A stretch of DNA of 64,000 bases. It comes from Streptomyces sp. NBC_00236. Its GTDB lineage: Bacteria > Actinomycetota > Actinomycetes > Streptomycetales > Streptomycetaceae. Under the pieces are notes generated by a model. It made no database searches. It saw nothing but the letters and a program-made list of their open reading frames with translations, and had not been told where the DNA came from. Both the position numbers and the translations under genes were made by a program. Below are positions 1 through 64,000 of this stretch, piece after piece. Every line of letters begins with the position of its first letter. Position 1 is the first letter of the stretch. The stretch is from positions 2,108,001 through 2,172,000 of the forward strand of contig NZ_CP108100.1 of assembly GCF_036195045.1 (NCBI RefSeq), written 5' to 3'.

Positions 1-192
1 CGGCGGACGGATCGGTGAAACCGTGCCGCAGCAGTCGGGTGAACGTGCTGCTCCTGCGCCCCGGCAACGTCGTCATTCCGCGCTCTCCTGCTCGCCGCCC
101 GATCACACCTTCCAGCCTTCCGAGCCTAGCCGGACCCTCATGTTCCCGTGGAGTGCCCGGCCCGTTTCATGGCCCCGCGTCCGGGGCGGGGG

Positions 193-617
193 GTTCCGTC
201 CTCAATCGCCGGACGGGCTTGATTTGTGCGGGTCCCCCGCCCCGGTGCGCCGCTACCCGGCACGTGGGGTCCGGTGCCCCTCCGGGGCGTCTCCTCAAAC
301 GACGAACGTTTCCAGTCCCACGCAGCGGACCCCGGTATCCGTTCGTCGTCCTGCGGGGACTCCCCTGCACGGCCCCGGACCGGCCGCCTTGCGTCTGCGG
401 CAGCAGTCCCACCGGCGTGCAGACGCAGGCGATGCCGGGTGGGGGCGTGCAGGGGAGTCCCCGCAGAAAATGGCGTACGACCCGGGTCGTTTACGTACCG
501 GGGTGCACACGCCATTTTTGAGGAGTCTCCCCGGAGGGACCCCACCCCACCCACCGCACAGAGGCGCACCCCGCGGCGGGGCCGCACACAAGCCTGTCCG
601 GCGCTTGAGGACGGAAC
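193..617. repeat. 425-bp nested imperfect inverted repeat
   Basis: The left edge (from 193) and the reverse complement of the right edge (ending 617) both read GTTCCGTCCTCAA-GCGCCGGAC-GGCTTG with few differences, and the two arms stay alignable inward to a centre near 405. Matching pairs include TCCGGGGCGTCTCCTCAAA (281-299) against 516-534, CTGCGGGGACTCCCCTGCAC (351-370) against 448-467, and the central TGCGTCTGC/GCAGACGCA (about 390 and 419). Each arm carries its own side hairpin: ACGACGAACG/CGTTCGTCGT in the left arm, AAAATGGCGT/ACGCCATTTTT in the right. As RNA or single-stranded DNA it would fold into a multi-branched structure. No coding sequence is convincing in 1-619; open frames crossing it read through both arms. 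Confidence 0.85.
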
Positions 618-619
618 CC

Positions 620-1414
620 TCAGCCAGGGAGCGGCCGCGTCCCGATGACCACGGTGGCGTACAGCTCGTCGGAGGTGACCACGCGCGGGACGAGCCCGCT
701 GTCGGCGACGGCCTCCTCGGCCCGTGCCGCCTGTCGTTCGCTGGTCTCGACGAGCAGGCTGCCGCCCGGGGCGAGCCACTGCGGCGCCTCGGCGGCCACG
801 CGTCTCATCACGTCGAGGCCGTCGCCGCCTCCGTCGAGGGCGACGAGCGGCTCGTGGACGCGCGCCTCGACGGGCAGCAGGGCAACATCCCCCGTCGGTA
901 CGTACGGCACGTTGGCCAGGAGTACGTCGACGCGCCCGCGCAGGGAGCCGGGCAGGGGGGTGAAGAGGTCGCCCTCGTAGACCCGGCCGAGGCTGCCGAC
1001 GTTGCGCCGGGCACAGCGGACGGCGGCGGGCTCGACGTCGGCGGCGTGCAGCTCGACCTCGTCCAGCGCGGCGGCGAGGGCTGCGCCGAGTGCGCCCGAT
1101 CCGCAGCAGAGGTCGACCACGACCGCCGGGCTCGGGGCCAGTTCCGCGGCCTGGCGGATCAGGAACTCGGTGCGGCGGCGCGGGACGAAGACACCGGGGT
1201 CCACGGCGATGCGCAGCCCGCTGAACTCGGCCCAGCCGAGGACGTGTTCCAGGGGGTGTCCGGCGACGCGCCGCTCCACCATGGCGGTGAGTTCGGCGGG
1301 ACGGGCCGCGGTGGCGGCGATCAGTTCGGCCTCGTCCTCGGCGAAGACGCAGCCGGCGGAGCGGAGGGTGGTGACGAGGGAGGAGAGGGCGAGCGGTGAC
1401 AGCGGGACCGGCAT
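620..1414 (-). CDS. PrmC/HemK-like protein-glutamine N5-methyltransferase paralogue
   Basis: A 264-residue SAM-dependent methyltransferase of the HemK/PrmC type, the family that N5-methylates glutamine in release factors. The SAM-binding glycine loop DLCCGSGALG lies at about 101-110, and the motif after strand 4 is NVPY at about 168-171. An N-terminal segment with VPRRRTEF resembles the PrmC substrate-positioning helix. The usual family motif is NPPY, so the Pro-to-Val change suggests a paralogue with another substrate rather than the housekeeping PrmC. The gene stands alone, divergent from the TetR gene at 1621. The fold and class are secure; the substrate is not. Confidence 0.85.
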   Translation of the reverse strand: MPVPLSPLALSSLVTTLRSAGCVFAEDEAELIAATAARPAELTAMVERRVAGHPLEHVLGWAEFSGLRIAVDPGVFVPRRRTEFLIRQAAELAPSPAVVVDLCCGSGALGAALAAALDEVELHAADVEPAAVRCARRNVGSLGRVYEGDLFTPLPGSLRGRVDVLLANVPYVPTGDVALLPVEARVHEPLVALDGGGDGLDVMRRVAAEAPQWLAPGGSLLVETSERQAARAEEAVADSGLVPRVVTSDELYATVVIGTRPLPG

Positions 1415-1620
1415 GGAGCGGAGAGCCTTTCGGGAAAACGCCGATGGGTGCTCCGCGGCCGGTTACGTCCGGTCGGCCACGCGATCATGTGGGGCGAGCA
1501 CCCAGCCTGATACAGCGGTAATGGGTCCCACCTCCTTCGGTACGTCCCCGTGCGGGGATGCGAAACACTACCTCAGCCCGGCCCCGGCCCGGTCCCGCCC
1601 GCCTGCTCCGGCCACGGATA

Positions 1621-2208
1621 ATGGCGGTCATGGAGCGCGCTGTGGGACTTCGGGAACGCAAGAAGGAAGCCACCCGCCAGGCCGTGCACGAAGCGGCCTT
1701 GCGACTGACCGTCGAACACGGCTTCGACCAGCTCACGGTGGAGGCCGTGGCGGACGCGGCCGGGATCTCCCGCAGAACGTTCTCCAACTACTTCGCCGGC
1801 AAGGAGGACGCCCTCCTGCACGGCGACGAGCAGCAGATCAGGGAGCTCGTCGGAGCCGTGCGCGGGCGCCCCGCCGAGGAGGATGCCTGGCCGGCGCTGC
1901 GGGCGGCCGTGACGCAGTTCGCCGAGCGCGTCGCACCGCCGGAACGCGAATGGGCCGTGCGCACCCGTCTGGCCATGAACCACCCGTCCCTGCTGGCCCG
2001 TCATCTCGCCAACCACGCCGCGCTGGAACACGACTTGGCCGAGGCCGTGGCTGCCCGCCGGCCCCCGGTCCGTCCGATGGTCCTCGCTGCGGCGTTCCTC
2101 TCGGCGCTGCGGATCGCGATGCGGATGTGGATCGAGGAGGACCTGGCCCGGGAGCCGATCGAGGTGATCGACGAGGTACTGGACGAGATGGGACGGAGTT
2201 TCGTCTGA
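1621..2208 (+). CDS. TetR/AcrR family transcriptional regulator
   Basis: About 195 residues. The N-terminal helix-turn-helix is typical of TetR (motif ISRRTFSNYFAGKEDAL at about 44-60), followed by an all-helical ligand/dimerisation domain. The region upstream of 1621 is still open but reads as unlikely low-complexity protein, so the ATG at 1621, or the one at 1630, is preferred; neither has a strong ribosome binding site. It diverges from the methyltransferase and converges with the flavin oxidoreductase, leaving only 15 bp before that gene's stop. The regulated target is unknown; local control of one of its two neighbours is plausible. Confidence 0.85.
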   Translation: MAVMERAVGLRERKKEATRQAVHEAALRLTVEHGFDQLTVEAVADAAGISRRTFSNYFAGKEDALLHGDEQQIRELVGAVRGRPAEEDAWPALRAAVTQFAERVAPPEREWAVRTRLAMNHPSLLARHLANHAALEHDLAEAVAARRPPVRPMVLAAAFLSALRIAMRMWIEEDLAREPIEVIDEVLDEMGRSFV

Positions 2209-2223
2209 CCCGCGTGGGCGGCG

Positions 2224-3426
2224 CTACTCGATCAAGGGGCAGTGGGTCCGGGTGTAGATGGTGGGCATGCAGCGGTTGCAGTGGATGCACTGCGAGCGGG
2301 TGGCGGCGTCGCGCCCGATGCGGTGCAGCAGGTCGGGCTCGCGCAGCAGGGCGCGGGCCATCGCGACGAACTCGAAGCCCTCCGCCATGGCACGGTCCAT
2401 GCCCTCCCGGTCGGTGACCCCACCGAGCAGGATGAGCGGCAGCCCGAGCGCGGCGCGGAACCGCTGCGCGGATTCGAGCAGGTACAGGGGCCGGTAGGGA
2501 TAGGTACGGAACACACCGCGCCCCACCGCCCGGATCGCGAGTCGCTGCGGAAGCGGGAAGTTGGCCGCGAACTCGGCGACGGGGGCGCCGCCGCGGAACA
2601 GGTACATCGGGTTCAACAGGGAGCTGCCCGCGGTCAGTTCGAGGGCGTCGACGCTGCCGTCCTCCTCCAGCCAGCGGGCGACCTGGAGGCTGTCGTCCAC
2701 GGTGAGTCCGCCGGGCGCCCCGTCCTTCATGTTCAGCTTGGCGGTGATGGCGAGCCGGTCGCCCAGCGCGTCGCGCACCGCCCGGGTGATGCCCAGCGCG
2801 ACGGAGGCGCGGGCGCGCAGGGAGCCGCCGAAGGCATCGGTGCGGCGGTTCAGCCGGGGGCTGAGGAAGGCGCTGGCCAGGTAGTTGTGGCCGAGATGGA
2901 TCTCCACGGCGTCGAATCCGGCCTCGGCCGCGAGGAGGGCCGCCTCCGCATGGGCCTTGATGACCCGGTCGATGTCCTCGGCGGTGGCCGCCCTGTTACG
3001 GCGCATGCTCAGCGCGTTGAACCCCGCCGTCGGGGCGAGGGAGGCCACCCCGTTGGACCGCCCGTCGGCCACCGGCCCGGCGTGGCCCAGCTGGGCGGAG
3101 ACGGCCGCGCCGGTACCGTGCACCGCCTCGGTCAGCCTGCGCAGCCCCGGCAGCGCCTCGGGCCGCATCCACAACTGCCGCCGCTCGGTTCGCCCCTCCG
3201 GCGCGACGGCACAGTAGGCCACGGTGGTCATGGCGACCCCGCCCTCGGCGGGGCGCAGGTGGTAGTCGATGAGCTCCTGGGTGACCAGCGCGTCGGGCGT
3301 GGCGCCCTCGAAGGTGGCGGCCTTGATGACCCGGTTGCGCAGCCGGAGCGGCCCGAGCCGTGCGGGCGCCAGTACGTCCGGGACGATGCGTTCTTGCCCG
3401 CCTGCTGAGCCCGGTCCGGTCGTCAT
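2224..3426 (-). CDS. NADH:flavin oxidoreductase (Old Yellow Enzyme family)
   Basis: About 400 residues with an FMN-binding TIM barrel. It shows the family opening (LGPLRLRNRVIKAATFEG), the substrate pair H-x-x-N (LGHNYLASAFLSP) and a phosphate-binding end near LGGVTDREG. The C-terminus carries a cysteine cluster (CIHCNRC, then a further Cys nine residues on), which resembles the 4Fe-4S motif of dienoyl-CoA reductase-like members but sits at the very end of a single-domain protein. It probably reduces activated C=C bonds with NAD(P)H. The ATG at 3426 (MTTGPGS) is preferred over upstream ATGs because homology begins just after it. Confidence 0.87.
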   Translation of the reverse strand: MTTGPGSAGGQERIVPDVLAPARLGPLRLRNRVIKAATFEGATPDALVTQELIDYHLRPAEGGVAMTTVAYCAVAPEGRTERRQLWMRPEALPGLRRLTEAVHGTGAAVSAQLGHAGPVADGRSNGVASLAPTAGFNALSMRRNRAATAEDIDRVIKAHAEAALLAAEAGFDAVEIHLGHNYLASAFLSPRLNRRTDAFGGSLRARASVALGITRAVRDALGDRLAITAKLNMKDGAPGGLTVDDSLQVARWLEEDGSVDALELTAGSSLLNPMYLFRGGAPVAEFAANFPLPQRLAIRAVGRGVFRTYPYRPLYLLESAQRFRAALGLPLILLGGVTDREGMDRAMAEGFEFVAMARALLREPDLLHRIGRDAATRSQCIHCNRCMPTIYTRTHCPLIE

Positions 3427-3624
3427 GGCGCGCAGCATGACAGAGATCTGACGCATAGTCAGTAGGCGTGCACGCGTCGGCGCCAAGGGCTCCGCGCAGG
3501 GCGGGGCAGGTCTCCGACGCCGCAGCCCGTGCGTGGGGACGAGCCCTTGTCAGGCGCCCGGTCGGCGCCCGGCGCGCCAGGACCGGTCCGGCCAAGTGCG
3601 CGGCAGGAGCGCGCCGCACCCGCG

Positions 3625-4569
3625 CTACCGCTGCCCGTCCCACCGCCGGGGGTTGTCCTCGAGTGCGGCACGGTCCCAGTCCCCGTGGATGGCCGCCGCC
3701 TCATAGGTGGTCTGCAGGAATCCGTTCAGCATCTGATCGGGGTCGGCGGCGGTGCGTACCGCCTCGTAGGGCAGAAGGTACTGCCCGTTCTCGGTGCTGT
3801 AGAACGCTTCGTCCGGAGTGACGGGGTGGTCGGCGAAGCCGTCCGGCTCCGGATACGCGTAGGCATAGAACGCTCCCTCCTCTCCCCCTCCCGGCCAGAA
3901 GCCGCAGCTGCTCAGCTCACGGGAGTAACCCTCGACCATGACCCAGTCACCACAATTGGGCGCACCACCGGGGTGCGGAGGAGCAGAGCGGCCGGAGAAG
4001 CGGGTGCAGGCGAGGTCCATGGCGCCCCAGAAGAAGTGGACGGGGCTGACCTTGCCGACGAAGTGGGAGCGGAAATCTGTCATGACACGTTCGGCCTGCA
4101 CGAGCTGGCGCCAGAACAGGTGGGCCGCTCGGGGGTCGTAGGCGGCGTGGTGGTCGTCCTCCGCGAAGGGGATCGCGGGCTCCACCTCGTTGGGGCGAGC
4201 CTGGATCCGCGCCGGGACACCGAGGGAATGAAGTGCCCGCATCGTTTCCTCGTAGAAGCGTGACACGGGCTTGGCCTCAAGGTCTACGCACCGTGTCCCT
4301 CCGTCACTCGTGCGGATGTTCAGGCGGTGTTCGAAGAAGTCGAATTCGATGTCGAAGATGCCGGTTCCGTACGGGACAGCGGACGTGCTCAGACCCCGTG
4401 GGGTGACGTAGAGGGTGACCTGCCACCAGTGGTTGACCAATGGTGCGTGAGCGAGCCGCACCTTGCCGATGATCTGCATCCACATGTGCAGCGTGTCACG
4501 CGTGTCGGTCCAGTCGGCCACCCGGAGCGTCGGCCACGCGTTCCCGGCGTGCGGTTTCTGCTGGTTCAC
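3625..4569 (-). CDS. DUF5996 family protein
   Basis: About 314 residues. I recognise the DUF5996 family from the opening (TLHMWMQIIGKVRLAH, then NHWWQVTLYVTPRGL) and from the conserved aromatic and acidic positions (FDIEFDFFEHRL; HFFWGAMDLACTRFSGR). The function is unknown. There is no signal peptide or membrane segment. A GTG at 4569 preceded by AAGGAG fixes the start; the open frame upstream to 4656 would overlap the next gene. It lies 38 bp downstream of the flavodoxin-fold gene on the same strand, so the two are probably co-transcribed and may share a redox function; that is inference. Confidence 0.82.
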   Translation of the reverse strand: MNQQKPHAGNAWPTLRVADWTDTRDTLHMWMQIIGKVRLAHAPLVNHWWQVTLYVTPRGLSTSAVPYGTGIFDIEFDFFEHRLNIRTSDGGTRCVDLEAKPVSRFYEETMRALHSLGVPARIQARPNEVEPAIPFAEDDHHAAYDPRAAHLFWRQLVQAERVMTDFRSHFVGKVSPVHFFWGAMDLACTRFSGRSAPPHPGGAPNCGDWVMVEGYSRELSSCGFWPGGGEEGAFYAYAYPEPDGFADHPVTPDEAFYSTENGQYLLPYEAVRTAADPDQMLNGFLQTTYEAAAIHGDWDRAALEDNPRRWDGQR

Positions 4570-4607
4570 GGCGTGACTCCTTGTGGTCCGGATCCGAGCG
4601 GGGCCGC

Positions 4608-5387
4608 TCAGCGGTGCTCGGGGTTCGGGAAGTCCGGGCGACACCCGGCGTCCCACCTGCTGCGCTGGTTCCCGTACGTGGGCATGCCGCCGGCTCGCCT
4701 GAGCATCGTCGCGAGGTGCATGAGGTTGTACGTCATGAACGCTGTGTTTCGGTTGGTGAAGTCGTTCTCCGGGCCACCCGAACCGGCGTCCAGGTAAGAG
4801 GGTCCGGGTCCCGCCTCACCGATCCACCCTGCGTCAGCCTGCGGCGGAATGGCGTATCCGAGATGCTGGAGGCTGTAGAGGACATTCATGGCGCAGTGTT
4901 TGACGCCGTCCTCGTTGCCGGTGATCAGGCAGCCGCCGGCACGGCCGTAGAAAGCGTACTGCCCAGCATCGTTGAGGAGACTCGAGCAGCCGTAGAGGCG
5001 CTCGATGACGCGTTTCATGACGGAGCTGTTGTCGCCCAGCCAGATCGGACCGCAGAGAACCAGGATGTGCGCGTCCATGATTCTCTCGAAGAGAGCGGGC
5101 CAGGCGTCGGTCTGCCAGCCGTGCTCGGTCATGTCGGGCCACACTCCTGTGGCAATGTCATGATCGGCCGCACGCACTGTCTCCACCTGCACACCGTGCC
5201 GCCGCATGATGCCAGAGCTCAGATCGATGAGGCCGTCGGTATTGCTGATCTCTGGCGAGCGCTTGAGCGTGGTATTGATGTACACCGCACGCAGGCCGTC
5301 GAACTGCGGCGTCGGCCCTTCAGGCGGCAATGCTGCGGGCTGCTCCCCTGAGAGTGCAGGCGTACCGGTTGTCCGTTCTGCCTTCAC
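4608..5387 (-). CDS. Flavodoxin-fold NAD(P)H-dependent FMN reductase
   Basis: About 259 residues. After an N-terminal linker comes a flavodoxin-like core: LRAVYINTTLKRSPE as the first strand and phosphate loop, then ILVLCGPIWLGDNSSVMKR, the loop by which NADPH-dependent FMN reductases contact the flavin, and RAGGCLITGNEDG. It should bind FMN and move electrons from NAD(P)H to a small substrate. The GTG at 5387 has a GGGAGG just upstream; an ATG at 5471 would add a tail unlike the family. It is the first gene of an apparent two-gene unit with the DUF5996 gene. Confidence 0.8.
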   Translation of the reverse strand: MKAERTTGTPALSGEQPAALPPEGPTPQFDGLRAVYINTTLKRSPEISNTDGLIDLSSGIMRRHGVQVETVRAADHDIATGVWPDMTEHGWQTDAWPALFERIMDAHILVLCGPIWLGDNSSVMKRVIERLYGCSSLLNDAGQYAFYGRAGGCLITGNEDGVKHCAMNVLYSLQHLGYAIPPQADAGWIGEAGPGPSYLDAGSGGPENDFTNRNTAFMTYNLMHLATMLRRAGGMPTYGNQRSRWDAGCRPDFPNPEHR

Positions 5388-5461
5388 CAGCCCTCCCGAG
5401 GGCTCGCCGGTCTGCTCGGGTGGCGTCGACGCCACCTCCAGCAGGGTCACCCAGGGCCTGA

Positions 5462-6202
5462 GCTCCGGCAACCCGGCGATCCCTCACCATCCTCAGCCTG
5501 GACTGGACGACCGCACCCTGCTTCCACACCATCCTGTGGATCGTTCTCGTCCCCGGCCTGGCGGCGCTCCTGTGCACTCTCCGCGTCACCACCGCCTACG
5601 CTCTGCTGACCCTGGCGGTGTACCTCGCCGACGAGGCGCCCTACGACAACGGTTACAGCACCGGTTGGCCCGGACTGATCCTCGTCGCCGTCAGCGGGAT
5701 CGGCGCCGTCGTCGTCTGTGCCGGGCGCGTTCGGGCGCAGCAGCGCGCCGCTCATATCCGGCGCGTCGCCCGTACCACTCGACACACCGTGCTTCGGCCT
5801 CTGCCCTCCCACTGGGCGGGACTGGACCAGGCGGCCTCGTACACCGCAGCGGACGTCGCCGCCCGTGTCGGCGGCGACTTCTACGACATCCAGCCTTCCC
5901 CTCACGGGACACGCCTCGTCCTGGGTGACGTACAGGGCAAGGGTCTCGGCGCCGTATCCACCGCTTCCGTCCTGGCCGGAAGCTTCCGCGAAGCCGCCTC
6001 CGACGGCGTCACCGAAGCCCGCGACAGCAGCGGCGCCTTCTTCCCGCTTCTCGAACACCTCGACACAGCACTGCGGACCGACCCCGAGCTCGCCGAGCCG
6101 CGCCATCTCGTCCACGACATCAGAAACGCGGCCTCACGACACACAGCGCGCGGCCTCACGGACGACACCGCCATCCTCGCCGTCCGCCGCACCCACCACT
6201 GA
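5462..6202 (+). pseudogene. Decayed PP2C/SpoIIE-type phosphatase, 5' truncated and internally deleted
   Basis: The frame is open from 5462 and begins mid-protein in a membrane segment (LTILSLDWTT, then HTILWIVLVPGLAALL) with no ATG, GTG or TTG before the GTG at 5618. It continues through another membrane segment and the start of a SpoIIE-like phosphatase domain (ARVGGDFYDI, LGDVQGKGLGA). At about 6000 it jumps from the early catalytic region (GSFREAAS) straight into the far C-terminal motif DGVTEARDSSG, omitting the roughly 100 residues that normally lie between. The end (LTDDTAILAVRR) is family-typical. The missing middle contains catalytic metal ligands, so the product should be inactive. 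Confidence 0.78.
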
Positions 6203-6370
6203 CCCCGGGCCCGGAACCCGCCCCACCCACCGGCGTTGGCAGGTAGAGGGCAGTCCCCGGTCGTGACACGATCCCCGGAGCAACCGGGCCGGGCGTCACC
6301 ATCCTGGTTCACCGGGTTGGCGTGCACCATCCCCCGGACGAGCCCGCGGTCGTACCCGGCCAAATGAACT

Positions 6371-6408
6371 CCCTGCCCACAGCCGCACAACGACGGCTGT
6401 GGGCAGGG
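6371..6408 (-). terminator. Hairpin terminator downstream of glnA2
   Basis: Perfect 15-bp stem, CCCTGCCCACAGCCG (6371-6385) and its complement (6394-6408), with an 8-nt loop. It lies 77 bp beyond the glnA2 stop. On the minus strand it is followed by a T-rich stretch (TTCATTTGG). The rest of 6203-6484 shows no gene. Confidence 0.75.
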
Positions 6409-6484
6409 TCATGTCCGCACGAGGTCGCCTCGGTTGAACCGGGCAGCCCGCCGCAGTGTTTTCCCGGCGCGCCTGACCTGCGCC

Positions 6485-7846
6485 CTACAGCACCGGCAGC
6501 AGCGCCTTCAGCTCGAAGGCGGTGACCTCGCTGCGGTACTCCTCCCACTCCTGCTTCTTGTTGCGCAGGAAGAAGTCGAAGACGTGCTCGCCGAGCGTCT
6601 CGGCGACCAGTTCGCTCTTCTCCATCAGCGCGATCGCCTCGCCCAGGTTCTGCGGCAGCGGCTCGATGCCCATCGCGCGGCGCTCCGCGTCGGACAGGGC
6701 CCAGACGTCGTCGTCGGCGCCGGCCGGGAGCTCGTAGCCCTCCTCGATGCCCTTGAGGCCCGCGGCCAGGAGCACCGCGTACGTCAGGTAGGGGTTGGCG
6801 CCGGAGTCGATGGAGCGGACCTCTACGCGGGCCGAGCCGGTCTTGCCGGGCTTGTACATCGGGACGCGGATCAGCGCGGAGCGGTTGTTGTGGCCCCAGC
6901 AGATGTACGAGGGGGCCTCGCCGCCGGCGCCCGCGGCGCGGGAGGAGCCGCCCCAGATGCGCTTGTAGGAGTTGACCCACTGGTTGGTGACGGCGGAGAT
7001 CTCCGCGGCGTGCTTGAGCAGGCCCGCGATGAAGGAGCGGCCGACCTTGGAGAGCTGGTACTCGGCGCCGGACTCGTAGAACGCGTTGCGGTCGCCCTCG
7101 AAGAGGGAGAGGTGGGTGTGCATGCCCGAGCCGGGGTACTCCGAGAACGGCTTCGGCATGAAGGTGGCCTGCACGCCCTGCTCCAGCGCGACCTGCTTCA
7201 TGACCAGGCGGAAGGTCATGATGTTGTCGGCGGTGGAGAGCGCGTCCGCGTACCGCAGGTCGATCTCCTGCTGGCCGGGGGCGCCCTCGTGGTGGCTGAA
7301 CTCGACCGAGATACCCATGGATTCGAGCATGGTGATCGCCTGGCGGCGGAAGTCCATGCCGACGTTCTGCGGGGTGTGGTCGAAGTAGCCGGAGCTGTCC
7401 GCGGGGGTGGGGCGGGTGCCGTCGACCGGCTTGTTCTTCAGCAGGAAGAACTCGATCTCCGGGTGGGTGTAGAAGGTGAATCCCAGGTCGGAGGTCTTGG
7501 CCAGGATGCGCTTGAGCACGTAGCGCGGGTCGGCGAAGGACGGCGAGCCGTCGGGCATCAGGATGTCGCAGAACATCCGGGCCGTGCCGGGTGCCTCCGC
7601 GCGCCAGGGCAGGATCTGGAACGTGCCCGGGTCCGGCTTGGCGATCATGTCCGACTCGTACACCCGGGCGAAGCCCTCGATGGCGGAGCCGTCGAAGCCG
7701 ATTCCCTCGTCAAACGCCTGTTCCAGCTCGGCGGGGGCCACGGCCACGGACTTGAGGTAACCGAGCACGTCGGTGAACCACAGCCGTACGAACCGGATGT
7801 CGCGCTCCTCAAGCGTCCTGAGGACGAATTCCTGCTGCTTGTCCAT
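6485..7846 (-). CDS. glnA2: Glutamine synthetase-like enzyme GlnA2
   Basis: A 453-residue class I glutamine synthetase-fold enzyme, close to S. coelicolor GlnA2 in length and in its opening (MDKQQEFVLRTLEERDIRF). Catalytic motifs are present: HHEGAPGQQEIDLRY (metal and glutamate site), GSGMHTHLSL (ATP site) and NSYKRI. The tyrosine adenylylation loop of classical GlnA (NLYDLP) is not visible. Published work on S. coelicolor reports GlnA2 as a gamma-glutamylpolyamine synthetase that starts polyamine use, so the natural substrate is probably polyamine plus glutamate rather than ammonium. The ATG at 7846 has AAGGA upstream. The gene diverges from the DUF3105 gene. Confidence 0.95.
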   Translation of the reverse strand: MDKQQEFVLRTLEERDIRFVRLWFTDVLGYLKSVAVAPAELEQAFDEGIGFDGSAIEGFARVYESDMIAKPDPGTFQILPWRAEAPGTARMFCDILMPDGSPSFADPRYVLKRILAKTSDLGFTFYTHPEIEFFLLKNKPVDGTRPTPADSSGYFDHTPQNVGMDFRRQAITMLESMGISVEFSHHEGAPGQQEIDLRYADALSTADNIMTFRLVMKQVALEQGVQATFMPKPFSEYPGSGMHTHLSLFEGDRNAFYESGAEYQLSKVGRSFIAGLLKHAAEISAVTNQWVNSYKRIWGGSSRAAGAGGEAPSYICWGHNNRSALIRVPMYKPGKTGSARVEVRSIDSGANPYLTYAVLLAAGLKGIEEGYELPAGADDDVWALSDAERRAMGIEPLPQNLGEAIALMEKSELVAETLGEHVFDFFLRNKKQEWEEYRSEVTAFELKALLPVL

Positions 7847-8089
7847 AGCCACATCCTTGCAGTTCAGACGGTCCGTGCACCACCGCCCGGGGTAAGGGGG
7901 AAAGTCCAGTATCACGACCCCGGATTTCACCCAGATTACGCACCCGACGTGAGATGGAGCACTCGGCCACCCACTACGATCGTCGGCCATGGTGCGCAAG
8001 GGGTGCGGCGGCCTCGCAACCGCCCCGCGCGCACCGGTTTCCCGACCCGTTCCGTCATCTCATCGCCCCTTCGCAGAAGGACCCACGAC

Positions 8090-8767
8090 ATGAGCTTCGA
8101 CCGCAGGACCCGCATAGAGCAGATGCGCAAGGCCGACCGTGCGCGTGACCGCCGCACCCGTGTGCTGGTCATAAGCCTCAGCGCCGTCGTCGTCGCAGGT
8201 CTCGTCAGCTTCGGCGCCTACACACTCATCGACCGGTCCGAGGCCTCGGCCGACCAGAAGGCCGCCGACGCCAAGAACGCCGAGCAGTCCGAGGCGGAGA
8301 AGAAGGAACTGGCCGACGGACCGATCCAGGGCGAGAAGTCGTGGGACGCGAAGAAGCTGACCCGCAACCACGTCACCGAGACCGTCTCGTACCCGATGAA
8401 GCCGCCGGTCGGCGGTGACCACAGCCCCGTCTGGATGAACTGCGACGGCGACGTATACAAAAAGGCGATTCCTGACATGAACGCCGTGCACGCGCTGGAG
8501 CACGGGTCGGTGTGGGTGACGTACACGGACAAGGCCTCGGCCTCGGACGTGGACAAGCTGGCTGACCGGGTCGCGAAGACGCCGTACTCACTGATGAGCC
8601 CGTACAAGGACCAGGCCGGCAGCATCATGCTGAGCGCCTGGGGCAAGCAGGTCACGGTGGACAGCGCCGATGACCGCAGGGTGGCGCAGTTCTTCGCCAA
8701 GTACGTGCAGGGCCCGCAGACGCCCGAGCCGGGCGCCGCGTGCACCGGCGGGCGGGCGGCTCCGTGA
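8090..8767 (+). CDS. DUF3105 membrane-anchored protein
   Basis: 225 residues: a short cytoplasmic Arg-rich N-terminus (about 1-24), one membrane helix (VLVISLSAVVVAGLVSFGAY, about 25-44), a charged linker, then an extracytoplasmic DUF3105 domain with the signatures PVGGDHSPVWMNCDG and HALEHGSVWVTY. The conserved His, Cys and acidic residues look metal-binding, but the function is unknown. The ATG at 8090 has AGAAGGA upstream. The stop overlaps the GTG of the DUF305 gene, so the two are translationally coupled, a pairing seen widely in actinobacteria. Confidence 0.88.
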   Translation: MSFDRRTRIEQMRKADRARDRRTRVLVISLSAVVVAGLVSFGAYTLIDRSEASADQKAADAKNAEQSEAEKKELADGPIQGEKSWDAKKLTRNHVTETVSYPMKPPVGGDHSPVWMNCDGDVYKKAIPDMNAVHALEHGSVWVTYTDKASASDVDKLADRVAKTPYSLMSPYKDQAGSIMLSAWGKQVTVDSADDRRVAQFFAKYVQGPQTPEPGAACTGGRAAP

Positions 8768-9552
8768 CAGAGGTGACGGAGGAGGCAGAGGGCGCGGAAC
8801 CGCCGGAGAGCGGGAAGGCCGCGGAGGGCGGGGAGGCCGCGGGGAGCATCCGGCGCGTCCGCCGGGTGGCCGCTGCCGCCGTCGTGCTCGCGCTCCTGTT
8901 CGCGGGGGCGGCGACCGTCGCCTCCGCGCGGGGCGACGGGGGCGGGCAGCACGTGTCCGCCCCCGCCGTGCGGATCCCGGCGTCCGGCTCCGCGGACGCC
9001 GGGTTCGCCCGCGACATGGCCGTCCACCATCAGCAGGCCGTGGAGATGTCCTTCATCGTGCGCGACCGCACCGACGACGAGGACGTGCGCCGTCTCGCGT
9101 ACGACATCGCCAACACACAGGCCAACCAGCGGGGCATGCTGCTCGGCTGGCTGGACCTGTGGGAGCTGCCGAAGGCGGCCACCGGGCAGGAACCGATGGC
9201 CTGGATGGCCGCCGGGGAGCACGCGGGCCACGACATGGCCGGGATGCCGGGCATGGACGGCGGCCACGAGGCCCATGACGGGTCCCTCATGCCCGGGATG
9301 GCGACGCGTACCGAGCTCGGGCAGCTCCGCCGGGCCAGTGGCAGACAGGCCGAGATCCTGTACCTCCAGCTGATGACCGACCACCACAGGGGCGGTGTCG
9401 ACATGGCCCGCGGCTGTGCGGACCTGTGCACCGTGAAGGCCGAGAAGCGGCTGGCCCGGGGCATGGTCGAAGGCCAGCAGTCCGAGCTGCGGGCCATGGC
9501 CGGAATGCTGACGGAACGGGGCGCCGCGCCCCGGCCGGGAAAGCCGTCCTGA
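8764..9552 (+). CDS. DUF305 family His/Met-rich exported protein
   Basis: 262 residues. After an acidic N-terminus comes a membrane or signal helix (VAAAAVVLALLFAGAATVAS, about 37-56), then a four-helix-bundle DUF305 domain with two hallmark pairs, MAVHHQQAVEM and MTDHHRGGVDM. Between them lies a His/Met-rich loop (HAGHDMAGMPGMDGGHEAHD) that looks suited to copper or another soft metal. The GTG start at 8764 overlaps the upstream stop. Family members are linked to metal handling, but no catalytic role is established. Together with DUF3105 it forms a probable envelope metal-binding pair. Confidence 0.9.
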   Translation: MTEVTEEAEGAEPPESGKAAEGGEAAGSIRRVRRVAAAAVVLALLFAGAATVASARGDGGGQHVSAPAVRIPASGSADAGFARDMAVHHQQAVEMSFIVRDRTDDEDVRRLAYDIANTQANQRGMLLGWLDLWELPKAATGQEPMAWMAAGEHAGHDMAGMPGMDGGHEAHDGSLMPGMATRTELGQLRRASGRQAEILYLQLMTDHHRGGVDMARGCADLCTVKAEKRLARGMVEGQQSELRAMAGMLTERGAAPRPGKPS

Positions 9553-9599
9553 AACCGCTTTTCCCGGGGTGCACCCGAATGGGTGATAGCGGTCGCGTG

Positions 9600-9639
9600 C
9601 CCCGGGCGAGCCCCTCACGATGGGTTCGCTCGGGGTTTT
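9600..9639 (+). terminator. Hairpin plus T-tract after the DUF305 gene
   Basis: CCCCGGGCGAGCCC (9600-9613) pairs with GGGTTCGCTCGGGG (9622-9635), using two G-T pairs, and is followed directly by TTTT. It lies 48 bp beyond the DUF305 stop and 36 bp before the CBS gene. Confidence 0.75.
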
Positions 9640-9674
9640 ACGCGAGTGCCCATCGGCACGCAGGAGGAAAGCCC

Positions 9675-10100
9675 ATGACCACCGCCAAGGACATCATGCA
9701 CACCGGCGCCACCTGGATCCCGGCGCACGAGACCCTCGACCGCGCCGCCCAGCTGATGCGCGACCACAACGTGGGCGCGCTGCCCATCTCGGAGAACGGC
9801 GAGCAGGACCGGATGGTCGGCATCCTCACGGACCGCGACATCGTGGTCGCCTGTGTGGCGATGGGCCGGGACCCGTCGAAGGTGACCGCCGGTGACCTCG
9901 CCCAGGGCACACCGCGCTGGATCGACGCGGAGGCCGAGGTGGAGGCGGTGCTGGAGGAGATGCAGACCCACCGGATCCGCCGGCTGCCGGTGGTCGAGAA
10001 CAAGAAGCTGATCGGCATGATCAGCGAGGCCGATCTGGCCCAGCACCTCTCCGACGACCAGATCGCCGGGTGGGCGGAGAAGGTCTACTCCCGCAACTGA
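9675..10100 (+). CDS. Tandem CBS-domain protein
   Basis: 141 residues made of two CBS domains and nothing else: domain 1 about 8-65 (HNVGALPISENGEQDRMVGI, then LTDRDIVV), domain 2 about 75-135 (HRIRRLPVVENKKLIGMISE). Such Bateman modules bind adenosyl ligands (AMP, ATP, SAM). Stand-alone versions are common in actinobacteria, often stress-induced and of unknown role. AGGAGGA precedes the ATG. The terminator just upstream implies its own promoter or partial read-through. Confidence 0.92.
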   Translation: MTTAKDIMHTGATWIPAHETLDRAAQLMRDHNVGALPISENGEQDRMVGILTDRDIVVACVAMGRDPSKVTAGDLAQGTPRWIDAEAEVEAVLEEMQTHRIRRLPVVENKKLIGMISEADLAQHLSDDQIAGWAEKVYSRN

Positions 10101-10221
10101 CCGGTACGCCGCACGACCGGACGACCGGACGACGGCCCGACATCCCTGCCGGACAGCCCGTCGCCGCCGCCGGACAGCCCGTTGTCCGCCGCGCGGGGGC
10201 GGCGGGCCGCCGCGTTTCGTA

Positions 10222-10236
10222 TACCCGGCGGGGGTA
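10222..10236 (+). promoter_or_regulatory. CsoR-like copper operator
   Basis: TACCC-GGCGG-GGGTA, a perfect inverted repeat of 5-bp arms, 11 bp before the DUF6153 start. CsoR-type copper repressors of actinobacteria bind TACCC...GGGTA palindromes, and multicopper oxidases are among their known targets. The match is read from sequence; binding is inferred. Confidence 0.6.
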
Positions 10237-10246
10237 AGGTGCCGGC

Positions 10247-10684
10247 ATGTCCGGAACGAGGAGTGCGACGTGCGGGCGGCTGCTGCTGTTCGCCGCGCTG
10301 CTCTTCGGGATCTTCACCATGCACACGGTCGGGCACCCGGCCGAGCACAGTGGCCCAGGGCCTGCGACACCGGCCGCCTCGCATGTGATGACCGGACCGG
10401 TCGTGGCATCCGGACCGACCCGACCGGTCGTGGCGCACGGGCCCGCGGTGGCCGTGCGGCACGACACCCCGGCGCCGATGCCCGGCATGGACCCCCTGTC
10501 GGTCTGCGTCGCGGTACTGGGTACCTGGGGCCTCACCCTGCTCACCCTGTGGCTGCTGGTGCGGCGGTGCGCCGCCCCGCGGCCGGGCCCGGGCCGCGGC
10601 CGGTCGCCGCGGGTGCCCCGGCCTCCTCCCCCGCCCCGGCCGCGCAAGGCCGTCCTCAGCGGACTGTCGGTGCTTCGGATATAG
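10247..10684 (+). CDS. DUF6153 small membrane protein
   Basis: 145 residues with two membrane helices (about 11-29 and 80-101), a Pro/His-rich external loop between them, and a basic Pro-rich tail. The motifs FGIFTMHTVGHP and GMDPLSVCVAVL match the DUF6153 family as I know it. The function is unknown; the His and Met residues near both helices would allow metal contact. It follows a CsoR-like operator and precedes the multicopper oxidase by 58 bp on the same strand, so a copper-induced two-gene operon is likely. Confidence 0.78.
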   Translation: MSGTRSATCGRLLLFAALLFGIFTMHTVGHPAEHSGPGPATPAASHVMTGPVVASGPTRPVVAHGPAVAVRHDTPAPMPGMDPLSVCVAVLGTWGLTLLTLWLLVRRCAAPRPGPGRGRSPRVPRPPPPPRPRKAVLSGLSVLRI

Positions 10685-10742
10685 GCGCCCCGCGCCTTCC
10701 GTCCCCCCGCACACCGACCACATCCTTGAGGTGCACTCAGTC

Positions 10743-12311
10743 ATGCCCGCTCAGCACACCCGACGCGCCGTGCTCGGCGCTTCGATCGCCCTTGCCGGTA
10801 CGGGAGTTCTCGCCGCCTGCGCCGGCCGCGACGCCGCCGCGGACCACTCCGCCATGAACCACCCCGCCCCGTCCGGCACCACCGTCCCGGAGGGCTACGT
10901 CTCCCCCGACGGCCCGGAGGTCGCCGCGGCCGAGCAGCGGCGGGGCACCGGCCCCGCGCACAAGGTCACCCTGACCGCGACCCCGTCCCGGCTCGACCTC
11001 GGCGGCGGGCACACCGTCAGCTCGTGGGCGTACGGGGACCGGCTCCCCGGGAAGGAGATCCGGGTCACCGCGGGCGACACGCTCGCCCTCTCCCTCGCCA
11101 ACCACCTGCCGCAGCCCACCTCGCTGCACTGGCACGGACTCGCCCTGCGCAACGACATGGACGGGGTGCCCGGGCTGACCCAGCGGGCCGTCGGGGCGGG
11201 GGCGGACTTCACCTACCGGTTCACGGTGCCGGACCCCGGCACGTACTGGTTCCACCCGCACTCGGGCGTCCAGCTGGACCGCGGGCTCTACGCGCCGCTG
11301 ATCGTGGACGACCCGAAGGAACCCCTCGGCTACGACAAGGAGTGGATCGTCGTCCTGGACGACTGGGTCGACGGCGTGGACGGCTCCACCCCCGATGCCG
11401 TGCTCCAGGAACTCACCGGGGGCAGCGGGCACAGCGGGCACGCCATGCAGTCGACGGTCTCGCCCGCGAGCGGCGGGCCCTCGCGGATGCTGATGGGCGC
11501 CACCAGTGAGCTGCTGGGCGGCGACGCCGGCGACGTGGACTATCCGTACTACCTGGTCAACGGCCGCGTGGCCGAGGACCCTTCCGCCTTCACCGCACGG
11601 CCGGGCGACCGGATCCGGCTGCGGATCATCAACGCGGGCGGCGACACCGCCTTCCGCGTCGCGCTCGGCGGCCACCGGATGACGGTGACGCACACCGACG
11701 GCTTCCCGGTCCGGCACACCACGACCGACGCGCTGCTGATCGCGATGGGTGAGCGGTACGACGTGCTGGTCACCGCCGGGGACGGGGTGTTCCCGCTGAC
11801 CGTGCTGGCCGAGGGCAAGAAGGCCTCGGCGATGGCCCTGCTGCGGACCGGAGGCGGTGCGGCGCCCGGCGCGTCCGTGCGGCCGAAGGAGCTGGACGGC
11901 GAACTGGTGACGGCCGACCGGCTGTCCCCGGACGCCTCCGTGGCCCTGGCCGCGCGCGAACCCGACCGGACGGTGCGGATGCGGCTGACGGGCTCCATGG
12001 AGGCGTACGACTGGGCCTTCGACAGGAAGCCGTACACCGCCGACCAGCGTCATCCGGTGAAGGCCGGGGAGCGGGTCCGGATGGAGTTCCACAACCCGAC
12101 CGCGATGTGGCACCCGGTGCATCTGCACGGGCACACCTTCGCGCTGGCCGGGGGCGCGGCCGGGGCCCGTAAGGACACCGCGATCGTGCTGCCCCGGCAG
12201 ACGCTGACCGTCGACTTCGACGCGGACAACCCGGGTCTGTGGATGCTCCACTGCCACAACCTGTACCACGCGGAGGCGGGCATGATGACGGTCCTCGGCT
12301 ACCGCCGCTGA
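10743..12311 (+). CDS. Multicopper oxidase, Tat-exported lipoprotein
   Basis: 522 residues. The N-terminus is a twin-arginine signal (HTRRAVLG) ending in a lipobox (VLAAC), so the enzyme should be exported folded and lipid-anchored. Three cupredoxin domains follow. All copper motifs are present: HWHG and HPHS early, then HPVHLHGHTF and HCHNLYHAEAGM at the C-terminus, giving the type 1 and trinuclear sites. Met/His-rich stretches (DHSAMNH, GHSGHAM) suggest a cuprous oxidase or CueO-like role in copper tolerance. The ATG at 10743 is preferred; a GTG at 10731 is possible. Confidence 0.93.
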   Translation: MPAQHTRRAVLGASIALAGTGVLAACAGRDAAADHSAMNHPAPSGTTVPEGYVSPDGPEVAAAEQRRGTGPAHKVTLTATPSRLDLGGGHTVSSWAYGDRLPGKEIRVTAGDTLALSLANHLPQPTSLHWHGLALRNDMDGVPGLTQRAVGAGADFTYRFTVPDPGTYWFHPHSGVQLDRGLYAPLIVDDPKEPLGYDKEWIVVLDDWVDGVDGSTPDAVLQELTGGSGHSGHAMQSTVSPASGGPSRMLMGATSELLGGDAGDVDYPYYLVNGRVAEDPSAFTARPGDRIRLRIINAGGDTAFRVALGGHRMTVTHTDGFPVRHTTTDALLIAMGERYDVLVTAGDGVFPLTVLAEGKKASAMALLRTGGGAAPGASVRPKELDGELVTADRLSPDASVALAAREPDRTVRMRLTGSMEAYDWAFDRKPYTADQRHPVKAGERVRMEFHNPTAMWHPVHLHGHTFALAGGAAGARKDTAIVLPRQTLTVDFDADNPGLWMLHCHNLYHAEAGMMTVLGYRR

Positions 12312-12331
12312 CCTGCCACCTGGCGGGCCCC

Positions 12332-12387
12332 GGGAGGGTGCCGGCGATTCCGGCCGCGCTCGCGGCGCAGATCTCCGGCACCCTCCC
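12332..12387 (+). terminator. Long-stem terminator between multicopper oxidase and nadE
   Basis: GGGAGGGTGCCGG (12332-12344) pairs perfectly with CCGGCACCCTCCC (12375-12387); the 30-nt loop can form its own GC hairpin. ACTTTT follows shortly after. Confidence 0.75.
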
Positions 12388-12447
12388 CGCCACTTTTCGC
12401 CCGGCCCGCCAGGACATCGCGTCAGTCAGACGATTACACTGGGCGGC

Positions 12448-14202
12448 GTGCCTCAACTACGCCTCGCACTGAATCAGATCGACTCGACCGTCGGCGACCT
12501 CGCCGGCAACACCGAGTCGATCCTCCACTGGACCCGGCACTCCGCCGAACAGGGCGCCCACCTGGTGGCGTTCCCCGAGATGGTGCTGACCGGATACCCC
12601 GTCGAGGACCTGGCCCTGCGGTCGTCCTTCGTCGAGGCGTCGCGGGAGGCGCTGCGTGCGCTCGCCGCGCGCCTGGACGCCGAGGGCTTCGGGGAACTCC
12701 CGGTCGTCGTCGGCTACCTCGACCGCTCCGAGTCCGCCGCGCCGCGCTACGGCCAGCCCGCCGGATCGCCGCGGAACGCCGCCGCGGTGCTGCACCGCGG
12801 ACGGATCGCGCTGAACTTCGCCAAGCACCACCTGCCCAACTACGGCGTCTTCGACGAGTTCCGGTACTTCGTGCCGGGCGACTCGATGCCCGTCGTACGG
12901 GTGCACGGCGTCGATGTGGCGCTCGCGATCTGCGAGGACCTCTGGCAGGACGGCGGCCGGGTGCCGGCCGCGCGTGCCGCCGGGGCCGGGCTGCTGCTGT
13001 CGATCAACGCCTCGCCGTACGAGCGGGACAAGGACGACACCCGGCTGGAACTGGTCCGCAAGCGGGCCCAGGAGGCCGGCTGCACGACCGCGTACCTCGC
13101 GATGATCGGCGGCCAGGACGAGCTGGTCTTCGACGGGGACTCGATCGTCGTCGACAAGCAGGGCGAGGTCATCGCCCGTGCGCCGCAGTTCGCCGAGGGC
13201 AGCGTGATCCTGGACCTCGACCTGCCGGCCGCCTCGCCCGAGGCGCCCTCGGGCGTGGTGAACGACGGGCTGCGGATCGACCACGTGGTCCTCTCCGAGA
13301 AGCCGCTGCCGGCGTACGAGGCGGAGCTGGCCGGAGGGTACGCGGAGCGGCTCGACGACGACGAGGAGCTGTACTCGGCGCTCGTCGTGGGCCTGCGGGC
13401 GTACGCGGCGAAGAACGGCTTCAGCAGTGTGCTGATCGGGCTCTCCGGCGGGATCGACTCGGCGCTGGTCGCCGCGATCGCCTGCGACGCGCTGGGCGCG
13501 CAGCACGTGTACGGCATCTCGATGCCGTCGAAGTACTCCTCGGACCACTCCAAGGGCGACGCGGCCGAGCTGGCGCGGCGTACCGGGCTGAACTTCCGGA
13601 CCGTACCGATCGAGCCGATGTTCGACGCGTACATGGGGTCGCTGGGGCTCACCGGGCTCGCCGAGGAGAACCTGCAGTCGCGGCTGCGCGGCACGATGCT
13701 GATGGCCGTGTCCAACCAGGAGGGCCAGATCGTCCTGGCTCCGGGCAACAAGTCGGAGCTGGCGGTCGGTTACTCGACGCTGTACGGGGACTCCGTCGGC
13801 GCGTACGGGCCGATCAAGGACGTCTACAAGACGTCGGTCTTCCGGCTGGCGAAGTGGCGCAACCGGGCGGCGGAGGAACGCGGGCAGATCCCGCCGATCC
13901 CGGAGGCCTCCATCACCAAGCCGCCGAGCGCGGAGCTGCGGCCGGGTCAGGTCGACACGGACTCGCTGCCCGACTACGACGTGCTGGACCGGATCCTGGA
14001 GATGTACGTCGACCGGGACCAGGGTCTCGACGCGATCGTCGCGGCCGGGTTCGACGCGGCACTGGTGGCGAAGACGCTGCGGATGGTGGACACGGCGGAG
14101 TACAAGCGGCGGCAGTACCCGCCGGGCACGAAGATCTCGCCCAAGGGCTTCGGCAAGGACCGGCGGCTGCCGATCACGAACCGGTGGCGCGAGTCCGGCT
14201 GA
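12448..14202 (+). CDS. nadE: Glutamine-dependent NAD+ synthetase
   Basis: 584 residues, the two-domain NadE form. It amidates nicotinic acid adenine dinucleotide to NAD+ using ATP and glutamine. The N-terminal nitrilase-like glutaminase (about 1-260) shows its Glu-Lys-Cys triad in FPEMVLTGYP, FAKHHLPNYGVFDE and ICEDLW. The C-terminal ATP-pyrophosphatase domain carries the P-loop LSGGIDSALVAAI and the NAD-synthetase motif LAPGNKSELAVGY. It starts at a GTG with no strong ribosome binding site. It appears to be a single-gene unit between a terminator upstream and the repeats downstream. Confidence 0.97.
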   Translation: MPQLRLALNQIDSTVGDLAGNTESILHWTRHSAEQGAHLVAFPEMVLTGYPVEDLALRSSFVEASREALRALAARLDAEGFGELPVVVGYLDRSESAAPRYGQPAGSPRNAAAVLHRGRIALNFAKHHLPNYGVFDEFRYFVPGDSMPVVRVHGVDVALAICEDLWQDGGRVPAARAAGAGLLLSINASPYERDKDDTRLELVRKRAQEAGCTTAYLAMIGGQDELVFDGDSIVVDKQGEVIARAPQFAEGSVILDLDLPAASPEAPSGVVNDGLRIDHVVLSEKPLPAYEAELAGGYAERLDDDEELYSALVVGLRAYAAKNGFSSVLIGLSGGIDSALVAAIACDALGAQHVYGISMPSKYSSDHSKGDAAELARRTGLNFRTVPIEPMFDAYMGSLGLTGLAEENLQSRLRGTMLMAVSNQEGQIVLAPGNKSELAVGYSTLYGDSVGAYGPIKDVYKTSVFRLAKWRNRAAEERGQIPPIPEASITKPPSAELRPGQVDTDSLPDYDVLDRILEMYVDRDQGLDAIVAAGFDAALVAKTLRMVDTAEYKRRQYPPGTKISPKGFGKDRRLPITNRWRESG

Positions 14203-14243
14203 CGCCGGGGGTGGGTGTGCTGCGGGCCCGTCCGGGGCCGGGG

Positions 14244-14276
14244 GTTTGTCCTCGAACGCCGGACGGGCTTGATTTG
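14244..14276 (+). repeat. Dispersed intergenic repeat, copy C
   Basis: GTTTGTCCTCGAACGCCGGA followed by CGGGCTTGATTTG. It is the same element as at 193-226, at 585-617 (inverted) and at 29209-29238. It sits 41 bp after the nadE stop. Confidence 0.85.
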
Positions 14277-14280
14277 GCCG

Positions 14281-14364
14281 GGCTCGGGCTTGATGTGCGC
14301 GAGCCGGGCTTGACTGGCGCGAGCCGAGTTTGGTGTGCGCGAGCCGGGCTTGACTGGCGCGAGG
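14281..14364 (+). repeat. 20-bp tandem repeat, four copies
   Basis: Four units of 20 bp. Units 2 and 4 are identical (GAGCCGGGCTTGACTGGCGC); units 1 and 3 are near-identical to each other (with TGATGTGCGC or TGGTGTGCGC). The GGGCTTGA core matches the tail of the dispersed repeat immediately upstream, from which the array may have grown. The array reaches almost to the stop codon of the MFS gene. Confidence 0.85.
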
Positions 14365-14365
14365 C

Positions 14366-15577
14366 TCAGTGCACGTCTGCCTCGGTCCTTCGCGGAGTGG
14401 ATGCCGCCGCCCGCGCCACCACCCTCGACGGGGTCCGGTCGCGGTCCAGTACGCCCGCGGTGACCGCCACCGCGAGACCCGCCACGGCCAGTACCGCGCC
14501 GACCAGGGCCGGGGAGGTCCAGCCCCAGCCCGCCGCGATGGCCACGCCGCCCAGCCACGCGCCGCCCGCGTTGGCCAGGTTGAAGGCGGAGTGGTTGGAG
14601 GCGGATGCCAGGGTCGGGGCGTCCTTGGCCTTGTTCATGACGAGCATCTGCAACGGCGTGGTCGTCATGAAGCCGACCCCGCCCAGCAGCACGACCATCA
14701 CCAGCGCGGCCCACTGCACATGGGCGGCGAACGGGAAGACCACCAGGACGACGGCGAGCGCGCCCAGCGAGCCGTACAGCGTCGGGCGCAGCGCCCGGTC
14801 CGTGAGCGGGCCCGCGGCGAGTGCGCCGAGGGTCATGCCGATGCCGAAGAGCGCCAGCACCAGGGTGACGGAGGACTCCCCGAAGCCCATCGCCTCGGTC
14901 GTCATCGCCGAGAGGTAGGAGTACACGGCGAAGACCCCGGCGAAGCCGAAGACGGCGGTCAGGAGTCCGAGGAGGACCTGACGGTTGCCGAGGGCCCGCA
15001 GTTCGTGGCGCACGCCTCGGTGGGCCTCGACCGGGATCTGCGGGACGAGGCGGGCGAGTGCGGCCATCGCGCACAGCCCGATCAGCGCGACCACCAGGAA
15101 CGTGGCCCGCCAGCCGAGGTGCTGGCCGAGCAGGGTGGCTGCGGGGACTCCGACGATGTTGGCGACGGTCAGGCCGAGGAACATGGTCGCCACGGCCCGC
15201 GCCTGGCGCCCGTCGGAGACCAGCCGGGCGGCGACGACCGCCCCGACGCCGAAGAAGGCGCCGTGCGGCAGTCCTGCCAGTACCCGTCCCGCGACCAGCC
15301 AGCCGAAGTCCGGAGCCAGCGCGGAGGCGAGGTTGCCGACGGTGAACAGTGCCATCAGCAGCAGGAGCATCCGCTTGCGCGGGATGCGCGAGCCGACGGC
15401 GGTGAGCAGCGGGGCGCCGAGCACCACGCCGATCGCGTACGCCGACACGAGGTAGCCGGCCGTGGGGACGGAGGTGCCCAGATCGTCCGCGACGTTGGGC
15501 AGCAGGCCCATCATCACGAACTCCGTAGTACCGATGCCGAAGGCGCTCACCGCGAGTGCGAGCAGAGCCAGAGGCAT
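14366..15577 (-). CDS. MFS exporter of the AraJ/chloramphenicol-resistance type
   Basis: About 403 residues with twelve predicted membrane helices. The opening FGIGTTEFVMMGLLPNVA is the signature of DHA1-family drug or arabinose exporters, and RIPRKRMLLLL matches the cytoplasmic loop between helices 2 and 3. The substrate cannot be told. The ATG at 15577 has GGAAAGG ten bases upstream and starts just before helix 1; an ATG at 15607 would add ten residues. A perfect palindrome at 15738 may be its operator. No regulator gene is adjacent. Confidence 0.88.
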   Translation of the reverse strand: MPLALLALAVSAFGIGTTEFVMMGLLPNVADDLGTSVPTAGYLVSAYAIGVVLGAPLLTAVGSRIPRKRMLLLLMALFTVGNLASALAPDFGWLVAGRVLAGLPHGAFFGVGAVVAARLVSDGRQARAVATMFLGLTVANIVGVPAATLLGQHLGWRATFLVVALIGLCAMAALARLVPQIPVEAHRGVRHELRALGNRQVLLGLLTAVFGFAGVFAVYSYLSAMTTEAMGFGESSVTLVLALFGIGMTLGALAAGPLTDRALRPTLYGSLGALAVVLVVFPFAAHVQWAALVMVVLLGGVGFMTTTPLQMLVMNKAKDAPTLASASNHSAFNLANAGGAWLGGVAIAAGWGWTSPALVGAVLAVAGLAVAVTAGVLDRDRTPSRVVARAAASTPRRTEADVH

Positions 15578-15737
15578 GAAGAGAGACCTTTCCGAAGTGG
15601 GCCCCATGTGCTCCGGCCGGGCCCGGTGGGCCTCGGGGAACGGGAGGGGGCAGGAGGGAACGCGGCCGTGCGTGCGCCGGCGCGGGCCGGCCGGGGCCGG
15701 ATCGCACGGTGACGGACCGGCTTCCTCGCCGGTGGCC

Positions 15738-15756
15738 TTGTTCCCGTTCGGAACAA
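15738..15756. promoter_or_regulatory. Perfect palindrome upstream of the MFS gene
   Basis: TTGTTCC-CGTTC-GGAACAA: 7-bp arms, 5-bp centre, relatively AT-rich for this genome. It lies about 160 bp upstream of the MFS start and 45 bp beyond the phosphoesterase stop-side, so the most likely role is a repressor operator in the MFS promoter. Confidence 0.5.
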
Positions 15757-15800
15757 AGTCTCTCAGACGTTTGGTGCGCAGAGGTAAACGGACCGTTGCG

Positions 15801-16823
15801 TCACAGTTTGACGCGGGCGGCGATCGGAAGATGGTCGCTGTCCGTGGCCGGGAGCGTCCACGACGACATCGGCTCGACGCCCTTCACCATGATCTGGTCG
15901 ATCCGTGCCATCGGGAACGAGGCGGGCCAGCTGAATCCGAACCCGTCACCCGCCGCGCCCTGGGTGGAGCGCATCTGCGAGGTGACCGCGTTGAGCGAGC
16001 GGTCGTTCATGGTCCCGTTGAGGTCACCGAGGAGCGCGACCCGTTCCAGCGGTTCGTGGGAGATGGCCTTGCCGAGGGCGTCCGCGCTCTGGTCCCGCTG
16101 GCTGGCGGTGAATCCGGCGTGCAGCTTGACCCGCACCGAGGGCAGGTGCGCGACGTAGAAGGCGATCGGGCCCTCGGGCGTGGTGACGGTGGTGCGCATG
16201 GCGCGGACCCAGCCCATCTTGATGTCCACCGGGCGGGTTGCGCTCAGGGGGTACTTGCTCCACAGCCCGACGGTCCCCTGCACCGAGTGGTACGGGAAGC
16301 GGTCGGCGAGCGCCGACTCGTAGGCCGTGACCTTGCCGCTGGGGAGTTCCTGGAGGGCGACGACGTCGGCGCCCGAGCCGGCGACCTGCTGGGCGGTGCC
16401 GGCGGGGTCGGGGTTGTCCGCGTTGACGTTGTGGGTGGCGACGGTGAGGTCACCGCCGGTGCCCGACTTGTCGGTGAGCAGCCCGCCGAAGACGTTGAAC
16501 CAGACCAGGACGGGCAGCAGCAGGGCGACCAGCGCGGTCGCCGAGCGGCGCACCAGGCCCAGGATCAGCAGCAGCGGGACGAAGACCGCGCACCACGGCA
16601 GGAAGGTCTCGGTGAGGCTGCCCAGGTTGCCGATGGTGTTCGGGATCTGGGCGTGGAGGACCATCACGAGGGCCAGCAGGACCGAGCAGCCGGCCAGCAC
16701 GATCCCGCGCCGCCAGATGCCGGGGTCCCTGGTCAGTCTGTCGCGCAGGTCCCGGAAACGGGATCCGGTGCGCTGCGGTCCTGCGCCGCCGTTCCCGGTG
16801 TCCGCCCTGTACGCCTGCACCAT
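15801..16823 (-). CDS. Membrane-anchored endonuclease/exonuclease/phosphatase family protein (VanJ-like)
   Basis: 340 residues. About 40 cytoplasmic residues lead to three membrane helices (about 40-62, 70-90, 95-115), then an extracytoplasmic EEP phosphoesterase domain. Catalytic motifs are visible: ATHNVNADN, VALQELP (metal Glu), LLGDLNGT (Asp/Asn) and the terminal SDHLPI (Asp-His). Actinobacterial relatives include VanJ, which acts on lipid-linked envelope substrates; here that is inferred from architecture. It lies upstream of panB on the opposite strand. Confidence 0.87.
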   Translation of the reverse strand: MVQAYRADTGNGGAGPQRTGSRFRDLRDRLTRDPGIWRRGIVLAGCSVLLALVMVLHAQIPNTIGNLGSLTETFLPWCAVFVPLLLILGLVRRSATALVALLLPVLVWFNVFGGLLTDKSGTGGDLTVATHNVNADNPDPAGTAQQVAGSGADVVALQELPSGKVTAYESALADRFPYHSVQGTVGLWSKYPLSATRPVDIKMGWVRAMRTTVTTPEGPIAFYVAHLPSVRVKLHAGFTASQRDQSADALGKAISHEPLERVALLGDLNGTMNDRSLNAVTSQMRSTQGAAGDGFGFSWPASFPMARIDQIMVKGVEPMSSWTLPATDSDHLPIAARVKL

Positions 16824-17059
16824 TGCGCTGTCCTCACTGCCTTGCCGTACACATCGCCGCGCCCACGACCCTAGGGGATACGCGATGCCTTTCCGGCCGT
16901 CGGCGACGGCCGTACTGCCACGAGGACGACCCGGGCGGTGCGAAGGGTTCCGGCCACAGAGGGTCTGTGGTGGCTTGTGACAGAACGCTCACACTCGCCT
17001 CGGCCCGGGCGAGTCAGCCGGCCGGTCTCAGCGGTGACCTGCGTCTTCACCTCGGCCGG

Positions 17060-17190
17060 AGGCCGCAGGACGCGGTCCGGGGCCCTCGATCGGCAGGCGG
17101 TTGACGCGGTCGGCGAGGTCCTCGGGCAGCAGCGCGTCGGGCCGGTGGACGGTGCGTACGAGCATCGCGTTCCCGCCCGGCCCGAAGGCC
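17060..17190 (-). pseudogene. Short decayed coding fragment in the panB upstream region
   Basis: The 581 bp between the phosphoesterase and panB contain one stretch that looks once coding. On the minus strand, about 40 codons from near 17187 down to about 17070 (NPAFGPGGNAMLVRTVHR, then LPEDLADRVNRLPIEG) have almost exclusively G or C at the third position. The frame has no family match I recognise and dissolves at both ends. A 45-residue gene starting at the internal ATG is the alternative. The remainder of 16824-17404 shows nothing recognisable. Confidence 0.3.
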
Positions 17191-17404
17191 GGATTCCCTG
17201 CGAGGACCGGGGACGGACATGGACGGAACGTACGTCTGCTTCGATACGGGTCTGTCTCGCACCGAAAGTCCTTACCGGCCTCGTGACACCGCGTGCCATC
17301 CCGTGCGGCGGGCCCACTTCCCGTGAGCGGCTCCGGGATGCCACCATGGAAGCGGTCCGGGGACGCCGTCAGGGCGCCTCGAGATGACGAAGGAGCCGTT
17401 GGCA

Positions 17405-18292
17405 ATGTCGCTTCAGGCTGCGCACAACCAGTCCCCCACTTCCCCCGCGGGAGCCCCCTCCGACAGCAGCAAGGCGCTGTACGGAGGCAAGAGCAACCGC
17501 CGGGTCACCGTCCACGACATCGCCGCCGCCACCGCGCGCGGCGAGAAGTGGCCCATGCTCACCGCCTACGACGCGATGACCGCGTCCGTCTTCGACGAGG
17601 CCGGCATCCCGGTCATGCTCGTCGGCGACTCCATGGGCAACTGTCACCTCGGCTACGAGACCACCGTGCCCGTCACGATGGACGAGATCGCCATCCTGTC
17701 CGCCGCCGTCGTCCGGGGCACCAAGCGCGCTCTGATCGTGGCCGACCTGCCCTTCGGGTCCTACCAGGAGAGCCCCGTCCAGGCCCTGCGCAACGCCACC
17801 CGGCTGATCAAGGAGTCCGGGGTCGGCGCGGTCAAGCTGGAGGGCGGCGAGCGCAGCCATGAGCAGATCAAGCTCCTGGTCGACGCCGGCATCCCGGTCA
17901 TGGCCCACATCGGCCTGACCCCGCAGTCCGTCAACGCGATGGGCTACCGGGTGCAAGGCCGCGGCGAGGAGGCCGCCCAGCAGATGCTGCGCGACGCGAA
18001 GGCCGTGCAGGACGCGGGCGCGTTCGCCGTCGTCCTGGAGCTCGTCCCGGCCGAACTGGCCGCCGAGGTCACCCGCACCCTGCACATCCCGACCGTGGGC
18101 ATCGGCGCCGGTCCGGACACCGACGCGCAGGTGCTGGTCTACACCGACATGGTCGGCCTGACCGGTGGCAAGGTGCCGCGCTTCACCAAGCAGTACGCCG
18201 ACCTGCGCCAGATCCTCGGAGACGCCGCGAAGGCGTACGCGGACGAGGTCGTCGGCGGCACCTTCCCGGCGCCGGAGCACACCTTCCACTAG
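17405..18292 (+). CDS. panB: 3-methyl-2-oxobutanoate hydroxymethyltransferase
   Basis: 295 residues. PanB transfers a hydroxymethyl group from methylene-tetrahydrofolate to ketoisovalerate, giving ketopantoate in the first step of pantothenate and CoA synthesis. Family motifs: [25 protein letters not shown] (metal Asp), [15 protein letters not shown] and [14 protein letters not shown]. About 30 residues of low-complexity N-terminus precede the domain, usual in Streptomyces. AAGGAG at 17390 sets the ATG at 17405. No panC or panD is adjacent. Confidence 0.96.
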
Positions 18293-18300
18293 CGCCTTCC

Positions 18301-18343
18301 GTTCGGATCAGGCCGGCCCCCGCGGGCCCGGCCTGATCCGAAC
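18301..18343 (+). terminator. panB terminator
   Basis: Perfect 16-bp stem GTTCGGATCAGGCCGG (18301-18316) with its complement at 18328-18343, 8 bp after the panB stop. No T-tract, as is common in Streptomyces. Confidence 0.85.
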
Positions 18344-18403
18344 GAGATGCCCCAGGCAGTACGCCGGCTCCGCCCGGCAACCGACCGACCACTGCCGCAC
18401 CAC

Positions 18404-18479
18404 CGACAGCCCGCCGACATCCCCCATCGGCGGGCTGTCGCCCTGCTGTCGGCGGACTGTCGGTGCGCTGTCGGTGGCG
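18404..18479 (+). promoter_or_regulatory. Hairpin and CTGTCGG repeats in the ABC-exporter promoter
   Basis: A perfect 14-bp inverted repeat CGACAGCCCGCCGA (18404-18417 and 18427-18440) is followed by three direct CTGTCGG-type repeats at 10-11 bp spacing (about 18445-18478). The outermost copy, CTGTCGGTGG, is the inverse of CCACCGACAG at about 18400. Everything lies within 100 bp of the ABC gene start, which suggests a repressor-binding cluster. Confidence 0.45.
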
Positions 18480-18497
18480 GCTGGTCTGATGGTCGGC

Positions 18498-19508
18498 ATG
18501 ACGCGAATCGACAAGAACCCCAGGAACGGCAAGAACGCCGTCGAGGTACGGGGGCTGGTCAAGCACTACGGCGCGACCAAGGCTCTGGACGGCGTGGACC
18601 TCGATGTGCGCGAGGGCACCGTCCTCGGCGTGCTCGGCCCCAACGGCGCCGGCAAGACGACCCTCGTACGGGTCCTGTCCACCCTGATCCAGCCCGACGC
18701 CGGACACGCGGTCGTGGCCGGCTACGACGTGGTGAAGCAGCCCCGCGCGCTCCGCCGCACCATCGGCCTGACCGGTCAGTACGCCTCGGTCGACGAGAAG
18801 CTCTCCGGCTGGGAGAACCTCTACATGATCGGGCGGCTGCTCGACCTGCCGCGCAAGAAGGCCCGCTCGCGCGCCGACGAACTGCTGGAGCGCTTCTCGC
18901 TCACGGACGCGGCGAAGAAGGCCGCGATGGAGTACTCCGGCGGTATGCGCCGCCGGCTGGACCTCGCCGCCTCCATGATCGGCAGCCCGGCCGTCCTCTA
19001 CCTGGACGAGCCGACGACGGGGCTCGACCCCCGTACCCGCAACGAGGTCTGGGACGAGGTGCAGCGGATGGTCGCGGAGGGGGCGACCGTGCTGCTCACC
19101 ACCCAGTACATGGAAGAGGCCGAACAGCTCGCCAACGAGCTCACGGTCATCGACAAGGGCAGGATCATCGCCCGCGGCGGTGTCGACGAACTGAAGGCCA
19201 AGGTCGGCGGGCGCACCCTGCAGATCCGGCCCTCGGACCCCGCCCAGCTGGCCGCGATGGCCCAGGCCATCAGGGAGGCCGGTCTCGACGGTGTGGCGGG
19301 CGCCCAGGCTGTCCCGGACGAGGGACTGCTGTACGTACCGATCCTCAGCGACGAGCAGCTCACCGCCGTCATCGGCCTGCTCGGCACCCGGGGCTTCCCG
19401 CTGGCGCACGTCGCCACCGCGCTGCCCAGCCTGGACGAGGTGTTCCTCGCCATCACCGGCGACAAGGCCACCGTCACCGACACGACTCCCCAGGAGGTCG
19501 CGGCATGA
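18498..19508 (+). CDS. ABC transporter ATP-binding protein (DrrA type)
   Basis: 336 residues. The nucleotide-binding domain shows Walker A (GPNGAGKTT), the signature (YSGGMRRRLDLA), Walker B (VLYLDEPTTGLDP) and the switch region. The C-terminal extension (about 235-336) with PSLDEVFLAITGD is typical of the daunorubicin-resistance DrrA subfamily, which powers export of lipophilic drugs or lipids. The ATG at 18498 is preferred; one nine bases upstream is also possible, and neither has a clear ribosome binding site, so the message may be leaderless. Its stop overlaps the permease start (ATGA). Confidence 0.93.
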   Translation: MTRIDKNPRNGKNAVEVRGLVKHYGATKALDGVDLDVREGTVLGVLGPNGAGKTTLVRVLSTLIQPDAGHAVVAGYDVVKQPRALRRTIGLTGQYASVDEKLSGWENLYMIGRLLDLPRKKARSRADELLERFSLTDAAKKAAMEYSGGMRRRLDLAASMIGSPAVLYLDEPTTGLDPRTRNEVWDEVQRMVAEGATVLLTTQYMEEAEQLANELTVIDKGRIIARGGVDELKAKVGGRTLQIRPSDPAQLAAMAQAIREAGLDGVAGAQAVPDEGLLYVPILSDEQLTAVIGLLGTRGFPLAHVATALPSLDEVFLAITGDKATVTDTTPQEVAA

Positions 19509-20362
19509 GCACGACGACTCTGACGCCCACCCCCACCGACGCGGCCCCGGCCGCCCCGGCCGCGAAGCTCCATGACGAGGGCCGGATCGGGCTGCGGAAC
19601 AACCTGCGCCACATCGGTGCGCTGGTGCGGCGCAATCTGCTCCAGATCAAGAAGGATCCGGAGTCGATGTTCGACGCGCTCCTGATGCCGGTGATCTTCG
19701 TCCTGCTCTTCGTGTACGTCTTCGGCGGTTCCGTCGGCGGCAGCATGGGCGGCGGCCGGCAGGAGTACCTGAACTACCTGATCCCCGGCCTGATGGCGAT
19801 GATGGGCATGAACATCGCCATGGCCGTCGGCAGCGGTGTCAACGACGACTTCCGCAAGGGGGTCATGGACCGGTTCCGCACCATGCCGATCGCCCGCTCC
19901 TCGGTGCTCATCGCCAAGATCGTGGTCGAGCTCGCCCGGATGATGGTCGCCACCCTGATCCTGCTGGCCATGGGCTTCGCGCTCGGCATGGAGCTCCACG
20001 GGTCGGTGCTCGGTCTGATCGGGGCGATCGGGCTGGCGGCCGCGTTCGGTGCCGCCATCATGTGGATCTTCATCCTGCTCGGACTGTCCATGAAGACGGC
20101 CCAGGCCGTCCAGGGAATGGGGATGATCGTGATGATGCCGCTCCAGTTCGGCTCGTCCATCTTCGCCCCGCCCACGACGATGCCGGGCTGGCTCCAGACC
20201 TTCACCGACTACAACCCGCTGTCCAACCTGGCCGACGCCGCACGCGCCCTGATGATGGGCACCCCGGTCGGCAACTCGGTCTGGCTGACGCTCGGCTGGA
20301 CCGTGGTCATCACCGCGGCCATGGCGCCGCTCGCGGTCTCCAAGTTCCGCAAGAAGTCCTGA
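19505..20362 (+). CDS. ABC-2 type permease (DrrB type)
   Basis: 285 residues with about six membrane helices. It shows the DrrB-family cytoplasmic segment LVRRNLLQIKKDPESM and, near the end, FQPLSN-like DYNPLSNLADAARALMMG. The N-terminus is a Thr/Pro/Ala-rich soluble tail. ATGA overlap with the ATP-binding gene shows translational coupling, so the two form one exporter. The substrate is unknown. Confidence 0.92.
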   Translation: MSTTTLTPTPTDAAPAAPAAKLHDEGRIGLRNNLRHIGALVRRNLLQIKKDPESMFDALLMPVIFVLLFVYVFGGSVGGSMGGGRQEYLNYLIPGLMAMMGMNIAMAVGSGVNDDFRKGVMDRFRTMPIARSSVLIAKIVVELARMMVATLILLAMGFALGMELHGSVLGLIGAIGLAAAFGAAIMWIFILLGLSMKTAQAVQGMGMIVMMPLQFGSSIFAPPTTMPGWLQTFTDYNPLSNLADAARALMMGTPVGNSVWLTLGWTVVITAAMAPLAVSKFRKKS

Positions 20363-20372
20363 CCCGGTCGGT

Positions 20373-23300
20373 TCAGCTCCGGTACGCGTCCACGAGGGCG
20401 GCGGCCTCCTCCAGGGAGAGGCCGCCGCCCTCGGCGTACGCGGCCTCGTAGGCCGCCTCCCCGAGCGCGGCACGGACCAGCTCCTCGGCACGCTCGAAGT
20501 TGTCCCGCTCCATCGACGTGAGGAAGTGTCCCTTCGGCAGCAGCGCCCGGCCGGCGGCCAGCAGCCGGGCACCGAGCTCCGCGCCGCGCTCCGCACCGAG
20601 CCCGCCCAGCGCCCAGGCCAGGGTGACCAGGTGGATCACGGCCATCTGCGGCGCCACCATCTGCGTCAACGGATCGCCCAGGCGCAGCAGGGCCTGCCGG
20701 CCGCGGTCCAGGGCGTCCGCGTAGTTCTCCTCCTGGTTGTCCAGCCAGGCCAGGCCGCCCAGGACGAAGCCCTCGAAGATCGCCATGGTCTGCGACCTGA
20801 ACTCCTCCAGCAGTTCGGAGAACTGTTCACGCGCCTCGGCGGTCCGGCCGCAGCGGCCCAGCCACAGGGCCAGGAAGAGCCGGGCCGCCGGCCGCGCCTC
20901 GTGCCCCGCGTGCCGCTCGTCCGCGATCACCTGGCGCAGGATCACCTCGCCCTCCGCCCCGCGGTCGAGTTCGGTCAGAGCGGACGCGTACCGGGTACGG
21001 AGCACCGACACCTGGGCCAGGGCGCCGAGCTTCTCCGCGCAGCCGATCGCGTCCTGGTAGTCCTCGGCCGCCCGGCGGTAGTCGCCCGTCTTCTCGTACG
21101 CCTCACCGCGTGAGGACAGCGCCTCGGCCATGCCCCAGTCGTCACCGAGGCGGCGGAAGATCTCCAGGCTCTCGGCGGCGTCCACGTGGGCCGCACCCGC
21201 CCAGTCGGGGCGGTTGGCCAGCACGTTGGCGCGCATCTGGAGCGCCGCGGCAAGCTCCCACTCGAAGGCGAACTCCCGTGCGGCGCGCACCGTTTCGTCC
21301 AGCAGGTGCCGCAGGTCCGCGACGCCCCCGGTCAGCATGACGGCGAAGAACCAGAGCGATGCGGGGCTCCGGCAGGTCTGCGGCTGACCGGCCCGGTAGA
21401 CGGAGGCGATGCCCCGGAGCCGCGTCATGCTGGCCTCGTTCGTCCACTCGTCCATCGCGTGGTCCATGCTGACCAGCTGGACCAGCCCCACCTGGCGCCG
21501 CGCCTCCTGGAGCAGTTCGGGTTCCATGGGCGGGGGCGCGTCGGTGCAGCGTTCGTGGATCGAGGGCGCGGGTTCCACGGGCTCGGCGAAGGGGTCGGGG
21601 CCGAGGGCCGCCGCGGCGTCGGCCCAGTGCAGGGCGTCGCTGCGCAGATTGCGGATCTGCCAGTACCAGGAGAGCGAGATCACCAGGCACAGCGACTCCT
21701 GCTCGTCACGCGCGGCGACGGCGTGCCGCAGCGCGGTGCGCAGGTTCTCGTACTCGCGCTGGAAGAGCTCGATGGCGGCGCGCTGTCCGGCGCCGCGGAG
21801 CAGGGGGTCGGTGGTGCGGGCCAGCTCGCGGAAGTACACGAGGTGCTGGCGTTCGACGGCGTCCCGCTCCCCCGTCTCGTCGAGCCGCTGTGCCGCGTAC
21901 TCGCCGACGGTCTCCAGGAGGCGGTAGCGCATCTGGCCGTCCGCCGCGGGGGCGGCGACGACCAGGGACTTGTCGACCAGGGAGCCGAGCAGCCCGGCGA
22001 CCTCCCGCGCGTGGCGCGGCCCGTCCGCGCAGACCGCCTCGGCCGCTTCGAGGGTGCAGCCGCCGGCGAACACGGACAGCCGGCGCAGGGTGGTGCGTTC
22101 GTCCTCGTCGAGGAGGTCCCAGGACCAGTCGACGACGGCCCGCAGGGTCTGCTGGCGCGGGAGCACGGTGCGGCTGCCGCCCGTCAGCAGCCGGAACCGG
22201 TCGTCGAGCCGGTCGGCGATCTGCTGCGGGGTGAGCATCCGCAGCCGGGCGGCGGCGAGTTCGATGGCGAGCGGCAGGCCGTCCAGGCGGCGGCAGATCT
22301 CGGCGGTGGCCGCCGCGGTCGCCTCGTCGGCGTCGGCCCGGAAGCCGGGCAGTGCGGCGGCTCCGCGTTCGGCCAGCAGGCGCAGGGCCGTCGGGTCGGG
22401 CAGCGGCTCCACGGGCCGGACGAACTCGCCGGGTACGCCGAGGGGTTCGCGGCTGGTGGCGAGGACGGTGAGCTGCGGGCAGCGGGCCAGCAGGTGATCG
22501 GCGAGGGCCGCGGCCGCCTCGATCACATGCTCGCAGTTGTCCAGGAGCAGCAGCATGCGGCGCCGCGAGCAGTGCTCGGTGAGCCGGGACAGCGGCTCGC
22601 CCGCACCCCGTTCGCCGGCACCCCGTTCGGCGGCCCGGAGCTCTTCGGCGCCCGCGCCGCGCAGCACGGTCTCGCGGGCGCCGAGTGCGCCGAGGACCGC
22701 TTCCGGTACCGCTTCGGGGTCGTCGACGGGCGCGAGTTCGGCCAGCCAGACGCCGTCCGGCCAGGACGCGGGGTCGAAGGATTCCGCGGTCTCCTGGGAG
22801 AGCCGGGTCTTGCCGGCGCCGCCGGGTCCGAGGAGGGTGACCAGCCGGGCCCGGGTGAGGTCGCCGCGCAGCGCGTCGATGTCGCGCTCGCGGCCGACGA
22901 AGCTGGTGAGCCGGGCCCGGAGGTTGCCCTGCCGGACAGCCGGTGCGGCGGGCCGGTGAACCGTCCGCGGGGCGGGACGGGCCGGTTCCTGACGGAGCAG
23001 CTCGGCGTGCAGTGCGCTCAGCCCGGGGCCCGGGTCCGTGCCGAGCCGGTCGGCGAGCACGGTGCGGACCTCGTCGTACGCGGCCAGCGCCTGGGCCGTG
23101 CGCCCGGCGTCGCGCAGGGCCCGCAGCCGCAGCGCCTGGAGCGGTTCGTCGAGGGGGTGCTCCTCGCAGAGCGCGGCCAGTTCCGGCAGCACCTCGTCGG
23201 CCCGGCCGAGCGCGAGGGCCGCGGCGATCCGGGTCCGGCGGGCGTCGAGGCGACGGGCGGTCCAGCGGGCCGCGACGGCGTGCCGGTCGGGAAGGTCGGC

Positions 23301-23705
23301 GAGCACCGGCCCCCGCCAGAGGCCGAGGGCGTCGTCCAGGACGCTCAGCGCCTTCGCCGGATCGCCGGCGTCCAGGGCCCGCGTGCCCTCCTCCACGAGG
23401 CGTTCGAAGCGGTGGAGATCGACGCTGTCCGGTTCGGCGGCCAGCCGGTAGCCGTTGTCCACGGACACGACCTCCGCATGGCCGAGCGCCCGTCTGAGCC
23501 GGCCCACGAGTGCCTGCAGGGCCCCTGACGCGTCGGCGGGCGGGTCACCGTCCCAGACCTCGTCGACGAGCACCGCGAACGGCACCGTCCGGCCGGTGCG
23601 CAGCGCGAGCACCGCGAGCAGGGCGCGCAGCCGCGCCCCGCCGACGGCGACGGCCGTGCCGTCGTCGCGGAGTGCCTGGGTGGTACCGAGGATGCCGTAG
23701 CGCAC
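20373..23705 (-). CDS. Large BTAD/NB-ARC/TPR regulator (AfsR/SARP-like)
   Basis: About 1110 residues. Domains in order: OmpR-type winged helix (about 1-90, ILGTTQALRDDG, then LVDEVWDGDPP), BTAD domain (about 97-242, VDLHRFERLVEEG), NB-ARC/STAND ATPase (from about 265, P-loop GPGGAGKT at 293-300, LLLLDNCEHV, GLPLAIELAAARL), then a long TPR-like helical region. Such proteins couple ATP and ligand sensing to DNA binding and commonly control secondary metabolism, but no biosynthetic cluster is adjacent. The GTG at 23705 begins the winged helix; upstream starts would overlap the protease gene's leader. Convergent with the ABC permease, 10 bp apart. Confidence 0.88.
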   Translation of the reverse strand: MRYGILGTTQALRDDGTAVAVGGARLRALLAVLALRTGRTVPFAVLVDEVWDGDPPADASGALQALVGRLRRALGHAEVVSVDNGYRLAAEPDSVDLHRFERLVEEGTRALDAGDPAKALSVLDDALGLWRGPVLADLPDRHAVAARWTARRLDARRTRIAAALALGRADEVLPELAALCEEHPLDEPLQALRLRALRDAGRTAQALAAYDEVRTVLADRLGTDPGPGLSALHAELLRQEPARPAPRTVHRPAAPAVRQGNLRARLTSFVGRERDIDALRGDLTRARLVTLLGPGGAGKTRLSQETAESFDPASWPDGVWLAELAPVDDPEAVPEAVLGALGARETVLRGAGAEELRAAERGAGERGAGEPLSRLTEHCSRRRMLLLLDNCEHVIEAAAALADHLLARCPQLTVLATSREPLGVPGEFVRPVEPLPDPTALRLLAERGAAALPGFRADADEATAAATAEICRRLDGLPLAIELAAARLRMLTPQQIADRLDDRFRLLTGGSRTVLPRQQTLRAVVDWSWDLLDEDERTTLRRLSVFAGGCTLEAAEAVCADGPRHAREVAGLLGSLVDKSLVVAAPAADGQMRYRLLETVGEYAAQRLDETGERDAVERQHLVYFRELARTTDPLLRGAGQRAAIELFQREYENLRTALRHAVAARDEQESLCLVISLSWYWQIRNLRSDALHWADAAAALGPDPFAEPVEPAPSIHERCTDAPPPMEPELLQEARRQVGLVQLVSMDHAMDEWTNEASMTRLRGIASVYRAGQPQTCRSPASLWFFAVMLTGGVADLRHLLDETVRAAREFAFEWELAAALQMRANVLANRPDWAGAAHVDAAESLEIFRRLGDDWGMAEALSSRGEAYEKTGDYRRAAEDYQDAIGCAEKLGALAQVSVLRTRYASALTELDRGAEGEVILRQVIADERHAGHEARPAARLFLALWLGRCGRTAEAREQFSELLEEFRSQTMAIFEGFVLGGLAWLDNQEENYADALDRGRQALLRLGDPLTQMVAPQMAVIHLVTLAWALGGLGAERGAELGARLLAAGRALLPKGHFLTSMERDNFERAEELVRAALGEAAYEAAYAEGGGLSLEEAAALVDAYRS

Positions 23706-23899
23706 GCGCCCATTGTCCGTGACGCGGTCCGGGCCATCCACAGCCACCCGGCCGCACCCGCTCGCCCCGCCCGCATTCGTGCCCGTCATACCCCCACCCT
23801 TCATGGAACCACCCACCCGATGCGAGACGTTTTCCGCGTGTCGCCTGTACGGTCGGGGCTCGCCGCCCGCCCGCTCCCCGCAGCCACCAGGAGCCGCCG

Positions 23900-24697
23900 A
23901 TGACCTCCGCAACAGCCCGCAGCGACCGGCGGATCAGCCCGGTCTTCCTCGGTATCGCCGCCGTGACGGCGGTGTCCGGCTGGGCGGTGTGGACGGATTT
24001 CGCCGAGCAGCCGGGCTTCGCCACGTTCCTTTTCGTCACCGCGGCCTGGGTCGTCTCGCTCTGTCTCCACGAGTACGCCCACGCCCGCACGGCGTTGCAC
24101 AGCGGCGACATCTCCATCGGGGCGAAGGGCTATCTGACCCTGAACCCCTTGAAGTACACGCATGCGCTGCTGAGCATCGTGCTGCCCGTGCTGTTCGTGA
24201 TCATGGGCGGGATCGGGCTGCCCGGCGGCGCGGTCTTCATCGAGCGGGGCCGGATCCGGGGCCGCTGGCGGCACAGCCTGATCTCGGCTGCGGGCCCGCT
24301 GACGAACGTCCTGTTCGCGCTCGTGTGCACCGCGCCGTTCTGGCTGGACGCGCTGGACGGCGTCCCGGTCGCGTTCCGGTACGCACTGGGCTTCCTGGCG
24401 CTGCTCCAGGTAACGGCCGCGATCCTGAACTCCGTACCGGTGCCGGGGCTGGACGGTTACGGGGTGATCGAGCCGTGGCTCTCGCACTCGCTCCGGCGCA
24501 CGGTGGAGCCGTTCGCGCCGTTCGGGCTGATCGCGGTCTTCGGTCTGCTGTGGGTCCCCGAGGTGAACGCGGCCTTCTTCGACGCGATCGACGCGATTCT
24601 GCGGTCGCTGGGCGTCAGTGAGTTCGAGACGTACTGCGGTCTCGACGCGTACCGGTTCTGGCAGACGCCCAACCCGGTCTGTGAGATGGCCGGGTAG
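23900..24697 (+). CDS. Site-2-protease family (M50) membrane metallopeptidase
   Basis: 265 residues, about six membrane helices. The zinc site is visible: HEYAHA (HExxH type) in the second helix and NSVPVPGLDGYG, supplying the third ligand Asp. No PDZ domain is present, which places it among the minimal Rip-like members. It would cleave within membrane-embedded substrates such as anti-sigma factors; the target is unknown. CAGGAG precedes the ATG. Divergent from the BTAD regulator. Confidence 0.92.
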   Translation: MTSATARSDRRISPVFLGIAAVTAVSGWAVWTDFAEQPGFATFLFVTAAWVVSLCLHEYAHARTALHSGDISIGAKGYLTLNPLKYTHALLSIVLPVLFVIMGGIGLPGGAVFIERGRIRGRWRHSLISAAGPLTNVLFALVCTAPFWLDALDGVPVAFRYALGFLALLQVTAAILNSVPVPGLDGYGVIEPWLSHSLRRTVEPFAPFGLIAVFGLLWVPEVNAAFFDAIDAILRSLGVSEFETYCGLDAYRFWQTPNPVCEMAG

Positions 24698-24758
24698 GGC
24701 CTCTCGTCCGGATCGGGACGGGCTCGCGGCGTCCCGGCCCGATCCGGACGGCAGGCCC
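24697..24758. terminator. Bidirectional terminator
   Basis: GTCCGGATCGGG (24706-24717) pairs with CCCGATCCGGAC (24738-24749), extended by an outer GGGCCT/AGGCCC pair. It lies between the convergent protease and small membrane-protein genes. Confidence 0.8.
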
Positions 24759-24774
24759 TGGGCACCCCGGCGCC

Positions 24775-24954
24775 CTACGCGCCCTGGGCGTTCACGCGCT
24801 GCCGGCGTACGTAGTACCAGGCCATGTTGGACGAGAGGCCGACCAGCAGCACCCAGACGATCCCGAGGAGCCAGCTGCCCTGCACGAAGGAGATCACGGC
24901 GGCTGCGACGGCGAGGACGCAGACGGCGATGGCGTAGAGAGCGAGGCGGGGCAT
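24775..24954 (-). CDS. Small two-helix membrane protein, hypothetical
   Basis: 59 residues: two membrane helices (about 3-22 and 28-47) and a basic C-terminal tail (YYVRRQRVNAQGA). AGGAG lies 7-8 bases before the ATG at 24954, and third-position GC is high, so it is a real gene. No family recognised. It shares strand and direction with the F420 oxidoreductase gene 89 bp upstream and may be read from the same transcript. Confidence 0.75.
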   Translation of the reverse strand: MPRLALYAIAVCVLAVAAAVISFVQGSWLLGIVWVLLVGLSSNMAWYYVRRQRVNAQGA

Positions 24955-25043
24955 GGGGGTGGCTCCTGTCGGGGGATGGTGCGCGGTCCCGTCCAGTGTC
25001 CCCCATGCCCCCGGCCGCCGGGCGCAGGGTGCGGGGCCGTGGC

Positions 25044-25754
25044 TCAGACGTCGGTGGTGCGCAGCCCGGCGTGTGCCTTGTAGCGGCGGTTGACCGAGAT
25101 CAGGTTGGCGACGAGCGACTCGACCTGGTGGGCGTTGCGGAGCCGGCCAGCGAAGATGCCGCGCATCCCCGGGATCCGGCCGGCCAGTGCCTGGACGATG
25201 TCGGTGTCGGCGCGGGCCTCGCCCAGCACCAGCACATCGGTGTCGATCTCCTCGATCGCCTCGTCCTGGAGCAGGACCGCCGACAGGTGGTGGAAGGCGG
25301 CGGTGACGCGGGACTCCGGCAGCAGGGCGGCGGCCTGCTCGGCGGCGCTGCCCTCCTCGGGCTTCAGCGCGTAGGCGCCCTTCTTGTCGAAGCCGAGCGG
25401 GTTGACGCAGTCGATGACGAGCTTGCCGGCGAGCTCGTCGCGCAGGGACTCCAGGGTCTTGGCGTGCCCGTCCCACGGCACGGCGACGATCACGACGTCG
25501 CTGTCGCGTGCGCAGGCGGCGTTGTCGGCGCCGCGCACGCCGTGTCCGAGCTCGTCGGCGGCGGCCTGGGCGCGGTCCGCCGCGCGGGAGCCGATGATCA
25601 CGGACTGTCCGGCGCGGGCGAACCGGTAGGCGAGTCCGCGGCCCTGCGGGCCGGTGCCGCCGAGGACACCGATGGTCAGGCCGGACACGTCGGGGAGGTC
25701 CCAGGGATCCTTGGCGGGGGGCTTGGGCGCGCTGCCGCTGTCATTCGTAGTCAT
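25044..25754 (-). CDS. npdG: F420-dependent NADP reductase
   Basis: 236 residues. It transfers hydride between reduced coenzyme F420 and NADP+, adjusting both pools. The N-terminal Rossmann fold has the NADP loop LTIGVLGGTGPQGRGLAYR and the 2'-phosphate contact IIGSRAADRA. The C-terminal helical domain includes AFHHLSAVLL and LRNAHQVESLVANLI. Family length is about 210-240. It starts at ATG 25754 after a frame that is open but not family-like. Its presence implies F420 use by the host. Confidence 0.93.
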   Translation of the reverse strand: MTTNDSGSAPKPPAKDPWDLPDVSGLTIGVLGGTGPQGRGLAYRFARAGQSVIIGSRAADRAQAAADELGHGVRGADNAACARDSDVVIVAVPWDGHAKTLESLRDELAGKLVIDCVNPLGFDKKGAYALKPEEGSAAEQAAALLPESRVTAAFHHLSAVLLQDEAIEEIDTDVLVLGEARADTDIVQALAGRIPGMRGIFAGRLRNAHQVESLVANLISVNRRYKAHAGLRTTDV

Positions 25755-25894
25755 GGCCCCGACACTACTGCCAGGTACGGGGGCGGCACGGTGCGTCCTC
25801 GGCCAGTGGGACTGTCCGGCGCACGGGCCTCGTACGGGTGGTTCCACCGCCGTTCGCCGGTGTGGGGCGCCGGTGTGGTGCATGATGCCGGGCC

Positions 25895-26497
25895 ATGGAT
25901 GCCGTACGTGTGGCGCTGCTGCGTGAGGTGTTGGCGAAGACCCAGTGGCCGGCCGCGACCCGGCAGTTCGCCGGGACGCTGCGCTCGTCCGTCGTGCCGC
26001 ACGGCGGCGGGCTGCTGCTGGTGGGGACCGAGGTGTACGAGCCGTGGCACCTGGCGGCCCATCTGGTCGACGAGTCCACCTGGTCCGGGCTGCCCGAGCT
26101 GACGCCCACGCTGGTACGCCACCGCGTGGAGCCGGGCGACCCGGCTCACCTGTCCGTGGGGCTCGGCCGGATCGAGGCGGCCGGGCGGGGCGAGACGCTG
26201 CTCGTGGTGGTACCGGAGCGGCCGGGCGAGGGGCTGCTGGAGCGGGTGCACGATGCCCGCCGGGCCGGGGCGACGGTCCTGTCGCTGGACAACGGTGATC
26301 CGGAGGTGCGGGGGCTCGCCCACGAGGCGCTCTCCGTGACGGGCGGCGACGACGTGGACCTGGACACGGTCCAGCACCTGGTCAGCGCGGCGGCGGGAGA
26401 GAACAGCGCGCCCGCGCAGCGCGGCAGGCTGCGGTTCCGGGACCGGCTGTCCCGGCTGGCCGACCAGCTGACCGCACCGCCGCCGGCGCGGTGGTGA
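25895..26497 (+). CDS. Conserved actinobacterial hypothetical protein
   Basis: 200 residues, no membrane segment or signal. I do not recognise a named domain. It has an alpha/beta pattern with strands GGGLLLVGTEVYEP, ETLLVVVPERPGE and GATVLSLDNGDPEV, the last two resembling a nucleotide-like fold, then a basic C-terminal helix (GRLRFRDRLSRLADQ). It is divergent from npdG, separated by 140 bp. Third-position GC is high and the ATG is clear; the function is open. Confidence 0.8.
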   Translation: MDAVRVALLREVLAKTQWPAATRQFAGTLRSSVVPHGGGLLLVGTEVYEPWHLAAHLVDESTWSGLPELTPTLVRHRVEPGDPAHLSVGLGRIEAAGRGETLLVVVPERPGEGLLERVHDARRAGATVLSLDNGDPEVRGLAHEALSVTGGDDVDLDTVQHLVSAAAGENSAPAQRGRLRFRDRLSRLADQLTAPPPARW

Positions 26498-26576
26498 CCA
26501 GGAACACCCTCGGCAGCCGCCCCCTGCGTGAAATCTGTTTGCACCGGGCACGCACCGGGACGGACCATGTCTCCTC

Positions 26577-27887
26577 GTGACCTCTCGCACCTCCCTCGCC
26601 GCCAGGCTGGCCGCGCTGCTTCCGGACCTCTCCCCCTGGCGTTCCTCGGCGGACTTCCGGCTGCTGTGGGTGCAGGGGATCGTCACCTACTTCGGCAGCT
26701 TCATGGCCCTGATCGCGCTGCCGCTCCAGATCAAGGACCTCACCGGGTCCCCGCTCGCGGTCGGCGCGATGGGCGCGGTCGAGCTGGTGCCCCTGGTCGT
26801 GTTCGGCCTCTACGGCGGTGCGCTCGCCGACACGGCCGACCGCCGCAAGGTCATCCTGGCCACCGAGGCGGGGCTCGGCCTGCTCGCGCTGGTGCTGCTG
26901 GTGAACGCGGCCCTGCCGGATCCGATGCTGTGGCCGCTCTACGTGGTGGCGGGCGGTGTCTCCGCGCTGGCCGGGCTCCAGCGGCCCGCGCTGGACTCGC
27001 TGATGGCCCGCATCGTGCCGCACGACCAGTTGGGCGCCGCCGCCGCGCTGAACTCGCTGCGCTGGCAGGCCGGCGCGATCATGGGGCCGGCGCTGGCGGG
27101 TCTGGTGGTGGCCTATGCCGGGCATGCGACGGCGTACGGGGTCACCGTGGTCACCTTCGCCGTCTCCGTCGTGCTGTGCCGCAGGCTGGCGCCCGCGCCG
27201 CCCGCGGAGCAGGGGACGAAGCCGTCGCTGCGCGGCATCGTGGAGGGGGCACGCTACGCGTGGAGCCGGCCGGTGCTGCTCGGGACGTACGCGATCGACA
27301 TGGCGGCGATGTTCTTCGCCTTCCCGAACACGATCTTCCCGTTCCTCGCCGACGAGCTGGACGCCGAGTGGTCGCTGGGGCTGATGTATGCGGCGGGCTC
27401 GGTCGGCTCCCTCGTCCTGGGCCTGACCAGCGGCTGGACCTCACGGGTGCGCCGGCACGGACTGTTCGTGGTGTGCGGTGCGGCCGTCTGGGGGCTGGCC
27501 ATCGCGGCGGCCGGCTGGTTCGGCAGCGTATGGCTGGTGCTGGCCTGCCTGACGGTCGCCGGCGCGGGCGACATGCTCAGCGGCCTCGGCCGTTCGACGA
27601 TCTGGAACCAGACGATCCCGGAGGAGCTGCGGGGCCGTCTGGCGGGCATTGAGGTGCTCTCGTACAGCGTCGGCCCGCAGCTGGGTCAGGTCCGGGCCGG
27701 CGGCATGGCCGGGTGGACGGGCACCAGGACCGCGGTCTGGTCCGGGGGCGTCGCCTGTGTCGCCTCGGTGGCGCTGCTGGCTGCGGCCCTGCCGAAGCTC
27801 CTGACGTACGACTCGGAGACGGACGAGGACGCGCTGCGCAGGCGGGCGCGGAGCGAGGAGGCCCTGCGGGCCGCGCCGACGGGCTGA
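26577..27887 (+). CDS. MFS transporter of the EntS/MFS_3 type
   Basis: 436 residues, twelve predicted membrane helices. The loop GGALADTADRRKVILATE is the MFS motif A region, and SALAGLQRPALDSLMARIVP with AAALNSLRWQAGAIMGPALAG is typical of enterobactin-exporter-like carriers. A short acidic/basic tail follows. It starts at a GTG at 26577, 79 bp after the preceding gene on the same strand. The substrate is unknown; siderophore or drug efflux is only a family-based guess. Confidence 0.88.
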   Translation: MTSRTSLAARLAALLPDLSPWRSSADFRLLWVQGIVTYFGSFMALIALPLQIKDLTGSPLAVGAMGAVELVPLVVFGLYGGALADTADRRKVILATEAGLGLLALVLLVNAALPDPMLWPLYVVAGGVSALAGLQRPALDSLMARIVPHDQLGAAAALNSLRWQAGAIMGPALAGLVVAYAGHATAYGVTVVTFAVSVVLCRRLAPAPPAEQGTKPSLRGIVEGARYAWSRPVLLGTYAIDMAAMFFAFPNTIFPFLADELDAEWSLGLMYAAGSVGSLVLGLTSGWTSRVRRHGLFVVCGAAVWGLAIAAAGWFGSVWLVLACLTVAGAGDMLSGLGRSTIWNQTIPEELRGRLAGIEVLSYSVGPQLGQVRAGGMAGWTGTRTAVWSGGVACVASVALLAAALPKLLTYDSETDEDALRRRARSEEALRAAPTG

Positions 27888-27909
27888 GCCCGGGGCGTCA
27901 GCCCCGGGC
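27888..27909. terminator. Bidirectional terminator
   Basis: GCCCGGGGC (27888-27896), GTCA loop, GCCCCGGGC (27901-27909), between the convergent MFS gene and the small gene ending at 27918. Confidence 0.75.
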
Positions 27910-27917
27910 CCCCGCCC

Positions 27918-28157
27918 TCAGCCGCTCGCGTTCTCGTCCGGGTCCTGACCCGGGCGGTCGTGCCATTTGGGGTCGGTCTCCCACTCCAGATTCCGCTCCT
28001 GCGCGGTCTCCATCGCGTGCTGCGCCTCCTGGCGGGAGGTGTACGGCCCGAATCGGTCCTTGGCGGGGCACTCGGGGCCCTCCTCGACCTTTTTGTGCTC
28101 CAGGCAGTAGAACCACTCGCCCGGCTTGCCGACCGTGCGCTTCTTGAACAGGGCCAT
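27918..28157 (-). CDS. Small soluble hypothetical protein
   Basis: 79 residues. The start is fixed by AAAGGAG before the ATG at 28157. The sequence begins [18 protein letters not shown] and contains two cysteines (about 18 and 30) with nearby His residues, which could hold a zinc ion, then an acidic C-terminus. It is divergent from map with 58 bp between. No family name recognised. Confidence 0.8.
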
Positions 28158-28202
28158 CTCCGGCTCCTTTCCTCTGTGCCATGCTGCCCCAGGCGCGCTG
28201 GT

Positions 28203-28208
28203 TAGACT
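28203..28208 (+). promoter_or_regulatory. Probable -10 box of a leaderless map transcript
   Basis: TAGACT lies 7 bp before the map ATG at 28216, and no Shine-Dalgarno is visible between them. This spacing fits transcription starting at the start codon. Confidence 0.55.
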
Positions 28209-28215
28209 CGCTGGC

Positions 28216-29073
28216 ATGTCTGGCCAGTCGCTGCTTGTACCAGGGGAGCTCACTCCCGTCCGTTCCGTGCCCGGAAACATCCGGCGCCCCGAGTATGTGG
28301 GCAAGCCGGCCCCGACGCCGTACAGCGGCCCGGAGGTCCAGGACGCCGACACCGTCGAGCGCATGCGCATCGCGGGACGCATCGCCGCCCAGGCGATGGG
28401 CGAGGCCGCGAAGCACATCGCCCCGGGCGTCACGACGGACGAACTCGACCGGGTCGCCCACGAGTTCATGTGCGACCACGGCGCGTACCCGTCGACCCTG
28501 GGCTACCGGGGCTTCCCCAAGTCGCTCTGCACCTCGCTCAACGAGGTGATCTGCCACGGCATCCCGGACTCCACGGTGCTGCGCGACGGCGACATCGTGA
28601 ACCTCGACGTGACGGCGTACATCAACGGGGTGCACGGCGACAACAACGCCACCTACCTCTGCGGTGACGTGGACGAGGAGTCGCGGCTGCTCGTGGAGCG
28701 CACCGAGGAGTCGCTGAGGCGGGCGATCAAGGCGGTGCGGCCGGGCCGCCAGGTCAACGTGATCGGCCGGGTCATCGAGTCGTACGCGAAGCGCTTCGGG
28801 TACGGGGTGGTGCGGGACTTCACGGGGCACGGGATCAACTCCTCGTTCCACTCCGGGCTGATCATTCCGCACTACGACAGTCCGCACGCCACCACCGTGA
28901 TGCAGCCGGGGATGACGTTCACGATCGAGCCGATGCTGACGCTCGGGTCCCACGACTACGACATGTGGGACGACGGCTGGACCGTGGTCACGAAGGACCG
29001 CAAGCGCACCGCACAGTTCGAGCACACGCTCGTGGTGACGGAGACGGGCGCCGACATCCTGACGCTCCCGTAG
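28216..29073 (+). CDS. map: Methionine aminopeptidase, type I
   Basis: 285 residues. It removes the initiator methionine from new proteins. All five metal ligands are in recognisable contexts: [16 protein letters not shown] (two Asp), [11 protein letters not shown] (His), FTIEPMLT (Glu) and [11 protein letters not shown] (Glu). About 40 N-terminal residues with the PxxPxP-like stretch [15 protein letters not shown] precede the catalytic domain, as in the longer actinobacterial form. Divergent from the small gene at 28157; terminator follows. Confidence 0.97.
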
Positions 29074-29096
29074 CCCCCTCCCCCCTCCCTTCCCTC

Positions 29097-29125
29097 AACG
29101 GCCGCCCTTTTCCGGGGCGGCCGTT
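29097..29125 (+). terminator. map terminator
   Basis: AACGGCCGCCC (29097-29107) pairs with GGGCGGCCGTT (29115-29125), followed by CTCGTT. Confidence 0.85.
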
Positions 29126-29208
29126 CTCGTTGCCTCCGGCCCCCTTTACCGACAAGCCGTCGGGAAAGAGTTGTTCGTGTACCGGGTGCCGCGGCGCCCC
29201 GCCGCTTC

Positions 29209-29238
29209 GTTCGTCCTCGATCGCCGAACGGGCTTGAG
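29209..29238 (+). repeat. Dispersed intergenic repeat, copy D
   Basis: GTTCGTCCTCGATCGCCGAA then CGGGCTTGAG, the same element as at 193 and 14244. It sits 8 bp beyond the PhzF stop, between convergent genes. Confidence 0.8.
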
Positions 29239-29245
29239 CGCGCCG

Positions 29246-29926
29246 CTACGGGCCCGCGTGCGCCAGCATGACCCGGCCGCCGATCTCCACCGAGCCGTCC
29301 GGGGCCGGGGCCGTGAGGATCTGGGAGCCGCGGCCCTGCCTGATGTTCAGGGCGCGGCCCAGCCGGTCGCTCAGCAGGAGCGCCGCCGCCCCCGTCGCCT
29401 CGTCCTCCGCGATCCCGTCGTCCCTCCGGGGGAACGCCCTCGCCCGCGCCCGGCCCGCGGCCTCGTCCTCCCACGCCCAGGCGTAGAGCCAGCCCTCGCC
29501 GGGCGGCGGGGCGGGCAGCGCGTCGACCTCCGCGACCGAGGCGTACTGCTGAAGCGTGCGGGGTGGCGCCCACTCGGGGCGGGCGGTGATCCAGCTGAAC
29601 TCCCCGTCCTGACGGGCGAAGACCTCCCCCACCTCCAGCTCCAGGACCTCCAGGTCGAGCAGCCACGCGGCGCCGACCACGGGATGTCCGGCGAACGGCA
29701 GCCGGAGGCCGGGGGTGTAGATGTCCAGATGGCCGCGCTCCGGGTCGTCCACGAACACGGTCTCGCTGAAGCCGAGTTTGCGGGCGAGTTCCTGCCGGGA
29801 CACCTCGTCGGGGTGGTCGCGTCCGTCGCGTACGACACCGAGCGCGTTGCCGTGCCGGCCGTCGGGGCCGCAGAACACGCGCAGTACATCGATACCGCTG
29901 CCGGCGGGTACGTCGCAGTCATTCAC
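29246..29926 (-). CDS. PhzF family isomerase-like protein (short)
   Basis: 226 residues. PhzF-fold proteins are two-domain, DapF-like enzymes with a catalytic Glu, seen here in LGFSETVFV. Other motifs are IDVLRVFCGPDGRHGNALG near the start, PFAGHPVVGAAWLL and EDEATGAAALLL. It is shorter than the usual 260-300 residues, mainly in the second domain. The best start is GTG 29926, although no ribosome binding site is evident; the frame beyond it runs into the ABC relic and is not PhzF-like. Substrate unknown. A full-length relative lies at 45157. Confidence 0.8.
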   Translation of the reverse strand: MNDCDVPAGSGIDVLRVFCGPDGRHGNALGVVRDGRDHPDEVSRQELARKLGFSETVFVDDPERGHLDIYTPGLRLPFAGHPVVGAAWLLDLEVLELEVGEVFARQDGEFSWITARPEWAPPRTLQQYASVAEVDALPAPPPGEGWLYAWAWEDEAAGRARARAFPRRDDGIAEDEATGAAALLLSDRLGRALNIRQGRGSQILTAPAPDGSVEIGGRVMLAHAGP

Positions 29927-29992
29927 GTGCGCATTCAAGCACCGCCCGGGGGGGCCGGGCACCGCTTCCCGGTGCCCGGCAGCGCGCCCGGC

Positions 29993-30377
29993 GGTGCGCT
30001 GGTGCTGGTCGCGGGCGACCTCGCGGCCCGTACCGTCGGCAAGGTGGTTGGGCACGAGGACGCTGCGGCACCTCTTCGCGGTACGGGACCGGCAGCTGCC
30101 CGTGCCCGCCTCCCGGCGACCCGGCCGCCGAAGCACGCGGGCTGCGGGTGCGGCCGGGCGGTCGGCAGGTGCTCGACTCCATCGACACGATCCGGGCCCC
30201 GCGGCCGCGTACGCGGACCGGGCCGCCGTGCTGCACGACGGGCGGATCGCGGTGGCGGGTCCGCCCGGCGAGGTGTTCACGAGTGCGTTGCCCAGCGGGG
30301 TCTGCCGGCAGCCGGTCGAGGCGCTCCCGCATCCCCGGACCGGGGTGCCCCTCGTCGTTCCGGACAGGGCTTCTTGA
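29993..30377 (+). pseudogene. Remnants of an iron-siderophore ABC transporter (permease tail and ATPase ends)
   Basis: Three fragments in transporter order. At about 29993-30040, GALVLVAGDLAARTV matches the end region of FecCD permeases. At about 30139-30185, GLRVRPGGRQVLDSID matches the first strands of an ABC ATPase. From about 30201 to the stop at 30377, AAYADRAAVLHDGRIAVAGP and the family-typical end HPRTGVPLVVPDRAS match the C-terminus of the same ATPase. Walker A, the signature motif and Walker B are missing, and the frame changes between fragments. Identification is by motif memory, strongest for the ATPase C-terminus. Confidence 0.65.
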
Positions 30378-30479
30378 CCAGCGCTTGACCTGTTGGGGGC
30401 TCGCTCATGGGTCGACTGTGACGCTTCCGTTCCCGTGCGACCCCAGTGAGAGCTGAATCACTGCACAGGTGGGTATCGG

Positions 30480-30513
30480 TCAGGTAAGCCTCGGTTAAGT
30501 TAGGTCCGCCTCA
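30480..30513 (+). promoter_or_regulatory. Two overlapping iron boxes (DmdR/IdeR operator)
   Basis: TCAGGTAAGCCTCGGTTAA (30480-30498) and TTAAGTTAGGTCCGCCTCA (30495-30513) each match the actinobacterial iron box TTAGGTTAGGCTCACCTAA at 13 and 14 of 19 positions. They lie 55-88 bp before the efeO start. Fe2+-loaded DmdR/IdeR should repress efeO-efeB-efeU here. Confidence 0.75.
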
Positions 30514-30567
30514 CCCACCTTTGTCCGCCGCTTTCAGCCTTCTCCTACGTCCCCAAGTGGAGCCCTC

Positions 30568-31704
30568 ATGCGAGCCGTTCGTCTCTCCGTCGTCACCGCT
30601 GCCGCCACCGTGGCCGCCCTGACCGCTGTCACGGGCTGCGCCGAGAAGAGCGACGGCAAGGGCGAGGGTGCCGTCCAGGTCGTCGCCAAGGACGACTCCT
30701 GCGAGGTCTCGAAGACGGAGCTGCCGGCCGGGCACGTCGAGCTGGCCGTGGAGAACAAGGGTTCCAAGGTCACCGAGGTCTACGTCCTGTTCCCGGACGA
30801 CCGCATCGTCGCCGAGCGCGAGAACATCGGCCCGGGCACCAAGGCCACCATCACCGCCGAGATCAAGGCCGGTTCGTACGAGATCGCCTGCAAGCCCGGC
30901 ATGAAGGGGCACGGCATCCGGCAGAAGATCGAGGTGAGCGGCGGCAAGGCGGCCAAGCGCAGCCCGGAGATGGACAAGGCCGTCGCCGCCTACCGCACCT
31001 ACGTCCAGGCGCAGGCCGACGAGACGCTGCCGAAGGTCAAGGTCTTCACGGACGCCGTCGCCGCCGGTGACATCGAGGCCGCGAAGAAGGCGTACGCCGA
31101 CTCCCGTATCGGCTGGGAGCGCACCGAGCCGGTCGCCGAGTCGTTCGGCGACATCGACCCGAAGGTCGACGTCCGCGAGGACGGCCTGGAGGACGGCCAG
31201 AAGTGGACCGGCTGGCACCGCCTGGAGAAGGCGCTGTGGCAGGACAAGAAGCTGGGCGCCGAGGAGAAGGCCCTCGCGCCGACCCTCTACAAGGACCTGC
31301 TCGACTGGCAGAAGCGCGTCGGCACGGCGGAGATCACCCCGACCTCGATGGCCAACGGCGCCAAGGAACTCCTCGACGAGGTCGCGACCGGCAAGGTCAC
31401 CGGTGAGGAGGAGCGCTACAGCCACACCGACCTGGTCGACTTCAAGGCCAACGTCGAGGGCGCCGAGAAGTCCTACCAGCTGCTGAAGGCGATCGCCACG
31501 AAGAACGACGCGGCGCTGACCTCCACCCTGGACAAGCGGTTCGCGGAGCTGAACACGCTGCTGGACCAGTACCGCACGGACAAGAGCTCCTACGTGTTCA
31601 CCTCGTACGAGAAGGTCGGCAAGGCGGACCGCAAGGAGCTGTCGGACGCGGTCAACGCGCTCGCCGAGCCCCTGTCGCAGCTCGCCGCCGCGGTGACGAA
31701 GTAA
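30568..31704 (+). CDS. efeO: EfeO iron-uptake lipoprotein
   Basis: 378 residues. A signal peptide ends in a lipobox (LTAVTGC). Next comes a cupredoxin-like domain (about 35-130, with CEVSKTELPAG and YEIACKPGMKGHG), then a peptidase-M75-like imelysin domain with the metal motif HRLEKALW. EfeO captures iron outside the membrane and hands it to the EfeU permease. GTGGAG precedes the ATG. It is the first gene of efeO-efeB-efeU, under two iron boxes. Confidence 0.94.
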   Translation: MRAVRLSVVTAAATVAALTAVTGCAEKSDGKGEGAVQVVAKDDSCEVSKTELPAGHVELAVENKGSKVTEVYVLFPDDRIVAERENIGPGTKATITAEIKAGSYEIACKPGMKGHGIRQKIEVSGGKAAKRSPEMDKAVAAYRTYVQAQADETLPKVKVFTDAVAAGDIEAAKKAYADSRIGWERTEPVAESFGDIDPKVDVREDGLEDGQKWTGWHRLEKALWQDKKLGAEEKALAPTLYKDLLDWQKRVGTAEITPTSMANGAKELLDEVATGKVTGEEERYSHTDLVDFKANVEGAEKSYQLLKAIATKNDAALTSTLDKRFAELNTLLDQYRTDKSSYVFTSYEKVGKADRKELSDAVNALAEPLSQLAAAVTK

Positions 31705-31727
31705 CCGGCCGGAAAGAGGTTGTGGGC

Positions 31728-32993
31728 ATGACCGAGCACGCCGGAGAGAACCAGCAGGAGCCCGCGGGCGCCCCCTCGCGGCGCGCTCTGCTCGGCTGGG
31801 GCGGCGCCGGGCTCGCGCTCGGCGCGGCCGTGGCGGGCGGCGCCGTGGCCGCGGTGCGCTCCGGCGACACCGCCGTGACGGCCGCGGACAGCGGTGCGGC
31901 GGTGCCGTTCCACGGTGCGCACCAGGCGGGGATCGCCACGGCCGTCCAGGACCGGCTGCACTTCGCCGCGTTCGACGTGACGACGAAGGACCGGGCGGAA
32001 CTGGTCGCGCTGCTCAAGGAGTGGACCCGGGCGGCCGAGCGGATGACGGCCGGTCACGCGGTCGGCGACGGCGCCTACGGGGGCCCGGCCGAGGCGCCGC
32101 CGGACGACACCGGCGAGGCCCTGGGGCTCAAGCCGTCCCGGCTGACGCTGACGATCGGCTTCGGCCCCTCGCTGTTCGCCAAGGGCCGGTTCGGCCTGGA
32201 GGACAGGCGTCCGGACGCACTCGTCGAGCTGCCGAAGTTCCCGGGCGACAACCTCGACCGGGCCCGCAGCGGCGGCGACCTGTGCGTCCAGGCGTGTGCG
32301 GACGACCCGCAGGTGGCGGTGCACGCCATCCGCAACCTCGCCAGGATCGGCATGGGCCGCACCGCGATCCGCTGGTCGCAGCTGGGCTTCGGCAAGACGT
32401 CCTCGACGACACCGGACGCCCAGACCCCGCGCAACATGATGGGCTTCAAGGACGGCACCCGGAACATCTCCGGCACCGACACCGCCGCCCTCGACGAGCA
32501 CGTGTGGGTGGGCCGGAAGGACAACGCCGGCTGGATGACCGGAGGTTCGTACCTCGTGGCCCGGCGCATCCGGATGCACATCGAGACGTGGGACCGGACC
32601 GGGCTGCAGGAGCAGGAGGACGTCTTCGGCCGCGACAAGGGCGAGGGCGCCCCGGTCGGCAAGGCGAAGGAGCGCGACGAGCCGTTCCTGAAGGCGATGC
32701 TGCCGACCGCGCACGTACGGCTGGCGCACCCCGACACCAATGACGGGGCGACGATCCTGCGGCGCGGCTACTCCTTCACCGACGGCACGGACGGCCTGGG
32801 CCGGCTCGACGCCGGACTGTTCTTCCTCGCCTACCAGCGCGACACCCGCACGGCGTTCGTACCGCTGCAGCGGCGCCTGGCGGCGCACGACGCACTCAAC
32901 GAGTACATCCAGCACGTGGGTTCGGCGCACTTCGCCGTCCCGCCGGGCGTCCGCGACAAGGACGACTGGTGGGGCCGGGCGCTGTTCTCGTAA
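31728..32993 (+). CDS. efeB: EfeB dye-decolourising haem peroxidase, Tat-exported
   Basis: 421 residues. The N-terminus has a twin-arginine signal (SRRALLGWGGAGLALG). The body is a DyP-type peroxidase with the hallmark GFKDGTRN and a haem-ligand region near TAHVRLAHP. In Efe systems it oxidises ferrous iron or frees iron from haem outside the cell membrane. It follows efeO by 23 bp. The ATG at 31728 or a GTG six bases upstream could serve; the purine-rich AAAGAGG lies before both. Confidence 0.94.
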   Translation: MTEHAGENQQEPAGAPSRRALLGWGGAGLALGAAVAGGAVAAVRSGDTAVTAADSGAAVPFHGAHQAGIATAVQDRLHFAAFDVTTKDRAELVALLKEWTRAAERMTAGHAVGDGAYGGPAEAPPDDTGEALGLKPSRLTLTIGFGPSLFAKGRFGLEDRRPDALVELPKFPGDNLDRARSGGDLCVQACADDPQVAVHAIRNLARIGMGRTAIRWSQLGFGKTSSTTPDAQTPRNMMGFKDGTRNISGTDTAALDEHVWVGRKDNAGWMTGGSYLVARRIRMHIETWDRTGLQEQEDVFGRDKGEGAPVGKAKERDEPFLKAMLPTAHVRLAHPDTNDGATILRRGYSFTDGTDGLGRLDAGLFFLAYQRDTRTAFVPLQRRLAAHDALNEYIQHVGSAHFAVPPGVRDKDDWWGRALFS

Positions 32994-33023
32994 CGGGACT
33001 CGAAGCGGAAAGGGAACCGAAAC

Positions 33024-34007
33024 GTGTTCAGTAACTTCCTGATCGGCCTGCGCGAGGGCCTTGAGGCCAGCCTGGTCGTCTGCATTCTCATCGCGTACCT
33101 GGTGAAGACCGGCAACCGGCACAAGCTGCTGCCGATCTGGATCGGTGTCGCGATCGCCGTCGTCGTCAGCCTGGGCTTCGGCGCCGGTCTCGAGTTCGGT
33201 TCGCAGGAGATGACGTTCAAGGCCCAGGAGGCGCTGGGCGGTTCGCTGTCCATCGTGTCGGTCGGCCTGGTCACCTGGATGGTCTTCTGGATGCGCCGTA
33301 CCGCGCGGCACCTGAAGTCGGAGCTGCACGGAAAGCTCGACGCGGCGCTCGCGATGGGCACCGGCGCCCTGGTCGCCACGGCGCTGCTCGCGGTGGGCCG
33401 TGAGGGCCTGGAGACCTCGCTGTTCGTGTGGCGTGCGGTGCACGCGGCGGACGACGGCTGGCATCCGATGATCGGTGCGGTGCTGGGCATCGCCACGGCC
33501 GTCGTGCTGGGGTGGCTGTTCTACCGGGGCGCGCTGAGGATCAACCTGGCGAAGTTCTTCACCTGGACCGGCGGCATGCTGGTCGTCGTCGCGGCGGGTG
33601 TCCTCGCGTACGGCGTCCACGACCTGCAGGAGGCCGAGTTCCTCGGCGGGCTGCAGAACCGGGCGTTCGACATCAGCGCCACGATTCCGCCCGACAGCTG
33701 GTACGGCACGCTGCTGAAGGGCACGTTCAACTTCCAGCCCGATCCGACCGTTCTCCAGATCACGGTGTGGGCGCTGTATCTGATCCCCACACTCGCGCTG
33801 TTCCTCTCCCCGGTAGGGTTCGGACGGTCAGAGGGCCCCGCAGCGGGTGCGACGGATCAGAAGGCGCGGAAAGCAACGGATGAGAAGCCTGAGGCCGGTT
33901 CGGCTGGCGACGGGGCTCGCGACAGCGACGGTGCTGAGCATGACGGCGAGCGGGTGCGTGACGGTGCACGGCGAGCTGGAAGTCGTCCGGGCGGCGACGC
34001 GGTCTGA
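33024..34007 (+). CDS. efeU: EfeU/FTR1 iron permease
   Basis: 327 residues, about seven membrane helices. Both iron-permeation motifs are present: REGLEAS near residue 10 and REGLETS near 134. The last 60 residues (from about 268) are a hydrophilic Asp/Gly/Arg-rich tail with no family similarity, and their final 128 bases overlap the next gene in another frame. The GTG at 33024 follows AAAGGGA. It completes efeO-efeB-efeU, which imports ferrous/ferric iron across the membrane. Confidence 0.93.
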   Translation: MFSNFLIGLREGLEASLVVCILIAYLVKTGNRHKLLPIWIGVAIAVVVSLGFGAGLEFGSQEMTFKAQEALGGSLSIVSVGLVTWMVFWMRRTARHLKSELHGKLDAALAMGTGALVATALLAVGREGLETSLFVWRAVHAADDGWHPMIGAVLGIATAVVLGWLFYRGALRINLAKFFTWTGGMLVVVAAGVLAYGVHDLQEAEFLGGLQNRAFDISATIPPDSWYGTLLKGTFNFQPDPTVLQITVWALYLIPTLALFLSPVGFGRSEGPAAGATDQKARKATDEKPEAGSAGDGARDSDGAEHDGERVRDGARRAGSRPGGDAV

Positions 34008-34872
34008 GGCCGCGCAGGCGCTCGCCGGCTTCACCGCCGCGTACAACGCGGCGGACAAGGCCTACGACCCCGCGCTGGACGCGGACCAGGTCACCGGTCC
34101 GCTCGGTGCGATCAACCAGGCGGGTCTGCGGGCCCGGCGGACGAACAACCCCGACGGCAACGCGAACCACCGGCCGCTGGAGTTGACCGACGCGAAGTAC
34201 GTCATCCCGAAGAAGGCCGGCTGGCCGCGGTGGTTCGTCGCGGATACCGACTCCAACCGTGATCAGGACAGCGGGAAGCAGGACACCCGCTGGCTGTTCG
34301 TCTTCGTCAAGTCCGGGCCCGACGCGGGATGGAAGGCCGCCTATCTGGCGGTCGCCACCCCGACCCGGATCCCCGAATTCGCGAAGGACGGCGAGGGGTG
34401 GGCGACCCCGGTGGCCGCGGACAGCTCCGCGCAGACGGTGGCACCCGAGGACCTGGGTACGCAGTACACCGGGTACCTCCAGAAGGGCACACCGGACGTG
34501 TTCGCCCCCGGCACGGCCACCTCGGTCTGGCGCACCGCACGCCTGAACACCCGGCGGGCCGGGTTCTCGTACCAGTACATCGACCAGCCGCTGAACAGCG
34601 GGACGTTCGCGCCGGTCGGCCTGGAGACGGCCGACGGCGGGGCGCTGGTCTTCTTCAGCAGCAAGCACTTCGAGCGGCAGACCGCGGCGCAGGGGCTGCG
34701 CCCGACGGTGTCCCCGGACGTCGCGGCGCTGATGACCGGCGAGGTGCGGAGCACGCTCACGAAGGAGCGGGTCTCCAGCCAGCTGGTGTACGTCCCGAAG
34801 AAGGGTGCCGGTACGGGCAAGGTGATCATGCTGAACCGGGTACCGGGCCTGACGTCGGCGAAGGGTTCCTAG
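33880..34872 (+). CDS. Putative lipoprotein downstream of efeU
   Basis: 330 residues. Basic N-terminus, hydrophobic stretch and lipobox (MTASGC) mark it as lipid-anchored. The mature part has an alpha/beta pattern with Trp-rich segments (AGWPRWFVADTD; TRWLFVFVKSG) and no motif I can name. It resembles Streptomyces lipoproteins of unknown function. The ATG at 33880 lies inside the end of efeU, so the two are probably co-transcribed and coupled. A role in iron uptake is inferred from position only. Confidence 0.8.
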   Translation: MRSLRPVRLATGLATATVLSMTASGCVTVHGELEVVRAATRSEAAQALAGFTAAYNAADKAYDPALDADQVTGPLGAINQAGLRARRTNNPDGNANHRPLELTDAKYVIPKKAGWPRWFVADTDSNRDQDSGKQDTRWLFVFVKSGPDAGWKAAYLAVATPTRIPEFAKDGEGWATPVAADSSAQTVAPEDLGTQYTGYLQKGTPDVFAPGTATSVWRTARLNTRRAGFSYQYIDQPLNSGTFAPVGLETADGGALVFFSSKHFERQTAAQGLRPTVSPDVAALMTGEVRSTLTKERVSSQLVYVPKKGAGTGKVIMLNRVPGLTSAKGS

Positions 34873-34892
34873 GCTCTGGGGTGCCGAGCGGT

Positions 34893-34917
34893 CCTGGGGC
34901 TCTCTCGTCGCCCCAGG
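34893..34917. terminator. Bidirectional terminator
   Basis: CCTGGGGC (34893-34900) pairs with GCCCCAGG (34910-34917) between the convergent lipoprotein and primase-domain genes. Confidence 0.7.
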
Positions 34918-34955
34918 CCCTTGCCCCACCCCTGCTCTCGCTGCGGTCGCTCCGG

Positions 34956-35702
34956 CTACCGGCCCATCGGCCAGGCCACCGACTCGTGATCGACGTCGCT
35001 CTGCTCCGCGGATCCCACGAACCGGGCGCAAGCGTCCGTCAGCGTCTCCAGCAGGGTCAGCGGGTCCGGCAGCGGATTCTCCGGCCCCCGCACCCAGCGG
35101 ACGTCGAGCTCACCGGGGAGCATGGCCGGCGGCAGCAGCACATAGCTGCCGCGGCAGTGCCATCGCAGTCCCGGGTGCTCGTCCATCGTCTCGGGGTGGC
35201 AGTCCAGTTCGCACGGCCACCACTCGTCCTCGTCCTCCGGCGTACCGCGCGTCGCGGTGAAGAAGAGCATCCGGTCGTCGCCGGACCGGGCCACCGGGCC
35301 CACGTCGATTCCGGCGGCGAGAAGGCGCTCCAGCGCCTGCGCACCGGCCGACAGCGGGACGTCGAGGACGTCGTGGATCATGCCGGTCGCGGTGATGAAG
35401 TTGGCCTGCGGCTGGCTGAGGGCCCAGCGCTCGATCTGGGCGCGGTCGGTCGTGGACTGCGTCTGCCAGGCGAAGGAGACCGGGTGCCTGGCGGGGGTGG
35501 GACAGCCGACACGTTCGCACGAACATCGGTAGCCGACCGGATGGGCGGCGGGCGCGATCGGCATCCCCGCCTCGGCGACGGCCAGGAGCAGCGCCACCCG
35601 TGCGCTGCCGTCGGCGTCGCCCGCTTGCGGTTTGGGCCGACGGCGCAGCCAGTGGGAAAACCTGCTCTCTGAGCCGCGAGCACGGCTGAAATCGGCGCCC
35701 AT
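34956..35702 (-). CDS. Bifunctional DNA primase/polymerase-domain protein
   Basis: 248 residues consisting essentially of a Prim-Pol-like domain. The start region ALLLAVAEAGMPIAPAAHP with a Cys pair (CSCERVGCPTPARHP) and the acidic segments DVLDVP and SGDDRMLFFTATRG match the family found in phage and mobile primases. Stand-alone chromosomal versions are common in Streptomyces and of unclear role. AAGGGG precedes the ATG at 35702. Whether it has activity cannot be judged. Confidence 0.75.
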   Translation of the reverse strand: MGADFSRARGSESRFSHWLRRRPKPQAGDADGSARVALLLAVAEAGMPIAPAAHPVGYRCSCERVGCPTPARHPVSFAWQTQSTTDRAQIERWALSQPQANFITATGMIHDVLDVPLSAGAQALERLLAAGIDVGPVARSGDDRMLFFTATRGTPEDEDEWWPCELDCHPETMDEHPGLRWHCRGSYVLLPPAMLPGELDVRWVRGPENPLPDPLTLLETLTDACARFVGSAEQSDVDHESVAWPMGR

Positions 35703-35805
35703 CAATCCCCTTACCTCAAGCGTTGCCCCTGCCCATGGTCCCACCATCCTGCGCTCCGGGTGGCCAGAGTCCTGAAGCGGGGTACGACAGCCGATGCCCC
35801 GCCGT

Positions 35806-35840
35806 GACCGATATCATGATGATTGTTACGAAATGGCAGG
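35806..35840. promoter_or_regulatory. AT-rich divergent promoter region
   Basis: 35703-36053 lies between the divergent primase-domain and dimethylargininase genes and holds no gene. It includes an unusually AT-rich stretch with the palindrome ATCATGAT (35813-35820) followed by GATTGTTACGAAATGG, a likely promoter or operator core. Confidence 0.4.
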
Positions 35841-36053
35841 TGAATTTCAGGTGATCGGAGGCCCGGGACGGGGTGCCCGCCACCCTCGGCAGGGACGAGT
35901 CGGTCACACGTCACACAGCTGTACGGAACCACCCGATCGGTCCACTGTGCCGAAGGCCCGCGACGGCGCACCATGGGCTCACGCACACACCCGTGCGACG
36001 CACCGGCCGCAGCGGCCACCAATGCCGCCGCGACGATTCGTGAGGAGCCCTCG

Positions 36054-36869
36054 TTGCCTCGTGAAGCCACACCCCGCCGCTACCTGATGTGCGCCCCGGC
36101 CCACTTCAGGGTGACGTACTCCATCAACCCGTGGATGGACCCCACCAAGCCCGTCGACCTCCCGCTGGCACAGACCCAGTGGGAGGACCTGCTGGGCCGC
36201 TACCGCGCCCTCGGCCACACCGTTGAGCTGCTCACGCCCGACCCGGACCTGCCGGACATGGTCTTCGCCGCCAACGGGGCCACCGTCATCGACGGCCGGG
36301 TGCTGGGGGCCCGGTTCGCGTACCAGGAACGGTTCCCGGAGGCCGCCGCCCACCGCGACTGGTTCCGCGGCCACGGCTTCACCGAGATCCACGAGCCCGT
36401 CCACATCAACGAGGGCGAGGGCGACTTCGCGGTGACCTCCTCGTACGTCCTGGCGGGGCGCGGTTTCCGGTCCAGCCCGCTGTCGCACGACGAGGCGCAG
36501 GAGTTCTTCGGACGGCCGGTGATCGGCCTCGATCTGGTCGACCCGCGCTACTACCACCTGGACACGGCGCTGAGCGTCCTCGACGACGCGGCCGACGAGA
36601 TCATGTACTACCCGGGCGCCTTCTCTCCGGGCAGCCGGGCCGTGCTGGCACGGCTCTTCCCGGACGCGCTGATCGCCGACGAGGCGGACGCCGCCGCTCT
36701 CGGGCTGAACGCGGTGAGCGACGGCCTCCACGTCGTGCTGCCGCAGGCCGCCACGGGCCTGTTCGACCCGTTGCGCGACCGCGGTTTCGAACCGGTGCCG
36801 ATGGACCTGGGCGAGCTGCTCAAGGGCGGCGGCAGCGTGAAGTGCTGCACCCAGGAGCTGCGGGCCTAG
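36054..36869 (+). CDS. Dimethylargininase-like amidinohydrolase
   Basis: 271 residues of the guanidino-group-modifying (DDAH/arginine deiminase-like) fold. DDAH hydrolyses methylated arginine to citrulline and methylamine. Motifs: MVFAANGATV, GEGDFAVTS, the catalytic His in YYHLDTALSVL, and a C-terminal nucleophile Cys in GGGSVKCCTQELR. A TTG at 36054 with GAGGAG seven bases upstream is the likely start, since the frame upstream is Ala/Thr-rich and lacks a better site. It might instead act on ornithine or arginine, as related hydrolases do. Confidence 0.87.
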   Translation: MPREATPRRYLMCAPAHFRVTYSINPWMDPTKPVDLPLAQTQWEDLLGRYRALGHTVELLTPDPDLPDMVFAANGATVIDGRVLGARFAYQERFPEAAAHRDWFRGHGFTEIHEPVHINEGEGDFAVTSSYVLAGRGFRSSPLSHDEAQEFFGRPVIGLDLVDPRYYHLDTALSVLDDAADEIMYYPGAFSPGSRAVLARLFPDALIADEADAAALGLNAVSDGLHVVLPQAATGLFDPLRDRGFEPVPMDLGELLKGGGSVKCCTQELRA

Positions 36870-36914
36870 GCCGCGTCCTCCAGGGGCGGCGCCGGGGGGT
36901 GCCTGTCCAAGCTC

Positions 36915-37913
36915 CTACGCCGCGTCCTGCGGGGGCGGCCAGGCGTCGCCCCAGTCGGTGTCCCGGGCGGCGCGGTAGAGCGCGCCGTGCCGCTTGGTGA
37001 CCGTGGCCCGTTGCAGTGCCTCGTCCCGGGTGCAGAGCTCCAGCAGCACCTGGCCCTTGCGGATCTGCGGCCGGCGCGTGACCCGCGACGCCACCGGCGC
37101 CGGGGTGAAGCGGGTGGCGACGACGTAGCTGAACTTCTCGTCCTCGTACGGCAGCGAGCCGCCCTTCACCTTCCGGTGCAGCGAGGAGCGGCTGACCCGG
37201 GCCGAGAAGTGGCACCAGTCCGTGCCCGGCGCGATGGGGCAGGCGTCGCTGTGCGGGCAGGGCGCGGCGACGGTGAGTCCTGCGGCGATCAGCCGGTCGC
37301 GGGCCTCGATGACGCGGGCGTAGCCGTCGGGGGTGCCGGCCTCGACGATCACGACGGCCTGCGCCGCTCGGGCCGCGGCGTCGACGAGGGCGGTGCGGGC
37401 CTCGGGCGTGAGTTCGTTGAGCACATAGGAGACGGTCACCAGGTCGGTGGCGTCCAGCGCCAGGTCCTCGCCGATGCGGGCCCGCTGCCATGCGGCGGCG
37501 CGCAGTCCCGGGAGGCCGGAGGCCCCGGCCAGTTCGCGGCCGAGCGCGAGGGCCGGCTCGGCCCAGTCCAGGACGGTGGTCCGCGGCCCGTCCCAGGCCC
37601 CGGCGACGGCCCAGGTCGCCGCGCCGGTCCCGCCGCCGACATCGGTGTGGGTGGCCGGCGCCCAGTCCGGGGCGGCGTCGCGCAGGGCGTCGAGGACGGA
37701 CCGTACGGCCTCGAACGTCGCCGGCATCCGGTACGCGGCGTACGCGGCGACGTCCGAGCGGTCGCGGAGCAGCGGGGTGTCGGTGGGAGTGGTTCCCCGG
37801 TAGTTGGCGATGAGCCGGTCGACGGCCTGGGCGGCCTGCTTGGGCGGCAGTCCGTCGAGGAGTCCGGCCAGGGCCGCGCGCAGGGCTTCCGCGGTGGGGA
37901 GGGTGGCGTTCAC
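36915..37913 (-). CDS. Rsm22-like small-ribosomal-subunit methyltransferase
   Basis: 332 residues. A SAM-binding loop (THTDVGGGTGAATWAV) is followed by the Rsm22-type catalytic region (VSYVLNELTPEAR) and the diagnostic cysteine cluster CPHSDACPIAPGTDWCHF, thought to hold an Fe-S cluster. Family members associate with the small ribosomal subunit. The start is a GTG at 37913 with no clear ribosome binding site; upstream frame is not family-like. Convergent with the dimethylargininase gene. Confidence 0.87.
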   Translation of the reverse strand: MNATLPTAEALRAALAGLLDGLPPKQAAQAVDRLIANYRGTTPTDTPLLRDRSDVAAYAAYRMPATFEAVRSVLDALRDAAPDWAPATHTDVGGGTGAATWAVAGAWDGPRTTVLDWAEPALALGRELAGASGLPGLRAAAWQRARIGEDLALDATDLVTVSYVLNELTPEARTALVDAAARAAQAVVIVEAGTPDGYARVIEARDRLIAAGLTVAAPCPHSDACPIAPGTDWCHFSARVSRSSLHRKVKGGSLPYEDEKFSYVVATRFTPAPVASRVTRRPQIRKGQVLLELCTRDEALQRATVTKRHGALYRAARDTDWGDAWPPPQDAA

Positions 37914-38088
37914 CGAGGAATTGTAGGCGGACTCGAACGGGCCCGGACTCCGTGCGGAATCGGGACGGAACGGGTACGGAACCGAACTGCGAGAGCGTAC
38001 CGACCAGTTGCTACGCTGACCGGCGCGAAGGACCTGGGCGGGACTTTCAGAACACGCCCCGGGTCGGTGATTGCTCATCGGGGGGACC

Positions 38089-39444
38089 ATGAGACTGCAG
38101 TTCGGACGCCTGGCTCCGGCCGGCGGAGGGACCACGAGGCAGCGCGTGGTGCGCCTGGCTCTGGTCGGCGGGCTGCTGGTGCTGGCGCTGCTGCTCCTGC
38201 TGGCCACCTGCGGGGGCGGCGGCAAGAAGGACGACGGCAAGCCGAAGAAGCCGGTGCGGAAGAGCACGGGCCCGGCGACGCAGCTGACCGTCCCGGCCGC
38301 GTACACGACGCGGCGCGGCTGGGAACTCGTCGACACCTCGCCCGACTACGCGATCTCCCGGACGACCGGACGGCTCGCCTATCTGGTGCGGACGGCCGAG
38401 GGCGAGTACCGGCTGCGGACGATCGACTCGGAGACCGGACGGGCCGGCTGGAGCGGGGACGCCTGGCGCCCGCCGGCGGCCACGCACTTCCCGAAGCTGT
38501 TCACCGTCACGACGGACGACCAGGAGTACTTCGTGACCTGGTCGTACGGGAAGGTCGGCCAGGACGCACCGGCACCCGCGGACCGGATCGTCTCCCTCGA
38601 CGTGTACACCGTGGAGGACGGTGGCCGGCAGCGCGTCGAGGTGCCGTGGGCCACGGCTCCGACCGTCACCGGCACCGGCCCCGGCATCGTGATCGGCAAC
38701 GGCGGGGCCACGAGCGTGGTGGTCGACCCGGCGACCGGAAGGATCACCCGGGTGCCCGCCAAGGCGCTGAAGTACCCGAAGGGCTGCGCGTCGTGCGGGC
38801 AGCTCACCGAGGTGCGCGGGCTGACGTCGAAGGGCCTGCTGGTGAGCGGGGCCCGGGAGTTCTGGGTGCAGGGCGGCTGGTTCAGCCGGAACGTGGCGCC
38901 GAAGGGCGCCGACCGGCAGAGCGGAATCCCGACGTCCGTGGCCCCCGGAGTGGTGCTGGTGAAGTGGCAGCCGGCCAAGGGCTCGAAGCTCGCGGCGACC
39001 CATGACCTGTGGACGGTGCACGACACGGAGACGGGCAAGGCGCTGGTCTCCGTGTCGTGCCACAAGCCGGCGATCGCCCCGGGCCAGTACCCGCAGGCCG
39101 TCGTCTCGCCGTCGGGCGGCTATCTCGTGGCCGGGAACCTCGCGTTCGACCTGGAGGCCGGCAAGGGGTTCTGCTTCGAGGACACCGAGGGGTCCAGGAC
39201 CCTCGCCCTGGCCTCGGTGACCGACGACGGAACGGCGTACGGGGCGACGAGCGTGCGCAACGCGGCGGACGCACTGGCCGGGGGCGGCTTCCCCGTCGAG
39301 GCCGAACTCTCGACGGGGTCGACGGAGCTGCTGTCCCCGACCGCGCGGATTCCCGGCGCCGAGGGTGCCGAAGGGATCGGGCTGTTCCGCTGGACCGATG
39401 ACAGGGACCGGCTGCACCTGATCGGCTACCCCCGGGCGGACTGA
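38089..39444 (+). CDS. Membrane-anchored beta-propeller-like hypothetical protein
   Basis: 451 residues. A basic N-terminus leads to one membrane helix (about 21-43, LVLALLLLLATCGGGG) and a Lys-rich linker. The large external domain is rich in beta-strand repeats that resemble PQQ/WD-like blades (for example SRTTGRLAYLVRTAEG and VDPATGRITRVPAK). It has a CASC pair near 240. No catalytic motif is visible. GGGGGGA precedes the ATG. The stop codon lies at the edge of the minisatellite that follows. Confidence 0.78.
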   Translation: MRLQFGRLAPAGGGTTRQRVVRLALVGGLLVLALLLLLATCGGGGKKDDGKPKKPVRKSTGPATQLTVPAAYTTRRGWELVDTSPDYAISRTTGRLAYLVRTAEGEYRLRTIDSETGRAGWSGDAWRPPAATHFPKLFTVTTDDQEYFVTWSYGKVGQDAPAPADRIVSLDVYTVEDGGRQRVEVPWATAPTVTGTGPGIVIGNGGATSVVVDPATGRITRVPAKALKYPKGCASCGQLTEVRGLTSKGLLVSGAREFWVQGGWFSRNVAPKGADRQSGIPTSVAPGVVLVKWQPAKGSKLAATHDLWTVHDTETGKALVSVSCHKPAIAPGQYPQAVVSPSGGYLVAGNLAFDLEAGKGFCFEDTEGSRTLALASVTDDGTAYGATSVRNAADALAGGGFPVEAELSTGSTELLSPTARIPGAEGAEGIGLFRWTDDRDRLHLIGYPRAD

Positions 39445-39570
39445 CCGCGACGCGGCGCCCAAAGCCGGGCGGACCTACGCCACGCGGCGCCCAGAGCCGA
39501 GCGGACTCACCGCGACGCGGCGCCCAAAGCCGGGCGGACGTACGCCACGCGGCGGACCTACGCCACGCGG
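39445..39570. repeat. 33-bp minisatellite between convergent genes
   Basis: Units of 32-33 bp at 39445, 39478 and 39510, then shortened copies at 39543 and 39561. Units 1 and 3 (CCGCGACGCGGCGCCCAAAG then CCGGGCGGAC) differ by one base; unit 2 is a variant (CGCCACGCGGCGCCCAGAG). The array starts at the stop codon of the upstream gene, whose last codons already match the unit end. A 14-bp direct repeat (GCGCGGCCCTCAGG) continues at about 39577 and 39604, the latter meeting the MFS stop. Confidence 0.85.
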
Positions 39571-39613
39571 CCCTCGCGCGGCCCTCAGGAGCCGGGCGGC
39601 CACCGCGCGGCCC

Positions 39614-40927
39614 TCAGGGCCGGCCGGCCACCTGCTGCCAGGGCCGGCACATCCCCAGGAAGCACGCCATCGCGCCGACCGCGCACACCAGCTGCACGAC
39701 GGCCATCGGCACGGCCGTCGCCTCGCCCGCGATGCCGACGAGCGGCGAGGCCACGGCGCCGATCAGGAACTGGGAGGTGCCGAGCAGCGCGGAGGCGGAG
39801 CCGGCGGCGTGCTTGGTGCGCATCAGCGCCTGTGTGTTGGTGTTCGGCATCGCCAGGCCCATCGCCGACATCAGCACGAACAGGCCGGTCGCGACGGGTA
39901 CGAGTCCGACGTCCCCGAAGACCCCGGCCGTCATCAGCAGCAGCGCCACCGAGGCCAGCACGATGACCGCGAGGCCGAAGCCGAGCGCCTTGTCGAGACT
40001 GACCCGGCCGACGAGGATCTTGCCGTTGATCTGGCCGACGGCGATCAGCCCGACGGAGTTGATGCCGAAGAGCAGGCTGAAGGTCTGCGGCGAGGCGCCG
40101 TAGATCTCCTGCACGACGAACGGCGAGGCGCTCACGTACGCGAAGAGTGCGGCAAAGGCGAGGCTGCCCGCGATCATGTAACCGGTGAAGACCCGGTCGG
40201 CCAGCAGGCCGCGCATGGTGCGCAGCGCGTCGCCGACGCCGCCGGTGTGGCGTTCGGCGGGCGGCAGGGTCTCGTGCAGCCACTTCCATACGACAAGGGT
40301 GAGCAGGACGCCGATGACGGTGAGGACGGCGAAGATGCCCCGCCAGTCGGTGAGCCGCAGGACCTGGCCGCCGATGACCGGGGCGATCACCGGGGCGACT
40401 CCGGAGATCAGCATCAGGGTCGAGAAGAACCTGGCCATCGCCTCGCCGTCGTACAGGTCACGCACCACCGCCCGGGCGATGACGATGCCGGCCGCGCCCG
40501 CGAGGCCCTGGAGGAGGCGGAAGCCGATGAGGAGTTCGACGGTCGGGGCGAGGACGCAGATCGCGGTGGCGAAGATGTAGACGATCATCCCGATGAGCAG
40601 CGGGCGGCGTCTGCCCCAGCGGTCGCTCATCGGGCCGACGACGAGCTGGCCGAGTGCCATGCCGGCGAGGCAGGCGGTCAGGGTCAGCTGGACCGTGGCG
40701 GCCGGCGCGTGCAGTGAGTCGGTGACGGCGGGGAGCGCCGGGAGGTACATGTCCATGGACAGCGGCGGCAGCGCGGTCAGTCCGCCGAGGACCAGGGTGA
40801 CGAGGATTCCGGTACGCCGGGCTGCCGCGATGGCGGCGGAGCCGGGTGGAGAGGTGAGAGGGGGCGGCGTGGCCCCGGTGTCGGTCGTGGGTATCCGCTG
40901 GGCCCGGCTGAGGCCGCTGTCCGGCAT
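39614..40927 (-). CDS. Bcr/CflA-type multidrug MFS exporter
   Basis: About 437 residues, twelve membrane helices after a 35-residue soluble tail. ALPPLSMDMYLPALP is the family signature, GPMSDRWGRRRPLL is motif A, and LQGLAGAAGIVIARAVVRD is the helix-5 motif characteristic of Bcr exporters. Substrates are likely small drugs or amino-acid derivatives. GGAG lies six bases before the ATG at 40927; two earlier ATGs are in frame. Divergent from the oxidoreductase gene. Confidence 0.92.
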   Translation of the reverse strand: MPDSGLSRAQRIPTTDTGATPPPLTSPPGSAAIAAARRTGILVTLVLGGLTALPPLSMDMYLPALPAVTDSLHAPAATVQLTLTACLAGMALGQLVVGPMSDRWGRRRPLLIGMIVYIFATAICVLAPTVELLIGFRLLQGLAGAAGIVIARAVVRDLYDGEAMARFFSTLMLISGVAPVIAPVIGGQVLRLTDWRGIFAVLTVIGVLLTLVVWKWLHETLPPAERHTGGVGDALRTMRGLLADRVFTGYMIAGSLAFAALFAYVSASPFVVQEIYGASPQTFSLLFGINSVGLIAVGQINGKILVGRVSLDKALGFGLAVIVLASVALLLMTAGVFGDVGLVPVATGLFVLMSAMGLAMPNTNTQALMRTKHAAGSASALLGTSQFLIGAVASPLVGIAGEATAVPMAVVQLVCAVGAMACFLGMCRPWQQVAGRP

Positions 40928-41005
40928 TCTCATCTCCATAGTTGTTGAATCCGCCTCTATGCTCTCAGCTCAGCCGGAATGGTCGACACCTTTTTGGGAG
41001 CGTGC

Positions 41006-42010
41006 ATGAGCAGGACTGTCCGTTGGGGCGTGCTGGCGACAGGTGGGATCGCGGCGACTTTCACCGCTGACCTGCAGGCGATGCCCGATGCGGAGGTGGT
41101 GGCCGTGGCCTCCCGGACGGACGCTTCGGCGAACGCCTTCGCGGAGCGGTTCGGCATACCCCGGGCCTACGGGAGCTGGGCCGGGCTCGTCGCCGACGAG
41201 GAGGTCGACGTGGTGTACGTGGCCACGCCGCACTCCGCGCACCGGGAGGCGGCCGCCCTGGCCCTGGAGGCCGGGAAGCACGTGCTGTGCGAGAAGGCGT
41301 TCACGATCAACGAGCGCGAGGCCCGTGAGCTGGTGAAGCTCGCCCGGGACCGCGGCCTCTTCCTGATGGAGGCGATGTGGACGTACTGCAATCCGGTCAT
41401 CCGGCGGATGACGGAGCTGGTGCGGGACGGGGCGATCGGCGAGATCCGCACCGTGCAGGCCGACTTCGGCTTCGCGGGTGACTTCGGCGCCGGGCACCGG
41501 CTGCGCGATCCCGCGCTGGGCGGTGGCGCCCTGCTGGACCTCGGGGTCTATCCGGTGTCGTTCGCGCAGCTGCTGCTGGGCGAGCCGGACCGGGTGCAGG
41601 CCGATGCGCTGCTGTCTCCCGAGGGTGTGGACCTGAACACCGGGATACTGCTGAGCTGGGAGTCCGGGGCCAACGCGCTGCTGTCCTGTTCACTCGTCGG
41701 GCACCACCCGACGGCCGCCACGGTGATCGGGACGGCCGGCCGGATCGACTTCCCGGAGGGCTTCTTCTTCCCCAAGCACTTCGTGCTCCACCGGGACGGC
41801 CAGGAGCCGGAGGAGATCACCTCCGGTCCGGGGCCGCAGGGTCTGTCGGGCATGCAGTTCGAGGCGGCCGAGGTGATGCGGGCGGTCCGGGCGGGCGAGA
41901 CGGAGTCCCCGCTGGTACCGCTGGACGGTTCGCTCGCGGTGATGCGGACGCTCGACGCGGTACGTGAGCGCATCGGCGTCCGCTACCCCGTGGACGGCGT
42001 GGCGTCGTAG
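41006..42010 (+). CDS. Gfo/Idh/MocA family oxidoreductase
   Basis: 334 residues. N-terminal Rossmann fold (RWGVLATGGIAATFTADL), the catalytic CEKAFTINEREA motif with the key Lys, and the C-terminal alpha/beta domain with GALLDLGVYPVSFAQ. It oxidises or reduces a sugar, inositol or trans-dihydrodiol with NAD(P). The substrate is unknown. GGGAG five bases before the ATG at 41006 sets the start. The gene is alone, convergent with phoD. Confidence 0.92.
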   Translation: MSRTVRWGVLATGGIAATFTADLQAMPDAEVVAVASRTDASANAFAERFGIPRAYGSWAGLVADEEVDVVYVATPHSAHREAAALALEAGKHVLCEKAFTINEREARELVKLARDRGLFLMEAMWTYCNPVIRRMTELVRDGAIGEIRTVQADFGFAGDFGAGHRLRDPALGGGALLDLGVYPVSFAQLLLGEPDRVQADALLSPEGVDLNTGILLSWESGANALLSCSLVGHHPTAATVIGTAGRIDFPEGFFFPKHFVLHRDGQEPEEITSGPGPQGLSGMQFEAAEVMRAVRAGETESPLVPLDGSLAVMRTLDAVRERIGVRYPVDGVAS

Positions 42011-42032
42011 TTCCTGCCGGACCGTGCCGGGG

Positions 42033-43661
42033 TCAGGCCGGGGTCAGGCCCTGGTTGCCCACCTCCGTGACGAACGAGGCGGCCGTCGTCACGGGGGCGC
42101 CGGGGGTGGTGACGGCGGACACCGTGCGGTAGTCCGCCCGTGCCTGGCGCTCCTGGAGCGTGACGAGGGCGTACCCGCGGCGTCCGTTGTAGAACTTCAT
42201 GTGCGGGTTGGCGGCCATGACGTTGGCCCAGTTGGCCGGCTTCTCCGAGCCGTTCTTGCCGCTGGCGATGGAGGTGGCGACGATCTCGGTGCCGACGGTA
42301 CGGGAGGCGGGGTCGTCGAAGTCCCGCTTCAGGTCGAAGCCGTAGCCGACGTGCACGTCTCCGGTCAGCACCATGAGGTTGTCCACGCCGGCGGCCTCGG
42401 CGCCCCTCAGGACACGGTCGCGGGACGCCGGGTAACCGTCCCAGGAGTCCATCGAGAGCTTGTAGGCGCCGGTCGGCACATCGCGCCGCCGGGCGAAGGT
42501 GACCTGCTGCGGGACGACGTTCCAGGTGGCCTTCGAGTGGCGCCAGCCGTCGATCAGCCAGCGCTCCTGCGCGGCGCCGGTCAGGGTGCGCGACGGGTCC
42601 TCGGACTCGGGTCCCGGGGTCTGCCAGCCGTCGCCGTACGCCTGGTCGCTGCGGTACTGGCGGGTGTCGAGGATGTCGAACTGGGCGAGGCGGCCGAACT
42701 GCAGGCGCCGGTAGAGCTTCATGTCCGGGCCGTCGGGCCGCTGCGGGGCGCGCAACGGCTGGTTCTCCCAGTACGCGCGGTAGGCGGCGGCCCGGCGGAT
42801 CAGGAACTCCTCGGGCGGCACGCTGTTCTCGGGGGTCTCGCCCGCGTAGTTGTTCTCGGTCTCGTGGTCGTCCCAGGTGACGACGAAGGGGTGCGCTGCG
42901 TGGGCGGCGCGCAGGTCCGGGTCGGACTTGTAGAGGGCGTACCGCAGGCGGTAGTCCTCCAGCGTGGTCGTCTCCCGGTTGAAGAGGGCGGGCAGGGTCC
43001 GGTCGGTGTAGTTGCGGGCTCCGCCGGTCGCGGTGACGGCGTACTCGTAGAGGTAGTCGCCGAGGTGGAAGACGACGTCGACGTCCTCCTGGGCGAGGTG
43101 CTTGTACGCGGTGAAGTAGCCGTCGTGGTAGGCCTGGCAGGAGACGGCGGCCAGGGACAGTTCGCGCTTGTGGGCGCCGGGCGCGGGCGCGGTACGGGTC
43201 CGGCCTACGGGGCTGGTCCACTGTCCGGCGCGGAAGCGGTAGTAGAGCACGCGGTCCGGGGCGAGGCCCTTGACCTCCACGTGGACGCTGTGGTGGAACT
43301 CCGGGTGGGCGGTGGCGGTGCCGCGCCTGACGATGTGCCGGAAGCGCTCGTCGCGGGCCACCTCCCAGCGCACCTGGATGCGGGCGGCGGGCAGTCCGCT
43401 GTCGGGCTCGAACGGGCGGGGCGCGAGTCTCGTCCACAGGAGGACGGATTCGGGCAGCGGGTCGCCGGAGGCCACGCCCAGGGTGAACGGGTCCTCGCCG
43501 ATCTGCCGGGTGTCGAGCTCGGCGGCGCTCGCCGCTCCCGCGGCCGGCAGACCGACGGAGAACGCGAGTGCGGCAGCGGCTCCGGTGACGGTGAGGAAGC
43601 GGCGGCGGCCGGTGTTGCGGACCGCGTCGCGCAGCTCCTGCTGGTGCGATGAGAGCGTCAT
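42033..43661 (-). CDS. phoD: PhoD-type alkaline phosphatase/phosphodiesterase, Tat-exported
   Basis: 542 residues. A twin-arginine signal (GRRRFLTVTGAAAALAF) precedes an N-terminal beta domain (DPFTLGVASGDPLPESVLLWTRL) and the metallophosphatase core: VFHLGDYLYEY, VTWDDHETENNYAG and LTGDVHVGYGF. It releases phosphate from extracellular diesters or teichoic acids. GGGAGG before the ATG at 43661 fixes the start. I looked for PHO-box repeats (GTTCACC) upstream and saw none. Confidence 0.94.
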   Translation of the reverse strand: MTLSSHQQELRDAVRNTGRRRFLTVTGAAAALAFSVGLPAAGAASAAELDTRQIGEDPFTLGVASGDPLPESVLLWTRLAPRPFEPDSGLPAARIQVRWEVARDERFRHIVRRGTATAHPEFHHSVHVEVKGLAPDRVLYYRFRAGQWTSPVGRTRTAPAPGAHKRELSLAAVSCQAYHDGYFTAYKHLAQEDVDVVFHLGDYLYEYAVTATGGARNYTDRTLPALFNRETTTLEDYRLRYALYKSDPDLRAAHAAHPFVVTWDDHETENNYAGETPENSVPPEEFLIRRAAAYRAYWENQPLRAPQRPDGPDMKLYRRLQFGRLAQFDILDTRQYRSDQAYGDGWQTPGPESEDPSRTLTGAAQERWLIDGWRHSKATWNVVPQQVTFARRRDVPTGAYKLSMDSWDGYPASRDRVLRGAEAAGVDNLMVLTGDVHVGYGFDLKRDFDDPASRTVGTEIVATSIASGKNGSEKPANWANVMAANPHMKFYNGRRGYALVTLQERQARADYRTVSAVTTPGAPVTTAASFVTEVGNQGLTPA

Positions 43662-43952
43662 CTGTCCCTCCCCTGACTGGTGATGTGGGGGAAGTCCATC
43701 GGGCCGACGCATCGGGCGGTTGTCGTGCTCGCGTCGCACGGGCGTCGCCCGGATGAGGAATGCGGCAGGAATGGATCCCCAGGGGCAAACTCCGCGTACG
43801 CGGCAAAACCATGATCATCAACTTCGGGTGCGGCAGCCGGGGAATCGCCGTGGCGCGTGCGGGAATCACCCGCGGGACGCGAACCCCCCACCCGGACGCG
43901 CCGTTTGCCCCCGGCCGCGTCCCCGGGAGCGGGCCGCGTACGCTGCCGCACC

Positions 43953-44726
43953 ATGAGCAACAAACTGTTGAACTCCGCGACGAAGACGGCCGTGGTCACG
44001 GGCGCGGGCTCCGGAATCGGCCGCGCGGTGGCTCTGGCCCTGTGCGGCGCCGGCTGGTCGGTGGCGCTCGCGGGCCGCCGCCCGGAGCCCCTCGCCGAGA
44101 CCGCCGCGCTGGCCGGGCCGGACGCCCGGGTGATCACCGTCCCCGCCGACGTGTCGCGCCCGGACGACGTGGACGCCCTGTTCTCCTCCGTACGGGAGTG
44201 CTTCGGCCGCCTCGATCTGCTCTTCAACAACGCGGGCACCTTCGGGCCGCGCGCCGTGCCGGTCGAGGACCTCGCGTACGACGACTGGCGCACGGTGGTC
44301 GACGTGAACCTGACGGGGGCGTTCCTGTGCGCACAGGCGGCGTACCGGCAGATGAAGGAGCAGGACCCGCAGGGCGGGCGCATCATCAACAACGGCTCGG
44401 TCTCCGCGCACGCGCCGCGCCCGCACTCGGTCGCCTACACGGCGACCAAGCACGCGATGACCGGCCTGACGAAGTCGCTGTCGCTGGACGGACGTCCGTA
44501 CCGGATCGCCTGCGGACAGATCGACATCGGCAACGCCGCGACCGAGATGACCGAGCGGATGCGGACCGGGACCCTCCAGGCCAACGGCGAGCTGGCCGTG
44601 GAGCCGGTGATGGCGGCCTCGGACGTGGCGCGGACGGTGGTCCACATGGCGGAGCTGCCCCTGGAGGCGAACGTCCAGTTCGCCACCGTGATGGCGACGG
44701 GGATGCCGTACGTGGGCCGGGGCTGA
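43953..44726 (+). CDS. Short-chain dehydrogenase/reductase
   Basis: 257 residues, classical SDR. Cofactor loop [23 protein letters not shown] following strand 2 suggests NADP(H); NNAG at about 95; catalytic Ser ([14 protein letters not shown]) and YTATKHA. The substrate is unknown. The open frame before 43953 is not SDR-like. Divergent from phoD with 290 bp between, in which no other gene is seen. Confidence 0.92.
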
Positions 44727-44885
44727 CGAACCCGGCCGGGAACCGGCCCACCGGCGAACACAACCGACCACCCCTCAGGACCGAACGACCGATACCGGCC
44801 GGATTCGCACCCCGGCCGGACCGGTCAGCGCGTGCTGCACTTGTGCTCACATTTCTTCACCGGAACTCCACACCGGGAACGCAGC

Positions 44886-45059
44886 ATGCGCATACGCACC
44901 GCGGTGCCCCTCGCCCCGGCCGCCCTCACCGGCTCGCCGCTCCTCGCGACCCCGGCCTCGGCCGCGAAGCACCGGGGCGGGGTCCACCTCGGCAAGATCC
45001 AGCACGACAGCTCGTGCTCCTGGACCAAGTCGAGCAAGGGCACCAAGAACTGCCTCTGA
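44886..45059 (+). CDS. Tiny secreted cysteine-containing protein
   Basis: 57 residues. A signal peptide (MRIRTAVPLAPAAL, cleavage after ATPASA) precedes a basic mature peptide of about 31 residues with two Cys (SSCSWTKSSKGTKNC). The stretch GGVHLGKIQHDSS resembles the first strand of Streptomyces secreted lamin-tail-domain proteins, so it may be the stump of such a gene rather than a functional peptide. It has its own terminator. No clear ribosome binding site. Confidence 0.5.
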   Translation: MRIRTAVPLAPAALTGSPLLATPASAAKHRGGVHLGKIQHDSSCSWTKSSKGTKNCL

Positions 45060-45088
45060 GCCGGCTGCCGCGGTCCGGGTCCTTCCCT

Positions 45089-45115
45089 GTCCCGCCCGGC
45101 GAGGGGGGGCGGGAC
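45089..45115 (+). terminator. Terminator after the tiny secreted gene
   Basis: GTCCCGCC (45089-45096) pairs with GGCGGGAC (45108-45115), 30 bp after the stop. Confidence 0.55.
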
Positions 45116-45156
45116 CACGGGGGAATGCCCCGGACCGCGGCGCGGTTGTGCCGCAC

Positions 45157-46041
45157 ATGACTGATCTTCCCGGGCCCGAACTCCTCCGCTACACCGCCTT
45201 CTCCGCCGACCCGGAGGGCGGTAATCCGGCCGGAGTCGTGCTGGACGCCTCCGGTATGGACGAGGCGGGCATGCTCGCCGTCGCGGCAGAGGTCGGGTAC
45301 AGCGAGTCGGCGTTCCTGACCGGCCGGACCGAGGCGTCGGAGCCCGGTGCGCGCGGTTACGCGATCCGCTACTTCAGCCCGAAGGCCGAGGTCCCGTTCT
45401 GCGGTCACGCCACCGTGGCCACCGCCCTGGCCCTCGCCGAGCGGGACGGCCCCGGCGACCTGGAGTTCGCCACCGCGGCCGGCCCGGTGCCCGTCACCGT
45501 CGCCCGCGAGGGGGCCGAACTGCGGGCGACCCTCACCAGCGTGGAGCCGCACGTCACGACGGCCGCCGCACAGGACGTCGCGGAGGCGCTGGCCGCGCTG
45601 GACTGGCCGGCCACCGACCTCGACCCGGCCCTGCCGCCCCGCATCGCCTACGCGGGCGCCCGTCATCTGGTGCTGGCCGCCGCGAGCCGTGAGCGGCTGG
45701 CCGCGCTCTCCTACGACTTCGCGCGTCTCGAAGCGCTGATGCACCGGCTGGACCTCACCACGGTCCAGCTGGTGTGGCGCGCTTCGGACGCCGTCTTCCA
45801 CGTCCGCGACCCGTTCCCGGTCGGCGGTGTGGTCGAGGACCCGGCGACGGGCGCGGCGGCCGCCGCCTTCGGCGCGTACCTGCGCGCCCTGTCGCTGGTC
45901 CCCGCGACCGCCTCGCTGACCCTGCATCAGGGTGAGGACATGGGCCGCCCCGGCACGCTGGCCGTCACCCTGCGGGCGGGCGACGCACGGGTGCGGGTGA
46001 GCGGGACGGGGACGCGTATCCCGGACCGGGCGGGCGCCTGA
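45157..46041 (+). CDS. PhzF family isomerase-like protein (full length)
   Basis: 294 residues, the normal family length. Opening LRYTAFSADPEGGNPAGVVL, catalytic Glu in VGYSESAFLTG, the phosphate or carboxylate-binding FCGHATVATALAL, and the second-domain mirror motif EDPATGAAAAAFGAYL. The substrate is unknown. It is clearly paralogous to the short PhzF at 29246 but too divergent to be a recent duplicate. ATG 45157 is preferred over a GTG nine bases upstream. Convergent with the epimerase gene, 36 bp apart. Confidence 0.9.
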   Translation: MTDLPGPELLRYTAFSADPEGGNPAGVVLDASGMDEAGMLAVAAEVGYSESAFLTGRTEASEPGARGYAIRYFSPKAEVPFCGHATVATALALAERDGPGDLEFATAAGPVPVTVAREGAELRATLTSVEPHVTTAAAQDVAEALAALDWPATDLDPALPPRIAYAGARHLVLAAASRERLAALSYDFARLEALMHRLDLTTVQLVWRASDAVFHVRDPFPVGGVVEDPATGAAAAAFGAYLRALSLVPATASLTLHQGEDMGRPGTLAVTLRAGDARVRVSGTGTRIPDRAGA

Positions 46042-46077
46042 GGGCCGGCATCGGCGGTCTCAGCGCCCTTGGCGGCC

Positions 46078-47010
46078 TCAGCGGCTGAGGAAGTTCCGGT
46101 ACCAGGGCGCGTGCTGTGCGAAGGACGTCCGGAAGTCCGGGCCCGGGGCCCAGCCGAGGTCCTCGCCCACCCGTTCGTCGGCGAACCAGTGGTCCACGGT
46201 GAGCATGTCGAAGTGGTGCGTGGCGTACGGGACGCCGGCCAGCCGGGTGCGGGCCTCGTCCAGTGCGATCTCCGTGCCCGCCCAGGGCAGCCCGAGCTCG
46301 CCGAGCACCGTGGACAGCAGGTCCGAGCAGGTCACCGGCTCGGGGTGGTTGACGTGGTAGACGCCGGTCGGCGGCTTCGGGGCGAGCGCCGCCCCGAGCA
46401 GTGCGCGGCCCAGGCTCTCCACGTCGATCAGCGAGTGGCGGGCGTCGCAGCCGGCCGGTGCCGCCGACAGGTACCTCAGCAGGGCGGCCAGCCCGGGGAT
46501 CGCCCACCGGTCCCCCGCCCCGTGCACGATGTGCGGGCGCAGGACGGCTCCCCCGGCCGCCAGGACGTGCTGTTCGGCGGCGACCCGGGTCAGGCTGGTG
46601 GCGGAGACGGGGGCGGTCTCGGCGCCTCCGGGAAGCAGCGCGGTGAAGGGGCCGCGGCCGTAGACGGAGGCGGTGCTCAGCAGGACGATCCGGCCGACTC
46701 CGCTGCGTACGGCCTCGTCGACCAGCGCACGGGTTCCGTGGTCGTTGACGGTCCGGGCGGTCTGCTCGTCGGAGCCGACCCGGGAGGCGCAGTGGATCAC
46801 TGCGTCGATGCCCTCGCAGCTGTCGCGCAGCGATCCGGGGTCGGCGAGGTCCCCGTACACCGTCTCGCAGTGGAGTCCGTCCGCCGGGACGTCTAGGGCG
46901 GTCCGGTGGGTCATCAGGCGCAGCCGGATCCCGGGGGTCGCGCGGGCGGCGGCGGCCACCCGGCTGCCGATGAAGCCGGTGGCGCCGGTGATGAGGATGC
47001 GGGGCGTCAT
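46078..47010 (-). CDS. NAD-dependent epimerase/dehydratase in the GBL locus
   Basis: 310 residues, extended SDR. Cofactor loop ILITGATGFIGSRVAAA, a Ser in LLSTASVYGRG, and the substrate region RPHIVHGAGDRWAIPG. The usual YxxxK is not obvious: after SVYGRG the expected Tyr-Lys appears replaced (SATSLTRVAAEQHVL), so the catalytic set may be altered. Its ATG overlaps the afsA-type stop (ATGA), so it is made together with the butyrolactone synthase. The likely role is reduction or modification of the signal precursor, as with reductases next to other AfsA homologues. Confidence 0.85.
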   Translation of the reverse strand: MTPRILITGATGFIGSRVAAAARATPGIRLRLMTHRTALDVPADGLHCETVYGDLADPGSLRDSCEGIDAVIHCASRVGSDEQTARTVNDHGTRALVDEAVRSGVGRIVLLSTASVYGRGPFTALLPGGAETAPVSATSLTRVAAEQHVLAAGGAVLRPHIVHGAGDRWAIPGLAALLRYLSAAPAGCDARHSLIDVESLGRALLGAALAPKPPTGVYHVNHPEPVTCSDLLSTVLGELGLPWAGTEIALDEARTRLAGVPYATHHFDMLTVDHWFADERVGEDLGWAPGPDFRTSFAQHAPWYRNFLSR

Positions 47011-48083
47011 GAAAGGTCCGTTCTGACATCGCCGGGCCCGGCCGGGTGGAGTTCCGGCGAGCGGAGGGTGCAGGTGAATGCCGGTTCGCCGTCCTGAACG
47101 GCCCGTATGAACACTCCGGCGGGCGCGAGGGCGTCGTCGCCGTCGGCCGGGAGCACCGTGGCCTCGATCCGGCAGGGGCGGTCCAGCTCGACGTACTGGA
47201 GGAAGTCGGCCTGCATCGCCGTCGGCAGGAAGGCCGAGCCGGTGGCCGCGTGTGCGGCCTGCCGGGCCGCCTCCAGCAGCAGGATGCCCGGTACGTGATC
47301 GTTGGGGCGGCCGAAGAGTGTCGGATGCCGGGTGTCGAGCCGCAGGAGCCAGGTGCCGGGGTCCGTGCCGGGCGACAGGACGACGTCGTTCTCGGAGGTC
47401 CTGCCGACCGTGCGCGGTGCGACGGCGGGCAGGAGGGGTATCGGGGTGCCGAGGACGGCGCTGCGGTGTCCGCGCAGCCGCTGGTACGCCGCAGCCGAGG
47501 TGCAGCTGATCCGGCCGCCGCCGGTGGCGAGCACGGTGCCGCGGCGGTGCAGGAGGAGTTCGATGTGCATGGAGCCGAGGCTCCGGCCCCGGCGGCGGAT
47601 CCGGGAGCAGGACACGTCCACCGTGATGTCCCACGGGTCCTCGTTCAGCTCCAGCCGCTCGGACGCGGAGGTGTACCTCAGCTCCCACATCACGAAGGCG
47701 TCGCCGACCGGCACACCGAACTGGGCGTGGGCGATCAGCATCGTCGTCTGCCGCATGGTCTCGGCTATGAGCAGGGGGTCCTGATGGCTGCCGACCGGGG
47801 CGAAGAAGCGGTGGGACCGCGGCCAGTGGGCCGCCACCGAGAACTGGGTGTCGGTGAGCCGGGTGAGCCCGGTGGGGAAGACGTCGAGCGGGTCGGTGCG
47901 GTGGACCAGCTGTCTCAGCCGGTCGGGTGAGCCCGCTCTGCGGCCGGGTTCGTCCCCGGCCGGGGCCCCGGTCTCCTCCGGGCTGCCGGAGAAGGCCTCG
48001 GCGCGGCCGGCACCCGTGGAGTGCCCGGCCCGCTCGCCGCTCTCCACCGACATCGAAGCGCTGCGTGAGGTGAGCTGAACCAT
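47007..48083 (-). CDS. AfsA/ScbA-type gamma-butyrolactone signal synthase
   Basis: 358 residues. AfsA-family enzymes join a beta-ketoacyl-ACP to dihydroxyacetone phosphate, the first committed step of A-factor-type signals. Two hotdog-like repeats each carry a Glu-x-x-Arg-Gln motif: AETMRQ with Glu 108, and LEAARQ with Glu 271, in equivalent positions to residues known to matter in ScbA. GRPNDHVPGILLLEAARQ is the strongest signature. A 50-residue low-complexity N-terminus makes it longer than AfsA; ATG 48053 is an alternative start. It is divergent from the receptor gene and coupled to the downstream epimerase. Confidence 0.92.
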   Translation of the reverse strand: MVQLTSRSASMSVESGERAGHSTGAGRAEAFSGSPEETGAPAGDEPGRRAGSPDRLRQLVHRTDPLDVFPTGLTRLTDTQFSVAAHWPRSHRFFAPVGSHQDPLLIAETMRQTTMLIAHAQFGVPVGDAFVMWELRYTSASERLELNEDPWDITVDVSCSRIRRRGRSLGSMHIELLLHRRGTVLATGGGRISCTSAAAYQRLRGHRSAVLGTPIPLLPAVAPRTVGRTSENDVVLSPGTDPGTWLLRLDTRHPTLFGRPNDHVPGILLLEAARQAAHAATGSAFLPTAMQADFLQYVELDRPCRIEATVLPADGDDALAPAGVFIRAVQDGEPAFTCTLRSPELHPAGPGDVRTDLS

Positions 48084-48131
48084 GAAGTTCCCCCAGGAGG
48101 ATCCGAGTCAAAGGGCCGAGCCGCCCCGCAG

Positions 48132-48157
48132 TAAGATACTGACAGCCCGGTTTTCCT
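48132..48157. promoter_or_regulatory. ARE-like operator for a butyrolactone receptor
   Basis: The 26-bp site begins TAAGATACTGAC and ends CCCGGTTTTCCT. It fits the autoregulatory-element pattern as I recall it (A-rich half with ATAC-nnAC, then CGGT plus a T-rich half) at 13 of 16 defined positions. It is almost exactly midway between the synthase start (48083) and the receptor start (48210), so it could control both. Confidence 0.65.
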
Positions 48158-48209
48158 TTCCAGCCAACCCCCTGTGGCACCAACCACGCCACCAGTTAGA
48201 GAGAAGCTG

Positions 48210-48872
48210 ATGGCACAGCAGGCGCGCGCGATCCAGACCCGCAGGTCGATCCTGGTGGCGGCCGCCGACGTGTTCGACGAGCGCGGCTACAGCAGCGCGA
48301 CCATCAGCGAGATCCTGGCGCGTGCGGGGGTGACCAAGGGCGCGCTGTACTTCCACTTCGCCTCGAAGGAGGACCTCGCGCTCGGGGTGATGGACATACA
48401 GCTGCACAGCGATCCGCTGCCGCCCCAGCTCACGAAGCTCCAGGAACTGGTGGACCAGGGCATGCTCCTGGCCTACCGTCTGCGTCATGAGCCACTGGTC
48501 CGGGCCAGCGTGGGACTGGCCATGGACCAGGCCGTGGAGGGCCTCGACCGCGGCACACCGTTTCGCGGCTGGATAGACCGGCTCGAACACCTCCTGGTGG
48601 CCGCCAAGGGGCAGGGCGAGCTGCTGCCGCACGTGGATCCGGGCGAGGCCGCGGAGATGCTGGCGGGATCCTTCTCGGGCATCCAGGTGATGTCCCAGGT
48701 CCTGTCCAACCGCGAGGACCTCGGCCGGCGGATCTCGGTCCTGCTGCACTATGTGCTCCCGAGCCTCTCGACGCCGGCCGTTCTGGCCACGCTGGACATG
48801 GCCGAAGATCGCGGTGAGCGTCTGCTCCGCAGCCTCGAAACCGTACCCAGCCAGGCCGGCGCCCCCAACTGA
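48210..48872 (+). CDS. ScbR/ArpA-type gamma-butyrolactone receptor, TetR family
   Basis: 220 residues. The N-terminus is diagnostic for the receptor subgroup: RAIQTRRSILVAAADVFDER, ISEILARAGVTKGALYFHF, SKEDLALGVMD. The ligand domain contains the PLVRASVGLAMDQ region and a Trp (FRGWIDRLEHL) in the position used by receptors to contact the lactone. It should repress through the ARE-like site and leave DNA on binding the signal. GAGAAG precedes the ATG. Its adjacency to the synthase supports a true receptor rather than a pseudo-receptor. Confidence 0.92.
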   Translation: MAQQARAIQTRRSILVAAADVFDERGYSSATISEILARAGVTKGALYFHFASKEDLALGVMDIQLHSDPLPPQLTKLQELVDQGMLLAYRLRHEPLVRASVGLAMDQAVEGLDRGTPFRGWIDRLEHLLVAAKGQGELLPHVDPGEAAEMLAGSFSGIQVMSQVLSNREDLGRRISVLLHYVLPSLSTPAVLATLDMAEDRGERLLRSLETVPSQAGAPN

Positions 48873-49000
48873 CCTCCTCCGCAAGCCTCGTGACCACCGG
48901 AACCAGACCACACGGTCGGCATTCGGCCGCGTGAGGGCATCGTGGCCGGGGCGGGTCGTAAGCTCGGTGGCTCAGCGCCAGCCACCGACAGGAGCCGCCG

Positions 49001-49378
49001 ATGTCCGTCCGCCGTGTTGTCCCCAACATCGTGACCGGCACGGGTGACGGAACCGGGGACGCCTCCGGAGCCATGCGCGCCAACGCCGCCTTCTACGGGC
49101 TCCTGGGCCTCGACGAGGTCATGAACCAGGGCTGGATCATGACGCTCGCCTCGCCCTCCCGCCCCACGGCCCAGATCAGCATCATGACCGCCGACAGGAC
49201 CGGCCCCGTCACGCCCGATCTGAGCGTGGAGGTGGAGGACGTGGACGCGGTGTACGCGGCGGTGGTGCGCAGCGGCGCGGAGATCGTGTACGGCCCGGCC
49301 GACGAGGAGTGGGGCGTGCGCCGCTTCTTCGTACGCGATCCGAACGGGCGCGTCATCAACGTCCTGAGCCACGCCTGA
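49001..49378 (+). CDS. VOC family (glyoxalase-like) protein
   Basis: 125 residues, two beta-alpha-beta-beta-beta units of the vicinal oxygen chelate fold: ANAAFYGLLGLDEVMNQGW and VEVEDVDAVYAAVVRSGAEI, ending FVRDPNGRVINVL. An extra Gly/Asp-rich insert (GTGDGTGDASG) follows the first strand, which is unusual. AGGAG lies just upstream of the ATG. Possible roles are antibiotic binding or an isomerase; the substrate cannot be told. Confidence 0.87.
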   Translation: MSVRRVVPNIVTGTGDGTGDASGAMRANAAFYGLLGLDEVMNQGWIMTLASPSRPTAQISIMTADRTGPVTPDLSVEVEDVDAVYAAVVRSGAEIVYGPADEEWGVRRFFVRDPNGRVINVLSHA

Positions 49379-49408
49379 GGACGGAACTGACGCAAAGCCG
49401 CTGGTAGC

Positions 49409-49818
49409 GGCAGACGAGTCGGGCTGTACGCCGGGTTCTGTCGCCCGGTCGCCTCGCGGCGGCCGGGGAGACGGCCATCCATCTAGGACCGGCATTGCTG
49501 CCGGTCTCGTGCGGTCTACCCGCGAACTCGGGCGGGCCGCCCTCGAACGTTCGCGCAGAGCCGTCTTGCGACGGCTCCTCTTGACCTTGCTCCGGGTGGG
49601 GTTTACCTAGCCGCCTGAGTCGCCTCAGACGCTGGTGGTCTCTTACACCACCGTTTCACCCTTACCGGGGACCGAAGTCCCAGGCGGTCTGTTTTCTGTG
49701 GCACTGTCCCGCGGGTCACCCCGGGTGGCCGTTAGCCATCACCCTGCCCTGTGGAGCCCGGACGTTCCTCGGGAGGGTCCGAAGATCCTCACGCGGCCGT
49801 CCGCCCGGCTCGTCTGCC
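49409..49818 (-). ncRNA. rnpB: RNase P RNA (class A)
   Basis: About 410 nt. The 5' and 3' ends pair (CAGACGAGCCGGGCG with CAGCCCGACTCGTCTG) as helix P1. Conserved core segments on the minus strand include GAGGAACGTCCGGGCTCC, the ACAGAAA segment, GGTAAGGGTGAAACGG, AGATGGATGGCCGT and ACAGAACCCGGCGTACAG. It is the catalytic RNA that trims tRNA 5' ends with the RnpA protein. Ends are set by P1 and are accurate to a few bases. Confidence 0.97.
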
Positions 49819-49827
49819 GTGGGGCCC

Positions 49828-49833
49828 ATGCTA
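49828..49833 (-). promoter_or_regulatory. -10 box of rnpB
   Basis: TAGCAT on the minus strand, ten bases before the inferred 5' end of the RNA. Confidence 0.55.
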
Positions 49834-49873
49834 CCCGGCCGGCGGGGCGGGCCCGACAGGGCGAGCGGACGGC

Positions 49874-50219
49874 TCAGATGAACGCGTCGGTCTCCAGATC
49901 GAGCGCGAAGGGAGCCGGGAGGCGGATCGACTTGCCGAACGGAATCGTGCAGTGCTGGCGGTAGTCGTCCCCCTGCGAACGCTGAACAGGGTCACCGAGG
50001 ACTGCTCACGGTCCACCAGGAGGTAGAGGGGGACGAATGCCTGATCACCTGCTTCATGATCACGCTGATGTAGTCCTCATGATCCCCGTCCGGCGGCGGC
50101 GTCACGACAATCTCCCCTTCGATCAGCTCGGCCCGGAAGCCCTCCGGCGTGTCCAGCGCCAGGAAGCCCTCCAGCAGGACCTCCGCCTGCGAGAGCGGTT
50201 CGTGCGGCACGGCAGACAT
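49874..50219 (-). pseudogene. Broken Uma2-family nuclease gene
   Basis: From ATG 50219 (good GGAAGGGG upstream) the frame encodes the normal Uma2 start: LEGFLALDTPEGFRAELIEG, then VVTPPPDGDHEDYISVIMKQV. It then shifts. A second frame gives FVPLYLLVDREQSSVTLFSV and a third gives DYRQHCTIPFGKSIRLPAPF with a family-typical end at the stop 49874. About 80 residues between the first and second parts are missing, including the PD-(D/E)xK-like catalytic core. At least one deletion and one further frameshift have occurred. Confidence 0.8.
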
Positions 50220-50325
50220 GTCACGCCCCTTCCTCGGTCGCTCGCCAGAATGGGACATCGGGGAATCCGCCGTCCGTGCGAGGGGAGTGTGACCCCCATT
50301 CGTGGCACAGGACAGCACGCCGTTG

Positions 50326-50853
50326 TCAGGGGCGGACCGGGGCGAAGGCCGCGATCCCCGCCGCCCAGGCCTCGGCGACGTCGGTGTCCGTGGGGAAGCG
50401 GCCGTTGAGCTCCATCACGACCATCCCGTGGGCGAAGGCCCAGGCCGCCCTGGCGCGTCCCTCGTCGCCGGCCAGGGCGCGGAAGAGCGGGGCCGCCGCG
50501 CGCTCCTCCAGGTCCTGCGGGAGAGGGTGCCCGGTGGTGAGGCGGTAGAGGTGGGGGTGGGCCAGGGCATGGGTGCGGTAGGCGGCGGCCAGGGCGGAGA
50601 AGGAGCCGGGAGCCGCGGTCTCGGCCGCTTCGAGCACGTCGGTGGTCTCCCGGAGCATCGCGTCGGCCAGGGCGTGCACCACGGAGGACTTGTCCGGGAA
50701 GTGCTTGTAGAGCGAGGGCGCCGTGAGGCCCACGCTTCCGGCGAGGCGGCGCATCGTGAGAGCGTCCGGGCCCTCACGCTCCAGCAGGGTGCGCGCCGCG
50801 GCGAGGATCTGGCGGGCGCGGTCGGTGGCAGGCCGGGCCGCGGAATCGGTCAT
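50326..50853 (-). CDS. TetR/AcrR family regulator
   Basis: 175 residues. Helix-turn-helix LTMRRLAGSVGLTAPSLYKHF at about 33-53, then a short C-terminal domain of the WHG type (FSALAAAYRTHALAHPHLYRL, AAWAFAHGMVVMELNGRFP). AGGAAGAGA lies upstream of the ATG at 50853. Divergent from the MerR gene. Target unknown. Confidence 0.88.
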   Translation of the reverse strand: MTDSAARPATDRARQILAAARTLLEREGPDALTMRRLAGSVGLTAPSLYKHFPDKSSVVHALADAMLRETTDVLEAAETAAPGSFSALAAAYRTHALAHPHLYRLTTGHPLPQDLEERAAAPLFRALAGDEGRARAAWAFAHGMVVMELNGRFPTDTDVAEAWAAGIAAFAPVRP

Positions 50854-50948
50854 GACGGGCGTTCTCTTCCTGGCAGGCTCGGGATGCGGGGCCGAAGGCG
50901 CGATCGTACGAGATGGCGCGGTGCACCGGGGCGCAGGGGCCCGGCACC

Positions 50949-50979
50949 TTGACCTTGTCGCAACGTCAGGGTTTCTACT
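50949..50979 (+). promoter_or_regulatory. MerR-type promoter with spacer dyad
   Basis: TTGACC (-35) and TCTACT (-10) at 50974 are separated by 19 bp, longer than the usual 17, and the spacer holds the partial dyad ACCTTGTCG-CAA-CGTCAGGGT. This is the arrangement on which MerR proteins act by twisting DNA. The -10 lies 6 bp before the ATG, so the message is probably leaderless. Confidence 0.65.
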
Positions 50980-50985
50980 GGCCCC

Positions 50986-51729
50986 ATGCGCATCGGAGAG
51001 ATCGCCGCGCTCATCGGGCTCACCCCCAGGGCCGTGCGGCACTACCACCGGATCGGCCTGCTGGCCGAGCCCGCCCGCCGGGCCAACGGCTACCGCTCGT
51101 ACAGCGTGCGCGACGCCGTGCTGCTCGCCCGGATCCGGCGGCTCACCGAGCTGGGGCTCGGCCTGGAGGAAGTGCGGGAGGTGCTCGCCGGTGACGCCGG
51201 GCGGCCGCTCGGGGACGTACTGCGTGAGCTGGACGCCGATCTGGCGCGGCAGGAGCGGGAGATCGGGGAGCGGCGGCTGCGCCTGGCGCAGTTGATGGAG
51301 GGGCCGCTGACGGGGGTCGAGCCCGTGTCGCCGGCCCTGGCCGAACTGCTGGCCGCCGGGCCCGTCACCGACTCCCCCACCGCCGCCAGGGACCGGGAGC
51401 ATCTGGCGCTGCTGGACGCGGCGGGCGGTGGTGGCGGCGAGGTCTACGCCGCGCTGCGGAAGCTGGCCGGTGAGCCGGAGGTGCTCGCACTGTACGAGGA
51501 ACTGGACGCGCTCGACGCGGCGCCCGTGGACGATCCGCGCATCGCACCGCTGGCCGCGCGGATGACCGCCCTCGTGCCCGACGAGGTGCTGGCGGCGATC
51601 CCGGAGGACGGACCGACGATGACGGGGTTCGGAGAGGCTCTGCTGGCGGACTACCCGCCCGCGCAGGCCGAGGTGGTGCGCCGGGTGATGGTGGCGCTGA
51701 CGGAACGGATGAAGGGGAGGACCCGGTGA
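50986..51729 (+). CDS. MerR family transcriptional regulator
   Basis: 247 residues. The winged helix-turn-helix is complete (MRIGEIAALIGLTPRAVRHY, GLLAEPARRANGYRSYS, then LTELGLGLEEVREVLAG) and is followed by a dimerisation helix. The 120-residue C-terminal domain is helical and of no effector class I recognise. Its likely operator is its own promoter. The last base pairs overlap the GTG of the next gene, so it is coupled to the membrane protein, a candidate regulated partner. Confidence 0.9.
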   Translation: MRIGEIAALIGLTPRAVRHYHRIGLLAEPARRANGYRSYSVRDAVLLARIRRLTELGLGLEEVREVLAGDAGRPLGDVLRELDADLARQEREIGERRLRLAQLMEGPLTGVEPVSPALAELLAAGPVTDSPTAARDREHLALLDAAGGGGGEVYAALRKLAGEPEVLALYEELDALDAAPVDDPRIAPLAARMTALVPDEVLAAIPEDGPTMTGFGEALLADYPPAQAEVVRRVMVALTERMKGRTR

Positions 51730-52589
51730 CGGGAGGAGTGAACGCTGCGCGGCTCGTCGTCCTTGCCGTGCTGCCCGCCGAACTCGCGGTGGGAGTGTGC
51801 CTGCTGGCCGGGGTGCGGATACCCGGAGCCGTGTGGGCCGGCGCCGAGGCGGTGGTTCTGCTGGGCCTCGCTCTGGAGGCCGCCGTCCTGGGGCGGTTGT
51901 GGCGGGCCGGAAGGCGGGCGGGTGCGGGGCGGCGGGCGGCGGCGGCCGGGGCGCTGCGGACCGTGGTGCCCGCGCCGGTACGGCGGCTCGTCGCGCATGA
52001 GCTGCGGGCCCTGCACAGCCTGGGGCTGTGGGTGCTGCGGCGGCGCCACGGCGTGCCGGAGGGCGCACGGCCCGTCCCGTACACGGGACCGCAGACGGCG
52101 ATGATGTACGGCCTGGTCTTCGTCTCGGTGGTGGAGACGGTGATGCTGGCGCTGCTGATCCCCTGGCCGGTGGTGCACCGGATCCTGCTCGTGCTGGATG
52201 TGTACGGGGTGCTGCTGGTGCTCGCGCTGCACGCCGCCTGTGTGACCCGCCCGCATGTCGTGGGACCGGACGGTTCGCTGCGTGTTCGCTACGGGGCGCT
52301 GTTCGACCTGCGGGTACCGGCTGCCGCGATCGCCGCCGCTCGGGTCGAACGGCGCTTTCCTCAGGGGCGGTTGGTGCAGCTGGACCCGGACGGGGTGCTC
52401 GATCTCGCGGTCGGCGGCCAGACGACCGTGACGGTCGGGCTGACCGCGCCGCTGGGCTTCGTACGACCGCTCGGCCGTCGTGGGCAGGCGGTCGCGGTCC
52501 GGTTCCACGCCGATGATCCGCGCGCCGTCGTGGCCGCGCTCACGCGGGCGCGAACAGCACCTTCGACGATCCCGGATCTGCCTGGGTGA
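51726..52589 (+). CDS. Membrane protein coupled to the MerR regulator
   Basis: 287 residues with four predicted membrane helices (about 8-28, 36-56, 122-144, 149-170), an Arg-rich cytoplasmic loop after helix 2, and a soluble C-terminal part resembling a small beta-rich PH-like domain (HVVGPDGSLRVRYGALFDLR). No named family recognised. GTGA overlap with the MerR stop. Its last 50 bases overlap the end of the ribonuclease gene on the other strand. Confidence 0.75.
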   Translation: MTGGVNAARLVVLAVLPAELAVGVCLLAGVRIPGAVWAGAEAVVLLGLALEAAVLGRLWRAGRRAGAGRRAAAAGALRTVVPAPVRRLVAHELRALHSLGLWVLRRRHGVPEGARPVPYTGPQTAMMYGLVFVSVVETVMLALLIPWPVVHRILLVLDVYGVLLVLALHAACVTRPHVVGPDGSLRVRYGALFDLRVPAAAIAAARVERRFPQGRLVQLDPDGVLDLAVGGQTTVTVGLTAPLGFVRPLGRRGQAVAVRFHADDPRAVVAALTRARTAPSTIPDLPG

Positions 52590-53982
52590 GCCGTACCCGC
52601 AGCCGCTCCCCCAACGGGAGTCCGGCGGTGCCGCCCTCGATGCGGGCGACGATCGCGGGGTCGTCGATGTGGATGGTGCCGGTGGTCGGCTCCTGCTCCT
52701 TCACATCCACCACGTACGCGTCGAAGACCGTACCGACCCGGTCCTTGAGCAGCGCCGCCTCGACGAGGTCGACGCACTCGCGCTCCACCGTGTTGGCGCG
52801 CCGCGTCCCGTCCGCCATCTCCTTGGGCAGGGCGGGGAGTGCGGTCAGGACCCACTCGGGCGGATCACGGTCGGCGGCCGCCGCGACGCAGAGTTCGGAG
52901 GCGTACCGGTCGACGAGCCGGCGCAGCGGCGCGGTGCAGTGGGTGTAGAGGTCGGCGACGGCGGCGTGCACGGCAGGGGTGGGCAGTTCGCCGTGGTCGA
53001 AGACGGTGTAGCCGGCGCCGCGCAGCAACGTGGTGCAGTCCTGGAGGAAGGCGGCGTGGTTCGTCTTCCTCGGGTCGAGTGAGCGGACGACCTGCGCGTA
53101 CGGGACGTGGTGCGGCCAGTCGATGCGCAGGGCCTCGGCCGAGCGGCGCAGGCGGGCCACCGCGCCGTCGGGGGCGACCGGGAGCGTACGCAGGATGCCG
53201 GTACCGGATTCCTGCATCAGGCGGGCCGCCGCCATGCCGGTGAGCAGGGAGATCTGGGCGTTCCAGCCGTCGGCGGGGAGCGGGGCGCGGTAGTCGAGGC
53301 CGTAGCCGCCGTCGCGCTCGACGATCTCCTGTTCGGGCACGTCGAGGGAGATGCCGCCGCGGGCGATCTCCTGCTCCTCGCGCAGCGTACCGATGTCCTT
53401 GAGCAGGGCGAGGGACTCCTCGGCGGTGCCGGCGTCGATCTGCCGCTGCACGCCCGCGTAGTCGAGTTTGGCGCGGCTGCGTACGAGGGCCCGGCGTACC
53501 CGGGTGGTCTCGGTGCGGCCCTCGGCGTCGAGGTCGATCTCCCAGAGCACGGCGGGGCGGGTCTCGCCGGGCAGCAGGCTGGCTGCGCCCTCGGAGAGCG
53601 ATTCGGGGTGGAGCGGCACCTTGCCGTCGGGGAAGTACAGCGTGGTCACCCGGTGGTGGGCCTCGGTGTCGAGCGCGCCGCCGGGCCGGACGAACGCGGC
53701 GACATCGGCGATGGCGTAGTGCACGCGGTAGCCGTGGGGCCGGCGTTCCAGGTGCATGGCCTGGTCGAGGTCCGTGGAAGTGGGCGGGTCGATGGTGAGG
53801 AACGGCAGATCCGTGGCGTCCTCGTGCCCGGAGACCACCGGGTGGCGCGCCGCGTCGGCCGCTTCGTCGAGCACATCGGCCGGGAAGCCGTCGGGGACTC
53901 CGAGTTCGGTGCGCAGAGCGCGCAGGGCCGCCCGCAGCGGGGTGTCGGCTGCGCCGGTCATGTGGAGCTGGCGGCGGGGCAT
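52540..53982 (-). CDS. RNB-domain ribonuclease (RNase II/R family)
   Basis: 480 residues, essentially the RNB catalytic domain. Active-site acidic residues lie in ATDLPFLTIDPPTSTDLDQA, with the typical HYAIADVAAFV, LYFPDGKVPLHP and SLLPGETRPAV following, and YTHCTAPLRRLVDR near the end. N-terminal cold-shock domains are absent and the C-terminal S1-like part is short, so it is a reduced form common in actinobacteria. It degrades RNA 3' to 5'. ATG 53982 or 53961 may serve. Confidence 0.92.
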   Translation of the reverse strand: MPRRQLHMTGAADTPLRAALRALRTELGVPDGFPADVLDEAADAARHPVVSGHEDATDLPFLTIDPPTSTDLDQAMHLERRPHGYRVHYAIADVAAFVRPGGALDTEAHHRVTTLYFPDGKVPLHPESLSEGAASLLPGETRPAVLWEIDLDAEGRTETTRVRRALVRSRAKLDYAGVQRQIDAGTAEESLALLKDIGTLREEQEIARGGISLDVPEQEIVERDGGYGLDYRAPLPADGWNAQISLLTGMAAARLMQESGTGILRTLPVAPDGAVARLRRSAEALRIDWPHHVPYAQVVRSLDPRKTNHAAFLQDCTTLLRGAGYTVFDHGELPTPAVHAAVADLYTHCTAPLRRLVDRYASELCVAAAADRDPPEWVLTALPALPKEMADGTRRANTVERECVDLVEAALLKDRVGTVFDAYVVDVKEQEPTTGTIHIDDPAIVARIEGGTAGLPLGERLRVRLTQADPGSSKVLFAPA

Positions 53983-54130
53983 GGACCGAGCGTATGGCGG
54001 GGCGGGTCGGGCGGCATCCCGGGTGGCGGAGGGGCGGTCGCCGGTTCCCCGTACGCTGACGTGAGGGGCTGCCACCACGTGGTACGAACCGGCCCGGGCC
54101 CCGTATCCGTACGTACGAAGGAGAACCGCC

Positions 54131-54931
54131 GTGCTCGTGCTGTTGCCGCCCTCCGAAGGAAAGGCCGCCTCGGGGCGCGGAGCACCCCTGAAGCCCGAGT
54201 CGCTCTCGCTGCCGGGTCTGGCCGGGGCGCGGGCCGCCGTGCTGGACGGGCTGGTGGAGCTGTGCGCGGCGGACGAGGAGAAGGCCCGCGTGGTGCTGGG
54301 GCTCAGCGAGGGGCTGCGGGGCGAGGTCGCGAAGAACCTCGAACTGCGGACCGCGGGTGCGCGTCCGGCCGGCGAGCTCTACACGGGGGTGCTGTACGAC
54401 GCGCTGGACCTGGCGTCCCTGGACGCGGCGGCCCGCCGCCGGGCCGGGAAGTCACTGTTGGTGTTCTCCGGGCTGTGGGGTGCGGTGCGGGTGGGCGACC
54501 GGATCCCGCCGTACCGCTGCGCGATGGGGGTGAAGCTGCCGGGGCTGGGGGCGCTCGGGGCGTTCTGGCGCGAGCCGATGGCGGAGGTCATGCCGGAGGC
54601 GGCCGGGGAGGGTCTGGTGCTGGACCTGCGGTCGTCCGCCTACACCGCGGCGTGGAAGCCGAAGGGCGCGGTGGCGGAGCGCACCGCGAGCGTGCGGGTG
54701 CTGCACTCCCAGCTGGTGGACGGGGTGGAGAAGCGGTCGGTGGTCAGCCACTTCAACAAGGCGACGAAGGGGCGGATGGTCCGCGACCTGCTGCAGGCGG
54801 GTGCCCGGCCGAAGGGTCCGGCGGAGCTGGTGTCGGTCCTGCGGGACCTGGGTTACGTGGTGGAGGCCGAGGCACCCGCACGCTCCGGGCGGACGTGGGA
54901 GCTCGATGTGGTGGTGACGGAGATCCACTGA
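54131..54931 (+). CDS. yaaA: YaaA-like peroxide stress protein
   Basis: 266 residues, UPF0246/YaaA family. Motifs: MLVLLPPSEGKAASG, LYTGVLYDALDL, LLVFSGLWGAVRVGDRIPPY, VLDLRSSAYTAAW, and the terminal SHFNKATKGRMVRDLL. E. coli YaaA lowers free iron during peroxide stress and binds DNA. AAGGAGA before the GTG at 54131 fixes the start. Divergent from the RNB gene, 148 bp apart. Confidence 0.93.
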   Translation: MLVLLPPSEGKAASGRGAPLKPESLSLPGLAGARAAVLDGLVELCAADEEKARVVLGLSEGLRGEVAKNLELRTAGARPAGELYTGVLYDALDLASLDAAARRRAGKSLLVFSGLWGAVRVGDRIPPYRCAMGVKLPGLGALGAFWREPMAEVMPEAAGEGLVLDLRSSAYTAAWKPKGAVAERTASVRVLHSQLVDGVEKRSVVSHFNKATKGRMVRDLLQAGARPKGPAELVSVLRDLGYVVEAEAPARSGRTWELDVVVTEIH

Positions 54932-54953
54932 CCGACGGACGCCCGTTGCATCA

Positions 54954-54973
54954 TGCGCAACGCTCGTTGCGTA
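54954..54973 (+). promoter_or_regulatory. Operator-like inverted repeat before the aldolase gene
   Basis: TGCGCAACG-CT-CGTTGCGTA: 9-bp arms with one mismatch, and a further TTGCATCATGCGCAA match overlapping on the left. It lies 30 bp before the aldolase start. The TTGC...GCAA form fits IclR-family operators in Streptomyces. Confidence 0.55.
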
Positions 54974-55002
54974 CGATGTGGCACCGGTGCAGGATGAGGG
55001 AC

Positions 55003-55623
55003 ATGACCTCCTCCGTACTGGACCTTGCCCCCGTCATGCCCGTCGTCGTGCTGGAGGACGCCGCCGACGCGGTGCCGCTCGCCCGGGCCCTGGTCGCGGG
55101 CGGGCTTCCGGCCATCGAGGTGACGCTGCGGACCGCCGCCGCCCTGGACGCCATCAGGGCGATCGCGGCGGAGGTTCCGGACGCGGTGGTCGGCGCCGGC
55201 ACGGTGATCTCGGCGCAGAACGTCTCGGACACCATGGCCGCGGGCGCCCGGTTCCTGGTGAGCCCCGGCTGGACGGACACGCTGCTGGACGCGATGAAGG
55301 CGTCGGGATTGCCGTTCCTGCCGGGGGTCTCGACGACGTCCGAAGTGGTCGCGCTGCTGGAGCGCGGGGTCACCGACATGAAGTTCTTCCCGGCGGAGGC
55401 GGCGGGGGGCACGGCCTACCTCAAGGCGCTGTCCGCCCCACTCCCCCAGGCCAGGTTCTGCCCGACCGGCGGCATCTCCCTCACCTCGGCCCCCTCCTAC
55501 CTGGCCCTGCCGAACGTCGGCTGTGTGGGCGGCAGTTGGATGGTCCCCGGTGACGCGGTGGCGGCCCGGGACTGGTCCCGGGTGGAGCGCCTGGCCGCCG
55601 AGGCGTCGGCGCTGCGCGGCTGA
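55003..55623 (+). CDS. eda: 2-dehydro-3-deoxyphosphogluconate (KDPG) aldolase
   Basis: 206 residues, (beta/alpha)8 barrel. It cleaves KDPG to pyruvate and glyceraldehyde-3-phosphate. Motifs: [27 protein letters not shown] (catalytic Glu), [19 protein letters not shown], the Schiff-base Lys in [11 protein letters not shown], and [11 protein letters not shown] 55003 has GAGGG upstream; one nine bases earlier is possible. No edd is adjacent. Regulation by the inverted repeat at 54954 is likely. Confidence 0.95.
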
Positions 55624-55753
55624 ACGCCACGAAGTCGTGCGGTTGCGCGTGCATGCTCCCCGGCTGCCGGGGCACGAGACCCTCAGGGACACGTGACCCG
55701 GCCTCCGGGTGACCCGGGTTCCGGCAGGCAATCCCCCGGCCTCCCGGAACCGC

Positions 55754-55791
55754 CTCGGCCCCGTCGGCCTCCCCCCGCCGACGGGGCCGAG
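55754..55791. terminator. Strong bidirectional terminator
   Basis: Perfect 15-bp stem CTCGGCCCCGTCGGC (55754-55768) with its complement (55777-55791), between the convergent eda and RNase HI/phosphatase genes. Confidence 0.85.
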
Positions 55792-55795
55792 TGCT

Positions 55796-55902
55796 GTCCG
55801 GAGGCCTCGGGGGCGGTCAACCGGCGGCGCGTCCGGGGACCTCGGAAGCGGTCAACCGACGGCGCGTCCGGGGACCTCGGAGACGGTCAACCGGCGGCGC
55901 GG
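55796..55902. repeat. 35-bp tandem repeat, three copies
   Basis: The phrase CGGTCAACCG(G/A)CGGCGCG recurs at 55814, 55849 and 55884, an exact 35-bp period, with GTCCGGGGACCTCGGA between; a diverged partial copy (GTCCGGAGGCCTCGG) precedes. It lies between the terminator and the fusion gene's stop and codes for nothing apparent. Confidence 0.85.
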
Positions 55903-55911
55903 CCGACCGCC

Positions 55912-57195
55912 TTACCGCAGGTGGGACGTGTCGTTCAGCAGCCGTACGGAGGCGTTGCCGTCCGCGTAGTAGGCCACGGCCGACACGGAGGCCGCCGAGA
56001 GCTCCATCCGGAACAGCGACTCCGGCGGTGCGCCCAGCGCCAGCCGGACGAGGGTCTTGATGGGCGTGACGTGCGTGACCAACAGGACCGTACGGCCTGC
56101 GTAGCGGCTGACGAGGCGGTCACGGGTGGCGGCGACGCGGCGGGCCACCTCGGCGAAGCTCTCGCCGCCTCCGGTGGGGGCCGCCTTCGCGGAGGCGAGC
56201 CAGGCGTCCAGATCGGCGCCGTACCGCTCCCTGACCTCACCGAACGTCAGGCCCTCCCAGACACCGAAGTCCGTCTCGCGCAGCCCGTCCTCGATCCGGA
56301 CCTCCAGACCCAGCCGGGCGGCGACGGCGCCGGCCGTCTCGCGGCAGCGGCGCAGCGGGGAGCTGACGATCTCCTGCACCGTCCCCCGGGCCGCGAAGGC
56401 CTCGGCGGCGTGCTCGGCCTGCCCGCGGCCGACGGCGGAGAGCTCGGGGTCGGTGCCGCCGCTTCCGGAGAACCGCTTCTCCGGAGTGAGGGCGGTCTCG
56501 CCGTGGCGGAGCAGCACGAAGGTGGCGGGTGCGCCGAGGTCCGGGGCGGCGCCCCAGCCGACCTGCGGGGTGGCCGTGGCGGAGGGGGCGGGACGGTTCA
56601 GCTCCCCGGAGGCCGCGGGGCGGTTCAGCGCCGCCCGTGCCCTGGCCGCACCGGCCGCCGCGTCGCCGGGCGGTCCGGAGACCGGCGGGAGAGCGGCGGC
56701 CACCGAGGACCTCGGGCTGTCGAGGTCTGCCGTCGAGGACGACGGCTCCCACTGCCTGCCGCGCTTGCCCGCGTCCATCGCCTCGTTGGCGAGCCGGTCC
56801 GCGTGCTTGTTCTTCTCGCGCGGGATCCACTCGTAGGTGACGGCGGAGGCGGGCAGGATGCGCGCCGCCTCGGCCGCGAGCGGCTTCATGTCCGGGTGCT
56901 TGATCTTCCAGCGGCCCGACATCTGTTCCACGACCAGCTTGGAGTCCATCCGGACGTGCACCCGCGGCCCGCCGTCGGCCGGGGCGTCCGGCACCAGCGC
57001 CTTCGCGGCCCGGAGTCCGGCGATGAGGCCCTTGTACTCGGCGACGTTGTTCGTCGCGACGCCGATGTACTCGGCGGCCTCGGCCAGCGTCTCCCCGGTC
57101 GCCGGGTCGATGACGACCGCGCCGTAACCGGCGGGCCCCGGGTTGCCCCGGGAGCCTCCGTCGGCCTCGACGACGAACCGGCGCGGCTGCGTCAT
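55912..57195 (-). CDS. Bifunctional RNase HI/acid phosphatase
   Basis: 427 residues. N-terminal RNase HI domain (about 1-145) with its acidic residues in VVEADGGSRGNPGPAGYG, NNVAEYKGLIAGL, VRMDSKLVV and KNKHADRLANEA. A Ser/Ala/Pro-rich linker (about 150-220) follows, then a histidine-phosphatase domain (about 225-427) with FVLLRHGET, SSPLRRCRETA and LVTHVTPIK. The fusion is known in actinobacteria, where the second domain resembles alpha-ribazole phosphatase (CobC), linking RNA-hybrid removal and cobalamin assembly in one chain. Its stop overlaps nothing; its ATG meets the zinc-ribbon gene's stop at 57195. Confidence 0.95.
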   Translation of the reverse strand: MTQPRRFVVEADGGSRGNPGPAGYGAVVIDPATGETLAEAAEYIGVATNNVAEYKGLIAGLRAAKALVPDAPADGGPRVHVRMDSKLVVEQMSGRWKIKHPDMKPLAAEAARILPASAVTYEWIPREKNKHADRLANEAMDAGKRGRQWEPSSSTADLDSPRSSVAAALPPVSGPPGDAAAGAARARAALNRPAASGELNRPAPSATATPQVGWGAAPDLGAPATFVLLRHGETALTPEKRFSGSGGTDPELSAVGRGQAEHAAEAFAARGTVQEIVSSPLRRCRETAGAVAARLGLEVRIEDGLRETDFGVWEGLTFGEVRERYGADLDAWLASAKAAPTGGGESFAEVARRVAATRDRLVSRYAGRTVLLVTHVTPIKTLVRLALGAPPESLFRMELSAASVSAVAYYADGNASVRLLNDTSHLR

Positions 57196-57938
57196 TACAG
57201 GCCCGAGTCCGAGGTGCGGACCAGGATGCGGTGGCAGTTCTCGCAGCGCAGCACCGTGTCGGGGGACGCGGCCTTCACGTCGTTGACCTCGGTGATGTTG
57301 AGCTCGAGACGGCAGCCCTCGCAGCGGCGCTGGTAGAGGCGGGCGGCGCCCACCCCGCCCTGCTGGGCGCGGAGCTTGTCGTACAGCTTGAGCAGGTCCG
57401 CGGGGACGGAGCCGGCGACGACCTCGCGCTCCTTGGTGACCGTCGCGGTCTCCGTGTCGATCTCCTGGGTCGCGGCGTCCCGGCGGGCGGTGGCGTCGTC
57501 GACCTTGGCCTGCACGGCGGAGACCCGGTCGGTCAGCTCGGCGACCCGCTCCTGGGCGGACTCGCGGCGCTCCATGACCTCGAGGACGACGTCCTCCAGG
57601 TCACCCTGGCGCTTGGCGAGGGAGACGATCTCGCGCTGGAGGCTCTCCAGGTCCTTGGGCGAGGTGACCGCGCCGGAGTCCAGGCGCTGCTGGTCGCGGG
57701 CGGCGCGCTGGCGCACCTGGTCGACGTCGTGCTCCGCCTTGGTCTGCTCGCGGGCGGTGTCGCTCTCCTCGGTCGTCGAGGCGACGAGGAGGTCACGGAG
57801 CTGGGCGAGGTCGGCCGTGAGCGACTCGATCTCGGCGTGCTCGGGCAGGGAGTTGCGCCGGTGCGCAAGCTGGGAGAGGCGCTGGTCGAGGGCCTGGACG
57901 TCGAGGAGTCGGATCTGGTCGGCGGGCGCGGCGTTCAG
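57195..57938 (-). CDS. Coiled-coil zinc-ribbon protein (CT398-like)
   Basis: 247 residues. A long coiled coil (about 8-190, ending near GSVPADLLKLYDKLR) precedes a C-terminal C4 zinc ribbon with CEGC and CENC pairs. Such proteins are structural or RNA/DNA-associated; the function is unclear. Homology begins at NAAPADQIRLLDVQALD, directly after a CTG whose last two bases overlap the Nif3 stop (CTGA), with GGAG seven bases upstream. Related genes normally start with GTG or ATG here, so this appears to be a CTG start. It overlaps Nif3 upstream and touches the fusion gene downstream: one operon. Confidence 0.88.
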   Translation of the reverse strand: MNAAPADQIRLLDVQALDQRLSQLAHRRNSLPEHAEIESLTADLAQLRDLLVASTTEESDTAREQTKAEHDVDQVRQRAARDQQRLDSGAVTSPKDLESLQREIVSLAKRQGDLEDVVLEVMERRESAQERVAELTDRVSAVQAKVDDATARRDAATQEIDTETATVTKEREVVAGSVPADLLKLYDKLRAQQGGVGAARLYQRRCEGCRLELNITEVNDVKAASPDTVLRCENCHRILVRTSDSGL

Positions 57939-58771
57939 TTGGGGGCTCCAGAAGAGTGGTGGGTGGTCCAGGGGTCGGTGACCTGCTTCGAGACGTGGAC
58001 CCGCAGGTCCCATCCGTGGCGGTCGGAAATCGCGTCGAGCTGTGCGGCGGCCTGTTCGCACCACGGCCACTCGGTGGCCCAGTGTGCGGCATCGACCAGG
58101 CCGAGCGACGAGTGCTGGACGGCCTCGGAGGCCGGGTGGTGGCGCAGGTCCGCGGTGAGGAAGGCGTCGACCCCGGCGGCGCGCACCGCGTCGAAGAGGC
58201 TGTCGCCCGATCCGCCGCTCACGGCGACGGTCCGCACGAGGGCCTCCGGGTCGCCCGCCAGGCGGATGCCCTGCGCGGTCGCGGGCAGCCGGGCTGCGGC
58301 GCGGGCGGCGAAGGCGCCGAGGGTCTCGGGGTGGTCGAGCGTGCAGATCCGGCCGAGGCCGCGACGGCCCGCGGGGTCGGTGGGGTCCGGGACGAGGGGC
58401 CGCTCGATGCGCAGGTCGAGGGCGCCGGCCAGGGCGTCGGAGACGCCGGGGTCCGCGGAGTCCGCGTTGGTGTGGGCCACGTGCAGGGCGACGTCGTGCT
58501 TGATGAGGGTGTGCACGACCCGGCCCTTGAAGGTGCCGGCCGCGACCGTCGTCGTACCGCGCAGATAGAGCGGGTGGTGGGTGACGATCAGCTGGGCGCC
58601 GAGCTTCAGCGCCTCGTCCGCGATCTCCTGTACGGGGTCGACGGCGAAGAGCACGCGGTCGACCCCGGCGTCCGGGTCACCGCAGACGGTGCCGACCGCG
58701 TCCCATCCTTCGGCCCGCTCGGGCGGCCACAGGGCGTCGAGCTCGGCGATGACTTCAGACAGACGGGGCAC
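57935..58771 (-). CDS. Nif3-like dinuclear metal centre protein
   Basis: 278 residues of the NIF3/YbgI family. Metal ligands in LIVTHHPLYLRG, VAHTNADSADPGVSDALA, and the C-terminal HWATEW. Central VAVSGGSGDSLFDAVRAAGV is family-typical. Its function is debated (a hydrolase, possibly GTP cyclohydrolase-like). GTG 58771 is the probable start; no strong ribosome binding site. It is first in the operon Nif3, zinc-ribbon protein, RNase HI/phosphatase. Confidence 0.9.
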   Translation of the reverse strand: MPRLSEVIAELDALWPPERAEGWDAVGTVCGDPDAGVDRVLFAVDPVQEIADEALKLGAQLIVTHHPLYLRGTTTVAAGTFKGRVVHTLIKHDVALHVAHTNADSADPGVSDALAGALDLRIERPLVPDPTDPAGRRGLGRICTLDHPETLGAFAARAAARLPATAQGIRLAGDPEALVRTVAVSGGSGDSLFDAVRAAGVDAFLTADLRHHPASEAVQHSSLGLVDAAHWATEWPWCEQAAAQLDAISDRHGWDLRVHVSKQVTDPWTTHHSSGAPN

Positions 58772-58856
58772 GGAGGAAAGGCTACCTGGCCTCCGTGCCC
58801 CGGGGAGCATGGCCGGTGCGACCCGTGAGGACGGTGCGACGGCCGGTCATGAATCG

Positions 58857-59900
58857 TTACTTCACGAGGTCCGCACGCAGGTCGTCGAGGACCAGGTCGG
58901 CGGCCGTGACGCCGAGGCCCAGGTACCAGGTCTCGTCGGACACGTTCTTCGCCCGGCCTTCCTTGACGGCCTTGAGGTTCTTCCACAGCGGGTTGGCCTG
59001 GGTGGTGTCGCGCTTGGTGGCCTTCACGTCGCCGTAGACACCGGTGAAGATCCAGTCGGCGTCCGCCTCGTCGATCTTCTCCGGGCTGATCTCCGCGGCG
59101 AGCTCGTCGATCTGCTGGTTCTCGGGCCGCGGCAGGCCGGCGTCGTCGAGGATGGTGCCGATGAAGGAGGCCTTGGCGTAGAGGCGGATCTTGTCCGGCA
59201 GGTAGCGGACCATGGAGATGACCGGCTTCTTCGGGCCGATGTCCTCGCCGAGCTTCTTCGCGTTCGCCTCGTAGGCGCCGAGCGCCGACTTCGCCTTGGC
59301 GGTCTTGTCGAGCGCCGCGGCGTTGAGGAGGTAGTTCTCCTTCCAGGTGAAGCCCGGACGGATGGAGAACACGGTCGGCGCGATCTTCGACAGCTCGTCG
59401 TACTTGTCCGCGGCGCGCAGCTGGCTGCCGAGGATCAGGTCCGGCTTGAGTCCGGCGATCGCCTCAAGGTTGAGGTTGTTGATCGTGCCGACGTTCTTCG
59501 GGTCGCCCGCGTCCTTCTTGAGGTACGACGGGATCGCCGCGTCACCCTCGGAGGGGGCGTAGCCCACCGGCTTCACACCCAGCGAGACGACGTTGTCGAA
59601 CTCGCCGACGTCGAGGACGACGACCCGCTTGGGCGCCGCCTTGAGCTCGGTCTTGCCCATGGCATGCGTGATGGTGCGGGGGAAGGTGCCCGCCGGGGCG
59701 TCGGTGCCGTACCCGGCGGTCTTCTTCGCCGCGTCACCGAAGTCCTTGCCGCCGGTCGCGACCGCGGCCTTCTTGTCGCCGCCGGCCTCGGAGGTGCCCG
59801 AGGCGCCGGACCCGCCGTCATCGCTCCCGCAGGCCGACAGGGAGAGGGCGGCCACTACGGCCAGGCCGACTGCGGCAGTGCCGCGGCGACGAAGGGACAT
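58857..59900 (-). CDS. Siderophore ABC transporter substrate-binding lipoprotein
   Basis: 347 residues. Signal with lipobox (LSLSAC), a low-complexity linker, then a FecB/FhuD-type class III binding fold (PKRVVVLDVGEFDNVVSLG, NLEAIAGLKPDLILGSQ, linking helix, VISMVRYLPDKIRLYAKASF). It should bind a ferric siderophore outside the membrane. GGAG precedes ATG 59900. An iron box lies 35 bp upstream. No permease or ATPase gene is adjacent, so it must share those of another system. Confidence 0.93.
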   Translation of the reverse strand: MSLRRRGTAAVGLAVVAALSLSACGSDDGGSGASGTSEAGGDKKAAVATGGKDFGDAAKKTAGYGTDAPAGTFPRTITHAMGKTELKAAPKRVVVLDVGEFDNVVSLGVKPVGYAPSEGDAAIPSYLKKDAGDPKNVGTINNLNLEAIAGLKPDLILGSQLRAADKYDELSKIAPTVFSIRPGFTWKENYLLNAAALDKTAKAKSALGAYEANAKKLGEDIGPKKPVISMVRYLPDKIRLYAKASFIGTILDDAGLPRPENQQIDELAAEISPEKIDEADADWIFTGVYGDVKATKRDTTQANPLWKNLKAVKEGRAKNVSDETWYLGLGVTAADLVLDDLRADLVK

Positions 59901-59934
59901 CACTTGCTCCAGTCGAGATGCTCACAGGTAACAC

Positions 59935-59953
59935 TTAGGAATGCCTAACCTTA
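59935..59953 (-). promoter_or_regulatory. Iron box (DmdR/IdeR operator)
   Basis: On the minus strand TAAGGTTAGGCATTCCTAA, 15 of 19 matches to TTAGGTTAGGCTCACCTAA, 35 bp before the siderophore-binding lipoprotein start. Confidence 0.82.
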
Positions 59954-60097
59954 GACACTCACATCAGTCACAGCACAGCCACCCCCACCTCCTCAGGCGA
60001 ATCCGGGCATCACCACCCTTATGTGTGAAGAGGTGAGGCTCGTGTTGTTCGGCAGCAAGTGCGAAAACTAGCTTCGGTTGCCGGAGGTGACGAGTCG

Positions 60098-61420
60098 ATG
60101 ACTGCCTGTGCCATCGAGGACGAGACCGCTGAGGCGGCCGGAACCGGCGAGACGGTGGAGCCGGAGTCCGACGAGCCGGACGGAGCCGAGGAGGCACCGG
60201 ACCCGGCCGGGGGCGCGGCGGAGCTGCCTGAGCCGCTGGGGCCGGCCCCTGGCGAAACGGTCCTGCCCATGCCTGCCCCCTTGCTCGTGCCCGCACCCGT
60301 ACCCGCGCTCACACTCACGGCCGACGGCGCCTACGCGGCACGGCTCACGGCCGCCCGTGACGCCGCCGCGGGGGCGGAGACCGCCTGGTACGCGGAGCGC
60401 TGGACGCTGGACGGCCCCGAGCCGTACGCCGTGCCGCTCCCGCTGGACCAGCCGGAGGAGGCCTGCTCGCAGGTGCTGCCGCTGGCCGACGGGCGGGTCC
60501 TGATCCGGCGCCGGGTCGCGGACCGCCACACCTTCTCGCTGCTCTACCCGACCGGGCCCGGCACCGGCGAACTCCCGCTGGGCGCCGTCGAATGCGCCGA
60601 GCTGACCCTGCTGCCGCCCTCACCGGACGGCGTCAGCGCGTACGCCCTGTCCACCGGTGCGTCCTCGACCGGGCTCTGGCGCGTGGCGGGTGGCGCCTTC
60701 GGTCCGGAACACCTCGCGGACCTGCCGGGACGCTGCTCCGGCGGGGTTTGGCTGGACCGGGCGGGCCGGCTGCTGGCCCTGGACCGGGAACCAGCGGGCG
60801 GCGGCCCGGTCAAGGCGGTCGCGGTGGACCTGGGGCGGGGCGCCGAGATGACCCCCCTGCTCCAGATCGCACCGGACAGCAACGACCGGCTGCTGCTCGC
60901 CGATCCGGACAGCGGTCTGCTGCTGATCCGCTCCGACGCGCCGGGACACGACCGGCTCGGCTGGGGCGTGCTGGGAAGTTGCCTCCCGGTGCGCTTCCCG
61001 GAGTGCCTGCGGCTGCCGGATGTCGCCGTGACACCGTTCGCCGTGCAGCCGGGGCAGATGCTGATGCCGGAGAGCTGCGCGGTGGCCCTGCGGATCGACG
61101 GGGCGGCAGGCAGCTGGGCCGGCATCTGGCGCCCGTCGGGCCGTCGGCTGCACCAGCTCGCCGCGCCCGAGGGCTGGCTGGCCGGCAGCGGGTCCTGGTC
61201 GCGCGACGGCGTACTGGGTCTGCCGTACGCGAACGCGGACACGGCCTGCGCCGTGGCGCTCCTGACGGCCCCCTCCGACCTGGAGCCCTCCGCTGAAACG
61301 GCCCCGGCGGGCTGCGCGGAAAGCGGTACGCAACCCTCCGCCGCCGTCACGCATCCTCCTGTGTGCAGACCCGTTCCCCTGGGGCAGGCGCCCCTCATGC
61401 GGCGTACGGCGTCTGACTAG
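60098..61420 (+). CDS. Beta-propeller-like hypothetical protein
   Basis: 440 residues, no signal peptide. An acidic, Pro-rich N-terminus (about 1-65) is followed by repeated beta-rich blades with spaced GxWRVAGG, VWLDRAGRLLALD and GIWRPSGRRLHQL elements, as in WD40/kelch-like propellers. No catalytic residues stand out. CGGAGG ten bases upstream supports ATG 60098. Divergent from the siderophore-binding gene; the iron box is nearer that gene. Conserved-looking but unnamed. Confidence 0.75.
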   Translation: MTACAIEDETAEAAGTGETVEPESDEPDGAEEAPDPAGGAAELPEPLGPAPGETVLPMPAPLLVPAPVPALTLTADGAYAARLTAARDAAAGAETAWYAERWTLDGPEPYAVPLPLDQPEEACSQVLPLADGRVLIRRRVADRHTFSLLYPTGPGTGELPLGAVECAELTLLPPSPDGVSAYALSTGASSTGLWRVAGGAFGPEHLADLPGRCSGGVWLDRAGRLLALDREPAGGGPVKAVAVDLGRGAEMTPLLQIAPDSNDRLLLADPDSGLLLIRSDAPGHDRLGWGVLGSCLPVRFPECLRLPDVAVTPFAVQPGQMLMPESCAVALRIDGAAGSWAGIWRPSGRRLHQLAAPEGWLAGSGSWSRDGVLGLPYANADTACAVALLTAPSDLEPSAETAPAGCAESGTQPSAAVTHPPVCRPVPLGQAPLMRRTASD

Positions 61421-61541
61421 AGTTGAGGCGGGGATCTCACGCAATCGCGCACCGCGGTCGCCGACGGTGACCGTTCCCGGGCGGTGGCGCGAGGGCCCCG
61501 GAGACCAACACGTAAGCGATCACAACGGGGTGACTTCCCAG

Positions 61542-61715
61542 ATGTCTGAGGCGCGATCCGACACGACCCAGACGCGTCCGCCGGGGGCGGACACGCAACG
61601 GGCCGAAGCCGGCGGCTCCGGAAAGCACCGAGGGGGTGTGGCGACGGACGACTCGGCGGCTCAACCGCACGGCCGCCACCGCCGCCCCGCCGAAGGTGGC
61701 AGCAGGGCGGCCTGA
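61542..61715 (+). CDS. Small basic hypothetical protein
   Basis: 57 residues, MSEARSDTTQTRPPGADTQR to the stop, with two related short motifs GKHRGG and GRHRRPAEGG near the C-terminus. Disordered in appearance. High third-position GC and a strong terminator 22 bp after the stop support a real gene; no clear ribosome binding site. The His/Arg repeat suggests nucleic-acid or metal contact, but this is a guess. Confidence 0.45.
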   Translation: MSEARSDTTQTRPPGADTQRAEAGGSGKHRGGVATDDSAAQPHGRHRRPAEGGSRAA

Positions 61716-61737
61716 CCGCCGCACCGAACAACGAGGG

Positions 61738-61781
61738 AGAGGAGGGCCCCCGCAGCCGGCCGGCTGCGGGGGCCCTCCTCT
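61738..61781. terminator. Perfect 44-bp palindromic terminator
   Basis: Two 22-bp arms with no mismatch and no loop: AGAGGAGGGCCCCCGCAGCC plus GG, then its complement. It lies between the small gene and the convergent SDR gene. Confidence 0.9.
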
Positions 61782-61843
61782 GTGCACGTCCGGCTCCGTG
61801 CTGTGCACGTCCGACTCTGCGCTGTACCCGTCCGGCTCCGTGC
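61781..61843. repeat. 21-bp tandem repeat, three copies
   Basis: TGTGCACGTCCGGCTCCGTG-C at 61781, a variant at 61802 and another at 61823, each 21 bp. It begins at the last base of the 44-bp palindrome and ends 16 bp before the SDR stop. Confidence 0.85.
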
Positions 61844-61858
61844 GCGTCCCGCCGGTGG

Positions 61859-62800
61859 TCAGCCGCGCTTGAGCCCCAGCACCTCCGCCGCCGCGAACGT
61901 CTCGTTCGGCGGCCGGTCCTCGTAGTACGGGGAGATCAGCTCGTCCAGTTCGTCGAAGGAGAACGTCTCCTTCGACGAGTCGAACTTCGCCGCCACCCTG
62001 GGCCGTTCGACGATCGCGACCATTCCGCCGTGCACGACGAGCAGTTGCCCGTTGACCTTGGCGGCCGCCGGGGAGGCCAGATAGCCGACGAGCGGCGAGA
62101 CGTGCTCGGGTGCGAGCGCGTCGAGCCGTCCGTCCTGCGGTTCCTGGAAGCCCGCGAAGACGTCCTCGGTCATCCGGGTCCGGGCGCGCGGGCAGATGGC
62201 GTTGGCGGTGACGCCGTACTTGGCCAGTGCCAGCGCGGTGGAGGTGGTCAGCCCGACGATGCCGCCCTTGGCCGCCGCGTAGTTGGGCTGGCCCGCCGAG
62301 CCGGCCAGGAAGGCCTCCGACGAGGTGTTGACGATCCGGCCGTAGACCGGGCCACCGGCCTCCTTGGACCTCGACCGCCAGTGGGCGGCGGCGAAGTGCG
62401 TGGTGTTGAAGTGGCCCTTGAGGTGCACCCGCATGACCGAGTCCCACTCGTCCTCGGTCATCGAGAAGATCATCCGGTCGCGCAGGATGCCCGCGTTGTT
62501 GACCAGGATGTCGAGTCTGCCGTACGTGCTGACGGCCAGCTCGACGAGCTCACGGGCCTGCTCGTGGTCGGAGACGTCGCCGAGGTGGGCGACCGCCCGG
62601 CCGCCGGCCGCGCGGATCTCCTCGGCGACCTCCTCGGCGGGTGCGGCGGACGCCTCGCCCGAACCGTCGCGGCCGGGCTGCCCGTAGTCGTTGACGACGA
62701 CGGCCGCGCCGAGCCGCGCCAGTTCCAGCGCTTCGGCCCGTCCCAGGCCTCGGCCTGCGCCGGTGACGATCGCGGACAGTCCGTCCAGGGGAAGTGACAT
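61859..62800 (-). CDS. SDR family 3-oxoacyl-ACP-reductase-like protein
   Basis: 313 residues, longer than typical FabG (about 250). Cofactor loop IVTGAGRGLGRAEAL; an insert after strand 2 (GQPGRDGSGEASAAP) as in the hydroxysteroid/2-enoyl-hydratase-type SDRs; NNAG; Ser in IVNTSSEAFLAGS; catalytic NYAAAKGG. The C-terminus (about 265-313) is an extra acidic tail. It probably works on acyl-CoA or steroid-like substrates. It is 48 bp downstream of the alcohol dehydrogenase gene on the same strand, so one operon. Confidence 0.9.
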   Translation of the reverse strand: MSLPLDGLSAIVTGAGRGLGRAEALELARLGAAVVVNDYGQPGRDGSGEASAAPAEEVAEEIRAAGGRAVAHLGDVSDHEQARELVELAVSTYGRLDILVNNAGILRDRMIFSMTEDEWDSVMRVHLKGHFNTTHFAAAHWRSRSKEAGGPVYGRIVNTSSEAFLAGSAGQPNYAAAKGGIVGLTTSTALALAKYGVTANAICPRARTRMTEDVFAGFQEPQDGRLDALAPEHVSPLVGYLASPAAAKVNGQLLVVHGGMVAIVERPRVAAKFDSSKETFSFDELDELISPYYEDRPPNETFAAAEVLGLKRG

Positions 62801-62848
62801 CGGTTCTCGGGATCCTCTCGGGAGGGAGCGGGGCGATGCTGCGGGGCG

Positions 62849-63925
62849 TCAGAGCTCGATGCAGGTACGCAGCGACTCGCCGGTCCGCATCTGGTCGAGG
62901 GCGTCATTGATGCCGTCGAGCCGTACCCGGTGGGTGATCATCGACTCCAGGTCGATACGGCCGGCCCGCCAGAGGGCGATGGCCCGCTCGTACGACCGGA
63001 GCACGTCCCCGCCCCCGTACATGGAGGGCAGGATCCGCTTCTCGTCGAAGAACAGCTCGAACATGTTGACCTGGAAGTTGTCGTCCATGGCGCCCGCGCC
63101 GACGATGCAGAGGGTGCCGCCGCGCCGGGTCTGCTCGTACGCGGTGCGGGCCGTGGCGGACTTGCCGACGACCTCGAAGACGTAGTCGAAGCCCTCGCCC
63201 GCGGTGATCCGCTGCTTGGCGTCGGCGAACTCGTCGGGCGAGACGGCCTCGGTCGCACCGAACCGCAGCGCCGCCTCGCGCCGGGAGGCCACCGGGTCCA
63301 CGGCGACGATCTGGGCGGCGCCCTGCACCCTGGCCCCCTGGATGGTGGAGATGCCGACACCGCCGCAGCCCATCACGGCGACCGACGAACCGGCCTCCAC
63401 CTGGGCGGTGTTGATGGCGGCGCCGAGGCCGGTGGTGACCCCGCAGCCGATCAGCGCGGCGATCTCGAACGGCACGTCGTCGGGGATCGGCACCGCGCAG
63501 CCCGCGCCGACGACGACCTCCTCCGTGAAGGTTCCGGTGCCGGCGAAACCGAAGACGTCTCCGCCCGGGCGCTTGAAGTTGGGCGTGCCCGCGTTCATGA
63601 ACCCGGCGAGACAGAGGTGCGTCTGGCCGCGTTTGCAGGACGGACAGCTGCCGCAGGCCGGCAGCCAGCAGACCAGCACCCGGTCCCCCACGCCCAGCCC
63701 GGCCACCCCGTCACCGACGTCGATGACCTCACCGGCGCCCTCGTGGCCGGGGATGAAGGGGGCGGGCTGCGGCAGCACCCCGCTCATCGCGGAGATGTCG
63801 GAGTGGCACAGCCCGGTGGCCCGGACCCGCAGCTTCACCTTGCCGGGGCCGAAGCCCACCGCCTCGACGTCGTCGAGTACTTCGAGTTTGTCCTGGCCGA
63901 TCTCGTGCAGTACGGCTGCGCGCAT
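62849..63925 (-). CDS. Zinc-dependent alcohol dehydrogenase
   Basis: 358 residues, medium-chain dehydrogenase. Catalytic zinc ligands in GLCHSD and PGHEGAGEV; structural zinc loop with four Cys (CGSCPSCKRGQTHLC); Rossmann loop GCGGVGISTIQGA, with VAVDP after strand 2 indicating NAD. It is of the class III-like group found in mycobacteria and Streptomyces. GAGGGGAG precedes the ATG. First gene of a pair with the SDR, consistent with sequential oxidation of an alcohol or hydroxyacyl substrate. 63926-64000 shows no gene. Confidence 0.94.
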   Translation of the reverse strand: MRAAVLHEIGQDKLEVLDDVEAVGFGPGKVKLRVRATGLCHSDISAMSGVLPQPAPFIPGHEGAGEVIDVGDGVAGLGVGDRVLVCWLPACGSCPSCKRGQTHLCLAGFMNAGTPNFKRPGGDVFGFAGTGTFTEEVVVGAGCAVPIPDDVPFEIAALIGCGVTTGLGAAINTAQVEAGSSVAVMGCGGVGISTIQGARVQGAAQIVAVDPVASRREAALRFGATEAVSPDEFADAKQRITAGEGFDYVFEVVGKSATARTAYEQTRRGGTLCIVGAGAMDDNFQVNMFELFFDEKRILPSMYGGGDVLRSYERAIALWRAGRIDLESMITHRVRLDGINDALDQMRTGESLRTCIEL

Positions 63926-64000
63926 GGTGCGGCTCCCCTCACGGGCCTGTGATGCTCTGGAATTCGGTTCGGATTCGGGATCAGGAATGCTCGACGTCGG

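Follow-up and report, generated by a model that had tools for sequence, protein, structure and literature searches.

The reductase, synthase and receptor genes described here form one block between a PhzF gene and a VOC gene, adjoining rnpB, in a stretch of 64 000 nucleotides (the window) from Streptomyces sp. NBC_00236. The gene at 47007–48083 on the reverse strand encodes an AfsA/ScbA-type autoregulator synthase by its match to NF041195 (ScbA_BarX; 338.9 bits, above the curated cut-off of 200), and contains two AfsA (PF03756) stretches. An E-x-x-R-Q motif in each of two AfsA hotdog domains is a hallmark of ScbA/BarX-type synthases, and the initial annotation, which had claimed both Glu-x-x-Arg-Gln motifs, was right in this, as they are found as ETMRQ (residue 108) and EAARQ (residue 271). 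No sequence match to the synthase was found in the PDB. The reductase gene at 46078–47010, also on the reverse strand, encodes an NAD-epimerase/dehydratase-type protein (Pfam Epimerase, 71.5 bits; 3Beta_HSD, 58.6 bits) and adjoins the synthase gene in the position of GblE/JadW2. Divergent from both, at 48210–48872 on the forward strand, is a predicted ScbR/JadR3-type gamma-butyrolactone (GBL) receptor of the TetR family (NF041196, 222.8 bits; curated cut-off 150), whose solved relatives are AvaR1 (E = 3.8e-54), 5xaz, a 'gamma-butyrolactone receptor protein' (3.7e-48), and CprB (3.4e-24). The flanks are a PhzF-family protein gene (45148–46041, forward; Pfam PhzC-PhzF, 227.6 bits), a VOC/glyoxalase-like protein gene (49001–49378, forward; Pfam Glyoxalase, 30.6 bits) and the class A RNase P RNA gene rnpB (49411–49812, reverse; Rfam RF00010, 296.3 bits). 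NF041195, NF041196 and Pfam therefore confirm the three-gene GBL locus that had been proposed, and we regard the three genes as a complete and probably genuine GBL-type locus, with no biosynthetic cluster detected near it. A literature search, in which the papers listed on S. atratus and butyrolactones were judged by title, found no paper on this locus, although it may still be published.

The same cassette was found at the same chromosomal place in 15 genomes. In the window the reductase ATG overlaps the synthase stop at 47007–47010, an arrangement that is no general feature of the 15 loci: the aligned ends of the two genes overlap in five (the window, L035, L036, L115 and L117) and are 3–75 bp apart in nine. 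The reductase of L038 matches in two frames (residues 1–128 and 120–310), reflecting either a real split or an assembly error, and for L043 the PhzF match falls into two pieces, in two frames (residues 4–112 and 238–293); both loci are kept, unmended, in the count of 15.

For the receptor we place the start at ATG 48210 and not at GTG 48174, because the ATG is invariant in the alignment of 15 sequences and indels lie between the two. Genuine receptors are described as having an acidic to neutral pI and a conserved Trp (PMC7480387), and the receptor has both (pI 5.5; Trp121), a result that is supportive only, since pseudo-receptors share the Trp and the pI rule has exceptions (PMC7480387). The gene neighbours its own synthase gene and is transcribed divergently from it. 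Its product is 58–63 % identical to the divergent receptor of the jad-like loci (L120–L127, L134 and L135), as against 28–36 % to the second TetR copies where at least 118 residues align, with short local matches to the latter of up to 49 % over at most 57 residues. These pairwise identities suggest that the window receptor corresponds to the JadR3-type receptor and is not a pseudo-receptor. A place in the pseudo-receptor clade, which the initial annotation had named as an outcome that would speak against it, is thus not indicated; the usually basic pI of pseudo-receptors of the ScbR2/JadR2 type is likewise absent. The receptor pN/pS ranges from 0.03 to 0.19 and is the lowest among the genes compared in all 13 comparisons of the window with a relative; in two of seven other pairs a flank gene lies below it (L038–L115, Gfo/Idh 0.124 versus receptor 0.178; L041–L042, PhzF 0.073 versus receptor 0.106). 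Invariant columns number 161 of 220 in the receptor (15 sequences), and the invariant share of ungapped columns is 49 % in the synthase (n=15), 54 % in the reductase (n=14), 69 % in PhzF (n=14) and 65 % in Gfo/Idh (n=15), the L038 reductase and L043 PhzF being excluded from this count as too short. Such values show strong purifying selection on the receptor.

Between the divergent genes lies a putative autoregulatory element, or operator, GAAAACCGGGCTGTCAGTATCT (48134–48155, reverse strand), upstream of both coding regions at 51–72 bp from the synthase ATG and 55–76 bp from the receptor ATG. A 27-bp core of this element has 25–27 matches in all 15 cassettes, and is thus near-invariant, though a poor palindrome. 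It matches an ArpA-type consensus at 14 of 22 positions, a score equalled or exceeded at nine places in the 64-kb window; because of this, and of the poor palindrome, we base its designation as a putative operator on where it lies and how well it is kept. A search of 47900–48400 for promoter-like sites gave none. A related operator-like element is present in L121, and a published autoregulatory element (AREIV) lies between jadR3 and jadW1 (PMC7357120). The low receptor pN/pS, together with the near-invariant operator, suggests that the interaction between receptor and DNA is kept.

The closest operon architecture is that of jadR3-jadW1-jadW2 in jadomycin-type clusters (S. venezuelae and, among the loci compared, the jad-like L121 and L130), where the receptor gene is likewise divergent from the synthase gene and an epimerase-type reductase gene comes next. 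Relatives elsewhere comprise these jad-like loci and an angucycline-like locus (L051), the three for which neighbouring genes were annotated. L121 and L130 share 49–51 % identity with the window in the synthase, 56 % in the reductase and 61–63 % in the receptor, and the window reductase is 54–56 % identical to the same-place gene of the jad-like loci. As these relatives lie in jadomycin-type and angucycline-like clusters, we read the window locus as a known GBL module pared down and standing on its own. Unlike jadomycin-type clusters, it is without jadW3, pseudo-receptor, response regulator and polyketide genes, and sits among unrelated genes. The three gene types are also those of gblA-gblE-gblR in Rhodococcus (PMC5735094); there, however, gblR lies between gblA and gblE in most clusters and the surroundings are described as not conserved, whereas the window order differs and its surroundings are conserved in the clade. 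That paper, too, leaves the biochemical step of JadW2/GblE unassigned (PMC5735094). It is unlikely, in our estimation, that the synthase product is an SRB-type butenolide or furan instead of a GBL. The jadR3-jadW1-jadW2 system signals through SVB1, a GBL that is the same compound as SCB3 (PMC6930871), and no P450 family was found among the neighbouring ORFs scanned. What speaks for a butenolide or furan is that the closest solved receptor is AvaR1, whose ligand is the butenolide avenolide.

The claim that no biosynthetic gene cluster surrounds the locus held up. Among 20 ORFs selected by GC3 between 30.5 and 62.8 kb of the window, 16 have Pfam families and four have none; the neighbours represent iron uptake, peroxidase, transport, phosphatase, SDR and housekeeping functions, and no PKS or NRPS families were found in this set. 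The closest condensation-domain match in the genome (E ≤ 1e-10) is weak (63 bits) and lies about 63 kb away, and the closest ketosynthase match at the same threshold about 193 kb away. The accompanying premise, that GBL loci usually go with the clusters they control, has a known exception in S. venezuelae ATCC 15439, in which jadR3-W1-W2-W3-R2 is kept and the jad biosynthetic genes are gone (PMC7357120). That strain, like the window, carries a GBL regulatory set without a polyketide cluster, but retains jadW3 and the pseudo-receptor (PMC7357120).

In all 15 loci no more than 319 bp separate the PhzF gene from the reductase gene, and in 13 the VOC gene lies beyond the receptor. Between the window and L117, pS is 0.20 for PhzF, 0.15 for the reductase, 0.22 for the synthase and 0.19 for the receptor; the synonymous divergence of the cassette genes is thus near that of the flanks. 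The main clades are common to the trees of the cassette genes and of the flanks, which were built with FastTree from tblastn-matched stretches and not from curated full proteins. A deep conflict is also present: the flank tree unites L045/L050 with L041–L043 (support 1.0), and these are not joined in the reductase tree (0.999) or the receptor tree (0.979). L053, cut by a contig end (a contig of genome G138, also listed as L132), was excluded from the pN/pS pairs and from one set of trees, and L133 was excluded as coming from the same genome as L036. Neither L044 nor L053 has a PhzF match in its stretch, and neither is in a flank tree; G138 appears in the flank trees as L131, labelled as without synthase because its synthase gene is on another contig.

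Together, the shared place and order in 15 genomes, the flank-like synonymous divergence and the shared main clades do not support the earlier suggestion of a recent arrival, and make it very improbable that the cassette reached this strain by recent horizontal transfer. The rarity of the cassette in the genus would fit such a transfer: among the matches listed from 295 sampled genomes, a synthase with at least 63 % identity to P0002 occurs in seven, all at the same place. So would its patchiness in 16 further genomes (L098–L113; PhzF identity about 80 % or more), a non-random set of top PhzF matches without a near synthase, 14 of which have neither cassette nor VOC gene at the place, and two of which (L098 and L106) have the VOC gene and no cassette. 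An older single acquisition by an ancestor of the clade is likely. As to universal presence in close relatives with no signal activity, which the initial annotation had weighed as an adverse outcome, the cassette is indeed widespread at this place without being universal: L098, L106 and seven loci with the synthase alone lack it or keep a reduced form.

These seven loci form a sister branch adjoining the window's clade in the flank tree (support 0.91). At the place they keep an intact synthase and nothing else of the cassette, neither receptor nor reductase nor operator; upstream of the synthase gene, none of the seven has a match to the operator core better than shuffled sequences. Nine genomes in all are without the receptor here. 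A whole-genome search found no receptor in the four tested (G193, G138, G177 and G098), and the reductase was absent within the stretches of 5.7–20.9 kb around the receptor-less loci. All nine have another canonical synthase, versus six of the 15 genomes with the cassette (P=0.004, one-sided Fisher test), a comparison that includes several drafts and amounts to about two independent events, since at least seven of the nine belong to one branch. One possible, though doubtful, explanation is that, in the sister lineage, a second GBL system took the place of an ancestral GBL switch resident at this fixed site. With another synthase–receptor system already present, receptor, reductase and operator would have been lost, and the synthase would have stayed in frame behind a new promoter region, serving either to make signal for the other system's receptor, without a receptor of its own, or as a repurposed enzyme. 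Parts of the locus are dispensable, as one branch and L106 have lost it or retain it in reduced form and the reductase of L038 is split. It is conceivable, if rather improbable, that the locus regulates only itself and is heading for loss as in the sister branch: the reduced loci, the two cassette-free genomes, the L038 reductase and the presence of one strong operator only would agree with this, but the evidence that receptor–DNA contact is maintained argues against it.

The distant or global regulatory role envisaged for the locus is unproven. In S. griseus arpA does not adjoin afsA. The A-factor system (AfsA/ArpA) there acts through a cascade onto distant genes (PMC6930871), which is a mere possibility for the window locus. 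With this precedent, we give a little less than an even chance to an A-factor-like switch, in which the receptor would act directly on a number of distant genes, in development or in distant clusters. Such a role is consistent with the single synthase over the cut-off in nine of the 15 carrier genomes, with a receptor much more conserved than its own synthase and with the lack of a detected linked cluster. Against it, no second operator copy was found in the window genome at up to three mismatches, in a pattern search of a kind that misses diverged elements, and the single other shared site, ATAGACCACCCGGTCAGTTTTT, is generic. That site was considered as a second target as it fits a looser ARE pattern with at most one mismatch in four of five cassette genomes; its extended form (at most three mismatches), however, occurs in 19 of 21 further genomes, all but one of them (G225, which carries a complete cassette) without the complete cassette. 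Another candidate target, L119, the second ScbR-family gene of the genome, located beside NRPS genes, was rejected with one ARE match versus 1.16 expected in 20 kb.

Overall, we consider it quite probable that the locus is a self-contained GBL-class autoregulator switch, kin of the jadomycin/angucycline-type modules, gained once and vertically inherited since. We hypothesize that the AfsA-type synthase, as its family suggests, would make a butenolide or butyrolactone precursor from derivatives of glycerol and of a fatty acid, on which the epimerase-type reductase would act. A receptor dimer on the single operator would repress the divergent genes until accumulated signal released it. An ancestor of the present Streptomyces clade would have acquired the module next to PhzF. 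Its three genes and one operator, with receptor and operator near-invariant, make a tractable minimal circuit, and the receptor and putative operator could make a small biosensor pair. For the most part, GBL systems have been regarded as appendages of antibiotic clusters, and the window copy appears as a stand-alone, vertically inherited one. The synthase-only sister branch shows how GBL circuits disintegrate and, if displacement by a second system is the true explanation, would be a natural experiment in the rewiring of a bacterial hormone circuit.

The AfsA/ScbA-type synthase gene of the cassette (47007–48083, minus strand) scores 338.9 bits against the curated model (cut-off 200), encodes both E-x-x-R-Q motifs, and has its stop codon overlapped by the ATG of the downstream epimerase-type reductase gene (46078–47010, minus strand). 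The divergent ScbR-type TetR receptor gene on the plus strand (222.8 bits, curated cut-off 150) more likely starts at ATG 48210 than at GTG 48174, since all 15 aligned loci keep the ATG, with indels just 5' of it. The neighbours in the window are PhzF, VOC and rnpB; farther out, the scanned ORFs include members of the Gfo/Idh, PhoD, SDR, MFS, iron-uptake, RNB, YaaA, RNase H and NIF3 families, and, at E ≤ 1e-10, the genome's closest match to a condensation domain lies approximately 63 kb away and that to a ketosynthase approximately 193 kb away. Among the window's other genes, an imelysin/cupredoxin protein, a DyP peroxidase and an FTR1 permease are adjacent (30568–34007) and form an EfeUOB-like iron uptake set.

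In a genus sample of 295 genomes, 199 contain a synthase at E ≤ 1e-40, the genome under study (G000) being counted. Among the matches listed, seven genomes have a synthase at least 63% identical to that of the window, all at the same chromosomal place; the locus is complete in five (G000, G093, G201, G225 and G188) and synthase-only in two (G193 and, on split contigs, G138). A scan of named genomes yielded 19 loci, comprising 11 complete ones at the window's place, six synthase-only and two elsewhere; after merging of duplicates (L036 with G093, L053 with G138) and addition of the window, the total is 15 complete and seven synthase-only loci. PhzF lies no more than 319 bp from the reductase gene in all 15 complete loci, and 13 have a VOC match beyond the receptor. 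Two carry either damaged genes or assembly errors: reductase matches fall in two frames in L038 (11062–11999), and in L043 (12147–12643) the PhzF match is broken into two pieces that lie in different frames.

The same place was also read in 16 more genomes, selected because they have a strong PhzF match but no near synthase. Neither a synthase nor a VOC match was found there in 14 (L099–L105 and L107–L113), ten of which have rnpB within the stretch; in the other two, PhzF and VOC are separated by 179 bp (L098) or by 1.5 kb of other, unannotated sequence (L106). The cassette differs at synonymous sites about as much as its flanks do, and its gene trees recover the main clades seen with the flanks. 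The simplest account is therefore a single ancestral gain of the cassette and vertical inheritance since then, with L106, L098 and the synthase-only branch as losses or reductions. The trees disagree on the deep order of clades L041–L043 and L045/L050. As VOC is absent at this place in 14 genomes, arrival of the cassette beside an existing VOC gene is indistinguishable from arrival jointly with it.

The divergent intergenic region contains GAAAACCGGGCTGTCAGTATCTTACTG, a putative autoregulatory element (ARE) with 25–27 of 27 matches in all 15 cassettes; its first 22 bases lie 51–72 bp before the synthase and 55–76 bp before the receptor. In published work, protection at the Streptomyces filipinensis sfbA promoter spans −63 to −90 (PMC7480387), and the jadR3/jadW1 intergenic region contains an ARE (PMC7357120). 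The jad-like relatives have GAAAACCGCGCTGTACGTATTCTA, which is related to the window's element, or a close variant of it. Against an ArpA-type consensus, the operator has 14 of 22 matches; nine places in the 64 kb, the operator among them, score at least 14/22, so the argument for the operator is carried by conservation and position. No second copy of the pattern was found in its own genome at up to three mismatches. A candidate second site outside the cassette (L145, G000 7558183–7558204), where GATAGACCACCCGGTCAGTTTTTGG is highly conserved and apparently intergenic, was rejected; most Streptomyces tested have GATAGACCACCCGGTCAGTTTTTGG, among them 19 of 21 further genomes.

The receptor had the lowest pN/pS in each of 13 comparisons of the window with relatives (receptor 0.03–0.19, synthase 0.24–0.55, reductase 0.21–0.53, PhzF 0.19–0.34) and in five of seven further pairs, the exceptions being L038–L115 and L041–L042; 161 of its 220 columns are invariant across 15 sequences. 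Such constraint fits a receptor whose ligand and putative DNA targets are fixed.

G000 encodes one further AfsA-domain protein and one further ScbR-family regulator. The second, distant AfsA-domain protein (L118, 3575730–3576659) has both E-x-x-R-Q motifs and scores 158 bits, below the ScbA cut-off; it lies near SDR and MFS genes and a pair of type II-like ketosynthase-domain genes, and resembles a biosynthetic enzyme belonging to that cluster more than it does another GBL synthase. No AfsA match lies near the second ScbR-family regulator (L119, 4728379–4728990; 172 bits, over the cut-off), which is 28–30% identical to the window receptor and sits beside NRPS genes and a SARP-like (BTAD) regulator.

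In the synthase-only branch the synthase frame is open in all seven loci (one truncated at a contig end), both E-x-x-R-Q motifs are legible in the six complete synthases, and pN/pS is 0.35–0.69 (15 pairs, six loci), somewhat above that of the cassette synthase. The best upstream matches to the operator core are at chance level (matched by 33 to 194 of 200 shuffles); a conserved block around CCGGGGCARACTGGCC, possibly a site for another regulator, replaces the operator in all seven (L044, L046–L049, L053 and L114). No receptor ortholog was found in the whole genomes G193, G138, G177 and G098 (best paralog 50–53%); for the remaining synthase-only loci, receptor absence refers to the stretch read around the locus. 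A further synthase scoring above the cut-off is present in every one of the seven synthase-only and two empty genomes, whereas the cassette synthase is the sole one in nine of the 15 complete carriers. This suggests, though about two independent events fall short of proof, that the cassette system was displaced by another GBL system.

Relatives outside the window's place sit in clusters. In two jad-like loci (L121 and L130) the order is receptor, synthase, reductase, short-chain dehydrogenase, second TetR match, response regulator, biotin carboxylase, cyclase and ketosynthase, which is that of the jadomycin cluster. In the trees of the reductase and of the receptor, an angucycline-like relative (L051) adjoins the core clade; it is surrounded by aromatic hydroxylase, SnoaL-like, ABM and deoxysugar genes. 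The window locus therefore resembles a reduced form of a cluster-borne module, and we infer that the clusters were the source of the module and not its recipient.
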